Source: Gonapodya prolifera JEL478 (Eukaryota; Monoblepharomycota; Monoblepharidomycetes; Monoblepharidales; Gonapodyaceae). Taken from it: a DNA stretch of 64,000 bases. The stretch covers positions 525,955-589,954 of the forward strand of contig KQ965742.1 of the NCBI GenBank assembly GCA_001574975.1. The letters are read 5' to 3'. Position 1 is the stretch's first letter, and the number at the start of each line of letters is the position of its first letter. This document shows, piece by piece, positions 1-64,000 of this stretch. Under the pieces are notes generated by a model. It was not told the DNA's origin and searched no databases. It saw nothing but the letters and a program-made list of their open reading frames with translations. The translations under genes and the position numbers were made by a program.

Positions 1-54
1 GTGAGTACAGGAGAAACCCGTTTTCAAATGATGCCTGAAACCCTTGTTCGTCAG

Positions 55-733
55 GCGACACATTCCGCTGGAAAGGCGAGAACGTAAGCACAATGGAAGT
101 ACGTGACGTCATGATGAAGAGTGGCTACTTGGACGAGGCGAACGGTGAGACACGATTACTCCGCTCCCGAGGCCCTGAACGTCCAATTAATTACTCCTGG
201 TCGCAAGTGTACGGAGTCACTGTACCGTCTAGGCCAGATGGACGTGCAGGAATGGCGGCGGTTGTTCTGAAGGAGGAGTGAGTTTGTCGTCGGATTCGTT
301 CAGATTTATCCATTTCTCAGTGTGTGTACCTCCAGATTCAGATACGACTTCAACGGAACCCTTAAGAAGCTTGGTCAGTTCTGTCAACGCGAGCTTCCTC
401 CCTACGCAGTGCCCCGCTTCGTTCGTCTATTGGAGAACATGGATGCTGTCACGACTGTAAGTTAATCTGGGCGTTCCCGTGTCCCTTGAACTCAATACAT
501 TCCCCGGTCAGGCAACGTTTAAACACCGCAAAATCGAGCTTCAAAAAGAAGGTTGGTACAGTTTTGTTCGATGCCCGTTTTTATTCAGAGACTGAACATG
601 ACACCTCACTGCAACAGGCTTCGACCCCAAGCAAGTTTCCGACAAACTTTTCTTTTACGTGGAGAACAAAGGGTTTGTTACCATGACCGGCGCAATCTAT
701 AATGAGGTGGTGGGCGGAAAGGCAAAATTATAG
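55..733 (+). CDS. FATP / very-long-chain acyl-CoA synthetase, C-terminal part (5' cut by window)
   Basis: Likely activates very long chain fatty acids to CoA esters at peroxisome or ER. Exons read as 55-144, 208-277, 336-456, 512-551 and 618-733; the window opens inside an intron (GTGAGT at base 1). The spliced product begins with GDTFRWKGENVST, the signature of the FATP/Fat1 family, followed by VYGVTVP, GRAGMAAVVL, LPPYAVPRFVRL and TATFKHRKIELQKEGFDP, all in family order. The N-terminal AMP-binding half lies outside the window. The protein ends GGKAKL; AKL is a canonical PTS1 peroxisomal signal. The next gene starts about 107 bases downstream on the same strand and is also a fatty-acid oxidation enzyme. 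Confidence 0.93.
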
Positions 734-840
734 AGAACATTGCATTGGAACATTTAAATAATTTAAGACGGCATAGAGCTTTCGGAAGCCACTTCCGATT
801 ACTTTTACCATACCACACACCGAATCCGAAGCCGAAGCCG

Positions 841-2358
841 ATGCCTCTCGACTACACTTACGAAGTTCTCCGATGCACCTTCCCCACGGAAGGAGTGCTT
901 CACGTGGAGCTGAATCGTCCAAAAGGTGTGTACACGAGCTTCAACGTTGCCGGTTCTCGTCTTTCCGCGAGCTATCATTCCATCTTTGACCGCAACACAC
1001 TCTCTGACAGCCTTGAATGCTATGGTGGGTGGGAGCTGAACAGGAGAGCTCTTTCGGATGTCTTGAATTGTGCTCCCGACACTTCCCGAACCGCCACAGA
1101 ACCACACCTTCTGGCGTGAATACAAGGACTGTTTCGACAAAGTTGCGGAAGATGGTGATGTCAGGGCTGTGGTGGTCTCGTCCAACGGTGAGAATGATTT
1201 GTTCGAGTTTCTTGGGCAGCAACGATTCCTGAATGAATCCTATAGCTCGAATCTTCACCGCTGGTCTGGATTTGTCATCATCGGGCCTCGTCGACCCGAA
1301 GGCTTCTCCTGGGGCAGGTCCTGTGGCGAAACCAGACGCTGGAAGGCGAGCGTTCCACATTCGTCGCGAGGTGCTCAAAACGCAGGAGAGCTTCAACGCG
1401 GTGAGTTTCGCACAAATGGTGTTCGACAAACTAGGCATTGGAATTTTCATACTCATCTTTCGTTGTTATTCAACCTATGACGAATAAAGATGGAGTCGTG
1501 CGACAAGCCCGTCATTGTTGCGGCTCATGGCAAAGTTGTCGGCGGTGGCATTGATCTGATGACTGCTGCTGGTATGGGTTTCCTCAGATTGTTTGGAAAG
1601 AGACTATGTGCATTCATGGTGTTGCTCCTAGACATGCGATACTGTTCCGAGGATGCCACTTTCACCATCAAAGAAGGTAACTGCTGCTGATAGTCCAGAC
1701 CTTGTCGACATGTAGTCAACCACCTTTTCTATATACAGTGGACGTCGGCCTCGCCGCGGATGGTAAGCTGTGGCTCTCCTCACCTCGCTCTAGAGCTTCA
1801 AAATAACCACACCTCGCACATACACAGTGGGCACCCTCCAGCGCCTCCAGCACGCCGTCGGCAACCCCTCCTTTGCGCGCGAGGTCGTGTACACCGCCCG
1901 CTGGTTCACGGCCGCCGAGGCGCTCCAGCACGGCCTGGTGTCCAAGGTGCTCCCCACCAAAGAGGACGCCGTGCGTGAGGCGCTCAAAGTCGCGGCTGAG
2001 ATCGCGTCAAAGAGCCCGCTTGCCGTCACTGGGAGCAAGAACATTCTGAACTAGTGGGTGTTAGCAGGTCCTAACGCAAGCTGGAAAGCCTCTCTAATGG
2101 GTTCTATTTGTTCGTCGTGCACCGTGCGCGTGCAGCTCTCGGGACCATTCCGTTGCCGACGGATTGAACTACGTTGCCGTGTGGAACGCTGCGGCGCTCC
2201 AATCGTCGGTACGTGCACATAAACCTTGCTCGGCCCGCACCGTTATCGCCTTTTTAACGATTTTCACAACACCTTGGAATGTTGCTAAACATAAGGACGT
2301 TGCGACTGCCGCCATGGCGTCTCTCAAAAAGCAAGTGGCCAAATTCCCCAAACTGTAG
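841..2358 (+). CDS. Delta3,5-delta2,4-dienoyl-CoA isomerase (ECH1-type enoyl-CoA hydratase/isomerase)
   Basis: Auxiliary beta-oxidation enzyme that moves double bonds of 3,5-dienoyl-CoAs. Ten exons: 841-925, 1011-1024, 1100-1187, 1246-1400, 1490-1571, 1632-1676, 1739-1762, 1828-2053, 2136-2208 and 2296-2358, giving 284 residues. Exon 2 is a 14-nt microexon that restores LNRPKALNAMNHTFW. Crotonase landmarks are FTAGLDL, AAHGKVVGGGIDL, ADMRYCSEDATF and KEVDVGLAADVGTLQRL. The Asp of ADMRYC and the Glu and second Asp of KEVDVGLAAD match the acidic catalytic triad known for mammalian ECH1. The C-terminus KFPKL is a weak PTS1 variant. An in-frame ATG at 745 could add 32 residues; 841 is preferred because 745 lies only 12 bases after the previous stop. 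Confidence 0.92.
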
Positions 2359-2502
2359 ACCGATGTACTATTTAATGGGATTGGAGGGTTGCCATCGATA
2401 CAATAATAATATTAGATGCAAGAATAAATACAAACAGGCAGGTCCAGCCATGCCCCCCGGATGAACGGATTTCAAAATTATGATTGCGTGGCGGGCCCGG
2501 GT

Positions 2503-4433
2503 TTACTCCTTATTGGTTGGCCGCTGAGTTTTTCGCATCTTCTTCTGGTCCTGTGCATTCCCATCCGCTTTTGGCGGACGTGCCGAAACTGTGATGTTGA
2601 CATTGGCCGGGACGAACCAGCTTCCCTTGGGGACATGCTTCAAGCAATCCAAATGGTCGGGCAGCAGCGACAGCACGGGTCCGCCCTTGGGTGCAGAGGC
2701 GCCAAACGACTTGTTGGTGAATGCGTTCTCGAGCCAGTCCTCATACGTCCCAAGTGAGCTCGCGAGCACCTTGTTCCCGATCACGTGCATCCGGTTGTAC
2801 CGCATGCACGACTCCTCGCGGAACTTGTCATACAGGCCACGGTTGTACACGCGCTGGAAAGTGGAATGAAAATCGCGGTGTGAGTGAGTAGCGCATCAGG
2901 TGCAGAAGGAGGCTCGCACACACCTCGACGGCTCGCAGCACCTCGGGGTACTCATGGCTCCTATGCACGGCCCACGCATTGGGCAACACCAACGCATCCC
3001 ACCCATCCAGCCAGACCTCCCACATACACGCCTGCTTGTTGGCGCCGTACCCAAAGAACCGCTCGTCGCAGTAAGGAGGGCCGTCGCGCGGGTAGATCAG
3101 GTAAGGCTCGTACGCCCGTTGGTAGGACGAGCGCGGGATGTAGTAGGGCTCGGTGGAGGCGAGGAAGTGGGTGTAGTTTGTGGGGCCGTGGCCGCGCTGG
3201 GGGATGGGAGAGGTGGGAGGGGGACCGGTGAGTATGCGGGAAGGGTGCGGTAGGCATATGCCCAACACCCAAACTTACGAAGTTTGCATTGTGGAACATC
3301 TCAATCTCCTCCCTTTCGAACCTCTCCCTGAGCTCCTTCTTGGTCCTGATAAAGTGGCCCTTACGCTCCCCGCCCCGTCCCGTCGCTTCGGCGCCTTTGG
3401 GCGTCCACTCGAAGGCCGGGATGACAAGGGCGACTTTATGTGCTCGCATGAGGTCTTTGAGCGTCCATGTCGGGCCGCGCCCGCCTTTGGTGGGAGCACG
3501 AAGAGCAGGAGCGGTGCTAAACGTGCCGAGGGCGCCCTTGCGGACCTGGTCAAGCTCCTTGACGACGCCTTCGCCGACGACAAAGTCTCCGTCGAGCATG
3601 AGGACAAACTCTGTGCGGGAAAAGAACCGGGCAATGTTGCGCCACGTGTTGAATTGACGCGTGAACTTGTCCGTGACGATGTGGATGTCGCAGAGCGCCG
3701 AGACGAGTGGGTGCGTTTCGAGGAGGGTGCGGAGCTGGGCCAGGTTGGTTTGGAGCGTGTCGGAGTCGGAGGAGAAGTGGACCGTGACGGAGATAGGCCC
3801 TTTCCATTCGCTGACGAGGCCAGGGAGACGGTCTAGCCGTTTGGCGGTCAGCATGGTGGTCAGGGTGACCCCGTCGGCTGGCGGGGTAACGGTCGCGAGG
3901 TGGTAGTAGGGTATGAGCTGGGAGGGGCGAAGGGAGGACTGGAAGAATTTGAGAAAGAGCGAGGGCGGGAAGGTGTTTGGGTGGGGTATGGGGTTGAATG
4001 CGGGCGCTCCGCCTGAGTGGGCGTGGGTGAAGTAAAAGTGTGAATGGTACAGGTTTGCATTTTCGGTGCACACAAGACATGCCGCACGCTCATCCCCATT
4101 CTCACCTGGGAGGTCCACGCGATTCCACCACACCAGGTTCCGCTCCATCGCCTTGGACGGCGTGCCCTGACCGGTAATGGTCACAGTGTCCATCCGTCCG
4201 TGGATGCGCGGCACAACGCTGATTGCCGAGTAGGACAGGAAAACGAGCACTGCGACCGTCAGCAGCAGGCGGGTGAAACGGGACGGGTGTTCCTTCTCCT
4301 GCTGGTGCATTTCCAAGAACCCGGGTTCCCGCTTCAGACGCTCCGGTGATGGGGCTCCGCTGGTCCACTGATGGGAGAGCGACTCGTCGCCGGATGCAGC
4401 TCTGGCGCCGAGGAAGGAGAGGGAGTCAGCCAT
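2503..4433 (-). CDS. LARGE/B4GAT1-type glycosyltransferase (GT49), type II membrane protein
   Basis: Predicted Golgi glycosyltransferase. Exons on the minus strand: 4433-4106, 4012-3279, 3196-2924 and 2853-2503, giving 561 residues. A ~48-residue cytosolic tail is followed by one membrane anchor (LLLTVAVLVFLSYSAISVV). The catalytic region contains the metal-binding DxD in FVLMLDGDFVV, then FHNANFRGHGPTNY, DERFFGYGANKQACMWEV and NRMHVIGNKV, all typical of the GT49 family. The first intron (4013-4105, 93 nt) is a multiple of three, has no stop and starts GTGAG, so retention would insert 31 residues. The acceptor sugar substrate is not predictable here. It is transcribed divergently from the LRR gene at 4774. 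Confidence 0.85.
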
Positions 4434-4773
4434 TGGCTGGCGGATGGTCGGATGGACGATGGACCGGTGAAAAGATGGAGCGAATGATGGTGAAAAGTTT
4501 GAGCGGTTTTACGCCTCCTCTGCCCCAGATCTGGATTGCGGCGGGCGCCTCCCCCTTCAACCCTCACTCGAAGAATCGAATTTTTACTCTCCGACTAACA
4601 CGGGGATGGCCATGGTAGTGTTGCAATAAAAATATGCATCTACATTCTGTTGACTCGCCTTGACCTAGAGTAGTTGTCTTTGTGACCTTCTCTGTGCCAC
4701 ATTGTGCCACACCACACGCGGACCAAAGCAGTGACTTTCCATGGATTGATTCCCGCGAAATAACAGGAAACCA
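4434..4773. promoter_or_regulatory. Divergent intergenic region
   Basis: About 340 bases separate the start codons of the GT49 gene (minus) and the LRR gene (plus). It must hold both 5' untranslated regions and promoters. I see no open reading frame or repeat, and no regulatory motif I would name. Confidence 0.4.
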
Positions 4774-6624
4774 ATGCGGAAACTTTCAGACCTGTGTGTT
4801 GATGCCGTGATCCATGGCCTTGTCCTCAACGGAAGTCGTCTGGCCTTGGGGTCCGACATACCATGGAGTCCGTTCGGTCGTCTCATCTTCGAATGCATCA
4901 TGACTGGCTGGACAGACAGGCAACTCGACGTTCGCGCGCAGGCACGGCTTATTGACGCTGTCTCGAGCTTCATGCTGGTGTACCCGGACGAGATTGCTCG
5001 CCTGACCGACATGCTGATTCAGCGTTCTCTGAGATTGCAAGACGTGCAACTCACCGCAACCCGAGCGTTTGGTGGTGAGTGTGATTTTTGTTGCGGGTGG
5101 TGGGGGGGAGCGAGACGGAACGAACGAGGACACCAAAACCTAAACGACATAAAGCGCTGACCGAGGACTCTTTCGTGGAGCGAACCCAAGGCCTAGGCGC
5201 GATAGTGCCGACCGAGAAGTCCGCCGGAGGCGAGTAACCAACATAGCGGAATACTCATGCGGAGTGGGCCGTTTCATCGGTTGGCAGTATTGACGAGCTC
5301 CCTTCTTGATCCATTAGCATCCGTCCCCCTACCCCTCCAACGCCTGGAACGAATAGCGTCACTGAGCAGTATTCTCGTGCGACTCCAGCTGCGGGGCTGT
5401 GGGCTCCAAAACAGTGATCTCGTGTACATCGCACGGCTGCGCTCGCTTGTTCTGCTCGATTTGAGGGGCAATGCGGATGTTTCGGATACGGGCGTGAATC
5501 TTCTGTTGCGCGTTATTGCAGACGCGTCGGCGCACTCGAGCTCGAGTTTGTCGAGCTTGTCGAGTGACCCCACCTTTGACGGTGACGATCTTGTGGACTC
5601 CACATCGTCTCTCGCCAACCTCCAGCACATCAACCTGTCCCTCACCTCCGTTACGGACCACACGCTGCTCTCACTGTTTCCGAAGTTCCCCAGTCTGTGC
5701 TCGTTCGATGTGTCAAACAGCGAGGTGCAGGCCAAGGCCATGAAAGCGTTCCTGACGAAGCAGCAGAATGCAAACACCCACACCCAGACACAGGGGAGAT
5801 GGCATATTCTCGATCCGGGCATCACCCTCTTTAATGCAGACGACCGCGACATCATCCCACCGTCGTCCAAACGAGCGCGCGATAGCCACACCCTTGCTCG
5901 ACACCTCCTCCAAACCTTTCCCCCCTCTACCACCGTCTCCACCCCGCACACACATGGCCTACCGCGTGTCGCCTGGCCCACCGAAAAAGACGACGCCACG
6001 CACAACGACCTCGCCCGACGAAACATCGTGGGCCTCTTCCCGGGTCTTCGACACGTGCGCACTCAGGCGGAAGAACAGTGGCGCGATGGGAACTACCTAC
6101 GAAGATTTGTGATGACCGAGGAGGCGAATGCGAGCTGGAAGGACGAGACGGAACGCAAGCGGGCGCCGCTGCCGACGAGGATAAAGGACGCTCCCAAGCT
6201 GGAAGTTGTGACGGACCCCGAGCAAGTCTCGCACGCCCACATCGTCGCGTGGGAGGGGGACCGTGCGTTTACCCCCGGCACCAAGTTTGGCCGGACTGGG
6301 ACGTGGCGATGCGTTAAGATCATGGTGGCGTCCGAGCACGGCCGCGGGGAGGTCGCCGACGGTGGGGCGAAACATCTGTTGAGCTCCCTTCCCACCACCG
6401 CATCTTCGGACGACCTGTCGGCGCCCCCGACAAGCAATACGCGCCTCGTGAGCGTGGCCGAGCGGGGAGTGAACCGCGTGGCGAGGGTGGCGAACGTGCG
6501 TGCCAAGTCGGGTGGGGGATTTTTTGGACTGGAGCGGATGGTCAACTCGGACGTGTCGGTGGCGCCGAGTCCGAGTGTCTTCGAGCAGAAAAACCCGTTC
6601 ACCAAGACTTTTCGGCGTAAATAG
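4774..6624 (+). CDS. Leucine-rich-repeat protein of unknown function
   Basis: Two exons, 4774-5074 and 5288-6624, give 545 residues. The N-terminal ~100 residues (LSDLCVDAVIHGLV onward) are helical and not recognised. Residues ~125-270 contain LRRs of the cysteine-containing type (LVRLQLRGCGL, LVLLDLRGNADVSDTGVNLLL, LQHINLSLTSVTDHTLLSLF, LCSFDVSNSEV), as in F-box/AMN1-like proteins, but no F-box is evident. The C-terminal half is charged and low in known motifs. No signal peptide or membrane segment, so probably cytosolic or nuclear. The single 213-nt intron carries a repeat shared with other introns in this window. Confidence 0.75.
5075..5287 (+). repeat. Long intron carrying an intron-restricted repeat (copy A)
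   Basis: This intron begins GTGAGT and ends GGCAG. Segments around 5108-5128, 5188-5215 and 5209-5245 closely match segments of the MFS-gene intron at 39246-39631: GCGAGACGGAACGAACGAGG, AAGGCCTAGGCGCGATAGTG and AGTCCGCCGGAGGCG. The matches lie inside the intron and stop before the exons. Confidence 0.6.
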
Positions 6625-6746
6625 TGTGGAGATATGCGTCACGTTTTTTCTTTTGTAAATAGGACTTTGTTGGTGCGGGGCACGTGCTGGGGTGGGTTCA
6701 TTTCGGGTATCAAGTCGATTCCCACATCAAGGCGACCCCCATCGCC

Positions 6747-9700
6747 ATGAAGTTCGGGCGGTACTTGGAGCAGGAAAAAGTGCCAGAATGGGCTAGCCGC
6801 TACGTGAAGTGAGCCCGTTGGAGCATTCGTCCCTGGGGTTGATGGTGGATCCACATTTCCATTATCACCCATCTCTCAAGCTACAAGCGCGGCAAAAAGC
6901 TCATCAAGCAGATTGCGCAGGACATTGCGGCTACGCAGAGGAAATCGTTTACTCCCCTGGGGGGCCAGGATGCTCCTGATGCTGTCGCATCCTCGGCTCC
7001 ATCGCTTCACATCCCACCACCGATAATTCCAGTGGACACGCACGCTACTTTCACGCTCTCCTCACCTAATTCGTCGTCGTCGAGTATTCACGAGATTTCG
7101 AACGGGAATGGCAATGGCACGGAGTACATGCCGTTGAACTTTGAAAACCAGAAGCGGGAAAAGGCAGACTACGAGCTGCCGCCGCCTTCTTCTCCCTCTA
7201 CACCGAGGAGGACGCCCGTGGGAACCAGGATTGCATCTGTGGTGTCTTTTTTGGGACAACGGAACACCCGTAAGCTCACTGTTTCGTCTTCAGGGTGAAC
7301 CTTCACAGCAAACCATGTCTTTTCAGGGAGCCCTGGAATGGGAAAAGCACTGGATGACATCATTCCCACTCTTCTTGTCAACGAGAAGCTGTTCTTCGAG
7401 TATCTGGACAAGCAGCTGGAGAAAGTGGACGGCTTTTACGCGGAGCAGCTTGCCCATGCCGAATCGAGACTGTCGGCAATCCAGGAGCAGCTCAGGGTTC
7501 TGAAAGAACTCCAGATGAATCCGGACCTTCTCGCTCACGAAGCGCGGCTTCCATTGTCGAAGAAGGATGTGGAGGAGACTGCTTCCGTAATACGAGCCGT
7601 GATTGCAGAGATTCCACAATCAATTTTACACGCGTCGTTCATGACAAAAGCGGCAAACGCGCTCAGAAAGAACAAGTCGCTACCGATCCTAGATGTGGAG
7701 TCGGGCAGTCATCGTCGGCGAACGGGAGATCATGTCGCTCAACTCCGCGGACAACAAGATTCGTCCGACGACGACGATAACGCCGGGGATGCCCAAAATA
7801 ATAGTGACGACCTGTCGGGCGATGAGGCTCCAACAAAAGTCCTCAATGCAAAACCCATCTCGATGGGAGCCGTGACAATGCATAACGCGCTCCCCACGTC
7901 GTCGCATCGACAGTCGGAATCTGTTCTAACGTCGAGAAAGAGTTATAGTAAGGAAACTCCAAGTGCTCTCTCGCGGGCCCGTGATGCAAGTGCTATCCAA
8001 AGGGAGGAAATGCTGAAGAAACTGGGTTTGGACGAGAAAGTGACGAAGCAAGACCTAGAGAGCGCGAGATCGCGAACGAAGCAGGCTATGCTGGAATACT
8101 ACCGATTCCTGTGCCTGCTGAAGAACTTCCAGGTCAGTCAGCCAACAATACCGCCTCACAAACTGCCGACTCAAATGTTGATTGCCGCAGAGTCTCAACA
8201 AACAAGCTTTTGGAAAGGTTTTAAAGAAGTACGAAAAGGTGACGAGATGGGGTGCATTGAAACTTTACATGAGCAAGGTGGAGCGTGAGTATACGAAATG
8301 TGGTCTTGTTCCAACATTGTTCCAGCCATAATGCTTTCCATTATACAGAGCAGAAGTTTGTGAAGTCCGGAAGGTTGAAGGAGCTGGAGGATGAGACCGA
8401 GAAGGCATTTGCAGTCCATTTTGCAGGGGGTGATCGAAGAAGTGGTAGGTGATGCTCTGACTTGTCTCTATGCAATATGGGAGGCATCTTGGTTTCCAAC
8501 ATACCTGTTTGTTCCAGCGATGAAGAGACTACGGTTGCCAGAGCCAAAGCGTGACGATCGATACCTCACAACTTGGCTGACAGGTCTCCTCATCGGCTTG
8601 TCTATTTCACTAATCGTGGTGACTTTGGAAAAGAGTGGGATTAATCAAAATGATGCTCTAATTAAATATTAACCAGTTCTCTTTTTATTGCATAGTATTC
8701 GCCCAAAACCTTCTTGAGACCGAGCCAAACACTCGTTTCCTACTTCAAGTATATGCTGGCTTTGGAGTCATCGTTTTTCTCCTACAATTATTTTCTCTCG
8801 ACATTTTAATCTGGGAGAAGTTCAACGTCAATTACGTATTCGTGTTCGAGTTGTGCGTTTCGGATATCCCGGCACGATATGCGAACAGCTTCCGACCTCA
8901 TCTGTCCCCAGGGATCCACGTGACCATTTGGAACCCGTCGAGTTTTTCAACTTCAGCTCCTTGCTGCTGTGTCTTTGTTCTATCTGCTTCTATCTGACAT
9001 GTGAGTGTTTTCTTGATCACTCTGCGATGTGCATGGCTCATCGGAATTGTTCCAGTCGATAATTGGTTTTCGGGATGGTGTCGATACACTTCCTATCCCG
9101 CGATTCTTCTCGTTCTTATTGGGGCGGTTATGCTTAATCCTTTCCGAATAATGTTTGCAACAGCTCGATGGTGGTTTCTGCGAACGTTTTCTCGAATTTT
9201 GACATCGGGATTTCATTTCGTGGAATTTCGGTGACTACCACTGTGCAATTTTCTTCACCTTAATCCCCATTCTAACAGTCCTGAACTAGAGATTTTTTCG
9301 TCACCGATAATCTTAACTCTATAACATTTGCATTTACTGCCCTTCAAGCATTCGTTTGCGCTTATGCCAATTCGTGGGCCAACTTAGGTGAAGTGTGTGA
9401 AAACAATATTCCTTTCAATCACGTGACAGTTGTTAGCCGCTGCTAGATAACGCCTGTCCGCTTTCCAATTCGTGGACGGTAGCTGCCTTCACAGCCATTC
9501 CTGCTTTTCTCCGTTTAGTGCAATGCGTCAGGCGATTTTATGTTAGTGCTCTGCTTTTGGCTTTATCGAATCATTATAGACACCCTATTGCAAACTCGCC
9601 CTATTAGGACTCTCGAAATGGTTAGTCTGCATGCACTGTCCGAACCCATTGTTGAATTTATGAATTTCTTTTCAGCCCATCCGCACTTAACGAACTCCGT

Positions 9701-10462
9701 CAAATACATTCTTGCACTCTGCGTTATATTCACTGCGGCGTGGTCCAAGCAGGACAATACTTGGACATCCCGAAGTATATGGATTGCTTTCTGTTTTTTG
9801 TCATCAACATATTCCTGCACCTGGGATGTGAGTGTCCTACTGCATCCCTCCACAAGTTCAATTTATTGATGAGCACTAGCAGATCTGGTTTGACTGGGGC
9901 TTACTTCGGGCGAACTCAAAGCACCGCTTTCTGCGAGAAGAGCTGATGTATCCGCCGTATACCTACGTGAGTGCCGGATTATGAGACAATTGATTTGCAA
10001 ATGACGATTTTGTCGCAGTACATTGCAATCATTCTCAACTCTCTACTACGTGTTACTTGGGTGTTTTCCATTTCACCGGCGCACTGGGGTATTCTGGTTG
10101 ACGGTCGTGTAATAGCATTCTTTTTGGCAATGCTGGAAGTTTTTCGGAGATTTCAATGGAACATTATACGACTCGAGAACGAACATAGCAACAACGTGGG
10201 AAATTTCCGAGCTGTAAAGGTAGGAGAGCAAAACCGTGACTTCCGCCTCAAATCTGTTGCTTAAATTTCCTTCTGCTCGCCCGAACGAAAGGAAATTCCT
10301 CTCCCGCTGACCATTCACCAAAGGCGTGCTGACGCTGACTCTGAGAAGCTCGGACATTCGGACGTTCACTTCTCCAATACCCAGGAGATGGAAGTCTTGC
10401 ACAAAGGTGCAGGGAGCACAACCGGCGTCAACCTACATGGCGTCGAAAATACCCGAAACTAA
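6747..10462 (+). CDS. SPX-EXS phosphate exporter/sensor (XPR1/PHO1/SYG1 family)
   Basis: Multi-pass membrane protein of phosphate homeostasis; the SPX domain of this family binds inositol pyrophosphates and the EXS domain forms the phosphate path. About fifteen exons from 6747-6808 to 10292-10462 give ~929 residues. The N-terminus MKFGRYLEQEKVPEWASRYVNYKRGKKLI, the FFEYLDKQLEKVDGFY helix and SLNKQAFGKVLKKYEKVTRW are SPX. HFAGGDRRSAMKRLRLPEP leads into membrane helices (YAGFGVIVFLLQLFSL, IWEKFNVNYVFVFELDPRDHL, LNPFRI..ARWWFLRTFSRI, EFRDFFVTDNLNS). The C-terminal EXS part has LQCVRRF, HPHLTNSVKYILAL, WDIWFDWGLLR, RVTWVFSISP and RRFQWNIIRLENEH. Splicing between 9541 and 9676 is ambiguous: either one ~130-nt intron or two short ones around a small exon. 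Confidence 0.92.
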
Positions 10463-10585
10463 TGTAGATAATTTAAGTGGCGAAAGCAAGGTCTGATCAA
10501 AGTACTCTTTGACATGTAATTGCAAGTTCAGACTCTAATTGCGTACCTGTTACATTAATGTGGCTGTCTACATGACACCCTGGTA

Positions 10586-13500
10586 TCATCTCCAATTGTC
10601 CCACGACTGCACCCTGACGAGGTGTGGCCCGACATCCGCCAGGCCCGATACCTCCCTTTTCACCTCTCTCAGTAATAGTCCTATATCGCGAATGTCTTCG
10701 TCGGCCGCATTCTTTCCCACCTCAGCCGTGGCGGCAGCTCTTTCCAAAACTTCACCCAGAATTTTTTCGTCTTCAATGGGTTCCTCGTCGCCATTACGCA
10801 CATGGATGATTCCGGCGGTAACAGCGTCTAACCAAGCGTTCTCCATCATACCAAGGCGGGAGAAACATTGGGCTCGAGAGAGAAGTTGCTGTGCAGCGAT
10901 AGTGTTAAAGAAGGCTGAGTTTCCAGTCGTCGCGTTAGGGATGTACCGTTGAAGGTTCAAAGACAGGGTGTACCTAAGGAGAAGAATTTAGTCCCCAGTG
11001 CGGGGCGAAAAACGAAGGTATATTTACCACCAAACAGCCTGTCCCCATTCCTTGATTCCTTTGCAAAGGTTCCCCTCGTATCTCGCGTGCTTCGCTCTGT
11101 CTTTGCACACATCCCCAAAAATCTCGTAAAACTTCCGAAAATGGCGGTTGTCCCCATCGTCCGAATCAGGTCCTCCCACAGTCGCGCACCACCTTCCAAG
11201 TGAAAGAAGAGCGGAATTTAATACTGGAGGAGCACGGTGCAAGGTTCGAGCTTCAAAGGTTTGCGAGGAAGTATCCTTCACCGCTAACATTCGAGGAGCG
11301 CTTGATGGAACACTGGGAGGTTGGTCTTTCTTCTGATTTGTCGCTTTCGAGCCAGATGTTTGCTTCTTGTCTCCAGAGGGAGGAGCCCCATTTGATGCAC
11401 TGGGGACAACCCATTTCACGGATCCAGCATCGCGTAATAGGATTTCTGCTGTCCATCCGACACTGACCATAGCGAGTGCCCACGTTTCTTTCAAACTGTC
11501 CTTCTTCCGTTCGATCCCTTGAAGTCGCCGCACGTTACCCCCACGTGCAGATTGATAAAACTCTAAAACGGACTCTGCCGCCTCTCCGACTTGTTTGAGT
11601 AGTCCACTTTGCTCAACTGCATTAAGATCAAGAGCACACAAGTTCGCAGTTGTGTCCGCGAGCGCAGCTCCAAACACTGCCATTTCCGTGAAAAAGCGTC
11701 CCATTTTGCCTGGCGTGCACGCCACACAAAGATCCTTTACCGCCGTCGCGGGCCACGCATTGACTCGAGCTGAAACACCTTTGCCCGTGCCACCCCATTC
11801 ATGGCTTTCTTTGGAAGAGTCCAAAAAGGCTTCGTCACAAAAGTACAAGTACGAGACAACATCAACGTCCAGACCCTGCCACCATTTCATAGCACCGGTG
11901 AGGGCGGGTAGTGTTTCATGATAGCGAAGCACCGCGAGCGGAACAACATGCTCGGCTAAAGGAGTAAACTGAGCGCCCTGTCCAGCCGCTGCCACTCGAG
12001 CAGCATCGGCGGTAGTGTCAAGGTGGTGAGGTGATGGCCGAGTCAGACACGCGAGCATCTGCGCTGCTTGTACACGAAATCTTAGAGGCGAATCGGACAT
12101 CTTGGGGACCAGAAATCCGCCAGAATCCTCAGGATCAGGCTCTTCGGCTCCTGCAGACCGGATTATGCCAATAAGAACTTTGATCAGGCTTGGGTTCAGT
12201 GCAATGAGCCGTGCCAGAGCTATGGGGCTGGTGCACACACGAAGGACCACTTCCAACAGCACCTCAAGCCCGAGTGTGACCATGCGCCCGCTCCATGTTC
12301 CCGCCAGCCCAAGAACCTCCGTTTCGACCTCTTCCTTGCTTCTTTTTTCGGCATCCTTACGCGCCGGTTGTCCTTCTATTGCCCGCGCGAGCTCCGCTGT
12401 GATAGTGTCACCTCTGACCTCTTTCGCAATTTCACTCTCGAGCGCCACCCACATGTCCTCCGAGTGCGAAAAGGGGAGGACAGAGTCGGCAACACGAGTC
12501 CCTTTCGAAGAATCGGTGCGGCCGGCTCTTTCTCCTGAAGGGCGACCCCCTTGGGACGCAATGGTGGCGTACTCAAGTGCGCGAGCAAAAATTGGTTGGC
12601 ATTGACTGAGAAGCTCATTGTGAGATAAGTCGCTGGGTCGAGAAGACCGCAGGGTAGCGAGGAAGAGAGAAAGATATCGGTGAACCGCGAGGAAGCTGGC
12701 GGAATAGTTCGACAGGTAGTGATTGAGCAAGGGAGCAAGGCGAGACGTTCGCAATAGATATTGGGAGAATGAGGAGGAAGATTCAGCGAGTGCTACAAGT
12801 GAGAGGCATTAGCCTTCTGTTACTCGCAATCATTCGCCTCCGAGCCAGAAGCCTCATCACAATTTTTGTGCTCACCAAAGTACTCTAAAATGGTCATAGC
12901 ATCCGTCACGCTTGTCTTCGGAAGCGAAACGTTGCCGACGGCGTGATTAGAGAGGAGCTGTTGGAGTAGACTGTCAGCCAATCAACATCTCGTCCACGCT
13001 CCCAAACAAATCTTCGATGCAGCTTTAGCTACACGTAACCTTGTTCAGAAGAACGTCCCACTCTATCTTCCGTGAGTCGTTCTCACTTTCTGAAATCAAA
13101 AACTCACCATAACTAAACTCCGGACTACCCCTCCCTTCAAAAATGTTCCGTACATTTCCTCGCTAATTTTCCCCACAGCTCCATTGGATCCTTGGCCATT
13201 CTGGCTCTTCGTTCCAGCGGGTAATAATGCCGCTCCGGGAGTGGACTCGATGGCAAGAACACGAGCTAGGGATGGGGTTGCGGGGTCCAGAGGGGAATGA
13301 TTTGGAGTTGGGGGAGGTGGCAAGGCAACATTTGGGGGAAGTTGCAATGATGGGTTGCAGAAGAGCCTGTTCAAAACAAGACAACGTTCGCAGGTCAGCG
13401 ATTATAAAGCCTCCGTGTCACTCACCGAGCCAGAACGCTCAAATTAAATGTCACAAGTGCCATGTTTTCCGCCGAGGCATTTTTGGGGACAGGCTCTCTC

Positions 13501-13997
13501 TCCACAGGAAATTTGCCAGGAACTTTCACATTCGACTTCGAAGTCGGTAACTTCTGAGGTGTGACGGGATTCGAAGTCCATGCAATTGCTTGTCGGATTC
13601 TCTCCGCGAGCATTGGTTGCGTGAACAGAGTACGAGGATCGGCGGGGTTGACAGCCGCAAGACAGGCGATGCAGTGTGGATTTTCTGAGAGGGGGAATGG
13701 ACATGGCGGTTGGTTTGAGGTCCCATTGGTGGTTGATGTAGAAGGTTGATTGAACGATCTGGGATTCCAGAATGGGAGGAAGTAGGAACGTGATATCTAA
13801 GCAGAGGTCGCAGACAATCAAGATTTGACTTGCTTTTCACGGGTTCAATCGTTTCTTGTGTTGAATTCCTCAGTTCTACATTCTGTTCAATCCCTCGCCT
13901 CTCAAACTCACCCCCCCAGCAAACTCTCTGCGAATGAGCTTATGAATCCCTCAAAATCCACCCCATTGACGCTCGGTTGTTCGAAAAGCCCCTCCAT
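10586..13997 (-). CDS. Large conserved-looking protein of unknown function, with one apparent frameshift
   Basis: I do not recognise this family. Exons on the minus strand: 13997-13912, 13828-13426, 13366-13108, 13066-13035, 12970-12876, 12792-11028 and 10973-10586, about 1,008 residues. Two acceptors are AAG. The N-terminal part carries a CIACLAAVNP stretch, then proline-rich linkers. The main exon is helix-rich (LEVLLEVVLRVCTSPIALARLIAL, FRVQAAQMLACLTRPSP, LNAVEQSGLLKQVGEAAES), suggesting an armadillo/HEAT-like fold. The C-terminus (AAQQLLSRAQCFSRLGMMENAWLDAV) resembles a TPR. No signal peptide or membrane segment. The frame switches by one base near a run of five G (plus strand 13691-13695), between ..KPTAMSIP and PLSENPHCIAC. 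This is either a sequence error or a real lesion. Confidence 0.7.
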
Positions 13998-14073
13998 CCC
14001 CCAATCCTCGAAGTGAAGAAGCGACGCAGGCCGCAGCACAAGCACAGAAACTTTTTTTGTAACAAATTCACGC

Positions 14074-15401
14074 TCAAAGATTTGCAAATACACCAATGTC
14101 CTTTTCCTTTGTTTCGTCCAGTATGGCTACCAGTTTTGACGCGCTCACTTCACCCTTACTCATCCTCGCTATACCATCCATAACACCTCTAAGACCGCCA
14201 GGAAGGAGTGTTACGGGCGGACACGGGCGAAGAGCTCCTGAAAAGAGAAGGGGCTCGACGTGCTGCCAAAAGCGCTCGCCAAAGCTCGCATAGCGAGATC
14301 CGTGGATCCAACCTGCGTTAACTGACGGATTCAGGAGACAGGACGGAGTGTTAAGAAGGGGAACGGTGGAGGAAATAAGTTCTGCGACCTACCAGGAATT
14401 GCATCCACCCCTTTTCTTGTCTTTGTTGGGGTGCCGGAGATGCACGATACCTTCCCACCCTCATCCAGAGCATCCACGCAGTAACTCGCGGTTTCACTTC
14501 CAATAGCGTCAGCTGCGAGGAGAAGGCGGGTGGATGAAGCCCGGACTATGCGACGAACCTCCTCTATGGCTGCGGCGGGCTTGGATCTGTCAAGAACATG
14601 AAGAGCACCCAGCGACTTGACATACTGGAAAAAAATCATAAGCATGCCAAAGTCAGAAGCACTGCGATGTTCAACGCGGCGCACCCACCTCTAGGTTTGA
14701 GGGACCTGCGACTCCAATGACCTTCATTCCGCTCATTGCGGCCAGCTGTACAGCCCAGGAGCCACAGCTAGAGCTCGCACCCCAGATAAGGATGTAGGCA
14801 CCATCGTTGTTGCTATTCGGGTCGGGCCAAGGTAGGTTGTGGGAAACTGGAAGGTACAGAGCGACAGCGGCGGTGACCAGACCGAGAGGAATAGACGCCG
14901 CAACATGTGGTGCAAGATGAGGTGGTTTCTGAGAATAAAGCAAAGGGCCGATGACACACGACGGCAGGAACGTGGTGTACCGCAGATAAAGCACTTACTC
15001 GTGCCACTACACCTTCCCGGCATACGACAAACTCTGCAAACGCTCCATTGTGACCGTTTCTCGTATAAGCGATGACCTCATCTCCGACATGAAATTTATC
15101 TGTGCAGGTTGGTCCCTTGCCAACAACTACCCCGGCAACATCGCATCCGACAATCAACGGAAAGGAGAACGTCAAGACGCCGAGCTTGAGCTGTTTCCAA
15201 TCAACTGGATTGAGGGCGCAAGAGTTCACACGAATAAGAAGCTTGATTCCGTCAGGCGCTTGTGTCGGATACCATTCTGCAGCTTTAGCTTACTTCGCTC
15301 GATTTCGGCACTGGGACGGGAACTTTGCCAATACGGAAAGGGCCCTGCTTCAAATCCTGCACGATTGCAAGCATCGTGCGAGGAACTCGAGCTGTAGACA
15401 T
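14074..15401 (-). CDS. MDR-superfamily NAD(P)H-dependent oxidoreductase (quinone/enoyl reductase-like)
   Basis: Probable cytosolic reductase of the zinc-independent medium-chain dehydrogenase type found widely in fungi. Exons on the minus strand: 15401-15294, 15241-14999, 14928-14689, 14624-14393 and 14321-14074, giving 356 residues. The GroES-like N-terminus reads KQGPFRIGKVPVPVPKSSE, LLIRVNSCALNPVDWK and GCDVAGVVV. The Rossmann region has ILIWGASSSCGSWAVQLAA, close to the GASSGVG-type dinucleotide motif, then VIGVAGPSNLEYVKSLGA. There is no cysteine cluster for structural zinc. The first intron (52 nt) uses an AAG acceptor, which alone restores the KSSE-LLIRV junction. ATG 15374 is an alternative start. 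Its start faces the glycoprotein gene at 15560, only 158 bases away. Confidence 0.88.
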
Positions 15402-15559
15402 TTAGACAGAGTTGACCGCGGCAGCCTGTGGCCTTCATTGCTCGTCACGTTTGAATCCAGTCCATTCATCAATCAATCATCACGCTCCAGAGTCATCTCA
15501 TCGCGTATCTACGTGCTGCTACTTCATCTCTTCCTGAAATCGCCTCCAATCATTCCATT
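15402..15559. promoter_or_regulatory. Short divergent promoter region
   Basis: Only 158 bases separate the start codons of the MDR oxidoreductase (minus) and the membrane glycoprotein (plus), so the two genes probably share a bidirectional promoter. No specific element is recognised. Confidence 0.4.
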
Positions 15560-17542
15560 ATGACGGGTTATCGTACCAACTGCATTTCCGTGTTCATCGT
15601 CACTATTCTACTCGGAACGATTGCGGGAAATGCTTTCGCCCAGAATGCGACCATCAACGGTTCTCTTCCAGTAGCATCGCGTAACCTGTCTTGCTTACCT
15701 GGCTTCTCACCCTTCGCTTTCGACTTCGCCAACCTTTCGTTCAACACGTCCGCGGCGAACGCGAGCAATCAGACAACCGGATCAGCGCTCAGCTTCCAGT
15801 ACAAGAGCGCAATGTTTTCCATCTCATCAGGGATCGCGATCCTTAACACCACGATCGCGTCTCCAACGAATGTTTCCATTTTCAATAATGAAACCACCAA
15901 CTCCACCAACGTCACGTCGCTTGAAGTGGAGCTACTTCCAGGTGGAAATCTCACCCTTTCCTTCGCAAATGGATCACTCTTCAGCTTCCTCGGTGCATAC
16001 TTGCGACTTCATAATGACGTTATTATCTCCGGGATCAGGAATGGAACAACTGTCGCAAATATGACCCTTTTCAAGAATTCCAACGGAACTGCCAACGCTA
16101 CCGTCCCTTCCAACGGGACCATCGTAGCAATTGCTTCAACCACCACGACCGCTATAACGGCTTCAAACGCGACGAATGCAACAGTCGGGTCGAACGAAAC
16201 TTCGCACGAGCTTCCTCTGTGGTACTTCTTCAATTTCACCCAGATCGATACAATACTGTTCATTGGATCCGAAAATGCCACAAGATTCTCTCTCTTCAAT
16301 GTTTCGCTCTGCGTAGCATGCGCACAACTCGACAGTGCCAATGCACTCTGCTCGGAAAACCGGACTGGGATCAACTCCTCGAAAGCAACTACGACCACGT
16401 CATTTTCTGTGAGCGCTACAACCATCATCTCCGCAACACAGGTGAGCGTTAGATACCAAAGTTTGACTTTGTTGTGCAAAAATAACCGTGCTCTCCCAAA
16501 ACAGACCAACGTCAACAATAGCGGGGTGAGAAAACGATGATATACGTGATTCCTTTCGAGCTCACACCAGTCACTTCCAGCCACTCGACGTTTCAATCAC
16601 CGCATTCTCTTTGTCATTAGCGACTCTGGTGAGTAGAGATCTTTGCGCTAACTTTCACGTGTATGATGGATGCGAAATTTTCGTTTCAAAACCAGCCCTC
16701 TACCACAACAGCAAACCAATCTGTCAGCTCTACGGCAGTGGAAGATGTGACTTCGACCATCGCAGTGTCGTCCACGTCAAGTGCATCAGCTCAAACTCCA
16801 GCAGCGTCGACGTCGAATCTAACAACAGCGGAGACGTCTATCACCCAAACTTACGCTTCCAACGTCACCGCATCCTTGACGCAAAGCACGCCTTTGAGCT
16901 CCAACTCGACGATAGTGTTGATTACTACTTCTGTTCAACAGGTAGGAGGAGGCGCAAAACGACCTCAAAAGCCATCAATACCATTCGCGGCTTCTTAGAT
17001 TTCAACAGCAACGTCTAACAACGGCTCAACAACCGTCCCCACGACTTTATCGAACGTCACTCTTGGATCTGTCGACACGACAACGAGAGGCACCTCAGTG
17101 CTCACTACTGCCGTTGCGTCGGCTTCTACCACACCAACCAACTCATCAACAATAGAGACTTCCACCTCGTCGCCGTCTCTGTCAGTATCCCATTTCACAT
17201 CAACGAGCACTCAGACACAGCAAACCACATCTACCGTCGAGTCAGTTTTGGTTCGAGAGGCAAGCGTGGTGACAACAACCACCACAACCGTGTCTCCCAC
17301 GACGAATGGCTCTGGAGCCATTGCAGGAGCTTCCTCCACCATCGCTCTGGATCCCCTTGCGCTCGGACTGGCAGTCGGAGGAGGGGTAAGTGTCAAAGTG
17401 CGACACAGTGGACAGGCATTTAATGCATTTCGCGTTGCAGGCAATCGTGCTCGTTGCTGTCGGTGTAATCATAGGTGCATACACTCGCCATAGAAACAAT
17501 GTGTCACGCCGACAAACACGCAACCAAGCACTTGTGGTCTGA
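15560..17542 (+). CDS. Heavily N-glycosylated, Ser/Thr-rich single-pass membrane glycoprotein
   Basis: Not assigned to a family. Exons: 15560-16441, 16505-16525, 16581-16628, 16696-16941, 16999-17385 and 17441-17542, giving 561 residues. An N-terminal signal peptide (ISVFIVTILLGTIAGNAFA) is followed by a ~270-residue ectodomain packed with N-x-S/T sequons (NATINGS, NLSFNTS, NASNQTT, NETTNSTNVTS). It contains two cysteines in CVACAQ and one in NALCSEN. A ~230-residue Ser/Thr/Val stalk of mucin type follows, then one membrane helix (AIVLVAVGVIIGAY) and a short basic tail (RHRNNVSRRQTRNQ). The layout suggests a cell-surface or cell-wall stress-sensor-like protein. Exon 2 encodes only seven residues. 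Confidence 0.82.
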
Positions 17543-17718
17543 TGGCAACATGACATGATTTCAGATCACTTCGTAAAATTCGAAAAGTACATTCCGCAAT
17601 AGTACACATACGTAATTTAGTATTCCAACGAGTATTATTCTCTAGTGCGAGTTATGCTCTATTTACAATGTACCAAATGCAGTGCAAATGCTCCAAAAAT
17701 GGTATCTGGCTATTGAGA

Positions 17719-19972
17719 CTAAGCTGTCGCCCCTCGCAAATTGAAGGGGTTTGCGATCAAGTCATCAAAGAAGGTGTCTCCGTTGACATGGTGCTGAGCA
17801 TGCCCGGACCACTCGACGCCAGCGCCAAGGATTGAAGCTGAGGTGGTGCCTTCCACTCGAGGTGTCCAGAGATTCATCCCGATGTTTTGCATCGGTAATG
17901 TTGTTGGGGCGGCTGTGGTTGAAACTTCCACATGCTGGATTCCACCCCACGGCAACGGTCCGGACATCGCGGGTGGGTGCGCGACGAATATTCCTTGGCA
18001 CGCCTGGGCGGTTGCAGAGGGGCTGATTTGAATCTGCAGCGGTTGCTGACCGCGATTGTTGGGATATGGCGCCGCTGCAGGGGCCCTTCCTGTAGTCGCT
18101 ACGATGAAGTTGGTGTTGCCAGTCGACAGGGTGGCGTTTGGTAGGGCTGTCCCATTGAGGGATTGAAATCCGGATACAGGGGTTTGCACAAGCACTCTGT
18201 TGGCGGTTTGTCCGACCATAGTGGAGGGAAGTACGTAGGTCTCTCCCTGCGAGTTGGTGGATGAATGCCTGCGGTGAGGAAGGGCGGTTGCCGCCGTGGT
18301 CCAACTCGAGTGAATCGCCGACGGGTACGCAGGATTTGTCAACAGCCACGTCGACGACGGAGAAACGCCCTGAGTGACGACGGGTGTTTGCTGAGGAGGT
18401 TGGTAGATGTGGGCTTGCACCGACTGGTACTGTTGTGGGAAGGGTAACGGGTTTATGGGCGACCGGCCTTGTTGCCACGTTGGCACATGAGTTTGAGGAA
18501 CCACCATGCTTGCCGTTGTTGTACCGAAGCGGGTGTAGGTGCTTGTCGATCGGGGGTCGGGGCTGACGTTCAAAAGCACCTGCGAAAGCACCGGCGATTG
18601 TGCGCCTGTAACGTAACGAAGAGGAGCCAACAATGAGTTCAGAACTAGTTTTCTATCTCTTTCGGCGTGTTACTCACTTGGAAGGGAGAGGACGGGCGAT
18701 GCAATCGACGTTTGTTCTGTCCACGAAACGGTCCCAATCTGTTGATTCATGTCGGCGTAATGCCCGTTCGATAGCCTGCGTGCATCCTCTTGCAGTCTCG
18801 CGCCTTCAACCGCGCCTTGGATCGCATACGACACATCCGCCGCCGCTGCTGCCGCGGTTTGTTCCAGGGTTGCACTGTTCTTTCTTCGCTTCTTGGGCGC
18901 CGCGCCCGTCTTTCCCATGCGCACCACGTAGTCCTCGGGCAGGGAGATGGTCGAAAGGGAGTCCATAGTTTGCCTCGGGGTTCGGATGACGCCGTTCGCG
19001 AGGTCGCTGAGCGTGTAGTAGGACACGACGTGGTAAACTACGTCGTCGAGCGATACAGATACGGTCTTTTTGATGAGACCGTCGGACTGAAAGAGAAAGA
19101 GAAGTGAGAGGCGCGTTTTAAAAAGTCAGTAGCTGCCGCTGACACACCTTGTAAGTGAACATGGACGCCGCGGCGCCGAGAAACGGCATCGGCATGTGCA
19201 TCTCGGTGAGCGTGGCTAGGTCCATGCCAGATGAGCGAAACCCTTTCTTCTTGCGCAGGCTCGAGTCCGACAGTTCGTAGACAGAGTCGTCCGGCACGGT
19301 TTGTGCGCGAGAGGAAGAGGACGAGTCCCCGGAGTATCCCTTGGAAACAGAGCTGGTCGGGCTGCCTGCACCCGAGCTCCCTTGCTCGTCGCCCTCGCTT
19401 CCGTCCTCGTTGTAGTCTGGGCGCTCGTGGTTCCTCAGCTCCCTCTTGGAGTAGGGCCCGGACTCGGGTGCGGCGTCGGATCCAACAGGGATCTGCAAGT
19501 CTTGCACATACGTGTCTGGGACGGTGGCGATATCGGTGTGGTCGCGCACGACCTCAGTGGTGACGGTGATGGGGTTCTTCCGCTGGAGTTCGCGGTAGAT
19601 GAGGAACTGGCCCAGGACACGGGATGGCGACCATGTTCGGCCGTCGGTCCAGCGCTTAATGTGAGATTCCTGGAAAACCGTTGAAGAAGTATGAGAATGC
19701 AACTAAATTGTAAATACGGGAGACATGAGGACACGTACAGTTTCATTGAACACAAAGACGGAACCGCTGCGGATTCCAACTCTCTGGGATTCGGACAAGC
19801 GAGATGTGACCCGATTGAGGATTCCCGTCCGGCACGCTTGCAAAATGACGAGACAGTCTTCAATCGTATCCACGAAGCCGTAGAACGTCTCCAGCTCCTC
19901 GATTTCAACGTCCGAATAGACGAACTGCTCCTCCTCCTCGGCCTTGCGCTTTCGAGAGCCGCTGTTTCGCAT
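17719..19972 (-). CDS. WOPR-domain transcriptional regulator (Gti1/Pac2/Wor1 family)
   Basis: Nuclear DNA-binding regulator; relatives control morphological switching and gluconate or mating responses in fungi. Exons on the minus strand: 19972-19739, 19669-19148, 19086-18678 and 18605-17719, giving 683 residues. The first WOPR half is ETFYGFVDTIEDCLVILQAC, RTGILNRVTSRLSESQRVGI, RSGSVFVFNE and IKRWTDGRTWSPSRVLGQFL. The second half is SDGLIKKTVSVSLDDVVYHVVSYYTL, separated by a serine-rich insert of ~130 residues. A basic cluster GSRKRKAEEEE lies at the N-terminus and KKRRKNSATLE after the domain; either may be nuclear localisation signals. The C-terminal ~400 residues are Gln/Pro/Ser/Thr-rich, as in activation regions. 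Confidence 0.93.
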
Positions 19973-20919
19973 TGGGGCGTGGCTAGATCAAAGAGGCAGG
20001 GGAAAGACATGGGGTAGGGAATACAGTCGTTAGCCCATGAGTTCACGTGGCACCAGTGCTCCGCCATTGTCGGTCCGGACCGCTGCCTGGCAAGCCAAAG
20101 ATTCCCGCACTGGCGGGAGTTCAAATCCAGCATGGATATGCGTCATGTCGGAAGACGACCTGCTCCATCGCTGTGGAGAATGGGGACGGGCAGACCTGCA
20201 GCGTGTGCACAGCAAACGACGACATAATTGTCCTGCACACCAACGTTTTGCGCACACGCCCCAAACCGCCCGCCGAGACGTCCGAAAGGCAGCGAAAAGC
20301 TAGACGGCCAGCAGCTCTCCCTCTCCGGTGATGCCGTGCGGCAAACCCCTCCCCCCGCTCCGGTGCAAGATGATTCGTTGATGGTCCGCGCCATGTCTCC
20401 GGCAAACGCTCTCGACCTCAACAACGATTGTCTTCGATGTAAAACAGCGGATGGCTCGTCGCAGTCCGCTCACCTTGCTGTGTGTGGAGTATGAAAATTT
20501 TGGTTTGCGTTGGGCTTTAGGGCATCCCCCCGAGAGTGAGGATGCTCCCTTAATAAATTAATTTGCCGCCGAACTCGCGAACCAATCATCGGATCGGGCT
20601 GCACGCTACATTTGAAGCATAATTTCTACTTTGATATTCCATTGTGGGATTTGCATGACTGGCTCGACCATCGGCAATGTGGTCTTGCGGAATGGGAAGG
20701 GTCGCAGGAGTGACGTGATGCCTCCCCAGCTCCTCCAACATCATTTCCTCCCCTTTGGGACCACAACAATGCGGAAGCATCGTTGGCCGATAATCTTTCT
20801 CAGAAAGGAGAAATAGCATTGAACAATCTGATACCGCGACAGGTTTCATCTTAATCCATTGGTTTACAATAAAAAGACAATCCCAACAGAAATTCTTTTT
20901 CGGTTACAAATGCCGTGTC
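19973..20919. other. Intergenic region without a recognised gene
   Basis: About 950 bases between the start of the WOPR gene and the end of the NmrA-like gene, which lie on the same strand. Short open frames occur on both strands but none shows family motifs or convincing splice partners. It probably holds the WOPR promoter and 5' leader, which in this family are often long. Confidence 0.4.
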
Positions 20920-23292
20920 TCAGAATCGCGCCTTCGGGTCCTCCTCAAAACTATCGTCGTCATCGTCAACATACGCCCCAACAAGCCCCATCTTGTTTTT
21001 CTTTTCATCCTCGTCTGTTGTTGCGTGTGTCACCAGCGAAGCAATGTCGTGCAGAGCATTTGGGTTTGTCGGAGTGACGCCCCGGTCTGGAAGGTAGCCG
21101 TAGAATGTGTTCTGTGACCGGAGGTCTTGGCCCGACGAAGACGATGACAGCGTGGACCGACGCCCGAGTCTTGGACGAGACGACCCGGGGACCCTGTGTA
21201 GGAACAACATCTTTCAGTCCCTATATCCGCACGATGAAAAGAGGTGATATGCAGACGAACCATGTTCCGCCACCCGAAACCAGATATTTCCTGCTCCATT
21301 CGCTGGGTGTCATTTTGGTGGGGAACGACTCGCCATCAGGTGCGCGCTCCATGTTGGGCTCCGTCATCTGCATGAGTGCGGCTTTTTGAAGGTAAAATTT
21401 AGCGACGCCGTTTCAGAAGTGGGTCATACAAAGACACAACATACCAGGATTGAAAGTGGCTGTTACGGGACTTCCAACAATGGGTCCTCCTGTCACGGCA
21501 CCGGTACCCGTTGCCGCCGCCAAGCTCGGGTAGCTCGAAGGGATCACGGTGGGACTCTGCGGGGTGAACCCTGACAATGGCCCAAAGGAACTCGCCGAGC
21601 CAGACCTCTGGAGCGAAGGAATCGAGACGCCGACACCCACACCCAGTGACGGACGTCTGGCAGTGTACGGGGGAGGAGGAATTCCAGAGGGGGCGGGCTT
21701 GGGTGACGGAGGTGGGGACGCCACAGCTGCCTCGTCAACCTGGGGTGAGGACTGGGGCCGTTCCTGGGCGATGATGGTTTCAAAGTGCAGTCGCATCTCC
21801 ACAAAGTATTCGCGAAGAGGAATCGCGCGCCGGCCCGTCCAGCCTTTGACTTCCGGGCTGATATAGTTCCACTCCCCACGCGCAATCGTCTCAAAGTGTC
21901 CGCAGATCGTCTCCACTTCGCGCGGGGTGCGTGCGATGCCCGTGGCGAACAGGACTTTGGCGAAGTCGGCCAGCGGGATGGCGGCGAAGCGCACGGGGTG
22001 GGACATGCCCGTCGAAATTTGTGAGACGAGCTGAACACCCGAAAGAAGGTCGGGTCCTGTCAGCTCTGCGAGTTTCATTCGCCAAGTTGCCGAGGATGCG
22101 AGTTCAATTTTCGTATAGGCGACACCAAGAATCGGCATGCCACTCACCGAGCGCCTTGTTCATGTGAATAGACGGGTACTCCAAGAAAAGCTTCCCGGCC
22201 ACAACCGCCATGTCTCTGACCTGTTGTAGCATACGACCGTGAACGTGAGCTTCTCGGCCAAGGTTTTCAACCAGTGTCACTCCCGCTCAACTCACATCCA
22301 GAGGTGCGAATGCGCCATCTCTCACTGGCAGTTTCACCGCCCCGATTCCGAGTCCCGAGTCCGCACATGCGTCCCTCACCGCCCTTTCCACAAGGGGCAC
22401 GAGCGAGTGATGGAAGGGTGCGCACCTCAGGACGGTGTAGGGAATCGCCGCGCGTCCCACAAGGCGCTCCAGTTCCCGTGATTCCTTTTGGAACAGAAAC
22501 TCGGGGGTGGTTTGGGAGATGCTGCTGGTGCCGCTCGGGCGGCGCGAGGGGAGGGTCGAGAGAAGGACGAGGTACCGCACGCGACGGTGCCGGAGCGCGG
22601 CGTCGAGAAGGGTAGAGAGGTACTGGACCCGAGAGTTGGATTGGACAGGAACTAGCGATGGTGTTGGTATTGAGCTGATCTGGAAAACGGCGAAACGGGT
22701 GCCTGAAGTCCGTTCAGCTCCACTCACCAATGAAAAGGTAGTCAATTGGTCCAAGACGATGGAACGCGTCATCAATAGTATCGGGGTGGTCGTAGTCACT
22801 GGGAGTCACGCACAAGGCGGGGATTAGCACCTTCCTCACGCAAGGTGTACCCGGCAGCTTTTATTACATGTGCACAGCCTTCTCCACCAGCTTCAGGTTT
22901 TGAAGGACGTGGGCCTTGGACACCTGGTTGTAGCCGGCAATAATTCGCAAGGGAAGGCCCTTCTCTGCGACTGGGACCGATGGAGTGGCCGTGGCATCCG
23001 ATGCTTCCTTGGCCGACGTCGCGGTGACAGTCACGTTGGTTGTGGAGAGCACAGCAGTTGCAGCGGCGGGTCCGGCTGTCCCGACAAGTTTGGATAATCC
23101 TGAAAGTCCAGATAGGTTCGGAAGAGGCCGAGCTCCGGTGGTGGAGCTTGCAGCTGACGATGTTTGGATCGGAGCTTGGTGCGCGTTCGCAAAGGCAAGT
23201 GCCTCGGCAGAGTGCAGCCAGTGAAGAAGCGCAAGGCCGGTGTGTGAAGTACTGCCGGCGACAAAGAGAGTCGGTGGCCGAGACGCGTCCAT
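20920..23292 (-). CDS. NmrA-like NAD(P)-binding protein with long disordered C-terminus
   Basis: Atypical short-chain dehydrogenase/NmrA fold, likely a redox-sensing or regulatory dinucleotide binder. Exons on the minus strand: 23292-22868, 22798-22728, 22651-22296, 22220-22148, 22065-21445, 21381-21261 and 21193-20920, giving 646 residues. The N-terminal TLFVAGSTSHTGLALLHWL is a degenerate GxxGxxG nucleotide motif. Family landmarks are IDYDHPDTIDDAFHRLGPID, YLFIVPVQSNSRVQYLSTLL, VRYLVLLST, PYTVLRCAPFHHSL, VRDMAVVAGKLFLE, ELTGPDLLSG and the GWTGR..PLREYFVEM tail. A ~65-residue Ala/Ser/Thr-rich insert sits before LPLRIIAGYNQ. The last ~220 residues are Pro/Ser-rich and end in an acidic DDDDDSFEEDPKARF. 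Standard NmrA proteins lack this extension. Confidence 0.82.
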
Positions 23293-23692
23293 TGGGAGAG
23301 ATAGCTATGTATGCTAGAGGAAAGGTTAGGGGGGAAGGAGTTAGAAGACAACGTTCAAGCCAAGGGGATCCGAACTCTCTCAACAGGTCCAAAGATTCAG
23401 TCGTATTCTTCCAGTAAAGTGTGTTTCCTTGTCGCTCCGGGCTTCTTCTCTTGGCATCCACCAAGTTCACCATGGTTGACTTGTCGAGCCATTCGGCCTA
23501 ATCAATCATGCCGATATACGCACAGTTGTAATCAAGTGGTTGGTTTGTTGCGCGGTTCTCCAATCGATTCACAGAATTGATTGATGCTTTTCACCCAGGA
23601 AAAAAAAGAATAGGTGGTAGTTTGGGAGATTGAAAGCCGTGGCCCAACCTGGGGGAAAGAACTTCCTTTCAAACGCGGGACAGTGTGCTTGA
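23293..23692. promoter_or_regulatory. Divergent intergenic region (NmrA-like / ARP8)
   Basis: About 400 bases lie between the two start codons. No gene or repeat is visible; it presumably carries both promoters. Confidence 0.35.
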
Positions 23693-26600
23693 ATGACAAT
23701 CTCTGGAGCGAAAATGGATATCGATCTTCCGGTCCCCTTGGATTCCGACGTCACTACACCACATCTACCTTCAAATCGCCCACCGGACACCAAAACTAGT
23801 GTCTTACCTTCGGCTCCATCAATGGCCATAGAACCAGCCCACTGGGACTCTCAATTGCATTGGAGACCGCCAGATGTGCTCGCTCAGGAACCGCTTGGCC
23901 GGCGACCCCCTTCCTTTCCATCTTCCCATACCCTTTCAGGATCTGATTTTACGACTATCGGTAAAACATCCCAATCAAGTGGGCGACGTGGCCAAGGCAT
24001 CAGTTTGAAACGTTCCAGCGAACCTGCCTACCCACGAATCACATCCATTCCCCCCGCCCCGCAGATTGCATTACCAAAAAGTCACAACTCTACATTCATG
24101 AAAGGTGCTATAGCAGGAAATGCCGGTGGTGTTGGGACATATCTGGTGGTTTCGGAGCGAGAGAGGGAAAGGTCCCGCGCCTACCGACTTGGAACTGTAC
24201 TAGGAGTAAGTGACGACACGACGACTGTTCCAACGCCCGGAGATTCCGAAGGAGAGGTGAGCACAAGTCCCCGAGCGTCCTAAGGAACCCGAAAACCACT
24301 TACGTACCACAGTTCACCCTTGTGTTCCACCCCGGCTCCCGCTTCCTTCGCGTTGGGCGTGCAGAAGACGGCATTCCAAAAGTCATCCATCATTTCATCG
24401 CACGGCGTATTGACGCAAAGGGCTTATTGACCTCACTCCGGAAGACGCACGGACGGGAGGGTCTAGTGGATATCTCCATCGAGGAACTTTCCAAAATGGT
24501 CGGATGGTCGGAAGGTTGGGAGGACGAGGGCGAAGGTTGGCATGCGGATGGAGTCATGGCTGGATGGAAGGCGGAGTCGGCCAATAGGGAGACGACAGAG
24601 CCCGTTGACGAAAAAACGAACGGCGGAACCTCCATAAATAGTGTGAGGTCCGATCCCATGGAAGTGGATTCAGGTCCCAAAAGTGCCTCGCCCACCTCGC
24701 CCACCTCTCCAACGTCTCCCATTGAGAAGTTGGACGACCACAATCCGGAATTCCCCACTCTCGCCGTTGACATGCCTTCATACGACCCCATTCTCTCCGA
24801 ACTTCACACACACCTCCGCAACCGAGTCCGTGACCTTCGTGCGTCAGGGGTACAGGGGGCACAGGAGAAAGTGACCGCCGCGAACGCTAAGGCAGTGGAT
24901 GACTTCACGAGGATTGCGGAGCTTAGTGACCGCAGAGCAGTCGCTTGGACGCCGTGGGGTATTGGAATTAATGACGATGGGACCGTTGTGGGAGAGCGAC
25001 AGGCAGTGGGCGCCAAGTACCCAGGGTCTTCAAGTGAACGGGGAGATCCACCAGATGTACTTGTCGGCATCGCGGCACTCAATCTCCCCCAATTCTCCTT
25101 ACCGCGCCACAGGGACGCCGCGTTTCAAGCTCTCTATGTCGCACTTACCTCGGAAAATCCCGAGGACCGTCTCGCAGGTGTTCCGCCAATCTACGTACTA
25201 AGACGTCCCGTTCGACATGGTACGCTAAATGCTACATCGTACAGCAGCTTGGCCCACCTCCAAGCCGACATCGACTTTATTTGGCGCCATGCCGTCAAGC
25301 AACTCGACTCTCGCATCAGCAAGATCCGGGAATACAACGCCGTCATTGTTGTTCCCGACAAGTGCGACAAGCTTTACGTGCAGACCGTCATCAGCGTTGC
25401 CACGAATATGGGTTTTTCGGGGATTCTCTGTGTCCAGGAGAGTGCAGCAGCATGCTTTGGGGCTGGATTTGGAAGTGAGACCTGTCTCGTGGACATTGGA
25501 GCGGAAAAAACCTCGGTTAGTTGTGTGGAGGAAGGCACGGTTATCGCAAGCTCAAGGTGAGTGCATTGGGTCAGTCTTGACACTAAAGATATGATCACAA
25601 CTTGACATGTTAAGAATCAATTTGAAGTATGGTTCAGACGATGTGACCTGGTATCTGTCGCATCTCCTATGGGCTTCGCATTTCCCTTATCGCGCCTTCG
25701 ATCCCCGCCGCTCCCTCTCGGACTTCCTTCACGTTGTCGAGCAAGTGAAAGAGACATATGTGAATATGGATTTCGGTGAACTCATTTCAACACGCAATAT
25801 GAGTGTGGAAGTTCGTTCACCTGGACGAGAAGCCAGAGTTTGGACTGTTCGATGGTGGGATGAGGGAATTTTGTCGGTGATGGTGAGATCGGGTCTCGTG
25901 CTTTTGGTTCTGTGATTGCACGGGACTCATTTTGGAAGGGAAGATTTTCTTCTACCCAAACATTATCAATCATCGCAAGAAGCTGCGAGGACTCCTGTAC
26001 CCTCGGTACTTCTCAAGCACGCCGTTTACGCTCACTCGCGCGGATGACCAACGCTTTGCAGTTTTACCACACTTACCACCACCGTCGGTCGATATCGTCA
26101 GTCTCGATGAATGGATTTTAGGTGTTGATAAATATCCACCTGGAACTCCGCAAACATTGGAGGAGGTACTGATGCAAGTGAGAGATGCATACTCGCGATC
26201 TAAAAAGCGAAGGATTTCCACAAAGAGAACAGACAGTGATACGGGGAACCTCAACCTCGGTGAAAATGATCCAAAAAGTTTCGATGCAGTAAAGAATGAG
26301 AATGACGCAGATGGGGGAGCCTCCGAGGACATTAAAACACCAGAGTCGCCGAAAAGCAACGGCCCCGCACACCCACATGTTTCACCAAAACAAATCGATT
26401 TTCTCATAGAAGCACAGGGTCCACTGGATTTGGCAATCGCGCAGAGTTTGCTTTACTACTACAATACTGTCGCAAAAACAAATGCATCGGGAGACAGTAC
26501 TTACATACCCGATCCCACATTGGCGGCAAAGGTGGACATGCCCGCAGCGCAACCTCTCTCTGGTGAATCAGCCATCCCGCTACATCCGGTTGCTGACGAA

Positions 26601-27465
26601 AAATTGCGGCAAATGGCTTCAACAGTACTTCTCGCTGGTGACGGCACTCAGATCTCGCACCTTTCCGACACTATTCAGGAACGCGTTCAGCTGCGACTCA
26701 ATGAGTTGATCGCAGTACATGCACCGCATTTGTACTGGGGTGTTCCCTTACTCAAGCAAGAAGACTGGGACCGGGAGCAACAGCGACTCCAAGCCAGCAT
26801 TGCCGGAGAAAGTAAAGGTGGAAGCGTCAAAGAAGGAGTTGCTGCCCAGTCCTCCAGCGAAATTGAATCCCAGGGTGCCTCTTCGAAAGACGCCACTACG
26901 TCTTCGCTCAACATTTCTGACATCAAGACACCATCGGGTGTCGAACATGTTGATTCCTTATCGGGATCTGCGACCTCACGACCACATGCACGCGGAAAAG
27001 AAAGAGGTCGTTCCCGAGGGCGATCGGGTAAGGATTCGGGCCGCGGGAGCACCGGTGGAAACCGGTCGTCAAAATCAAGCGCTTCTGGGGCAGCATCGAA
27101 ACCTCCAGTCATTCTTGGCCCCCCAAAAGTCATAATTATATACCCACCGCCGAGAGAAATACCACCAGGGCAGCTGATATGGAAGGGTGCGTCAGTGTTG
27201 GCAAGACTTGATGTCGCAAGAGAGATGTGGGTTGGTCGGAGCGAACTTGAGAAGGCAGGAGTTGCGAAAATCTCCCAGGTAAGTGGGTTAGCACATCCCA
27301 AGCGTCGAAACTACTGACATTGCATACTTCAACCTTGCTCTGCTCTGCTTCTGTGGACCGTCCCATTGTGATCAGACGAAATGGGGTGAGAATTCCTTTT
27401 TGGACTACTGTTTAAAACGTAGCACTAATCTCCTCTCGAAAGGCATACCCTGGGACCCTCAATGA
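23693..27465 (+). CDS. ARP8: Actin-related protein 8 (INO80 chromatin-remodelling subunit)
   Basis: Nuclear actin-related protein that, in yeast, helps INO80 bind nucleosomes and linker DNA. Exons: 23693-24256, 24313-25556, 25615-25882, 25944-27278, 27376-27385 and 27443-27465, giving 1,147 residues, longer than typical Arp8 because of a disordered N-terminus and inserts. Arp8-like actin-fold segments include FTLVFHPGSRFLRVGRA, KVIHHFIARR, YNAVIVVPDKCDKLYVQTVI, GFSGILCVQESAAACFGAGF, ETCLVDIGAEKTSVSCVEEG, KYGSDDVTWYLSHLL, PLDLAIAQSLLYY and WKGASVLARLDVAREMWVGR. Exon 5 is a 10-nt microexon (T-K-W plus one base). Two acceptors are AAG. A Ser/Gly/Arg-rich loop (KERGRSRGRSGKDSGRG) lies near the C-terminus. 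Confidence 0.88.
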
Positions 27466-27545
27466 TCGTTACATCAATACAATCAAAGCATGCGAACTGG
27501 CAATTTTGTTTTCCATGGTCGTTGTTTTGCTCTCTGTACATAAGT

Positions 27546-30500
27546 TTATAATTTAGATTTTGATGTTGCCTTCGCCTGTTCCCACAGTCCTGCGACCTCC
27601 TTCTTCAGGATGCCTTTCTGAACTTTCCCGTTCGCGTTCCTGAAGGAGAAAAGATTATGCATCATTGTCAAAACGCTCTTCGAGCTCCACCAACCGAGGA
27701 ATTTCTTCGTTCTGGATGTGCACGAAAACCGGAATTTTAAACGCGGCAATCTTGGGTCGAATATGGCTGATCACATCAGCAGGAGTGAGGTTCGGGTGGC
27801 TAGGTTTTTGAACGATGATTGCTGCTGGTTCCTCTCCCAAAATCCTGTCAGATCGTGGTTAGAAAACCATCACATATATGTAGAAAACCATCCCATAAAT
27901 GATTGGAGTTGCGTTCACCTGTGCGGAACTCCGACAATCTACAAGATTTGCGCATTAGAAATTATCACGAAATAATGAGGAGTCATATCTCACCGTGCAA
28001 TCGAGGACTCCACTGAAAATAGAAGCAGTACCAAAATAACGTGAGCCCATTGAAAAAACGATGCGAGAGTAGGCGACTTTGATCTCACGGGTGGGTGAAT
28101 ATGGCGTCTTCAATTTCTTGGCAGTAGATGTTTTCACCGCCACGGATGAGCTATACGGCCAGGTGTGTCGATCGTCAGCTCTTGATGCCAAAATTGCGTC
28201 ACGACACTACTAACCATGTCTTTGATACGGTCCTGCGCATGAATCGATCCGATCACAGATATGCTTACGGGGCTCAATGGAATAATGCTCACCTTGATGT
28301 AGATATATCCCGTCTTTGGATCAATATATCCAACTACAATCGGAGAAGCATGAGGGAGAATTCCGTCAACGTTGAAGACTGACGTACTAACCATCACCCG
28401 TCTTGTAGAACCCATTAGGCAAGAATGCCTGCTTGGTAGCCTCCGGGTTCCTCCAGTATCCTTTGATGATGTTGACCCCACGAATAAGAAACTCCCCAAT
28501 CTCCCCCTTTGGAAGCTCCCGTAATGTTTCAGGGTCTAAACGCAAAATTTCAGCCCAGATGCGCCAACACTATCGGCAAGATCGAAGCCTACCACAAACA
28601 ATAATTTCGTTGAGTGGATGGGGGATGCCGGCAGAGTCGGGGTAGTTGATGAAGTCCATACCAGAGATGGTGGTAGCCAGGGGGCTTGCTTCAGTCATAC
28701 CCCACGCCTGGAGTACAAAGTGCAAAGTAGTTAAAAATCAGTTCCCGAAAACTCATTGATGGAATTTACCGTGCCGGGTGATCCTTTGAAAACTTTTGCA
28801 AAGTTAAGCGCCAGTCCTGGGTGTGAGGGGGCGCCACCAAATGATGCCTAGGTGGAGACACCTCCTTCAAGCAACGAAAGTTGTGAGGGGGGACTTGAGG
28901 GGACTCACCCCCATAAAGCTGCTGAGGTCTCTTTTGCCACTCTTGGCATCAGGGTGTTCGACAAGCATCATAATCATTGAGGGAACGCCACCCATTATGT
29001 TGACACGCTCTTTCTCGATGATACGCAAAGTATCGGCAGGCTCAAACTGTAACAACCCGAGGAATACGTTCAAAATCAAGTCGAGCATCAACGATAAACA
29101 CAGAGTTCGCACCTTGTAGGCAATCACGAGTTTTCCACCGTTGAGCGTCGTTGAACCCAAGATCGACACGGCCGTCACATGAAAGAGAGGCACCACCAGA
29201 AGATTCGCAGTTTGTGGAACATCCGGGCCAAGTGGTTGGGGTGGGACTGGGAGATTTGCTCGCACTGAAAAGATGATGTCATAGATGATTGGAGGCACAT
29301 TAAATTGCGACCACGCTGGCGCAGGACTCACTGCAACCGCGAATGGTGCTAAACATCGCGACCCATTGATTCGTGATGAAGTTGCGATGAGATCCGAGAG
29401 CTGCCTTTGGACGACCAGTGGTACCACTGGAACAAACGGAATCAACGTTTGTCGAAACAGCAACTCCTCGCTCCTCAACAATCACGAACGAACCTAGTGA
29501 AGAGAACTGTTGCCATAGAGTTAAATGACTTGAGTTATGCTGGGCCGGGCTCAACTCTCAACACTCACTTGTGCAGTTATCATCTGGAAGTATTTCCACC
29601 GGTGCAAGGTGGGTTTTGTCCTTCGCGGAAGAGCGCTTTCCGAGCACACTCTCCCAAGAAACTGTCCCGGGGTACCCACCACGGCGTGGACCCGTTTGAG
29701 AGGACGACGCTCGTGCAAGAATGAACTCGGAAACGCCTCCACGTTTGAGGTCAGGAATGCGGGGCGCGAGACGGTCGTACCGCTCGGAGTCCTTTCAGAT
29801 CTCTATGAGTTACATTCAAAAAGGCCGAAGCGATCAATGGCGCTCACAATAATTGCGACTTTGACATCCGCAAGAGTGATACAGTAGGCAAGCTCGTCGG
29901 TCACTGCAGGCGAACAGAAAATGGTCCAGTTGTGAGAGAAAAGACGGCGATATTAATCTTGCAAAGCTGCTCTGTCTTACCTAGCCATGCGTTGACTGGA
30001 AGTGATGGAGTGATGATGAAATATAAACATTCGACACTGCACAAGAAGGAACAAGGCATTTCTTACCCATCGCGGGAATCGCCCCCAAACATTGGGCAGC
30101 CCAAAATGCGACGATCCACTCGCTGACCAGATGATCGAATTGTGTAGGAGGATTCGCAATCCAGCAGAAGCAGAAATTGAGTCGAAAGAGGGAGCAGAAA
30201 TGGAGTTAAAAGGAGACCATCACGCCATGAAACAAAAGTAACGACTACCCACGGATAATTCCTCATTGCGATTGCGATTCTGTCGCCTTTAGTAACACCG
30301 TAGTCTTTGCTCAGCGCATTTGCGAGAGATTTCACTTTCTCCGCCGTCTGGTTGTAAGTCCAGCGATCCTCGACCTTTGTGAAGGGGCATTCGTAGATGA
30401 GGTACTCGCGGGGGCCGTGCTTGGCTACAGCGTCTTCCCAGTACTGGCGCAGATTGCTGTGGAGAGTTGGCCGGTCTTTGAGCAAAGGCGACGCACCACC

Positions 30501-30715
30501 TCATCACTTGCTCATGGAGCTCCATTACACCAACCAACTAACCTGTAAGAGTTTTTGAACGTTCGGTGCCACAATATTTTGCCCGTGTGCCATTCAATCT
30601 GCTCGAATTGAGTCTCGCAGATTCCCCCGTCTTCTTCCATGATTGCTCTGTGGCACTCCTCCAAGCTTGGAAGCGATGCCGGTGCTGCGACTGCTGGTGC
30701 TGCGGAGTCTGCCAT
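27546..30715 (-). CDS. Peroxisomal acyl-CoA ligase (AMP-binding, 4CL-like), copy A of tandem pair
   Basis: Adenylates a carboxylic acid and transfers it to CoA. Many introns of ~50-90 nt. Start at ATG 30715 (MADSAAPAVAAP). In order: HSNLRQYWEDAVAKHGPREY, SLANALSKDYGVTKGDRIAI, AMRNYPEWIVAFWAAQCLGA, VTDELAYCITLADVKVAII, the P-loop SSGTTGRPKAALGSHRN (around 29379-29430), NLLVVPLFHVTAVSILG, FGGAPSHPGLALNFAK, AWGMTEASPLATTISGMD, FYKTGDG, DMVIRGGENIYCQEIEDAIF, and the catalytic-lysine region NANGKVQKGILKKEV. The protein ends TSKSKL, a PTS1 signal. The exact splice after exon 1 is uncertain. The next gene upstream is a close paralogue with matching intron positions. Substrate is not predictable from sequence. 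Confidence 0.88.
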
Positions 30716-32054
30716 CTCGGTTGTGGATGCGGATGTGCGCAAGGAAAGGGCTGGTGTGTTGAATGCTGTGTTTTCTCGGCGAAGAGTGGTCGTCGAAACC
30801 TGACCAGGGCCTCAAGGATGCCTTAACCTCAAGAGGAGAAGCGATCCTGTTCTCTGTTCTTCACATCTGTTGGCGCATCTGTTCCGGTCCGAGCGAAAAC
30901 AAACCCGCGAATGCTTCTGGGCATGAGTGTGCTGTGTGGGTTGGTCGGCTGGGCCAAAGTCGCTTACCCCAACCCCGCCCGCAATCCAAGACAACGAAGC
31001 CTGCGAGATGTACTCCCTGCCACTTGCCGGTAGTAGCTGACAAAACAAGAGTTGCCCTCTACCAAAAGCAAGAAGCACCTGTTCAGCTCAGTAAATACAA
31101 GTTCTGCGATCATGGATTTCGTGGCGTCCGAGTGGCAACTTCACGTCGAGGTGTTTTTCAATGGACGAGGCCTTTCAATCATATTCTGGTCCAAAGGGGA
31201 ATTCGACATTCAGGCAACCGTGCTTAAAATGCTCCTGCAATGCCGATGCTGAAAGGGTCGGCAAGTCGGCAATACCCGCTTCGGTTGCTATTGTTGCATC
31301 TCGTTCCCTCCAGACATTGTGTGATTTTGATCTAAAGGTGTGAAAACACTGACAGGAAGGTGGATGGGACGCTTGGTCGGACATCATTCTGTGAAAAAGA
31401 ACATGGGTTTGGGAAGGTCTTAGGTCTCCGACATGACTTTCTCAGGGATCCATTGGCTGTTGGATTGGACCTTCTTTTTTTATGATCTATTCTGATGACC
31501 TCTCGGCTTCTGTGTGCTTGTTCACAGTGCATGACAAAAACGTAGTTTCATAATTCATTGATCTCTCTCGCACCTTTCCTGTCATCTGAAACGAACCTCA
31601 AGTCGAAAGTCATCATCTCCTCGCCACCGTTGCTCGGCTCATCATACCGAACTTCTTGCTGCGAAAACGTATCCCGAATGGGCACTTGTACGGGTTTTTT
31701 GCCGAACAGAATGGCGAGATGGGGCGACGTTGATACAGATACTGGGCGTGCGTTGAAACGATCGAAGCCTCGGCCAGCATATGGCTAACAAGAATTATGC
31801 AGTCTGGTTTGAACAAAATGGACATTGTCGCGATGTTGTAAGAGAGATTTTGAATTAAAGTTATCCCAAATGAATGCGACGCCTAATGTACGTGAATTGC
31901 GGACAGGTGATCACATCGAGAAGTGCAGCCCAACATGCCGCTCCCGGCCCGAACTCGTTCCCCGTGTTCGTTTCATCCATACAATTAAAGAACGGCAGCC
32001 GACACTATTGTTTTCCACGTGCGTGTCATTCTTTTAGCTCTATGTACATAAGAT
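30716..32054. other. Intergenic region between the tandem acyl-CoA ligases
   Basis: About 1.3 kb with no recognised gene. Short frames on both strands lack family motifs. It holds the promoter of copy A and the 3' end of copy B. I see no transposon remnants that could explain the duplication. Confidence 0.4.
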
Positions 32055-35000
32055 TTACAATTTAGATTTCGATGTCGCCTTTGCCTGTTCGAGCTCCCAC
32101 AGTCGTGCGACCTCCTTCTTCAGAATGCCTTTCTGCACTTTTCCATTCGGGTTCCTGAAAAAGCAAAAGATTATGTAGCCTTGTCAAAACGCTTTCGGAC
32201 CTAGTCCACCAACCGAGGAATTTCTTCGTTCTGGATGTGCACGAAAACCGGAATTTTGAAGCCGGCAATCTTGGGACGAATATGACTAATCACGTCGGCA
32301 GGAGTGAGGTTCGGGTGGCTCGGTTTCGGAACGATGATTGCTGCTGGTTCCTCTCCCAAAATCCTTTCAAAACGTGGTTAAAAACCATCCTACATGTGAT
32401 TGGATTTGCGCTTACCTGTGAGGAACCCCGACAATCTACAAGAGCAGCACATTAGAGATTATCAACAAAACTATGAGGGTCATATCTCACCGTGCAATCG
32501 AGAACTCCACTGAAAATTAAGGCAGTAACAAATGTAGCGTGAGGCGATGGAAAAAGATAAGAGAGCATGAGACATTTGATCTCACGGGTGCGTGAATATG
32601 GCGTCTTCAATTTCTTGACAGTAGATGTTTTCACCGCCACGGATAAGCTATTCAGCCAGGTGAGTGATTCATCAGCTCTTGGTTCCAAAAATTGCGTTAT
32701 GACACTACTAACCATGTCTTTGATACGGTCCTTGATGTAGACGTATCCCGTCTTCGCGTCAACATATCCAACTACAATTCAAGGTGAGCGAAGAAATTTG
32801 AGCGATCGCTGAAGACTGACACACTCACCATCACCTGTCCTGTAGAACCCGTTGGGTAAGAACGCCGACTTGGTAGCCTCCGGGTTCCTCCAGTATCCTT
32901 TGATAATATTGACTCCACGAATAAGAAGCTCCCCAACCTCTCCCTTCGGAAGCTCGTGTAATGTGTCAGGGTCTAAACGCATAATGTCAGCCCAAGTGTA
33001 CCTACAGTGTCCAGCGAGATTGAAACGTACCGCATACAATAACTTCGTTGAGTGGATGGGCGATGCCGGCAGAATCAGGGTAGTTGATGTAATCCATACC
33101 ACTGATGCTGGTCGCCACAGGACTAGCTTCGGTCATTCCCCACGCCTGAAGTAGAGGTAAATAGCATGAAAAATTTTGTTCACCAAAGCAATATCAATAC
33201 TTGATGATACTTACCGTACCAGGAGATCCTTTGAATACTTTGGCAAAATTGACCGCCAGTTCGGGGTGTGCTGGGGCGCCACCATATCCAGCCTAGATGG
33301 AAACACCTTCTTCCAGCAACATAAAATGTTGGAGGTGACTCAAGAGGACTCACCCCAATAAAGCTGCTAAGGTCTCTTTTACCATTTTTGGCATCAGGGT
33401 GTTCGACAAGCATCATGATGATTGCAGGAACGGCACTCATTCCATTGACGCGCTCTTTCTCAATAATGCGCAAAGCATCGCTAGCTTCAAACTGTCATAG
33501 CACAGGAAAGAGGTTCAAACTCAAGCTGAGCATCGACAATAAACTCAAAATTCGCACCTTGTAAGCGATCACGAGTTTTCCACCGTTGAGCGTCGTTCCA
33601 CCCAAAATTGAAACAGCCGTCACATGGAAAAGCGGCACGACAAGAAGGTTCACAGATTGAGGATCCTCGGGACGAAGTGGGAGTGCAGGGACTGGAAGAT
33701 TTGCTCGAACTGAGATGATGTCAGTGATATGAATGCACATTGCGATCAGGTTGTGCAGAACTTACTGCAGCCGCGAATGGTGCCTAACATCGCAACCCAT
33801 TGATTGGCGATGAAGTTACGGTGAGATCCGAGAGCTGCCTTTGGACGACCTGTGGTACCACTGGCAACAATGGAATGACTTTTTGCCGAAACAGCAACTC
33901 CTCGCTCATCAACAGTATCAAACGTACCTAGTGAAGAGAACTGTTGCCATAGTGTTAGATTTTTGGATTATGCTGAACCGACTTCAACACTCACTCGTGC
34001 AGTTATCATCTGGAAGTATTTCCACCGGTGCAAGTTGGGTTTTGTCCTTCGCGGAAGAGCGCTTTCCAAGCACACTCTCCCAGGAAACTGTCCCGGGGTA
34101 CCCGTCGCGGCGTGGACCCATTTGAGAGGAGGAAGCTCGAGCAAGGATAAACTCGGAAACACCTCCACGTTTAAGGTCAGGAATGCGGGGGGCGAGACGG
34201 TCGTACCGCTCGGGGTCCTTCACAAACTCCATGAGTTACATTTCAAGAGATCCTGCAGCGATCAAAGGCACTCACAATGATTGCGACTTTGGCATCCGCA
34301 AGAGTGATACAGTAGGCAAGCTCGTCGGTCACTTGCAGGCGAATATAAAGTGGAACATTTGTGAAGCAAACCACGATATCAAAACTTGCGAGGTTGCTCT
34401 CTCTTACCTAACCACGCGTTGACTGGAATTGATGAAGTGATGACGAAGGGTGAATTTTCTTCACAGGCACAAAGAGGGGATTACATACCCATCGCGGGAA
34501 TCGCCCCCAAACACTGGGCAGCCCAAAAGGCAACAATCCACTCGCTGTTATATGATCCAATCGTGTGGTAGGATTCGCAATCCAGTAGAAGCCGAGCTTG
34601 AGCCAAGGAGACCATGCCGTGAAACAAAAGTAACGACTACCCACGGATAGTTCCTCATTGCGATGGCGATTCTGTCGCCTTTCGTAACACCATAGTCTTT
34701 GCTCAGCGCATTTGCGAGAGATTTCACTTTCTCCGCCGTCTGGTTGTAAGTCCAGCGATCCTCGACCTTTGTGAAGGGGCATTCGTAGATGAGATACTCG
34801 CGAGGGCCATGCTTGGCTACAACGTCCTCCCAGTACTGGCGTAGATTGCTGTGGAGAGTTTGATGCGATGATTTGAGTGAGCCGACGCACTTCGGAAGTG
34901 TCACCAACACATTCCTTCCGTAGCGAGCCCCGATGGGGAAACCAAGAGCTCCAGCAGGCCAATCTACTTGCCTGTAACAGTTTTTGAACGTTCGGTGCCA

Positions 35001-35141
35001 CAACTTTTTGCCCGTGTGCCATTCAATCTGCTCGAATTGAGTCTCGCAGATTCCTCCCTCCTCTTCCATGATTGCTCTGTGGCATTGATCCAGGCTTGGA
35101 AGGGATGCTGGCGGGGCTAATGCTGCTGCGGAATCTGCCAT
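32055..35141 (-). CDS. Peroxisomal acyl-CoA ligase (AMP-binding, 4CL-like), copy B of tandem pair
   Basis: Paralogue of the ligase at 27546-30715, with the same intron positions and very similar protein. Start at ATG 35141 (MADSAAALAPPASLPSLDQC). Motifs: HSNLRQYWEDVVAKHGPREY, SLANALSKDYGVTKGDRIAI, AFWAAQCLGAIPAM, ASGTTGRPKAALGSHRN (around 33819-33870), NLLVVPLFHVTAVSILGG, FYRTGDG, GGENIYCQEIEDAIF, and NPNGKVQKGILKKEVARLWE. It ends TSKSKL (PTS1). Relative to copy A, the segment after exon 1 stays open across the presumed first intron (VDWPAGALGFPIGARYGRN..), so that junction may be unspliced or shifted here. No inactivating change was seen. It is divergent from the gene at 35542. Confidence 0.88.
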
Positions 35142-35541
35142 CTCAGTTGTTAATGGCAACGAAAATGTGTTCTTATTGGTGTGAAGAACTTCCGAAAACG
35201 CCGGCCGATTCCGACACGATCAGGGGCTTGGCCCTCCCCTTTTTCAACTGAGAACTACAAGAATAATAATTTTGAGTATCACAAACAAAACCATCAAATC
35301 GAAGCAGCCAAATTACTGCAACCGCTTCATCTCAACGTTATTATTCCGGCGATGCCATTATTCAAGTTGGGCAAGATTAATACCATACAGTTGCTGCTAC
35401 TTTGGAAGCAAGCAATGTGTGGTGACCCTTGAGGATTGGTGATTTATTGCGAGAGAAGGGCGAAACTGGGGGACAAATTGAAGCGACTAGTTGGTCTGGC
35501 CCCAAAACACCTAACCCAACAGCACAGGATCAAAGCATTCA
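35142..35541. promoter_or_regulatory. Divergent intergenic region (ligase copy B / large unknown gene)
   Basis: About 400 bases between start codons. AT-rich around 35250-35400, with no recognised coding or repeat content. It probably contains both promoters. Confidence 0.35.
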
Positions 35542-38341
35542 ATGAGAGCCGGCTCACCCAGCCAATCGAAGACACCACGGGTGCTGCCCCCAATCCGACG
35601 ATCGTCAGCGCAGGCACCAGTAGAAGATGGGTCTCTTCATGTTCCGGAGAAGTCTCCCACCACGGGCGATTCGCGGATGAGGAAAGCCGACAGCGACGTT
35701 CTCAAAGATCTCCTCCGAGGAATGGTGGACGTGGAGCCGTTCGGGGCAGGCATCGCCGCAGCAGTGGGAGACAATACACACCAGTCCAAATCGAGATCGA
35801 GCGATCGCCCACATTCTGGACGATTCGCGCGGAAAAAGAAACCGGCGCTGACGTATCTGGGATCACACGAGGACGTTACAAAGCGTCGGCGAAAGGACGC
35901 CACGCCTCAGAAGGGCGAGGTGAGTCCAATACAGTTTGCGGACAAACAGCCAAACAACGAACTAATCCACGCCCGCAGAACGCACTGGTCCGCGTCTTCA
36001 TGACCTCAGTAGCAGCTATCGACATCCCATCGTCTCACTTTCTTCGAACAAACCTACACGATCAATCGAGCGGCTCGTCAGCGAGTTTGCTACCAGATGT
36101 CTCTGGAACTCTTTCTCTGGCTCGGATCTTCGCGCGCCGAATAATCGCCACCCCGACAAGCGTGATCGAAAATGAATGGTGTGCTTCATTAAGGAGCAAC
36201 AGCAACGAACACGAAGAGACCGAACATGGAACCGAATCGCCGACCGGAAACGAAACCACGTTCCTCTCTATTCTCGGAACTTCCAAGCAAGTCGATGTCG
36301 CAAAAGCAGTAGAGCTGCTCGGATGGTGCCTGACCGAGAGCTGTATTCCGAATGGGACCTCGGAGGAACTCATCGTCAAGGAGATCCAAGGTGTCGTTGC
36401 CAGACCTTGCTGAATCACCCGAAGCGTGCGCAATTTACCCACATTCCTCCAGCCACCTCTACCCTCCTCTGCACGCTCCTTACAACCCTAATTTCAACAT
36501 CAACCTGTCTTCACCCGCTTTCCTTTCTCTTCGCATGCCCCGGTTTCTTGCACCTCTGCCGCTCCTTCCCATCTTCCCTGACCGACCCAGATCCAGACCC
36601 AGCGCGGCGAAGAATCTCCCTTGCCCGCGCGCGAGCAGCCGCGGACGTGACTGCACGCGCCCTCAGCGTTGCGGACGACAATGAGTGCCTGGAGGCGTGG
36701 CACTGGATCACGACGAACATTCGGCGAGGGAGTGCAAGTGAACCACGTACACGTGCTTTAACAGATCGATTGGAGAATGGTCGCGAGCGTGAGCGAGGCC
36801 TTGTCGCGGCCATGTGCACGTTCGCCTCCACGCTGGCATCATCATCCTCAAACAACACCACCGTGATCTCCCGCCCCAAGTTGATGTCTGCACTCATGGA
36901 CGATATCTTCCCATCCTCCACTTCACTGATGGAGCACGCACACCCCAACGACGAGCTGAGTCGGCACTGTGTGGTGTCACGCCTTGCGATTCTCGAGGCT
37001 GCCACGCGACATAAGGCGAACGCAGTCACAACCTCGCACCATTCTCAGCCATATTCGTGGGGCAGTCTTGTACCGCAACCGCTACTGGAGTGGATCGTGT
37101 CCACACCGATGCTCGTCGCTGTCGCTGCAAGCAACGGAACGGACACCTGCGCTCCTGGCCCCGACGTTGCGCCACCTTCATCTCAAGACGATCGTCGCGA
37201 CTCGCCGGACATCTGCACCGCCTGGTTCCGCCTCGCCTCGGCTCTCCTCTCGCACCCTTCCCCACCCGCCACGTTCCCACCGCTCCTCCTCACGTCCATC
37301 TGCGCTGTCTGGTCCTGGCTGCTCCCCGCGGCGTGCGTGGACGCGGCTGTGTGTCTTGCGCCGTGCGTCGGGAGATATCCCAAGTTGGCTACCGTGTGGT
37401 GGAAGTTGACGACCTCGGCTGCTTCGGGTGCTGGTGCGGGGAATGCGAGTGTGATAGATATGTTGGTGAATGGAGATGCGGGGGATAGAGCGTTCTTGGG
37501 TGATGGGAAGTGGAGGTACGCTGTGAGCATGGGGCTGTGCAAAAGCGTGAGTGTCGCACCGTGGGTTTTGGTTCGGCGGAGATTCGTTGCCCGTTGGTGA
37601 CAAGAGATGTTCTGTGACATCTTAACCCAGTTGCTTTCCCGATCTGCCGCCTCCGAATCGTTGAAACCTTTATTGGACACGCAATCTTTGGACCTCATCT
37701 GTCGGCTGTCTCTTCTGGAGTTCACCACACCGGACCAGGACCAGGACGTGCCTCACACAACACTCGCCAGAACCACCACTTCTTCTCCTTCTTCGGCGCC
37801 GAAACTCAGTGACTGGGTCGCGCTGCACCTGTACTTCCTCCCGCACATTTTTCACGTCTTGGCGTGGCCGTTTCGTAATGACGCTGACGATGTTCATGTC
37901 GGTGACGGAGAGATGAAACGACAGATAGGGGATGCGGAGATGGCGACGGATATACTGGCGAGGGTGTTTGCAAGGTGGAGAGTGGAATTGGAAGAGGAGA
38001 GCGCGGAAAGGGCAAGGGAAGGACTGAGGGTGATTGTCCAGGCAAGTGCAGCGCAATTGAAGCACGCGACCGTAGATGAATCACTCACCAACGGCTTGTA
38101 GTTTCTGCCAATCGCCAGTGTCAGCCTTATTCGAGCCGTGTTCCGACCCACCATTTCCAACGAACCTCTTTCGCGCCTGTCCGCCAAAATAAAGCGTGTC
38201 CTGCTAAACCCCTTCTTGATCTGGTCGAAAGAGCACATGTCGAGGTGTGCGTCTGTGGATGGTGCAGCCGTGGCAGTGGCAGCGTGGAGACGGTGGGGCG
38301 AACGAGTTGTGAGCGAGCTAGCGGTGGAAAGGGGATCGTGA
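35542..38341 (+). CDS. Large helical protein of unknown function
   Basis: Not recognised. Exons: 35542-35919, 35979-36390, 36453-37546, about 37607-38041 and 38102-38341, giving ~852 residues. The N-terminal ~125 residues are basic and disordered (SQSKTPRVLPPIRRSS, GRFARKKKPALTYLGSHEDV, TKRRRKDATPQK) and could include a nuclear localisation signal. The remainder is alpha-helical and Leu-rich without membrane helices (KAVELLGWCLTESCI, LLCTLLTTLISTS, LGDGKWRYAVSMGLCK, MFCDILTQLLSRSAASESL, IKRVLLNPFLIWSKEHMSRC), which may form a helical-repeat scaffold. The fourth intron fits best as a GC-AG intron (GCAAGT donor at 38042). The junction at 37547-37606 requires a GAG acceptor or an unusual donor. 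Confidence 0.65.
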
Positions 38342-38624
38342 TGGCGTACATGATGTGGTTGGATCAGGACTTGTGGGGGTGGCAAGATTGTGGATACGCA
38401 TCTACCCGAGATACAAGTTTTAGGACTAGACACAGCGGTACCGGACACCGCTCTGCATTGTATTTTCCACATCACAATGATTTGAATCATGAATCGCATC
38501 GCTGCTCTGGGGGGGGTGGGGGGAGGAGGGTTCCGTGTGGGGCAAGTGTAAACATGATTCACGGCTCAATAAACGATCATCGGAACCTTTTTCTGGCATC
38601 GTTCGCACCACACGCACCAGCTGC

Positions 38625-40759
38625 ATGGCAAACACGGACGAGCCATCGCGCGATGTGGACGATGAGGAAAAGGCAGATGCGATGACGGAGAAAGCAGCCG
38701 ATGCCGATGCAGCGAAACCGGCGGTGTCCACCTCGCTGACATGGGTCCTCGCGATTCTGTCTGGCGTGACGGTGGCGAATCTGGTGCGTGCGATTGCGAG
38801 AAGCAAGGCCGCAATGGCAGAGATCAATACGTTAACGTGCTCGGTGTACAGTATTATGCGAATCCACTCCTGGAACTTTTGCGCAAGACCTTTGACGTGG
38901 ACACCTCCAAGGCCGCAACTATCAATGCGTTGCTGCAAGGAGGTTACTGCACCGGACTGTACGTCAGTCATTCCTTCTTACTTCTGACGCTTACATCAAG
39001 TCATGTACCACTTGCATCGCAGCCTCTTCGTAACGCCTCTGGGCGACCTCCTCCCTCGCAAAGCATTCATTCTCGCTCTCGTCTTCATATGCGGCCTGCT
39101 CTCGTTCGGACTCGCCTACGCCCCCTTCGTCCTCTTTCAAACGCTCTCCTTCGTCATGGGCGTCGTCACCGTCGCCCCTCAGATCATTGTTCCGCTCATG
39201 GCGGATCTCAGTGCTCCAGAGGTCATGGGCAGTAACGTTGGCAAGGTGAGCGCGAGTGGGGGTGCGAGACGTAACGAACGAGGTAAAGCCGGGTGAAGTG
39301 GAGTCGGCAACGAGCCCAGCGAGCCCGAGGCCTAAGCGCGATAGCGCTTACCAAGCCGAATACGCCACGGAGTGGTTCACTCTCCCGGAGCGAGAACGAG
39401 GCCAAGGGTGAAAGCGCTGGCCGAGGAGTCCGCCGGAGGTGCTTAATGGCCGCGAAGGGCGATTGATAGAGCACGGACTGCATATTCCCGACGAAAGTGA
39501 ATTACCCCACGGAGCGGTATCCTCGTGTGGTACGAGTATCGAGGCCCAAACGTGATAACACTGATCGAAGAGGCGAATGATCCATGCGCAAAACCCTCTT
39601 CTGAGTTTATCTTTTCCCAACTCCCTTCCAGGTCCTGAGCGGCATTCAAATCGGTGTCCTCCTCGCGCGCGTCCTCTCCGGCGTACTTGCCGACCACCTC
39701 ACATACCACGGCGTGTTCCTCCTCGCCGGTGGCGTGCAGCTCCTGCTCGGGATCCTGGTCGTCGGGCTGATGCCCCGTGTCCCGCGGAACAACAACGACA
39801 TGAGCCTGTGGGCGATCTACAAGAGCTGCTGGGTCCTGCTGACGACCGAACCCCTGCTGCAGCAGTGCTCGCTGATTGCGCTGTTGTGCTATGCGTCGTT
39901 TGGTCGGTACCGTCGCGCCTTCCCCGTTTCACACGTACCCCTTTCTCACGTCGACGGCGGGACCGCTCACAGCGACGTTTTGGACAACCAGCACGTTCCT
40001 GCTAGCCAACGACCCGTATCACTACACGTCGACGCAAATAGGCCTGCTCGGGCTGGCAGGCATATCGGGGACACTGTTTGCCCCTCTCGGCGGTAAACTT
40101 GCCGTACGTTCTCCGTCACTGTTTGACCCTTTCGCCATCATCTCTCTCCTAACATTTACCACCTTGCTACCAGGACCGCATCGGGGGCTCCTTCTTCGTC
40201 ATCTTGATCGGGATAGGGTTCCAGCTCATCGCATGGACCATCAACGTATCGCTCGGAACGACACACATTGCGGCGCCCATTGTCGCGGCGTTCTGCTTGG
40301 ATGGTGGCAGGCAGATGCAGCAAGGTGCGTGTGTGCAGACGTTGGCCAGACTTCGAAACGAGAGTCTAGTCAAGAATGACACGTTCCGTTTTTTGCCAGT
40401 CGCGAATCAACTCCGCGTTTACACCATTTCATCAACCGCACGGTCCAGAGTAAACGCAGTTTACATGATCATAGGTTTGTCCGATCGCTTCTCCTCTTGC
40501 CCACACCACGTAATGTCACTCTTTCTTGTCCCACGAAGGCTACTCTGGGACCTTCATCGGCTCTCTCGTCGGGACAGCCTGCTGGGTCGCCGGGGGCTGG
40601 CCCCTCGTGTGCGGAGCGGGGTTCGCGACCGTGGGAGCAGCCTTGTTGGCGTGGGGGGCGTGGAGCGTCGAGGGGCAGTTCCGGCTTGCGGAGTGGAACT
40701 GCAGGCGGAAGACAATAGGTGAATTTGTGACGACGGAAGAGAAAGGAACCCTAGCGTAA
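38625..40759 (+). CDS. Major facilitator superfamily transporter of bacterial YgaY/YnfM-like type
   Basis: Twelve-helix secondary transporter, substrate unknown. Exons: 38625-38783, 38852-38958, 39023-39245, 39632-39902, 39973-40103, 40174-40324, 40400-40474 and 40539-40759, giving 445 residues. Landmarks: VTVANLYYANPLLELL at helix 1, GLLFVTPLGDLLPRKAFI at the loop 2-3 signature, APQIIVPLMADLSAPEVMGS, GVLLARVLSGVLADHL, FWTTSTFLLANDPYHYTSTQIG, and NQLRVYTISSTARSRVNAVYM followed by GYSGTFIGSLVGTACWVAGG. The NQ-R-(15)-RSR-NxVYM block is, from memory, characteristic of a bacterial-like MFS subgroup also found in some fungi, so ancient horizontal transfer is possible. Intron 3 (386 nt) carries the intron repeat. 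Confidence 0.9.
39246..39631 (+). repeat. Long intron carrying an intron-restricted repeat (copy B)
   Basis: This is the longest intron in the window (GTGAGC...TTCCAG). It contains blocks nearly identical to the LRR-gene intron at 5075-5287: GCGAGACGTAACGAACGAGG, GAGGCCTAAGCGCGATAGCG, GAGTCCGCCGGAGG and CGAATACGCCACGGAGTGG. Related units also occur more than once within the intron (GAGCGAGAACGAGGCC, GCTGGCCGAGGAGTCC). A CCGCGAAGGGCGATTGATAG block resembles one in the heliorhodopsin intron. Confidence 0.6.
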
Positions 40760-42699
40760 TTAGGGGCGTGAATTAAATTTGTTTATATACGCATGCGTTT
40801 GCACATACGACATGGATATCACAATATGATTATGTAAACAAAGATGTTTGGAACAGGGACCATTACAAAAGTGACAAAGTGGTAGCGTCATGGGATACGA
40901 CGTATTTCATTGAAGGAAACACAGAAAAAGAGAAAGTGGGGCGAGTTCGGTTAGTGTCCGATCAGGGAAAACGATGAGGAGACGTGAATTGTAAGATGAT
41001 AACCGTATTGCACAGGAAAAATGAATCCAAACTCGCAACTCCCGCACACGTCAAACTAACTGCAAAAGAGCCGCACCGAGTAGAGCAGAAACGGTGGAAG
41101 AAGGAACGACGACCGGGACCGGCTCATCGAACACGCTGGTATGGATATCCGGAGAATTTTCAGTCACCCCGTTGGTGTCACGGGTCGGCTCTTCTAAGTT
41201 CTGAAGCGAAGGAAAATTTTTGTGAAGTAAACATGTGATTTGGGGGGGCGAAAAAACAAAAGGTTCATGGCCAGCCAAAGTCGGACTCGAATCGTCACAG
41301 CGGGGCACTTACATGGGCCCGGAGCACCTGCTAACATGCCACTGCCGCTTACCACAACCCGATAGGACAATTATACACAAACTTAATCATATATGCTACA
41401 TTTTAAAAGACAAAATTTTAGCTCTCAAAAAATTAATAATTCTATAACCAACTAATCCATCTATAACGTGGCTTTTCGGTCACTGAAATAATGCAAAAAC
41501 AAACAACTGATTCGACCAAGGAATTTGAAGTTTTGCCCCCTTTTGGCGTATTACGAACTTTCTTGAAATTCAGTCCTTTTTGGTGAAATAGAACAATTTC
41601 GATTTTACATGTGTTTAGGTGCAATCCCTGTTGGGAGACGATCACCATCGGATTGTGGGGGGCTCATCAGAAATGACCTCGTTGTAAAGTGCAACTGCGT
41701 CTTATCCGACACGCCGCAGCTCGAAACTTCTTCTGTGCATGGTGTGAGCTCCTCGCCGATCATACTCGGCCTCTCTGTGCTTCAGAATCGATGGCACATC
41801 ATGTTACTCTGTGTTCGGTGTTCCTGCGGACAGACAGGAGGAGAACTCCGGAGAGAGATATGGCCGACTATCTACGACATAGTCTTTCCGCAATCTTCGT
41901 GACGCGATCCGGCGGGGTTGTCTCCCTTGGCGAAAAGTAAACACCTAAATATATGAAAACACCGAAAGTGAGAAGTTTTCCAATTTCTCTCAAATCCCTA
42001 AAAACATGAAAACGGTGAAAGGTAAGAAAAGATGAAATCTAGCGAGATATTTCATGTGGACTATTTGCAAAATTATGCCTGGCCGAAAAGCATTGGGGCA
42101 TCCACCATCTATTTCTAGGTAAAAAGCAATAATTTACCAACAAATCTTCTTATCACACAGGTATCGTACTGCTCCCAATCACTTCAATCTGCTCGCATCT
42201 GCAAATCTCCGGTGCAGGTGGCAGACCATCAACGCTCATCCTATCATTTGAGGTTGACATCCATTTTGCGAGTTGTCAATATCGCGTACACTATTACCGT
42301 ACACGGCAAGCTCAAGCATACAAGGCAAGCTCAAGTGGATTTTGCTGATGCGTTTCTTGATGGTACCGCAACAGAAAGCGCCGAGGCGAGGTCAACGCCG
42401 GACGAGAGAAGGCACTCCAGCTAACTTCACCCTATTTATATACACACGTGCACATGCACATACGACATAGATATCATAGTACGATAGAACATTGACATTC
42501 AAACAAGGGTATTTTGAACATCGACCAGCGAAAAAGCGAAACAGCGACCAGCGCGAAACGTGACACGTTAAGTTGCAGCGACAAGCGACGAGCGACGAGC
42601 GTTCATGACATAGTTCTGTGGTGTGGGTGTGGTGCCGACTCGAGGCGCGGCGGGGGGTTCGGGAGCGGGGCGTCGGGTTTTCCATGCGCCAAGTGATCG
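40760..42699. other. Gene-poor intergenic region with a short dispersed repeat
   Basis: About 1.9 kb between the convergent MFS and LRR-SH3 genes. No gene was recognised. A ~50-bp segment near 40780-40830 (TTTATATACGCATGCG then GCACATACGACATGGATATC) recurs with about 80% identity near 42434-42487 (TTTATATACACACGTG then GCACATACGACATAGATATC), in the same orientation. The middle is AT-rich. Confidence 0.45.
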
Positions 42700-44465
42700 C
42701 TAGAGCGGATATGTTGTGAGCAAGCAGTTTGCGACAAAAAAAAAACACTGGGGGAATGGGATGACGTACAGGGGCACAATTCCAGTCGCCAGCGTGCGCA
42801 AATTCTGGGACAGGGCCCAGCCGTCACGGTACGCGACCTTGACTTTGACGGGCTCGCCACGTCGGAGCGATATTTCGTCGGACGCGGACGCCGTGTACTG
42901 CGGTGAAGCCGAGCGTAAGCACCGTATGAAGGAAAGGTCAACTCCACGCCCACGAGGCACAAACTCACGTCCATAACAGCAACCAGCGGATAGGTATTCG
43001 ACGGCATCACGACCTTGCGCGCGTCCTCGAAAATATCCCCCACGAGGACCAAAAACGCCCAATGCGGTCCGACGGCGCTCCATTCTACAGTGGGGCTCGG
43101 CGTGTACGCATCGGAGCTCTGCGAGTCCGTTGCCGTCGCGAGTGACGATGCCCTGAACACGCTGATCTGCGGACTGCGAGACAGCTCTTGGCTCAGATCC
43201 GACGCGAGCGAGAACGTGTCGGGGCTCTCTGCGCTCACGCTGCGCATGTCCTCCATGATGTGGAACCGGACCCGCCGGGCGATGGAGGCGACGGCGGATG
43301 CGGGTGTGGATGGGGATGGAGAGTCGGCCTTCCCGTCCGCTGCGGGGTCTGGAGGGGTTTGGGCACCGCTTGCTCGCCCAACTGCACCGCAGAGGACGAT
43401 CGTGCCGCCGAGAATCCCAAAGACTCCGATGGCGGAGCCTGCGACTGCGATGAGCGGGATGAAGTTGAAGGATGCGGGTTGCGCTGTAGCTGTGGGAGAA
43501 GGGGTTGCAGTGGTGGCGTATGAAGGTGGTGGTGGGGTTGTTGAGGGTCGAGGTCTGGCCATGGAAGTCGTGGGAGACTGGCAAATACTTTGCGGTGTAC
43601 TGGCGGGGCGGCACACGGCAGGTACGGCGCCCGTGCACGAGTACAACCCTGTGGTGACGTTTGCCCACTCGATGACGCATGTTGAGAGGTTCGATGGGAG
43701 GAGACCGTCAAGGTTCCCTCCGAGGTTCGTGGAGGATACGTCAAGAAAGGTGAGGTTTACGAGGGCGGAGATGTCCGGGAAGGGACCCGAAAGGGATGGG
43801 TTGTCGTGCAGGTCCACCGTGCGCAACTGCGTCAACCTCCGCAAGGACGGGAACAAGCCGCTGAAGTTGTTGCTTGCGAGGTTGAGTTCTTGCAGGAGCG
43901 TCAGGTTGGTGAGGGATCGAGGAAGAGACGCGTTCAAGTTGTTGCTGTCCAGCCGAAGCGTAATCAACGCCGTATTTTTGGCGAGTGAGGGGAGGGGTCC
44001 TTGCAACCGACTCTGCGATATCGCCAGCGTCTCAAGCACGGTCAAGTTGTCCAACGGCGGGATGGACCCCGTCAACGCGTTCCCGCTCAAGTCGAGGAAC
44101 CGCAGCCGGTCCAGCCCACCAAGGGACGGGGAAATGGGCCCGGCGAGTCCAGCTCGCACCAAGCTCACCGCTGTGACGCGCAGAATGAGATTCGCGGTGG
44201 TCTCGGTCCCGGTCGCGACCTTATTCGAAGCATCGCTCGCGGCTGCAAGGCCCTCGACCTCGCACTCGATCTGCTGGTCGAAAGTCCCCCCGTAATAGCC
44301 ACAGCAGTGCCCGTTTTTCCACGGCGGGGATCCGACGGATTGGTTGAACAGCAATTCAAATGGCCTGCAATCGTCGCGTTCCGACCGTGTCACCGTCTGA
44401 CCGTGGCACCCTCCCACCACCAACGATACCGTGATCGCCGCGATCCAAAACAGTGACACGCGCAT
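42700..44465 (-). CDS. LRR - transmembrane - SH3 receptor-like protein
   Basis: Probable cell-surface protein linking an extracellular LRR domain to a cytosolic SH3 domain. Exons on the minus strand: 44465-42969 and 42897-42700, giving 564 residues. Signal peptide (LFWIAAITVSLVVGGCHG); cysteine-bearing cap ending GHCCGYYGGTFDQQIECEV; about six plant-type LRRs (LRFLDLSGNALTGSIPPLDN, ITLRLDSNNLNASLPRSLTN, LQELNLASNNFSGLFPSLRR); Pro/Thr linker; membrane helix (LIAVAGSAIGVFGILGGTIVL). The cytosolic tail ends in an SH3 domain built across the intron: YPLVAVMDYTASASDEISLR, RGEPVKVKVAYRDGWALSQN and TGIVPLYVI. The 71-nt intron has no stop in frame, so retention would destroy the SH3 while leaving an open frame. 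The model start is the ATG giving a clean signal peptide. Confidence 0.88.
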
Positions 44466-44855
44466 CTCGCGTCCACGACACCACAGACGGCGGATTTGAA
44501 TGCGCGGCGATCCCCCCCTACAGTGCGACGCGGATTGAGGATGACAGGGTACGAATCTTGAGGGAGGTGCGCCCCCCGTCATGCGGCGATGCCCTCAGTT
44601 GATAACAAACAGCTGCGTTCTGTGGATCAAATCATCGTATCGGATTGTAATTCAATTCAATTTTGGTTACCTCGTATTGCGATACATATGAGAAAATCGA
44701 TTCAACTGTTTGGATGTGGTTCCTGCTCCTTCTCGCCCCATGGCCACCAAAGATTTCCAAATCAGGAACATCCCCGCCATTCAATTACAAACAAATTCAA
44801 TTACTAATCCAAAGCGTCCTTGTTCTCGCCAACAGCCAACCGCCTCTCCCCGTGC

Positions 44856-46436
44856 TCATCTCCCCGCGATAGCGTTCGGTTGGTTGGCCCCGCCGACTAC
44901 CAGCCAGAGCAGAAGGGACTTGGCCACGAGAGAGAGTACTGAGTGAATGGGGAAGAGCAGGGGTGAGGTGACGTGAGTTGATACGACACCGACGAATGAC
45001 GAGTTATTGAAATCACTGCCGTACCTTGGTAGACCTTCTCGCCCTTGTAGTACCCCGACCCCGGGAAATCCTTGTCGGCCCAGAACCCCCTGCGCATGTA
45101 CTGCCCGATCATGTTTATGGGGAACGTGTTGAACCTATGACGGGGGTGGCGGCCGTAGGCGGGGTCAGTTTGTTCTGAAGAAACGAACACCGACACGACG
45201 CTAACGCCTTTTGCAAAAACCCCAGAAACAACTCACATGACAAAATACGTCACGAGAATCGCCCACACAAACCCCGGCACGTTCCCCTGCGACGCGGCGG
45301 TCCCGAGGTACGAAAAAATCGCCGCCCATGGCACCACGCCCGCAAACGTCCCAAACCAAAACGCGGTCCAGTCGACTTGCCCGCCCGTAAGCGAGTTGTG
45401 CAGCTCCATCATGTACCCGAAAAAGTTCATGCACGCGTTGACGGACATGACGAGGATGAGCGAGATGATGTCGTACATCCCGAACAGGATCCCGATGAGG
45501 CCGATCATGAGGGAGGAGGAGAAGGCGTATTCGATCCAGCGGAATCTGCGAGGGTGGGGGTTGGGAGGGGGGGGGGAGGGTCAGATGCGTGAGGTTCCAC
45601 ACAGGTGAGAAGAAGTATTCGCCTCCGGTGGGGGTATGCGCTCCACGCTCTGCGAAATAGCCACTTCGCGGCAGGCAATCCGCCTCTGGCTGACGGCTCG
45701 CTCCTTCGGCGTCTGGCCAACCGTCACTCGGACGCACTCACTTGTTTATTCCCCTTCTCAAATCCGCGAGATAAGTTTTGAAGAAGAGCAGCACAATCAC
45801 GTGGAACAAGCTCGACAGGAACCCAAAGCCCGACACGACGGCTACGAATGGGAATAAGCCGCGGTTCTGCATCGAGGGCACGGGTATGCCCGTGGACCAG
45901 TCGGTGAAGACTGTGATGAACGGGGTTTTGAAGTTGGAGAGCTGGGATGATGCCGAGTGCCGAGCCCAAGCCCAAGCCAAAGAAAAGATTCGGTCGCGAT
46001 GAGTGTCGAACGGAACTCGGCATGTGGTAAGAGTCCAGGGAATAAGCACCTTTGGAACCGCCAGCCCGGCACCGAGACACGCCACGGCTTGCACGCCATG
46101 GAGAACCGCCCTGACATTGTAGTCGCAGTCGTTTGCAGGGTGAGATACCGGTTGGAATAGTCGCGACCCTTGCAGACGGACTCACATAGCGAGGTTCCAC
46201 CGCCACAGGGACCGCTCGACCAGTCCGCGCTTGATTTCATCGGCTGTTCAAGAGTCGAGACGCGGGATTCGCGATGGACGGGCGGAAGAGAGGGGAAAGG
46301 GGCAAAGCAGCGCGAGCGAGAGGTGAGTGTGGCACCTCCGCGGAGAAACCTAGCACATATGAAAAATACCTGCCGCCGCATCGCCGTTCTCCTCTTCCAC
46401 GGGGTGCACGGCCTTTGCCTGCGAGTTTGAAGACAT
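44856..46436 (-). CDS. Heliorhodopsin (type-1-like microbial rhodopsin, inverted topology family)
   Basis: Retinal-binding seven-helix membrane photoreceptor. Exons on the minus strand: 46436-46370, 46243-46186, 46110-45742, 45545-45237, 45134-45025 and 44938-44856, giving 331 residues. Heliorhodopsin hallmarks: LWRWNLAMAVLHGVQAVACL in helix 1, GINKFRWIEYAFSSSLMI in helix 3 with the Glu expected as Schiff-base counterion, FWFGTFAGVVPWAAIF, PGFVWAILVTYFVMFNTFPI, YYKGEKVYQVLSLVAKSLLL in helix 7 with the retinal-binding Lys in SLVAKS. Every exon phase agrees. The segment encoded near 45955-46010 may be an additional spliced piece. No carotenoid or retinal synthesis gene is visible nearby. The neighbour upstream on the same strand is an AstE/AspA-type deacylase. 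Confidence 0.9.
45546..45741 (-). repeat. Heliorhodopsin intron with candidate third copy of the intron repeat
   Basis: Read on the minus strand, this 196-nt intron contains GAGCGAGCC, GCCGCGAAGTGGCTATTTCG, CAGAGCG and CCGGAGGCGAATAC, resembling CCGCGAAGGGCGATTGATAG and CCGGAGG/CGAATAC blocks of the MFS-gene intron (39246-39631). Similarity is weaker than between the other two copies. Confidence 0.4.
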
Positions 46437-46771
46437 GATTTCTTGTGTTGTGTTGTGATGCCGGGGCGTAGGGGGAAGGGGGGAATTTCAATACTCGGGT
46501 GGCGATGGATCTTCGTCTGGGTTCGGCCGATGCGATGTGGGCGTCGTTTAATTCACTTTTACCCCGGCGCCGGCGCTGAGAGAGAAGGCAGAGGGCGATT
46601 GGAATTCAGATGCGCGATTTGATTTGATTTGCGATGCGGTCGGTAGAGTGGGGGGGTGGACCCGATGTGGACCATCACTCGCCGAGTCAAGAAACGCGAA
46701 CTGAGACATCTTTGTACTCTACTGTATCTATTCACCAACACTCTTTTAACCACGTATAATTTACTCTACTC

Positions 46772-48314
46772 TCACTGCGCTTCCGCTTCCACGCCCCACA
46801 CCCACGCCTCCTCCCCATCATGCACCAACTGCGGTGCAACGGGCATGATCAAGAACGCGCCGCCCTGAGTCTCGCACTTTATGTCGCCCTTATCGTCCCT
46901 TGCCACGACTTCACCTTCGGAGATGTAGGCAAAGGCGGATGGTGGTGGGGTCGACACGTACCGAAACCCGGGTTTGCAGTGCACGGCGGATGTGCATTGG
47001 AGGATCTTGTGGGATGCTTGGCGGGTAGGTAGTGGTCCGATGGGTGAAGAAGGTCCACAAGAGGATGGGGAGGGTGAACAAGATACGGAAGGAGAGGAGG
47101 ACGGGCGGTTGATGGATAAGAAATGCTTGATGACGTCGACGGCCTTGAGATACGTCTGTCAAAGTAGAATGGATCGAATCAGAAAATGAGTTCGTCCAAT
47201 ATGGCCACTTGTCGCCAAAGCCCAAAAGTGAACCAGAACTTGAGAATCCTCACCTCCTCATCATCATGCTGCCCACACTCCACCGTCCCCGCCACACCCA
47301 TCCCAACCTCTCTCGCCCAACACCCAGTAGTCCCCTCCTGCACATCCAGCATGCCCTGCACCGAGTAGTCCACAGGGAACCCGGAGCAGAACGCCTTGGA
47401 AATGGGAGCGGAGTGCGGGATGGAAAATGCGGGTGTCGGGGAGGATGTGGAGTGAACGTCCAGGTGGGCCGAGGAGTGGGAGATGAGGTATGCGAGGGTG
47501 GGTACGAGGGCGAGTTCCACCGGTTTTGGAAAGGCTTGATCGTCTCCCCGTTTCTCCGGCCCCGATGTCCGGTTCTTCAACCTCTCCCCAACCTGTTCCT
47601 GGACCACTTCCTTCCGAAACAGCCGGTTCAGATTAACGTCCACGAACCGCTTTCCCACCGGCACGGCATGCGGGTTTCCCAACACGACTGTCAGCGTGTC
47701 CCATCCGAAGGGCCAGGTGCCGCGTGGTGGTGGTGGTGGGAGGGCGGGTGTGTGTTGAAGGTTGGCGGAGAGCTCCGCACCACCACCACCGGCATCGGCG
47801 GCCGTTCGCTCCCGTTCGCGTTCGCGGTGAAGAAGCAGCTCGTCGTAGAACCCCAACACGTCCTCATCCTGCAATTCCCGTTTGACGGCGGAGGCGGGGA
47901 AGAACCCGTTGTCGAGCAGGGCATTGAAGGCGCGGAGACCGCACTGCGTTTTTTTAAGAGGATGACACGTGGGACGTGACGAGAAGAGCCGATGGAGCAG
48001 TAGTTTCAGCGTGAATCGCGGTGATGGCGGGAAGGGAATGGAAGCGGAACCAAAACCCGTCACCACGATCGCCACCACCAAAACGCAGCCATCACCCTTA
48101 CCTGCTCATTTCCATGAACCGACACCGTCAGGAGCATCTCCACCGGTGCTCCTGCCCCCTCTCCCTCCTTCCCGAACCGGAAATTATCCTCATTCGTCGG
48201 GTCCTCCCACCACCGCCCGCGTCGTAGCGCGAGTGACACGGGCGTGTGCAGGCGCGGATCGTAGCCGGGACGCGTGATGAGGAGCGCGGAGGTGGCGGGG
48301 AACAGTGTAGGCAT
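46772..48314 (-). CDS. Succinylglutamate desuccinylase/aspartoacylase-family (AstE/AspA) metallo-deacylase
   Basis: Zinc-dependent amidohydrolase of the M14-like AstE_AspA family, which cleaves N-acyl amino acids. Exons on the minus strand: 48314-48102, 47943-47254 and 47155-46772, giving 428 residues. The first zinc site spans exons 1 and 2 (LLTVSVHGNEQ-CGLRAFNALL: His and Glu ligands). VVLGNPHAVPVGKRFVDVNL and NRLF form the substrate-binding block, and LDVHSTSSPTP carries the third (His) ligand. The C-terminal beta domain is CKPGFRYV.. SAFAYISEGEVVARDDKGDI .. GGAFLIMPVA. No signal peptide, so cytosolic. It lies head-to-tail with the heliorhodopsin gene, 335 bases apart. The specific acyl substrate cannot be told. 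Confidence 0.85.
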
Positions 48315-48953
48315 GATGGGAGAGGGAGGCGGAGAGTTGGGGAGGGGTGTTGGGAATTTTTATGTAGGGAGGTGGCCGCAGCGACCTTGTTTGTGAGGCT
48401 TGCCTTCTTTCTTCCGTTTGCATCTGCTGGCTGAAGTTGGCACTTGGCACCTACAGCAAGCCAGAATACACATCATAACCACACACTCTCTCTGTCACTG
48501 TCCACTCTGCTCTAGTCCCTCACTGCTACTTACCCTTTGGATAGATCCCAGGAGGCTGATCAAGTATCAGTTCTACCACACTCTTGTGGACGTGGTGTCC
48601 TCTAAGTCATCAAAGTTTCTTTGGTGGAACCCTTCTCTGCGCGCGCACAGGTGAACTGCAGCTCATCATGCTTGACCCAAATAGATCTGCGTGGCTTGTG
48701 GCAAAAGTGAAGAGGTATGTTGCATAAGGTGGTTGGGAGGTATGTATCGCTTTCAAGGCCTGTTCCACATTTGTCAGTGTGTAGTCTCTGTAGTCAGAAG
48801 ACACAATAATGATGGAAAGGTGAACCTCGGTGCATGAACTGGCTTGCAGCAACGTCATGGTCGACGATTAAGCAGGTACCACTTTCTCCTCATGATTACA
48901 AGTTATGTCTCGCGTTACATTTTAATCTACGATGTACGATTTTCTCCTCATGA
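48315..48953. other. Intergenic region
   Basis: About 640 bases with no recognised gene or repeat; it contains the promoter of the deacylase gene and the 3' flank of the next LRR gene. Confidence 0.35.
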
Positions 48954-50334
48954 TTATAGCAATAGCAAAGCAGCAAATACTATGAAGAATAGTTCGAGCA
49001 CATTGAATGCCATAGCTTTCTTCTGCGAGACCCCTGGTTTTGATCCGGAAGCGTTGGGTGATGCTGAAACGCTGGGTGATCCTGACGCACTGGGGACACT
49101 GACGAAATCAAAGCAAGACAGGTCCATCTTATGCTTTGTGCTTTTGTACACCGCCCCCATTTTTGTGAACTTACGTTGTGGAACTCAGAGACACGGGGCT
49201 GCCGGCGCACTGTGCTGAAGTTCCTATAGCAGTATTTGCACATTAGTCGCCAAGGTGAACAATTGAATTTAGAAAGTGGACCGACACCTAAAAGATCTAT
49301 GATTTGTGACTCACCTGCCGGGATACTGGGCTCTCTCACTGTTGATAATGCACGATTCTGCGGTGTTGTTGCATTGCAGTAGTACACTTTGCTGGTCTGT
49401 CCGAAGCAAGTGACAGCAAGGGTCGATGCAGATGGGGGAAGTCTCCCGTCAAGGTTTCCCGTGAGACCAGAGCAGGAAGTATTGAGTTGGACAAGGTTGA
49501 AGTTTTTGGAAAAATCAGGAAATTCGCCAGTGATGTCAGTGTTGCTGACAAAGTAGCACAGACAGTATGAGTTTTTTTTTAAATACAAATCAATATATTT
49601 CATCGCGTCAGAAAAGACAGAGAACTCACTCAATCTCCAGGTTGTAGAGGTAGTGAACGTTCAATAGTGACGAGGGAAACGGAGCCGAAATCGGGTTGGA
49701 GCTGACAATGATATTAGCGAGATCCGGGTTCACAGAGAAATTTGTGTACAAGAAACGGGTGAGCTTGTTGTTCCTAGGTGTCATCACCAACTTCGTTACG
49801 GAAATTGTTCGACGAATGTTTTGCTTCCCTCAAAGCACATACCGCAAAATCAGCTGCCGAAGCTTCTTGTTTGCCGAAATATCTGGCACAGCACCGGAAA
49901 GGGACAGGTTTGAGAGAATGAGACGCTGTAGCTCGGGAAGATCGAAAGTTTCCGGCATTGACCCTGGGCTATATATTACATATACGTAACGGACAATTTT
50001 GATCAGAATCCCCCGCACGTAAAGTAATTTCTAGTCCCTCAACTTACGTTGTCGATGGCTCGGTAAAACTGAGCGTTGTCACACGTTTTCCGTCGCAGCT
50101 TATCAGATTAATGGGAGTCGATACTGTTCCAGATCCCGGGTCGATTGCGTCACCGCCGCAACAACAACCATTTGTGCTCGGGAAACCCATCTGAACGAGA
50201 TACTTATCGACGTTCAAGCAATCCGTTGGCGGGTCGCTAGCGGAACAGGTCTGTGCCAAGCAATTCGTTCCACCAAGAGCAAGGAGCAGCATCAAAGAGA
50301 CCACGGAGGCGATCAAAGAATTCTTCCTCTTCAT
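48954..50334 (-). CDS. Secreted LRR protein with GPI-anchor-like C-terminus
   Basis: Cell-surface LRR protein. Exons on the minus strand: 50334-50048, 49968-49843, 49773-49630, 49544-49315, 49223-49175 and 49098-48954, giving 326 residues. Signal peptide (ASVVSLMLLLALGGTNCLA) then a cysteine-rich cap (CSASDPPTDCLNVDKYLVQM, NGCCCGGDAID), LRRs (LQRLILSNLSLSGAVPDISA, LANIIVSSNPISAPFPSSLL, FNLVQLNTSCSGLTGNLDGR), a CFGQ..YYCNATTPQN block, a Ser-rich stretch (SASGSPSVSASPNASGSKPG) and a terminal hydrophobic tail (FNVLELFFIVFAALLLL) preceded by KK. That tail is best read as a GPI-attachment signal rather than a true transmembrane domain. It resembles the ectodomain of the LRR-SH3 protein at 42700 (GHCCGYYGG versus NGCCCGG; NLDG..LP), suggesting one expanded family. 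Confidence 0.8.
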
Positions 50335-51217
50335 TCTAGTTCAGTCGCGTCGAGAGAAGGCAGTTGCACGGAAGGATCGCTGACAATGAATGAATTTGAT
50401 TACAAAAAAATCCCCGGTGGCTGACCTTCGGCCACAAAGGCCAAAGTCGCCAACATTTTCACTTGGCCCCTCTTGCCCACCTCACTCCACCGGGCAGCCT
50501 TAGCAAACATGCAAATCTCCCTCTTTGTGTCCTCATTTAGAAAACTTGCTGCAAAGGAAACGAATTATCCACCATTGTCTTTCACGGTGCGGATCAGAAT
50601 TAACCCCGCAACAAGAAAGCCAACGCCTTCTCTTGCTCAGAAAGCAGGGAAACCACGTCCTCAATGCGTTCATCAAGATGTATTCATCCTTGGCGCGTAT
50701 ATCCACGAGTTGTGCTGTCGACACATTTAAGTTCAGGTACAGCCGTCGGGGAACGTTGCCAACAATTGACACTCAGCGTCTTCAAAAATACCTGCCCATA
50801 TCGTGTCATGGCCATGGCGTCAACATGTAACTTGCAGAAGCTGAGCTCAAATTTGGAATCGTCAATATTATTGGGGCGCCAACCTTAACCATGATCATAG
50901 AGGGATGACCTTACACATTATTGTGCTCTATCGGGGCACTTGGGGAGCTCACGCCGAGGAAGGCGGTATGAGGGTACAACATTACTTGGTTAGACTTGGT
51001 TTCCAAGTCACAAATATCGTTGGTGATCCAACATTCTCCGATTGTGTTCGGAACATGATTCTATGTTTGGATGATGAATAAAATTGTGTTTACTTCGTTA
51101 TTTGCAATCTAATACAGAAAGGATTTTATTGTTTTTGTTGAATAAAGTTGCGGATTGTGCTGGATATTGGTTCTGTCACACCGGCCTGCCGCCAAAGCAC
51201 GTCATGCCAGTCTTCAA
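50335..51217. other. Intergenic region at the border of the repeat-rich segment
   Basis: No gene recognised. This 880-bp stretch marks the transition from the gene-dense left part to the transposon-rich right part. It becomes AT-rich near 51050-51160. Confidence 0.35.
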
Positions 51218-51575
51218 TTACGGAGCAGATACTTCCTGCTCATCCGAATCTTGGTGTCCGGGCTTGCCTCCAGAGAACACATCTTTAACCACTTCTTCAG
51301 CTTCAGTTGGGCTGTCTTGATTCACGTCAGGGTTGTTGCTGGGCCACACAATCTCATAGAAGTTTCCATAAGCGTCCTCATTGGCGGGGTGCAGCCTTTG
51401 AGAGAGTGGTGTTAGTAAAGGGAAATGAGATTTCAGAAGGAGGTCTCACACCTACTCACAGCTCAAGGTATCCGTTCGAACTCAACTGTTCCGCATTCTC
51501 ATTGGATTTTGAGTTGAAAAATGCTCACCGCTGGCTGGTCTACCAGTGGGTTGAAGAAAAAGCCCTCAATGTCAC
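51218..51575 (-). pseudogene. 3' end of an unrecognised gene, cut off by a repeat end
   Basis: On the minus strand three exon-like pieces join without frame conflict: DIEGFFFNPLVDQPA, LSSNGYLEL and LHPANEDAYGNFYEIVWPSN followed by an acidic tail ending GHQDSDEQEVSAP and TAA at 51218-51220. Both implied introns have GTGAGC/GTGAGT donors and CAG/AAG acceptors. The reading frame enters directly from the inverted-repeat copy at 51571-51808, so its 5' part is missing or displaced. The family is not recognised. The exons could alternatively be transposon-derived. Confidence 0.4.
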
Positions 51576-51808
51576 ACTGACATCCACTAACGTGGAGTAT
51601 ATAGTGTAGTATGAGTGTTGGGTATTAGCTGCTGTGCCACTACTGTGGCCGNGGGTTTAGATGTGCACACCTGCAGGACGTGCCCTAAGTTTGGCATCAC
51701 GTTCCTGCAGGTGAGTTCTATGCACATTACGTCTTGCTATGTACATCTGATCATATATACACGTTCCTGCAGTTTACATGCTCGTGCAGCTCACCTAGGT
51801 TGTGTAGC
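51571..51808 (+). repeat. Solo terminal-repeat copy (TR1) of the Harbinger-like element
   Basis: About 238 bp, starting GTCACACTGACATC and ending CCTAGGTTGTGTAGC. It is repeated as a reverse complement at 56374-56611 and in the same orientation at 57845-58020. It includes the only ambiguous base of the window (n at 51652-51653). A 62-bp part (51711-51772) begins GTGAGT and ends CTGCAG, and is missing from the 57845 copy. Confidence 0.75.
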
Positions 51809-52966
51809 ACTCAAAAGGGCCAAGGATGTTGTGTGTGGTTGTGCTGTGGTCTTAGTGTCCCTGTCACGCAAACCCCAGACCTTTTTCATTACACCCTGAA
51901 TTGACACCGTGGTTGATTGTGCATAAGACATGGGGTCGCGGACACCGCCACGGTGAGTCTGGTGGAATTCTTTCAGGGTATAGTCGCATACGAGTCAACA
52001 AAGCTGCACTGGTTTCACCCAATCACAAAAAAGAATGTATGAGCTGAAGCTTGAGTATCGCACTGGGCTTCAAAAGACAGTATTTCTTTGGTCCAAATGC
52101 GTTCATATGAAGATAGGAGACATTACCCATTCAAAATAAAATACATATCAAAGTATTGCACAGCGATAACTAGTAATATAACGTCAGTGATGCCTGCAAA
52201 ATGGGTGGTGTCAACACAACCTCTTGTCACTGTAACAGTCGAAAACGCGACGTTCAAACTCACCAGATGAAGTGTAACTTTGATGGCCAAATGACGGTGT
52301 AGTAGGGTTACTACGGGGTTAGTCACAAGGGTAAGATTAGATTGAGTTAGGAATAGCTCTATTGTTCATCTTTTGTGTTGACCGGCTCCGAGGGCTACTG
52401 TGGTCACGATGCCTTCCGGCGCCACCAACGCCAACCCGTCGGCCCGTTCCCTGGTGGACAGTAGTAGTACCACCACACCTCCCCCACCAATTGAAGCTGA
52501 TGACCTCATCAGGCGTGGAGTAGATAGCACAAGTAATGACGAATCGCACTTCACAATTCATCTTGTCTTCAGATGCTTTGGGACGCACCCAGGATGTGGG
52601 AAAACCTTTCCGCGGCTCTCTGGCCCTTTTCAATTTGATTCTTTTGCAGCCGGAAAAACACCCATATCCCATCAAGGGAAAGTCAACATTTAACCTGTTT
52701 TCGACTCAAAACCCTTGTCCACTCGTCGACAGTCCAAAGACGTCTAGCCTTCAACTTTAAATGTCTTCAAGAGCTCCGCATTCTTCCCTCACCCCCCTCT
52801 CTCAAGATGCTGGTGCCCATACCCCTTGCAATATTAGTGATTTAACGTGGCGGGGAGAACGACGAAGATTTTCCAAGTCACGATCTTTGGCTGTGGCCTC
52901 TGCGATCTCATGCTGCACCTTCACACGCTCTCTTGTGCGTTGGTTTTGCGCATTACTGTGAGATCT
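51809..52966. other. Repeat-region sequence without a recognised gene
   Basis: About 1.15 kb. A Ser/Thr/Pro-rich open frame at 52400-52693 has no recognised domain. The rest is fragmentary; it may be a degraded transposon body, but I cannot assign it. Confidence 0.3.
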
Positions 52967-53998
52967 CTATGAGCGAGATTGACATTGCAACTGAGGGTTT
53001 CTACGCTCAAAGTCTGCAACCATATCGGGAGCATCTTGCATGTCCTCTTCGAAGATCAATTCAAGTTTGTTGTACCCATGAAACTTTGTCAGATACTCAA
53101 CGATAGCACCTCGCGCCCATTTACCAGCAATGTATTCTACTTTGTAACTGGGGCAGTGGTCAATACTTGATGCTACTGGGGTAGGGTACTGGTCCCCAGG
53201 TAGGATCCCTGGATCTGTCGTCAGATCTGGCATCTCTACCATTGGTACTCCTGGTGTAGCAGCTACAATATCTGGTGGCAGCATGTACGGAGCAACTTTG
53301 CAAAGTCTGTTCATGTGCACCAACATTGATTTTCCGGATTGCCAGTGCTCTACTTTGTAAGTAACAGGTGTGACTTGTTCAACTACCTGGCATGGACCAA
53401 TCCATTTCAAAAGAAATTTTGTGCTCTCGCCCTTTTGGTGAGATTCTTCTGAGTAAACCATAACTGTAGAATCAGGTATGAAGGTAACATCAATGTGTCT
53501 TTCATCATACTTCTTCTTTCGCTCATTTGCAGATTTTTTAATCTGTTTTGTACCATTTTGTAGACTTTAGAAAGTGATTCCGAGAATGGTAGACTATCAT
53601 CACAATGTAATGAACCTGTAGTTACATTACCAACAATGTCAGTCAGCAATCTAACCTGACTACCTGTTGCTAAAAAGAATGGCGAGTGACCCATAGTGGT
53701 GTGCACTCTGGTGTTGAAAGCAAATTGAATGGGCACTAAGTAGTTATCCCAATCATTTTGTTTTTTCTGATTCACATAAGCATAGAGAGAATCCACATGT
53801 GGCTTCATGACTTGCTCAGCATAAGGATTTCCCACCAGATGTAATGGAGACGTAAAAGTGTGTCAAAAGCTTAAAGTTTTTGCAACATCAGACATGACTT
53901 CATTCGCAAATGCAGTTCCATTATCCAAGTGAATTCGTCTAAAAACACCCCACCAGCTTATCCAATTATCAAGGATAGCCTTGGCTGTTGTCCCATGG
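52967..53998 (-). pseudogene. Decayed Ty3/gypsy-type retrotransposon integrase with chromodomain-like end
   Basis: On the minus strand the sequence reads through the integrase core (WWGVFRRIHLDNGTAFANEV, GNPYAEQVMKPHVDSLYAYV, IQFAFNTRVHTTMGHSPFFL), then KKKYDERHIDVTF, KFLLKWIGPCQVVEQVTPVT and a chromodomain-like YKVEYIAGKWARG..YLTKFHGYNKLELIFEEDM. These are in the order of a Ty3/gypsy pol 3' end. It is inactive: an in-frame TGA at 53863-53865 and a frameshift near the A-run at about 53540. Reverse transcriptase, protease and LTRs were not found nearby. Confidence 0.75.
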
Positions 53999-54723
53999 CT
54001 CACCTACCCCCCCTGTACAGAGATACCCCCATGTTTGAGAGAAGTACCCCCACCCCTTTGGAACCAAAATTCTTTGTGCAGTACCACAGGATTTTTTTCC
54101 ATTGAACAGGAAAAGTAGATTACACTTTGTGTAAATTTTATTTCCTAGTTCTCAACTTTCTAACACTTCCCTCATCATCTGTGCCCTTCTTACGCTTGTT
54201 CCTAGCACCCAAAGACCTTCATCTTGGCACATTTGTAGCTGTTGCAGGCCTACCAGGATCACTCCTGGGGTGGTGTGCTTGGTGTCCTTGAAAGTCCAAT
54301 AGTTTGTTAAAGACTTTGGTGAGACATTCAATGCGAACCCACTAGATATCTTATCTTCATCAGAAGACTCAGAGTCTGCATGCTGAATATTCTTCTTGGC
54401 ACAAGCAGTAATGGCATCTTCAAATTTTTTGAATAAAACAGGTAAGCATAAAACTAAATCATTAGGAGCAAAATACTACCTACTGCTCCACTGTTGTCAT
54501 TAATATCATCTCCAGAGTCGTAAGCTCCAACTTCTTTAGCCTCTGTGAAGATGGAGCAAGCAACTGTAAAATGAGATTAGAGAATGTGAAAGCAATAAAT
54601 AATTGATTCATACCATCTTTTGGAATCTTAGGAACTCCATCATGGTAATTGTCTGCAGCCTCTTCCTCATCCTCAACCTTTTCAGAACTTAGCCTCTTCT
54701 CTGGGATATAAGTGCAAAATGAC
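53999..54723. other. Unassigned repeat-region sequence
   Basis: AT-rich and partly cytosine-rich at 54005-54055 (runs of C). On the minus strand short exon-like acidic segments (EKVEDEEEAADNYHDGVPKI; YDSGDDINDNSGAVG; HADSESSDEDKISSGFAL) are flanked by GTATGA/GTAG donors and CAG acceptors, perhaps a fragment of another transposon-encoded gene. No family recognised. Confidence 0.25.
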
Positions 54724-54910
54724 TTAGGCCCTGTTTGGTTCAGCCAATGTATTTGTATTGTAGACTGATAATGGTTGATAATATGAGCGACATTGACATT
54801 GGCTCACATAGACCAGGCTGTCCTGTTTGGTACAGCGCCCCTGTGTCAATAACAAGGTCTATATCAGTCAATGTCAGATTATAGAAATAGACGCCTGTTT
54901 GGATGGCCAA
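54724..54910 (+). mobile_element. 5' end of a PIF/Harbinger-type element with subterminal repeats
   Basis: TTA (54724-54726) is followed by GGCCCTGTTTGGTT, which matches the terminal motif known from plant Tourist/PIF-Harbinger elements, whose insertion target is TWA. The core CTGTTTGG recurs at about 54822 and 54895. Just downstream begins the SANT-type gene usual for such elements. The matching opposite terminus was not found, so the element is truncated or interrupted. Confidence 0.5.
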
Positions 54911-54995
54911 TGTCGGCCAATTTCTTATTCAGATATTGACCGATTATTGGGGGCACAGAAAAACACCTCCCGAGCAGTTTCTCCCAACCAAAATC

Positions 54996-56274
54996 ATGTC
55001 CAACAGCGAATCTGGTTTGGATTCCGTGTCAGGAACAGATAAAAAGGCCTCAAAAAGCCGGCAGAAGGGCCCGCGCGCCACATGGAACGCGGCAATGGAC
55101 AGGACACTTCTGGAAGCATATGCATGGCAGAAAGCAAACAGCGGATTCAAGGGAACAGCAGTGGAGGAAGTGGCAAAGGTTGTCCAGGACACCCACAAGG
55201 TCTCGGATTCACTGTACAATGCAGACTGAACGTGCAACCGTTACCACCAGCTGCAGGCTGAGTGGAAGCTGGTAACGCGCCTCAAAAGCTCAGTGGATGG
55301 GGCTGGGATGACCAGGAGTGCCGATTTCTGGACGTGCCAGAGGACAAGTGGGATGCTGAGATTGAGGTGAGGTATTTGACGTACCTGTGTCACTATCACG
55401 AGCTTTGAAGCACTGATTGAACTGGAAAGAGGCAGCAAAAGGGAGTGGGAGTGCCACCAAGAGAGGCAAAACCAACCCCAAGGTGCCCCGCATCAAACGC
55501 GTTCATACATATGGCATGTCCCTTGACCACCTTGCCACCCAGGTATTCGATGGTTACACAGCGACTGGCGAGAACGCCGTCACTGTCCGACAGTGTGCAA
55601 CAGGCATTGGAGCGGCTGAAGGATGGGAGGAAACGGAAGCGGACAAGCATGGAGCTCAAGTTGCTGGACGTTTCAGGGGACAAGGACAATGATACAGGAG
55701 AAAGAGAGTGAATGTTATGCCATTTTGTTATAATAGCTGTGGCGACGTCTTGTTATTAAAAAACCTGCACAGGAACACCAGCGTAACACCCCCTGTCTTC
55801 AGCATCAGCTGCAGACTCTATGGCAACTAGCAGCTCCAAAGTAGCGCCTCATCAGGTGCTGCTTCAGAGATCAGAAAGCTGACAGAGATGGGTGGAGCGC
55901 TGGCGAGCGTGATCAGTGATTGCCTCAGGCCACCAGTGGAACAGCTGACGCCGGTGGAGCGGGCCTTGGATCTTGCCCATCACGATGGACTCCCAAACGT
56001 GGACGTGCTCTTTGCGGCAGAGCTCTTCCAGGACACCAATGCAGCAACAATTTTTACCAGGCAGCAAACTGCCAACTTGCGACGGGCATTTCTAGCCCGG
56101 CGAATGGGCGCGATGCTTGTTGCACCTGTGGGGGGTGTGCTGGGCATGTGGGGTATATGGGGACTGGGGGTGTGGGACATGGACATAGGGGGCCACCAGA
56201 TACAGGGGGAGCAATGTATCCTATTTAGACTACTATGGGTAGTTATACTTGGAAATATAAGTCTCCATTGATTT
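54996..56274 (+). pseudogene. Decayed Myb/SANT-like accessory gene of a Harbinger element
   Basis: Harbinger elements encode a trihelix/SANT protein that helps nuclear import and DNA binding of the transposase. From ATG 54996: KGPRATWNAAMDRTLLEAYA, GFKGTAVEEVAKVVQD, then after an in-frame TGA (55227-55229) CNRYHQLQAEWKLVTRLK, then in a shifted frame LSGWGWDDQECRFLDVPEDK WDAEIE. This is the typical W..D..LL / RY..LK.EWK / L.G.GWD architecture. A C-terminal helical block (LTPVERALDLAHHDGLPNVD VLFAAELFQDTNAATIFTRQ) near 55930-56100 matches the family's usual end. At least one stop and one frameshift make it nonfunctional as read. Confidence 0.6.
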
Positions 56275-56373
56275 TATTAATCCTTGTTGTTCAGTTGCGT
56301 CACTGACCAGACCCTGCTGTCACAGTCCCATGGCAGCTCGCTGGTGCCCCACTTCCTGATACTGATCCCACAT

Positions 56374-56611
56374 GCTACACAACCTAGGTGAGCTGCACGA
56401 GCCTGTAAACTGCAGGAACGTGTATATATATTCAGATGTACATAGCAAGACGCAACTTGCATAGAACTCACCTGCAGGAACGTGATGCCAAACTTAGGGC
56501 ACGTCCTGCAGGTGTGCACATCTAAACCCGCGGCCACATTAGTGGCACAGCAGCTAATACCCAACACTCATACTACACCATATACTCCACATTGGTGGAT
56601 GTCAGTGTGAC
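56374..56611 (-). repeat. Left inverted repeat (TR2)
   Basis: Reverse complement of the 51571-51808 copy. It includes the 62-bp GTGAGT...CTGCAG segment (here on the minus strand, with several substitutions). Its inner end overlaps the 3' end of the transposase reading frames. Confidence 0.75.
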
Positions 56612-57827
56612 ACCACATCTCACTTGTAATCCTGTCCCGATGCTCACTAGATCCCTCGTCTGCATTAGGTCGGGCGGGGACATAGTCCTCACCCACCTCC
56701 TCTTCCATCCTCCCCCTCCTCCTGGCAGCCGCCAATGCATCCTGTTGCTTGTCCCATTGACGGACCAGCCAGTCCTCAGGCTCGTTGCCCCAGTTTGGAT
56801 GAAGTTGTGGAGGACAGCACAAGCAACCACAATGTCCACTTGGGTACCACAAGAATACATGGGAGCCTGGGTAAAAATCCTGAACCTCTTTTTGAGAGTG
56901 CCAAATGCCTGTTCAACAATGTTGCGTAGGGCAGCATGTCAGAGGTTGAAAAGCTCGCGGGGCGTTGCAGGCCTACCAACACACATTGCAACAGCATCAA
57001 GCCAAAAACACGCTTTGATTGGCTCACCTTTGTCCCACAAGTCCCCATTCCCAAAGATGGTAGCGTACAGACTTGAAGGGAATCAGAAATCCCAGGGTCA
57101 ATCCGTACGCAGCATCTGCAAGGTAAAATCTACCATTCGGCACCTGGAAATCCTTTGCCAGTGCATCTTTGAGTACTGTCCCATTGTGGGAGGAGCCCTC
57201 CCACCCAGGTAGGATGTACGTAAAGAGTCCATTGAAGTCCACAGCTGCCAAAACGTTCTGGGAGAGCTTTCCCTTCCGGTCACGGAATGGTGACTGCAAT
57301 CCCACAGGAACAAATGCTGGAATGGCGGTGCCATCTACAGCACCAATGCAGTTCTCAAAGAAGGGGTAATAGCAGGGGTCAAACCTGATCTTCTGGTGAA
57401 CAGGTTCGTCCCCAGTAGGCTGCACAATGTAGTCGGTGGCCATCGCAACCACCGCGTCAAGAACACGATGAACATAGTGATTAATAGTCTTGCTACTGTG
57501 CTGAAACCTGTCCATGAGGTCAACTGTTGCCCAGTTGCGCCCAACAAGGAACAAGAAAATCATGACCTGCTGTTCCACTGATATATCCTTGGTGTTTACA
57601 AGTGGACCACGGGGTTCCCAAAGGCGTTCCACCAGGTGGTGGAACGTTGACATCTCCATCTGCAACAGGCGGCATGCCCAACCCTGGTCGCCACCCAAAA
57701 CCTCCCAAGTGCAGTATTTTCCTTGCAGAGAGGAGTCTAGTACGCGAATTGATGCTGAAAGAGACCGTCTGAGTGAGTTCCCAGTGGAGATTGCGACTGC
57801 AAGGGTGAGGATGCCAGTGAAGATCAC
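56568..57827 (-). pseudogene. PIF/Harbinger-like DDE transposase, mutated
   Basis: Catalyses cut-and-paste transposition. Minus-strand reading: MEMSTFHHLVERLW, VEQQVMIFLFLVGRNWATVD, LMDRFQHSSKTINHYVHRVL, then the first catalytic Asp in GAVDGTAIPAFVP, FTYILPGWEGSSHNGTVLKD with a second Asp, and FYLADAAYGL. After a spliceable intron (~GTGAGCC..TTGGTAG) it continues PATPRELFNL-stop-HAALRNIVEQAFGTLKKRFR with the expected Glu, then VVACAVLHNFIQ. The stop is TGA at 56939-56941 where relatives have Arg. A one-base frameshift follows HNFIQ. No start ATG was found upstream of the 57827 region, so the N-terminus is uncertain. Confidence 0.75.
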
Positions 57828-57844
57828 AAGTAGGTCTGATTAAT

Positions 57845-58020
57845 GTCACACTGACATCTACTAACATGGAGTATATAGTGCAGTATGAGTGTTGGGTATT
57901 AGCTGCTGTGCCACTACTGTGGCCGCGGGCTTAGATGTGCACACCTGCAGGACGTGCCCTAAGTTTGGCATCACGTTCCTGCAGTTTACAGGCTTGTGCA
58001 GCTTACCTAGGTTGTGTAGC
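57845..58020 (+). repeat. Right inverted repeat (TR3), lacking the 62-bp segment
   Basis: Same orientation as the 51571-51808 copy. Here TCACGTTCCTGCAG joins directly to TTTACAGGC, whereas the other two copies have a 62-bp GTGAGT..CTGCAG insert at this point. Confidence 0.75.
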
Positions 58021-58098
58021 ATGATTCCTCCAGACTCGCAAGATTCAAGACGCTGGACATGTATGCATGAAGATACAATGAGTTCCGAGTGCTCGCTC

Positions 58099-58108
58099 TA
58101 GGGTTAGG
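58099..58108 (+). repeat. Left target-site duplication of the LINE, telomere-repeat-like
   Basis: TAGGGTTAGG directly precedes the inferred 5' end of the LINE and is repeated exactly at 63837-63846 after its 3' end. The sequence is about one and two-thirds units of the fungal telomere repeat TTAGGG. Confidence 0.55.
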
Positions 58109-58215
58109 GTTAAGGAAAAACGCCGCTTCAGGGCACACTGAGGCGGACTGCACGCGCTAGGACACTGAGCGACAAACCAACCGCCGGAAAAATCCAATCG
58201 ACCAGCAATCGTCCT

Positions 58216-60414
58216 ATGGACGGGGGCACAGACCCGGGCAATCACAGGTTTGAGCTCCCGAGCGGAGAAGGAGAAAAGGAGGATCGATCAGAGGATAATC
58301 TATTTATCCGCGACGACGTTGAGATGGATGGAGACGACAGGGAGCGTCATCCAGATGAATCGGCGCCAAAAACCGTCGCCAAGTCACCTGCAGAGCAGAA
58401 GTTCCTTAACCTGGAGAAGGAAATCTTCATGCAGAACTGGGAGGTGCTTATTACAAGTCGGGCAAGAAGGTGAACAAGGGGCAGAACGGCAAGCACATAC
58501 AGGGGACAACAATTTCACTTACGTCTGTCAGATGCGACCTGAAAGGGTGTGGGAAGGCCGCCAGGCTGAAGGAGGTGTTGGGAGCCACCCCTGGATGCTC
58601 GGCGGCACTTACCAGGTGGGAAGAAGGTTTCAAGTCCCTCACGGGAGGAGAACCGGGCCAAATGAACCGCGGCAAGACGTCTGATACGGGGAGCCGCGCG
58701 GGCATGAAGGCCGGGGGGTCTAAGCCCAAGTCGACCGCTGGCCAGGTGCAGGGTAACACCTTGGACCAGTGGGCGATTCGGCCCCCACCCACCAGCACCT
58801 CTATTTCGGGTACACCCGTGGTACAATCTACAACTACGGCTACAACTACGGCTACGGCTACGGCAAGTGGAACGGCACTTACCACAGCAACAACGTCCTG
58901 GGCAGACAAGGTCAAGGAGGGGGACCTCCAAGAGTGCAGGCGGGCGGCGGCACAACCAGCTTGCCAGCACCCCCAGCAATTGGACGGCGAGGTCGCTCGC
59001 CTCCTCACGCTGCTGGAGGCGGCAAACCAGCGTCAGGCGGAGTTGCGTGAACTCCGCCGGCAGGTCAAACGCCTGACCGCCAAACTGGTGTCGGAACGGC
59101 TCGCCAGTAAGAGGGCGGCGTTGGAGACGACCGGGAAGGGCGTGGGTGGCCGCCACGTCCCAGGAGCTGGTGGAGTTGGGAAGGCCAACGTGAGCAACAC
59201 CAACAGTGCAGCTGCCGGCGCCACGGCTGCACCCAGACCACCGCCAGAGGTGAAGGAATTGGGCGCGTGGGGTGGAAGCGCCGGGACGGGGCTGCAGGTG
59301 CAGCAAAGTGGTGGTTTTGGGAGTGGGGGGGGCTCTTCAGCACCTCCACACTGCCCAGGCCCCAACCCGTCCTCCAGCGGTCCTCGCCAACCACCACAAC
59401 ATCCCAGAGAACGGTCAGGAGCGCCAGTTGGGCGCGCCCAGTTCTTCCTCGAGGCACCATCCACGAATTTGGGAACGGGACTCACACAGGGACCCGGCGG
59501 GGCGCCACGCCAGCTTGCCGACGGCCCCTCACACTCACCTTTGACTCCAACAATTGATTCGACTTTGGCTCCAGCTCTGGACGACTTTATCCCGGTCAAT
59601 GGGGCGCAAAAACGGAAGCGGACTGGGGGGAATCGCAAGGGAGGCGAGCCGAGAGGGAGAGGGAAGCAAGTGAGTCAGAACACAACACAGAATGGCGAAA
59701 ACAAGCGGAACCCGCCGCGGGAGAGAGCGGGGCGCGGATCCTACGCGGATGCCGCCAGGTTGGGGAACCCAGTCACCACCGAACCCAACCGCCGGAAGCG
59801 CCGCGAAACTGACTTTGTCCGGCCATCCCGCATTGCTGCAATGTTCCAGGACCGCCCGGCAGCACGTACCTTTGAGCGCGTGTTCCTCCGTCCTCGAAAT
59901 CCCATGCCTCTGATAGACGCCTCGCTCTCCGAGCGACGCAAGCGCATCGCCGGACTCGTCCGGGAGATGGGGATCCGCGAGGAAGTCGTCGCCGCCGTCA
60001 TGATTCCGGGCGGGACCGTCGAAATGATTGTGGAAACAAAGGGGGTGGAAGCGGTGTTTGAGGCTGCACGCAAGCTCAGGCTCGAAGTCGACGACAAGGC
60101 CGACCCTTTCGCCCCCCCGAAATTCACTCGCCAAACCCCGGAGCAAGCTCGGACGATTACCGCCCGTCGCACAGCGGATCTCTGTCAAATGTCGCGCTCT
60201 CGCAAATTTCAAGAGACAATTTTGGCTGGTCGCAACAGAGGTAATGCGTCAGGCGGTGCTCAAGGAGTACCGGAAATTTGTCCGGAACCCGTATGCCAAG
60301 TTGGGGCATTGGGATTGTGCCTATGACAAGGGGAAGGACCCTGGGGACGACGCACCAATGGACCTCGGCGACAAGGACATGGGAACTTCAAGCACGGGCG
60401 CAGCCCACGCATGA
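58216..60414 (+). pseudogene. LINE ORF1 (gag-like, coiled-coil RNA-binding protein), frameshifted
   Basis: From ATG 58216 (MDGGTDPGNHRFELPSGEGE) the frame runs to 58473. A one-base shift near 58447 continues as AYYKSGKKVNKGQNGKHIQG and then CDLKGCGKAARLKEV. The middle has a coiled coil (LDGEVARLLTLLEAANQRQA ELRELRRQVKRLTAKL, about 58980-59110), then a Gly/Pro/Ser-rich region. The C-terminal part (FVRPSRIAAMFQDRPAARTF, KRIAGLVREMGIREEVVAAV) may fold as an RRM-like/C-terminal ORF1 domain. A second shift near 60205 leads to KFVRNPYAKLGHWDCAYDKG and a TGA overlapping the ORF2 ATG (ATGA at 60411-60414), a possible reinitiation arrangement. Confidence 0.65.
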
Positions 60415-63400
60415 AGTTCCTCATGGCAAACGTGAACAGGCTCGCGGGCAAAGCGGCGGCGGTCAGGGAAGCCGCCCGCGAGCACCATATTGACGTCTCA
60501 CTTCTCTGTGAGACCTGGCTTTCCCCCTCCTCCAACCCGCCCTTCGGGAGGCATATCTCTAATATCACCAATGAAAAGTCTGGCTATTGCGCGGGGGGAC
60601 GGAAGAACAATCGTGGATTGTTGGCGACGGCGTGGAACCCCGGCGCCGATGGGGCGAGCCGCGAGCTCGCCGTCGAGCTCGGGGGGCGGGCGGTTGTCCT
60701 GGATTGCAACGGGACGATCGTTATTTTTGCCTACATCGCCCCATCGGACAACAATTTGCTCGTGGGGGACTTGGTGCGGCTGGGGGAGTGATGGTCCTCG
60801 ACACCGGGACCAAACGCCACCCGGGACGTCGTCCTCTGCGGCGACCTCAACGCTCGCTCCAAGGAACTTACGGGCGATTTGGCGACGAATCGGCGTGGGG
60901 AAATGCTGGAGGAGGCACTTGACCACGCAGGACTCACAGTCATGTGCCCTAGTGTGGGGAAGTGGACCTCCTTCGGGCGGAACGGCAGACGGGGCATCCC
61001 CGACGTCGTAATTGCAAATTTGCCCATCGCGGATCTTGTTGTCCACGAGACGGAGACGTTGGGGGGCAGCGACCATGCCTGCCTTACCTTCTCCGTCGAC
61101 CGTGGGCCGGACTTGGTCGACAAACAAGTCCGGCGGTGGAACATCAGGAAATTGGAGCGGCCGCGGGCGAAGAAGAAATTTATTGAGGCGCTTGAAGCGA
61201 ATGCAAAATTAAGTGAGTTGAAGGCGCGGTGCGAGGCGGTGGAGTGGGCCCTTGGGCGTGCAGGGGCCGCGGCCGATCCACAACCCTTCGTTTACAAACT
61301 CGCGGACACGCTCTATACTGCCATCCGGGATGCCGCGGTGGAGTCCATTGGATACCTCCACTGGACCAACCGCGTCGTGGATGATTTCGAGGACGACGCC
61401 CGCCTCGCCCAGGACCGCCGCGCCTTCCAAGGCGCGGCAAAGAAGGCGTGGACGTACCGAGCGGGGGCGCTGAAAAAGCGTACCTCGCTGTTTCAATCGT
61501 ACTTCAACAACCTCGCCAGCGGGAACAAAAGCGGATTCCTCCGTGCCGTCAAGGGCATCAAGAAGCGCCGGGACAAGAGCGGCTGCGCACTGGACCCCTC
61601 AAAGATGGCGGACCACCTCGCCTACTTCAAGACGACGTGGGGCGGGCCTTCAACGGGATTGCCCCCCGACATCCAACAACCGCCGCGCCTGGTACCCGAC
61701 CCCCCGCTCAACAATCTCATCAATTGAACGAACGTTGGGCGGACACTCAGGGAGATGCCGCGGGGGAAGGCGTATGGTGCCGACGGGGTACCAGTGGAAC
61801 TGGTACAAGCTGGCACCGACGTCCTCCTCCCGCACCTCACGGCGTTCCTCCACGTCGTAGGGAGCGTCGGCTGCATCCCTACGATATGGAGGGAGGCGTG
61901 CGTGGTTCCCGTCTGGAAAAAGAAGGGGACCGCCACCGACATCGCCAACCACCGCCCCATTGCCCGCACCTGCATCCTCCGCCGCGTCTATGAGCGTCTG
62001 CTCATCCCCTCGGTTGCGGCGCATCAAGGCCACCTCTCAGACGCGCAGGGGGGGTTCCGGCCGCACCGGGGGGTGATGCACCAAGCGCTCACCCTCCATG
62101 AGGCGTGCCTGGAAAACCCTGGCGCGTACACCGCCTTGCTTGACCTCAAGGCGGCGTATGACATGGTTGACAGGAGGCGCCTCTGGGCGCTTCTTGCTGA
62201 CCGCTACCACTTCCCCCCTGCCACCGTCGCCCGCATGCAGGACCTCTTCTACACCAACTCCTCCCGCCTCCTCATCGCCGGGAGGACCTCAGAGCCTCTC
62301 GCCAATAGCCGCGGACTCTTCCAAGGGTCCTCCCTCTCCCCTATCCTCTTCAACTTCTTCATCAACAATCTTGCCCTCGCCCTCGACGCCACACGGGACA
62401 TTGCTGGTGTCTGGGTGGCGGGGCTCCTCATCAACGCACTCCTTTTTGCTGACGACACAGCACTCATTGCCCCCTCAGCCGAGGCCATGGCCCGGCTCCT
62501 GGGGGTGTGTGAGCGCTGGACTCGTGAGTCGGGTATGGTGTTTGCCCCGCTCAAGTGTTTCCTGTTTGCCCCACCCCCAGCGTCATGGGCCACCCCCCTC
62601 CAACTCTATGGGGTGGACCTCCCCTCAACGGAGGCTCACACCTACCTTGGCTTCCCCTTCACGCGACTTGGCATCAACTGGGCCAAGCTTTGTGATGAGC
62701 GCTGCGAGAAGGCCAAGCGCGTCACCAAGATGTTTGCTACTGTCGGCGTCAACGTCACGGGGTGGGCGCCGCGCTCCTCAGCGCACGTCTACACAGCCTT
62801 CATCCGACCAGTCATGGAGTTCGGTGTTGAACTCCGGTACCCCACGCCGGCACTCCTCGTCAAGTACCAGCGGGTCCAGAACACCACTCTCCGGACCATC
62901 TTCAACGTTCCCCCCAACACCTCCATTGATGCCATGCATCGCGTCCTTGGCATCCAGAAGTTTGACAAGCGTGCCCAGGAGCTCAACATCCTCTCTGCGG
63001 GCCACTTCCACAACTCCATTGATGGGACCATCCTTGGCAACCAAGTCTGGCGCCGCCGCTTGGAACTCCACCGTGTGACCCCCCAGTCAACGCTCCCACG
63101 CAACACCATGCACGGGACCAATCCCCTTGCAACGGTCCTCCGGGACCGTTTCATCTCACATTGAAACCACCCCCTCCGCCGGATGGTACCTCCTCCCCGA
63201 GCACCTTGCTCAATCGCGCCGCGGTTAGAACGGGTGGAATGGCGGCAGGGTCAGCTTGAGGACCTAGCAGAGGACACTGTGGAGGGGGGTATTGCTGGGT
63301 CGGTTCAGGTGCGTTCGCGTGCGCGCCCTCATTCGTTCCTGGATGCGTGTTCGCGCATCTCTCGTGTCCAGCGCGTGGCAATCTCGCGCTGGCAGCTGGG

Positions 63401-63692
63401 CCTTGTCGCCCAGCACCAGGAATGTCGGAACTGTGGCGGGGAGCTCTCACGGGCACATGCGCTGCACTGCACCAATCAGTGGGACTTTGTCCGGGACTGG
63501 GTTGTATGGAAGTGGACGGGCCCATACCACGGACGTACCCCACTGGACTGGATGTTGAATTGCATGTCCGGGAGGATGGACAAGTGGTGGGCGCAGTTGG
63601 CTGTCGGGGTCATTTTGCGGATTGAGCTGAGATGCCGTGGGCGCACCATGACGGAACAGGGGTTCTTCAAGCCGCAGCCTGAGGAGGCATGA
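60411..63692 (+). pseudogene. LINE ORF2: endonuclease - reverse transcriptase - CCHC, with three in-frame TGA codons
   Basis: Nicks target DNA and primes reverse transcription. One frame stays open for 1,094 codons except TGA at 60789-60791, 61725-61727 and 63162-63164. Endonuclease: MKFLMANVNRLAGKAAAVRE, LLCETWL, VVLCGDLNARS, PDVVIANLPI, GSDHACLTFSV. Reverse transcriptase: RGKAYGADGVPVELVQAG, WKKKGTATDIANHRPI, DAQGGFRPHRGVMHQALTLH, YTALLDLKAAYDMVDR, RGLFQGSSLSPILFNFFIN and the catalytic LLFADDTALIA. C-terminus: CRNCGGELSRAHALHC zinc motif followed by a Trp-rich tail (WDFVRDWVVWKWTG). There are no other stops or frameshifts. Confidence 0.85.
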
Positions 63693-63836
63693 ACACTTGC
63701 AGCATTTGGGCATGGTTTGGTGTGAAGGGTTGGGCACCCCCGCTGTAGTTTGCACACACAACGTGCATGATCTAGTCTATACTCTGTAGTATGCATCCCG
63801 TGGATGAGCACCACGCTAATAAATCATTGATATCGT

Positions 63837-63846
63837 TAGGGTTAGG
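63837..63846 (+). repeat. Right target-site duplication of the LINE
   Basis: TAGGGTTAGG, identical to 58099-58108, immediately after the LINE 3' end and before the next reverse-transcriptase fragment. Confidence 0.55.
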
Positions 63847-63849
63847 AAA

Positions 63850-64000
63850 CTAGCCTTGGTTCCTGGGGGTGCCAAGGTGTATGGCAAGATTGTGCAGGCA
63901 TTGTTGTTTGCAGATGATACTGCACTGGTTGCAGCCACTCAAGAGGCTCTGGCTGTAATGCTCAAAGTCTGTGAAGACTGGTCCAACAAAGCAGGCATGG
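63850..64000 (+). mobile_element. Second LINE reverse-transcriptase fragment, running off the window
   Basis: Reads LALVPGGAKVYGKIVQALLF then ADDTALVAATQEALAVMLKV, i.e. the FADD catalytic motif and following helix of a non-LTR reverse transcriptase. It differs in sequence and codon use (A/T-richer) from the LINE at 58109-63836, so it is another family or a diverged copy. Its 5' side abuts the telomere-like duplication. Confidence 0.75.

Follow-up and report, generated by a model that had tools for sequence, protein, structure and literature searches.

We identified a heliorhodopsin gene in the genome of a zoosporic fungus, where, to judge from its sequence, it is intact, nuclear and the sole copy found in the assembly, and its product is probably a light sensor or light-modulated regulator rather than an ion pump. 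Heliorhodopsins are a family of light-absorbing proteins better known in bacteria, archaea, algae and giant viruses; the fungal protein is a new member of this known family, in a kingdom for which we found no report of one, and a heliorhodopsin would give swimming-spore fungi a further class of light receptor. The window, by which we mean the whole stretch of 64,000 nucleotides that was analysed, forms the last part of contig C12 (589,954 bases) in an assembly of 47.56 Mb and 207 contigs.

Gene structure and copy number

Both strands were read, and the gene was located on the minus strand at 46436-44856, where seven exons join into an open frame of 295 residues across six introns with GT-AG borders. 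Exon 1 (46370..46436; all features of the gene are on the minus strand) contains the start codon and a presumably cytosolic N-terminal tail and has the donor GTATTT, exon 2 (46186..46243), with GT-AG borders, completes the tail and begins TM1 (WRWNLA), and exon 3 (46050..46110) carries TM1 with H46 (AVLHGVQ). Beyond intron 3 (45942..46049), which is 108 bases long and open in frame, exon 4 (45742..45941) encodes the TM1-TM2 loop, TM2 with H109 and a portion of the TM2-TM3 loop, and exon 5 (45237..45545) contains FRWIEY with the counterion E134 and runs from TM3 into TM6 (Y229). The remainder of TM6 (F233) and a charged TM6-TM7 loop are encoded by exon 6 (45025..45134), and TM7 with the retinal lysine K275 (SLVAKS), the C-terminus and the stop codon by exon 7 (44856..44938).

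The preliminary description had the location right, at 44856-46436 on the minus strand, but its six exons and 331 residues give way to seven exons and 295 residues; the earlier model came to exactly 331 because intron 3, worth an extra 36 residues, was read as coding. With intron 3 spliced out, the protein aligned to its top match in the PDB, 9vfc, with 238 bits and 15 gaps, versus 221 bits and 51 gaps with the intron retained. Four of the five remaining introns contain in-frame stops, and intron 6 is stop-free but breaks the frame by its length of 86 bases. The motifs named in the same description, WNLAMAVLHGVQ in helix 1, RWIEYAFSSSLMI in helix 3 and SLVAKS in helix 7, were all recovered in the spliced protein.

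A search of the assembly with the spliced protein returned seven matches, all collinear and at the heliorhodopsin locus, and none of the four scored candidates was a paralogue; the Pfam heliorhodopsin search of the whole genome gave a single match. The base composition of the gene rises to 0.80 at GC3, versus 0.53 at GC1 and 0.42 at GC2. Its neighbours, a leucine-rich-repeat protein downstream (42606..44594, minus strand; Pfam LRR_4, 4.3e-10) and an aspartoacylase/AstE-like piece upstream (47182..48105, minus strand; PF24827, 7.5e-06, 26 bits against a cut-off of 25), offer no functional link.

Family membership and key residues

The spliced protein matched the Pfam family Heliorhodopsin (PF18761) at 9.4e-71, with 238.4 bits against a cut-off of 26.7, over profile positions 1-240 of 242, and exon 5 by itself matched at 1.3e-34. 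No other Pfam family, including the type-1 family Bac_rhodopsin (PF01036), was matched at E ≤1. The earlier assignment to the heliorhodopsins is upheld by this profile comparison, in which PF18761 was matched and the type-1 profile was without a match at that threshold, and also residue by residue. In a search of the PDB at E ≤10, seven distinct sequences were matched, six of them heliorhodopsins, with 9vfc at the top (1.5e-71) and 48C12 (7.1e-37) included, and the seventh at chance level (0.86).

A three-row alignment, rechecked in the sequence, revealed that H46, H109, E134, S271 and K275 are common to the fungal protein, 9vfc and 48C12, and counting along the alignment places H46, E134, S271 and K275 opposite H23, E107, S237 and K241 of 48C12. 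The single glutamate counterion position of TM3 is filled by E134, opposite E107, and the SxxxK retinal-lysine motif of TM7 is present as S271-L-V-A-K275. H109 is presumably the counterpart of 48C12 H80, and the functional roles that we assign to these five positions are likewise presumed. From these residues we infer that the protein binds retinal at K275. With TM borders set by hand and the N-terminus placed inside, 14 lysines and arginines fall on cytosolic segments, versus three elsewhere, and this charge pattern favours an inverted topology with a cytosolic N-terminus.

As the best-scoring relative, 9vfc resembles the fungal protein in having a TM6-TM7 loop longer than that of the six other aligned rows and in sharing LLLWLV-GG--QPN at TM7, although about half of the residues differ and some bacterial rows match its percent identity. 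48C12 and TaHeR carry the counterion glutamate, the retinal lysine and the TM1 histidine as in the fungal protein, but they are prokaryotic, have a shorter TM6-TM7 loop and are lower in identity (41% for 48C12).

Relationship to other heliorhodopsins

A scan of genome contigs yielded at least 591 stretches, of which at least 519 were confirmed and the best 80 were kept. Searches with tblastn were run on 84 loci, namely these 80 together with L089, L090, L128 and L130; ten were removed as too short or interrupted by a stop, and the remaining 74 loci with four references made 78 rows, 60 of which passed an 85% identity filter. The tree was built on 63 rows, these 60 with L089, L090 and L130 restored, and is without algal, mirusvirus and type-1 rows.

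Among the 78 rows, drawn from the best 80 loci, the fungal protein and 9vfc were reciprocal best matches by bit score. Their identity was 46-49%, and the bacterial L013 was equally near the fungal protein, at 48.5% by blastp and 50% over 247 tree columns; with best identities of 46-50%, no near-identical donor was present among the sequences compared. In the tree, the fungal protein and 9vfc were joined with 100/98 support, both on long branches, and the pair adjoined a 47-row cluster of mainly Bacillota and Mycoplasmatota, in a drawing whose root is for display only. When either the 9vfc or the fungal row was removed, in quick trees of 59 rows each, the other sat at an unresolved fork beside a Lokiarchaeota/Actinomycetota group; as both rows arrive at the same kind of fork, their join is not merely long-branch attraction, and its depth is unsure. 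The fungal protein was nested inside no sampled prokaryotic cluster of the 63-row tree, a position that speaks against recent acquisition from any of the bacteria sampled.

Residues at the transport positions

Some virus heliorhodopsins are reported to move protons, for example V2HeR3 of a coccolithovirus, and the coccolithovirus proteins resemble the fungal one in being linked to eukaryotes (PMC9448325). The same report presents E191 as the hallmark of ion (proton)-transporting viral heliorhodopsins, essential yet insufficient within the viral group, with W195 as its partner and proposed gate, and gives I199 and F203 as the TaHeR equivalents of the two (PMC9448325). We reached the V2HeR3 positions indirectly, through the TaHeR alignment and this published numbering. 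The numbering offset agrees with four residues named in the report, and the same offset puts TaHeR Q213 and E227 where the report states, opposite Q243 and E264 of the fungal protein (PMC9448325).

Traced in this way, the E191 position (TaHeR I199) is Y229 in the fungal protein and the W195 position (TaHeR F203) is F233. The signature of the proton-transporting V2HeR3 group, a glutamate and a tryptophan at these two positions, is absent, and the pattern resembles TaHeR rather than the transporters. With the E191/W195 pair missing, signalling would be the likelier role of the fungal heliorhodopsin than ion transport. For bacterial heliorhodopsins, reported targets are glutamine synthetase and photolyase, and also an ABC transporter (PMC11109279); by analogy, the fungal heliorhodopsin may act through a partner protein.

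Other rhodopsins and retinal supply

Two tandem genes on contig C1 each combine a rhodopsin domain with a guanylyl cyclase domain; they lie in locus L091 (C1:1415500-1425400) at about 1236-3497 and 4682-6814 and have the TM3 motifs RFIEWMCCCPLL and RFLEWSCCCPIL. Two bacteriorhodopsin-like loci, L092 on C22 and L093 on C23, are closely alike by eye, with Pfam run on the C22 pieces, and contain the helix WTLTTPLLLLD, which we take to be typical of proton pumps. Fungal rhodopsins of the CyclOp and NOP-1/CarO types, represented in this genome by the two cyclase fusions and the two bacteriorhodopsin-like loci, are also retinal proteins but form another family, the fungal heliorhodopsin being without a Bac_rhodopsin match at E ≤1.

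The 20 exon matches to the carotenoid oxygenase profile fall, by our grouping, into five genes: a tandem pair on C29, a tandem pair on C88 and one gene on C34. Lycopene cyclase (Lycopene_cyc) had no match in the genome, and of the two SQS_PSY loci that on C84 is a squalene synthase and that on C80 is phytoene-synthase-like; both searches worked exon by exon and may overlook genes that are present. Given no lycopene cyclase match and a single ambiguous SQS_PSY locus (C80), an endogenous retinal supply is unproven. Some chytrid groups are reported to have the carotenoid oxygenase only (PMC9616733), and the present fungus may thus obtain its retinal by cleaving carotenoids acquired from outside.

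Fungal origin of the contig

The window contains 198 ORFs of at least 110 aa, of which 20 were scanned against Pfam. A gene of at least two exons for a WOPR (Gti1/Pac2) regulator (18673..19702, minus strand) matched PF09729 at 6.2e-16 and 1.1e-05, and its larger exon matched White-opaque regulator 1 (4qtj) at 2.2e-11. We take WOPR and LYS2 to be fungal markers. Elsewhere in the assembly, a LYS2-type reductase (TIGR03443) was found on C8 as eight pieces that together cover profile positions 1-1365 (of 1390) apart from two short gaps, none of them singly above the cut-off, in a profile that also matched 12 of 14 prokaryote controls, all below the cut-off. Radial spoke protein 3 was found on C9 (8.5e-49) and in none of the 14 controls, and the light-harvesting antenna family Chloroa_b-bind had no match in the genome.

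A dispersed repeat at 51570..51809 (plus strand) joins the window contig to at least 31 other contigs. With 40 of 400 candidates scored, it gave at least 42 rows over at least 32 contigs including that of the window, 40 of them full length at 98-100% identity and two shorter, and the contigs bearing it include C8 with the LYS2-type reductase, C9 with radial spoke protein 3 and C88 with carotenoid oxygenases. Tetranucleotide correlations (r) of six window pieces were 0.71-0.93, inside the range of 0.59-0.94 for 15 pieces elsewhere (0.69-0.94 minus two N-rich pieces). Fungal gene families and genome-shared repeats were thus both found, and the WOPR, LYS2-type, radial spoke and cyclase genes, the unmatched antenna family and the shared repeat together indicate a zoosporic fungus rather than contamination: the genome looks both fungal and zoosporic. 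The preliminary description had named a non-fungal algal contig as a reading that would overturn it, and the same evidence disfavours that reading.

Other mobile elements were seen in the window. An element of LINE type, comprising an endonuclease and a reverse transcriptase, lies near the contig end (60792-63161) and has a 94% partial copy on C148; its segment 61728-63161 was considered as a link between contigs and set aside as weak, having matched only C12 and C148. A DDE_Tnp_4 transposase piece (57027-57839; 5.2e-07) is flanked by dispersed-repeat copies at 56371-56620 and 57844-57984.

Proposed role and alternative explanations

If the protein is a light sensor or light-modulated regulator, carotenoids, probably taken up by the fungus, would be cleaved to retinal, which would bind K275, and light would isomerise the retinal and drive a slow photocycle. 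The change of shape would be relayed to a soluble or membrane partner at the cytosolic face, the expected location of the N-terminal tail and of the charged TM6-TM7 loop. The heliorhodopsin would work alongside the rhodopsin-guanylyl cyclases and bacteriorhodopsin-like proteins of the genome, and zoospore light sensing is a suggestion for its role.

The protein might instead transport protons or gate a channel like coccolithovirus V2HeR3, since proton transport is known for some virus heliorhodopsins and E264 retains the position of V2HeR3 E215, a weak pointer given that E215 is conserved among heliorhodopsins (PMC9448325). However, Y229 stands in place of E191 and F233 in place of W195, the proposed gate, and we regard transport as distinctly unlikely. 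Decay of the gene or a lack of expression is very improbable, as its frame is open over seven exons with GT-AG borders, GC3 is 0.80 and the key residues are kept. Still less credible is that the contig is a contaminant of non-fungal, for instance algal, origin: heliorhodopsins are known in algae, yet the repeat of the window recurs in at least 32 contigs, including C8, C9 and C88, with 40 rows nearly or fully identical, the WOPR gene lies in the same window, Chloroa_b-bind is unmatched genome-wide and the tetranucleotide values of the window are within the range of other contigs.

A further alternative concerns history rather than function, namely a fairly recent gain, perhaps with no settled role, whose donor would be an alga, a giant virus, a mirusvirus or a bacterium outside our sample, and such a gain is compatible with the biochemistry of a light sensor. 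Heliorhodopsins occur in mirusviruses and in some giant viruses, and their exchange with planktonic eukaryotes has been reported (PMC10132985, PMC12768974), and several bacterial proteins, L013 among them, match 9vfc in percent identity. Against this, the gene has six introns, no viral family was found in the 20 scanned ORFs of the window, the best identities among the compared sequences are only 46-50% and the protein lies outside every sampled bacterial cluster; we regard a recent gain as somewhat unlikely. We also entertain, as a speculation that is on the whole rather doubtful, that an early eukaryotic ancestor passed a heliorhodopsin down to the zoosporic fungi or to a single lineage among them. 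Supplied with retinal from dietary carotenoids, it would signal to a partner in the cytosol of cells whose phototaxis employs rhodopsin-guanylyl cyclases.

Fungal heliorhodopsins in the literature

No report of a fungal heliorhodopsin was found in the titles and abstract openings of the heliorhodopsin literature searched, a coverage outside which the main family papers lie. Within that incomplete coverage, the literature examined agrees with the earlier remark that such proteins are rare in fungi or have seldom been described there. One study added fungal genomes to a search for heliorhodopsin relatives and included a single fungus in its tally of unusual rhodopsins, of both types, that had not been described before, with the type unstated in the part of the source available to us (PMC9601134); this entry could be a precedent. 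The present finding touches the eukaryotic origin of heliorhodopsins proposed in the same study (PMC9601134).

A 2022 photoreceptor survey of 45 fungal and aphelid proteomes used type-I and type-II opsin queries and, as far as its accessible text describes, no heliorhodopsin query (PMC9616733), and a further fungal family of retinal proteins could therefore have gone unnoticed. Transformation is reported for at least one chytrid (PMC7213984), so that finding heliorhodopsins in hosts of this kind would open their role outside bacteria to experiment.

Heliorhodopsins on viral contigs and a plasmid

Scans of viral contigs yielded L089 on a phage contig, L090 and L129 on one and the same contig, and L130. 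L128 lies on a contig whose ORFs look by eye like a bacterial chromosome, and the viral-contig matches L133-L135 were found not to be heliorhodopsins. In L089 (IMGVR_UViG_3300036987_000418):2387-3175, the phage heliorhodopsin lies between genes for the terminase large subunit (phrog_9, 1e-183) and the portal (phrog_12, 1.6e-145), after which the module continues with a head protease (phrog_94, 1.5e-95). A heliorhodopsin within a phage packaging module looks unusual, and tblastn at a threshold of 1e-5 found nothing similar to the L089 protein among 50,697 phage records. An annotated heliorhodopsin is also borne, at 4149-4934, by a 10.5-kb plasmid of Lactococcus petauri (NZ_CP141705.1).
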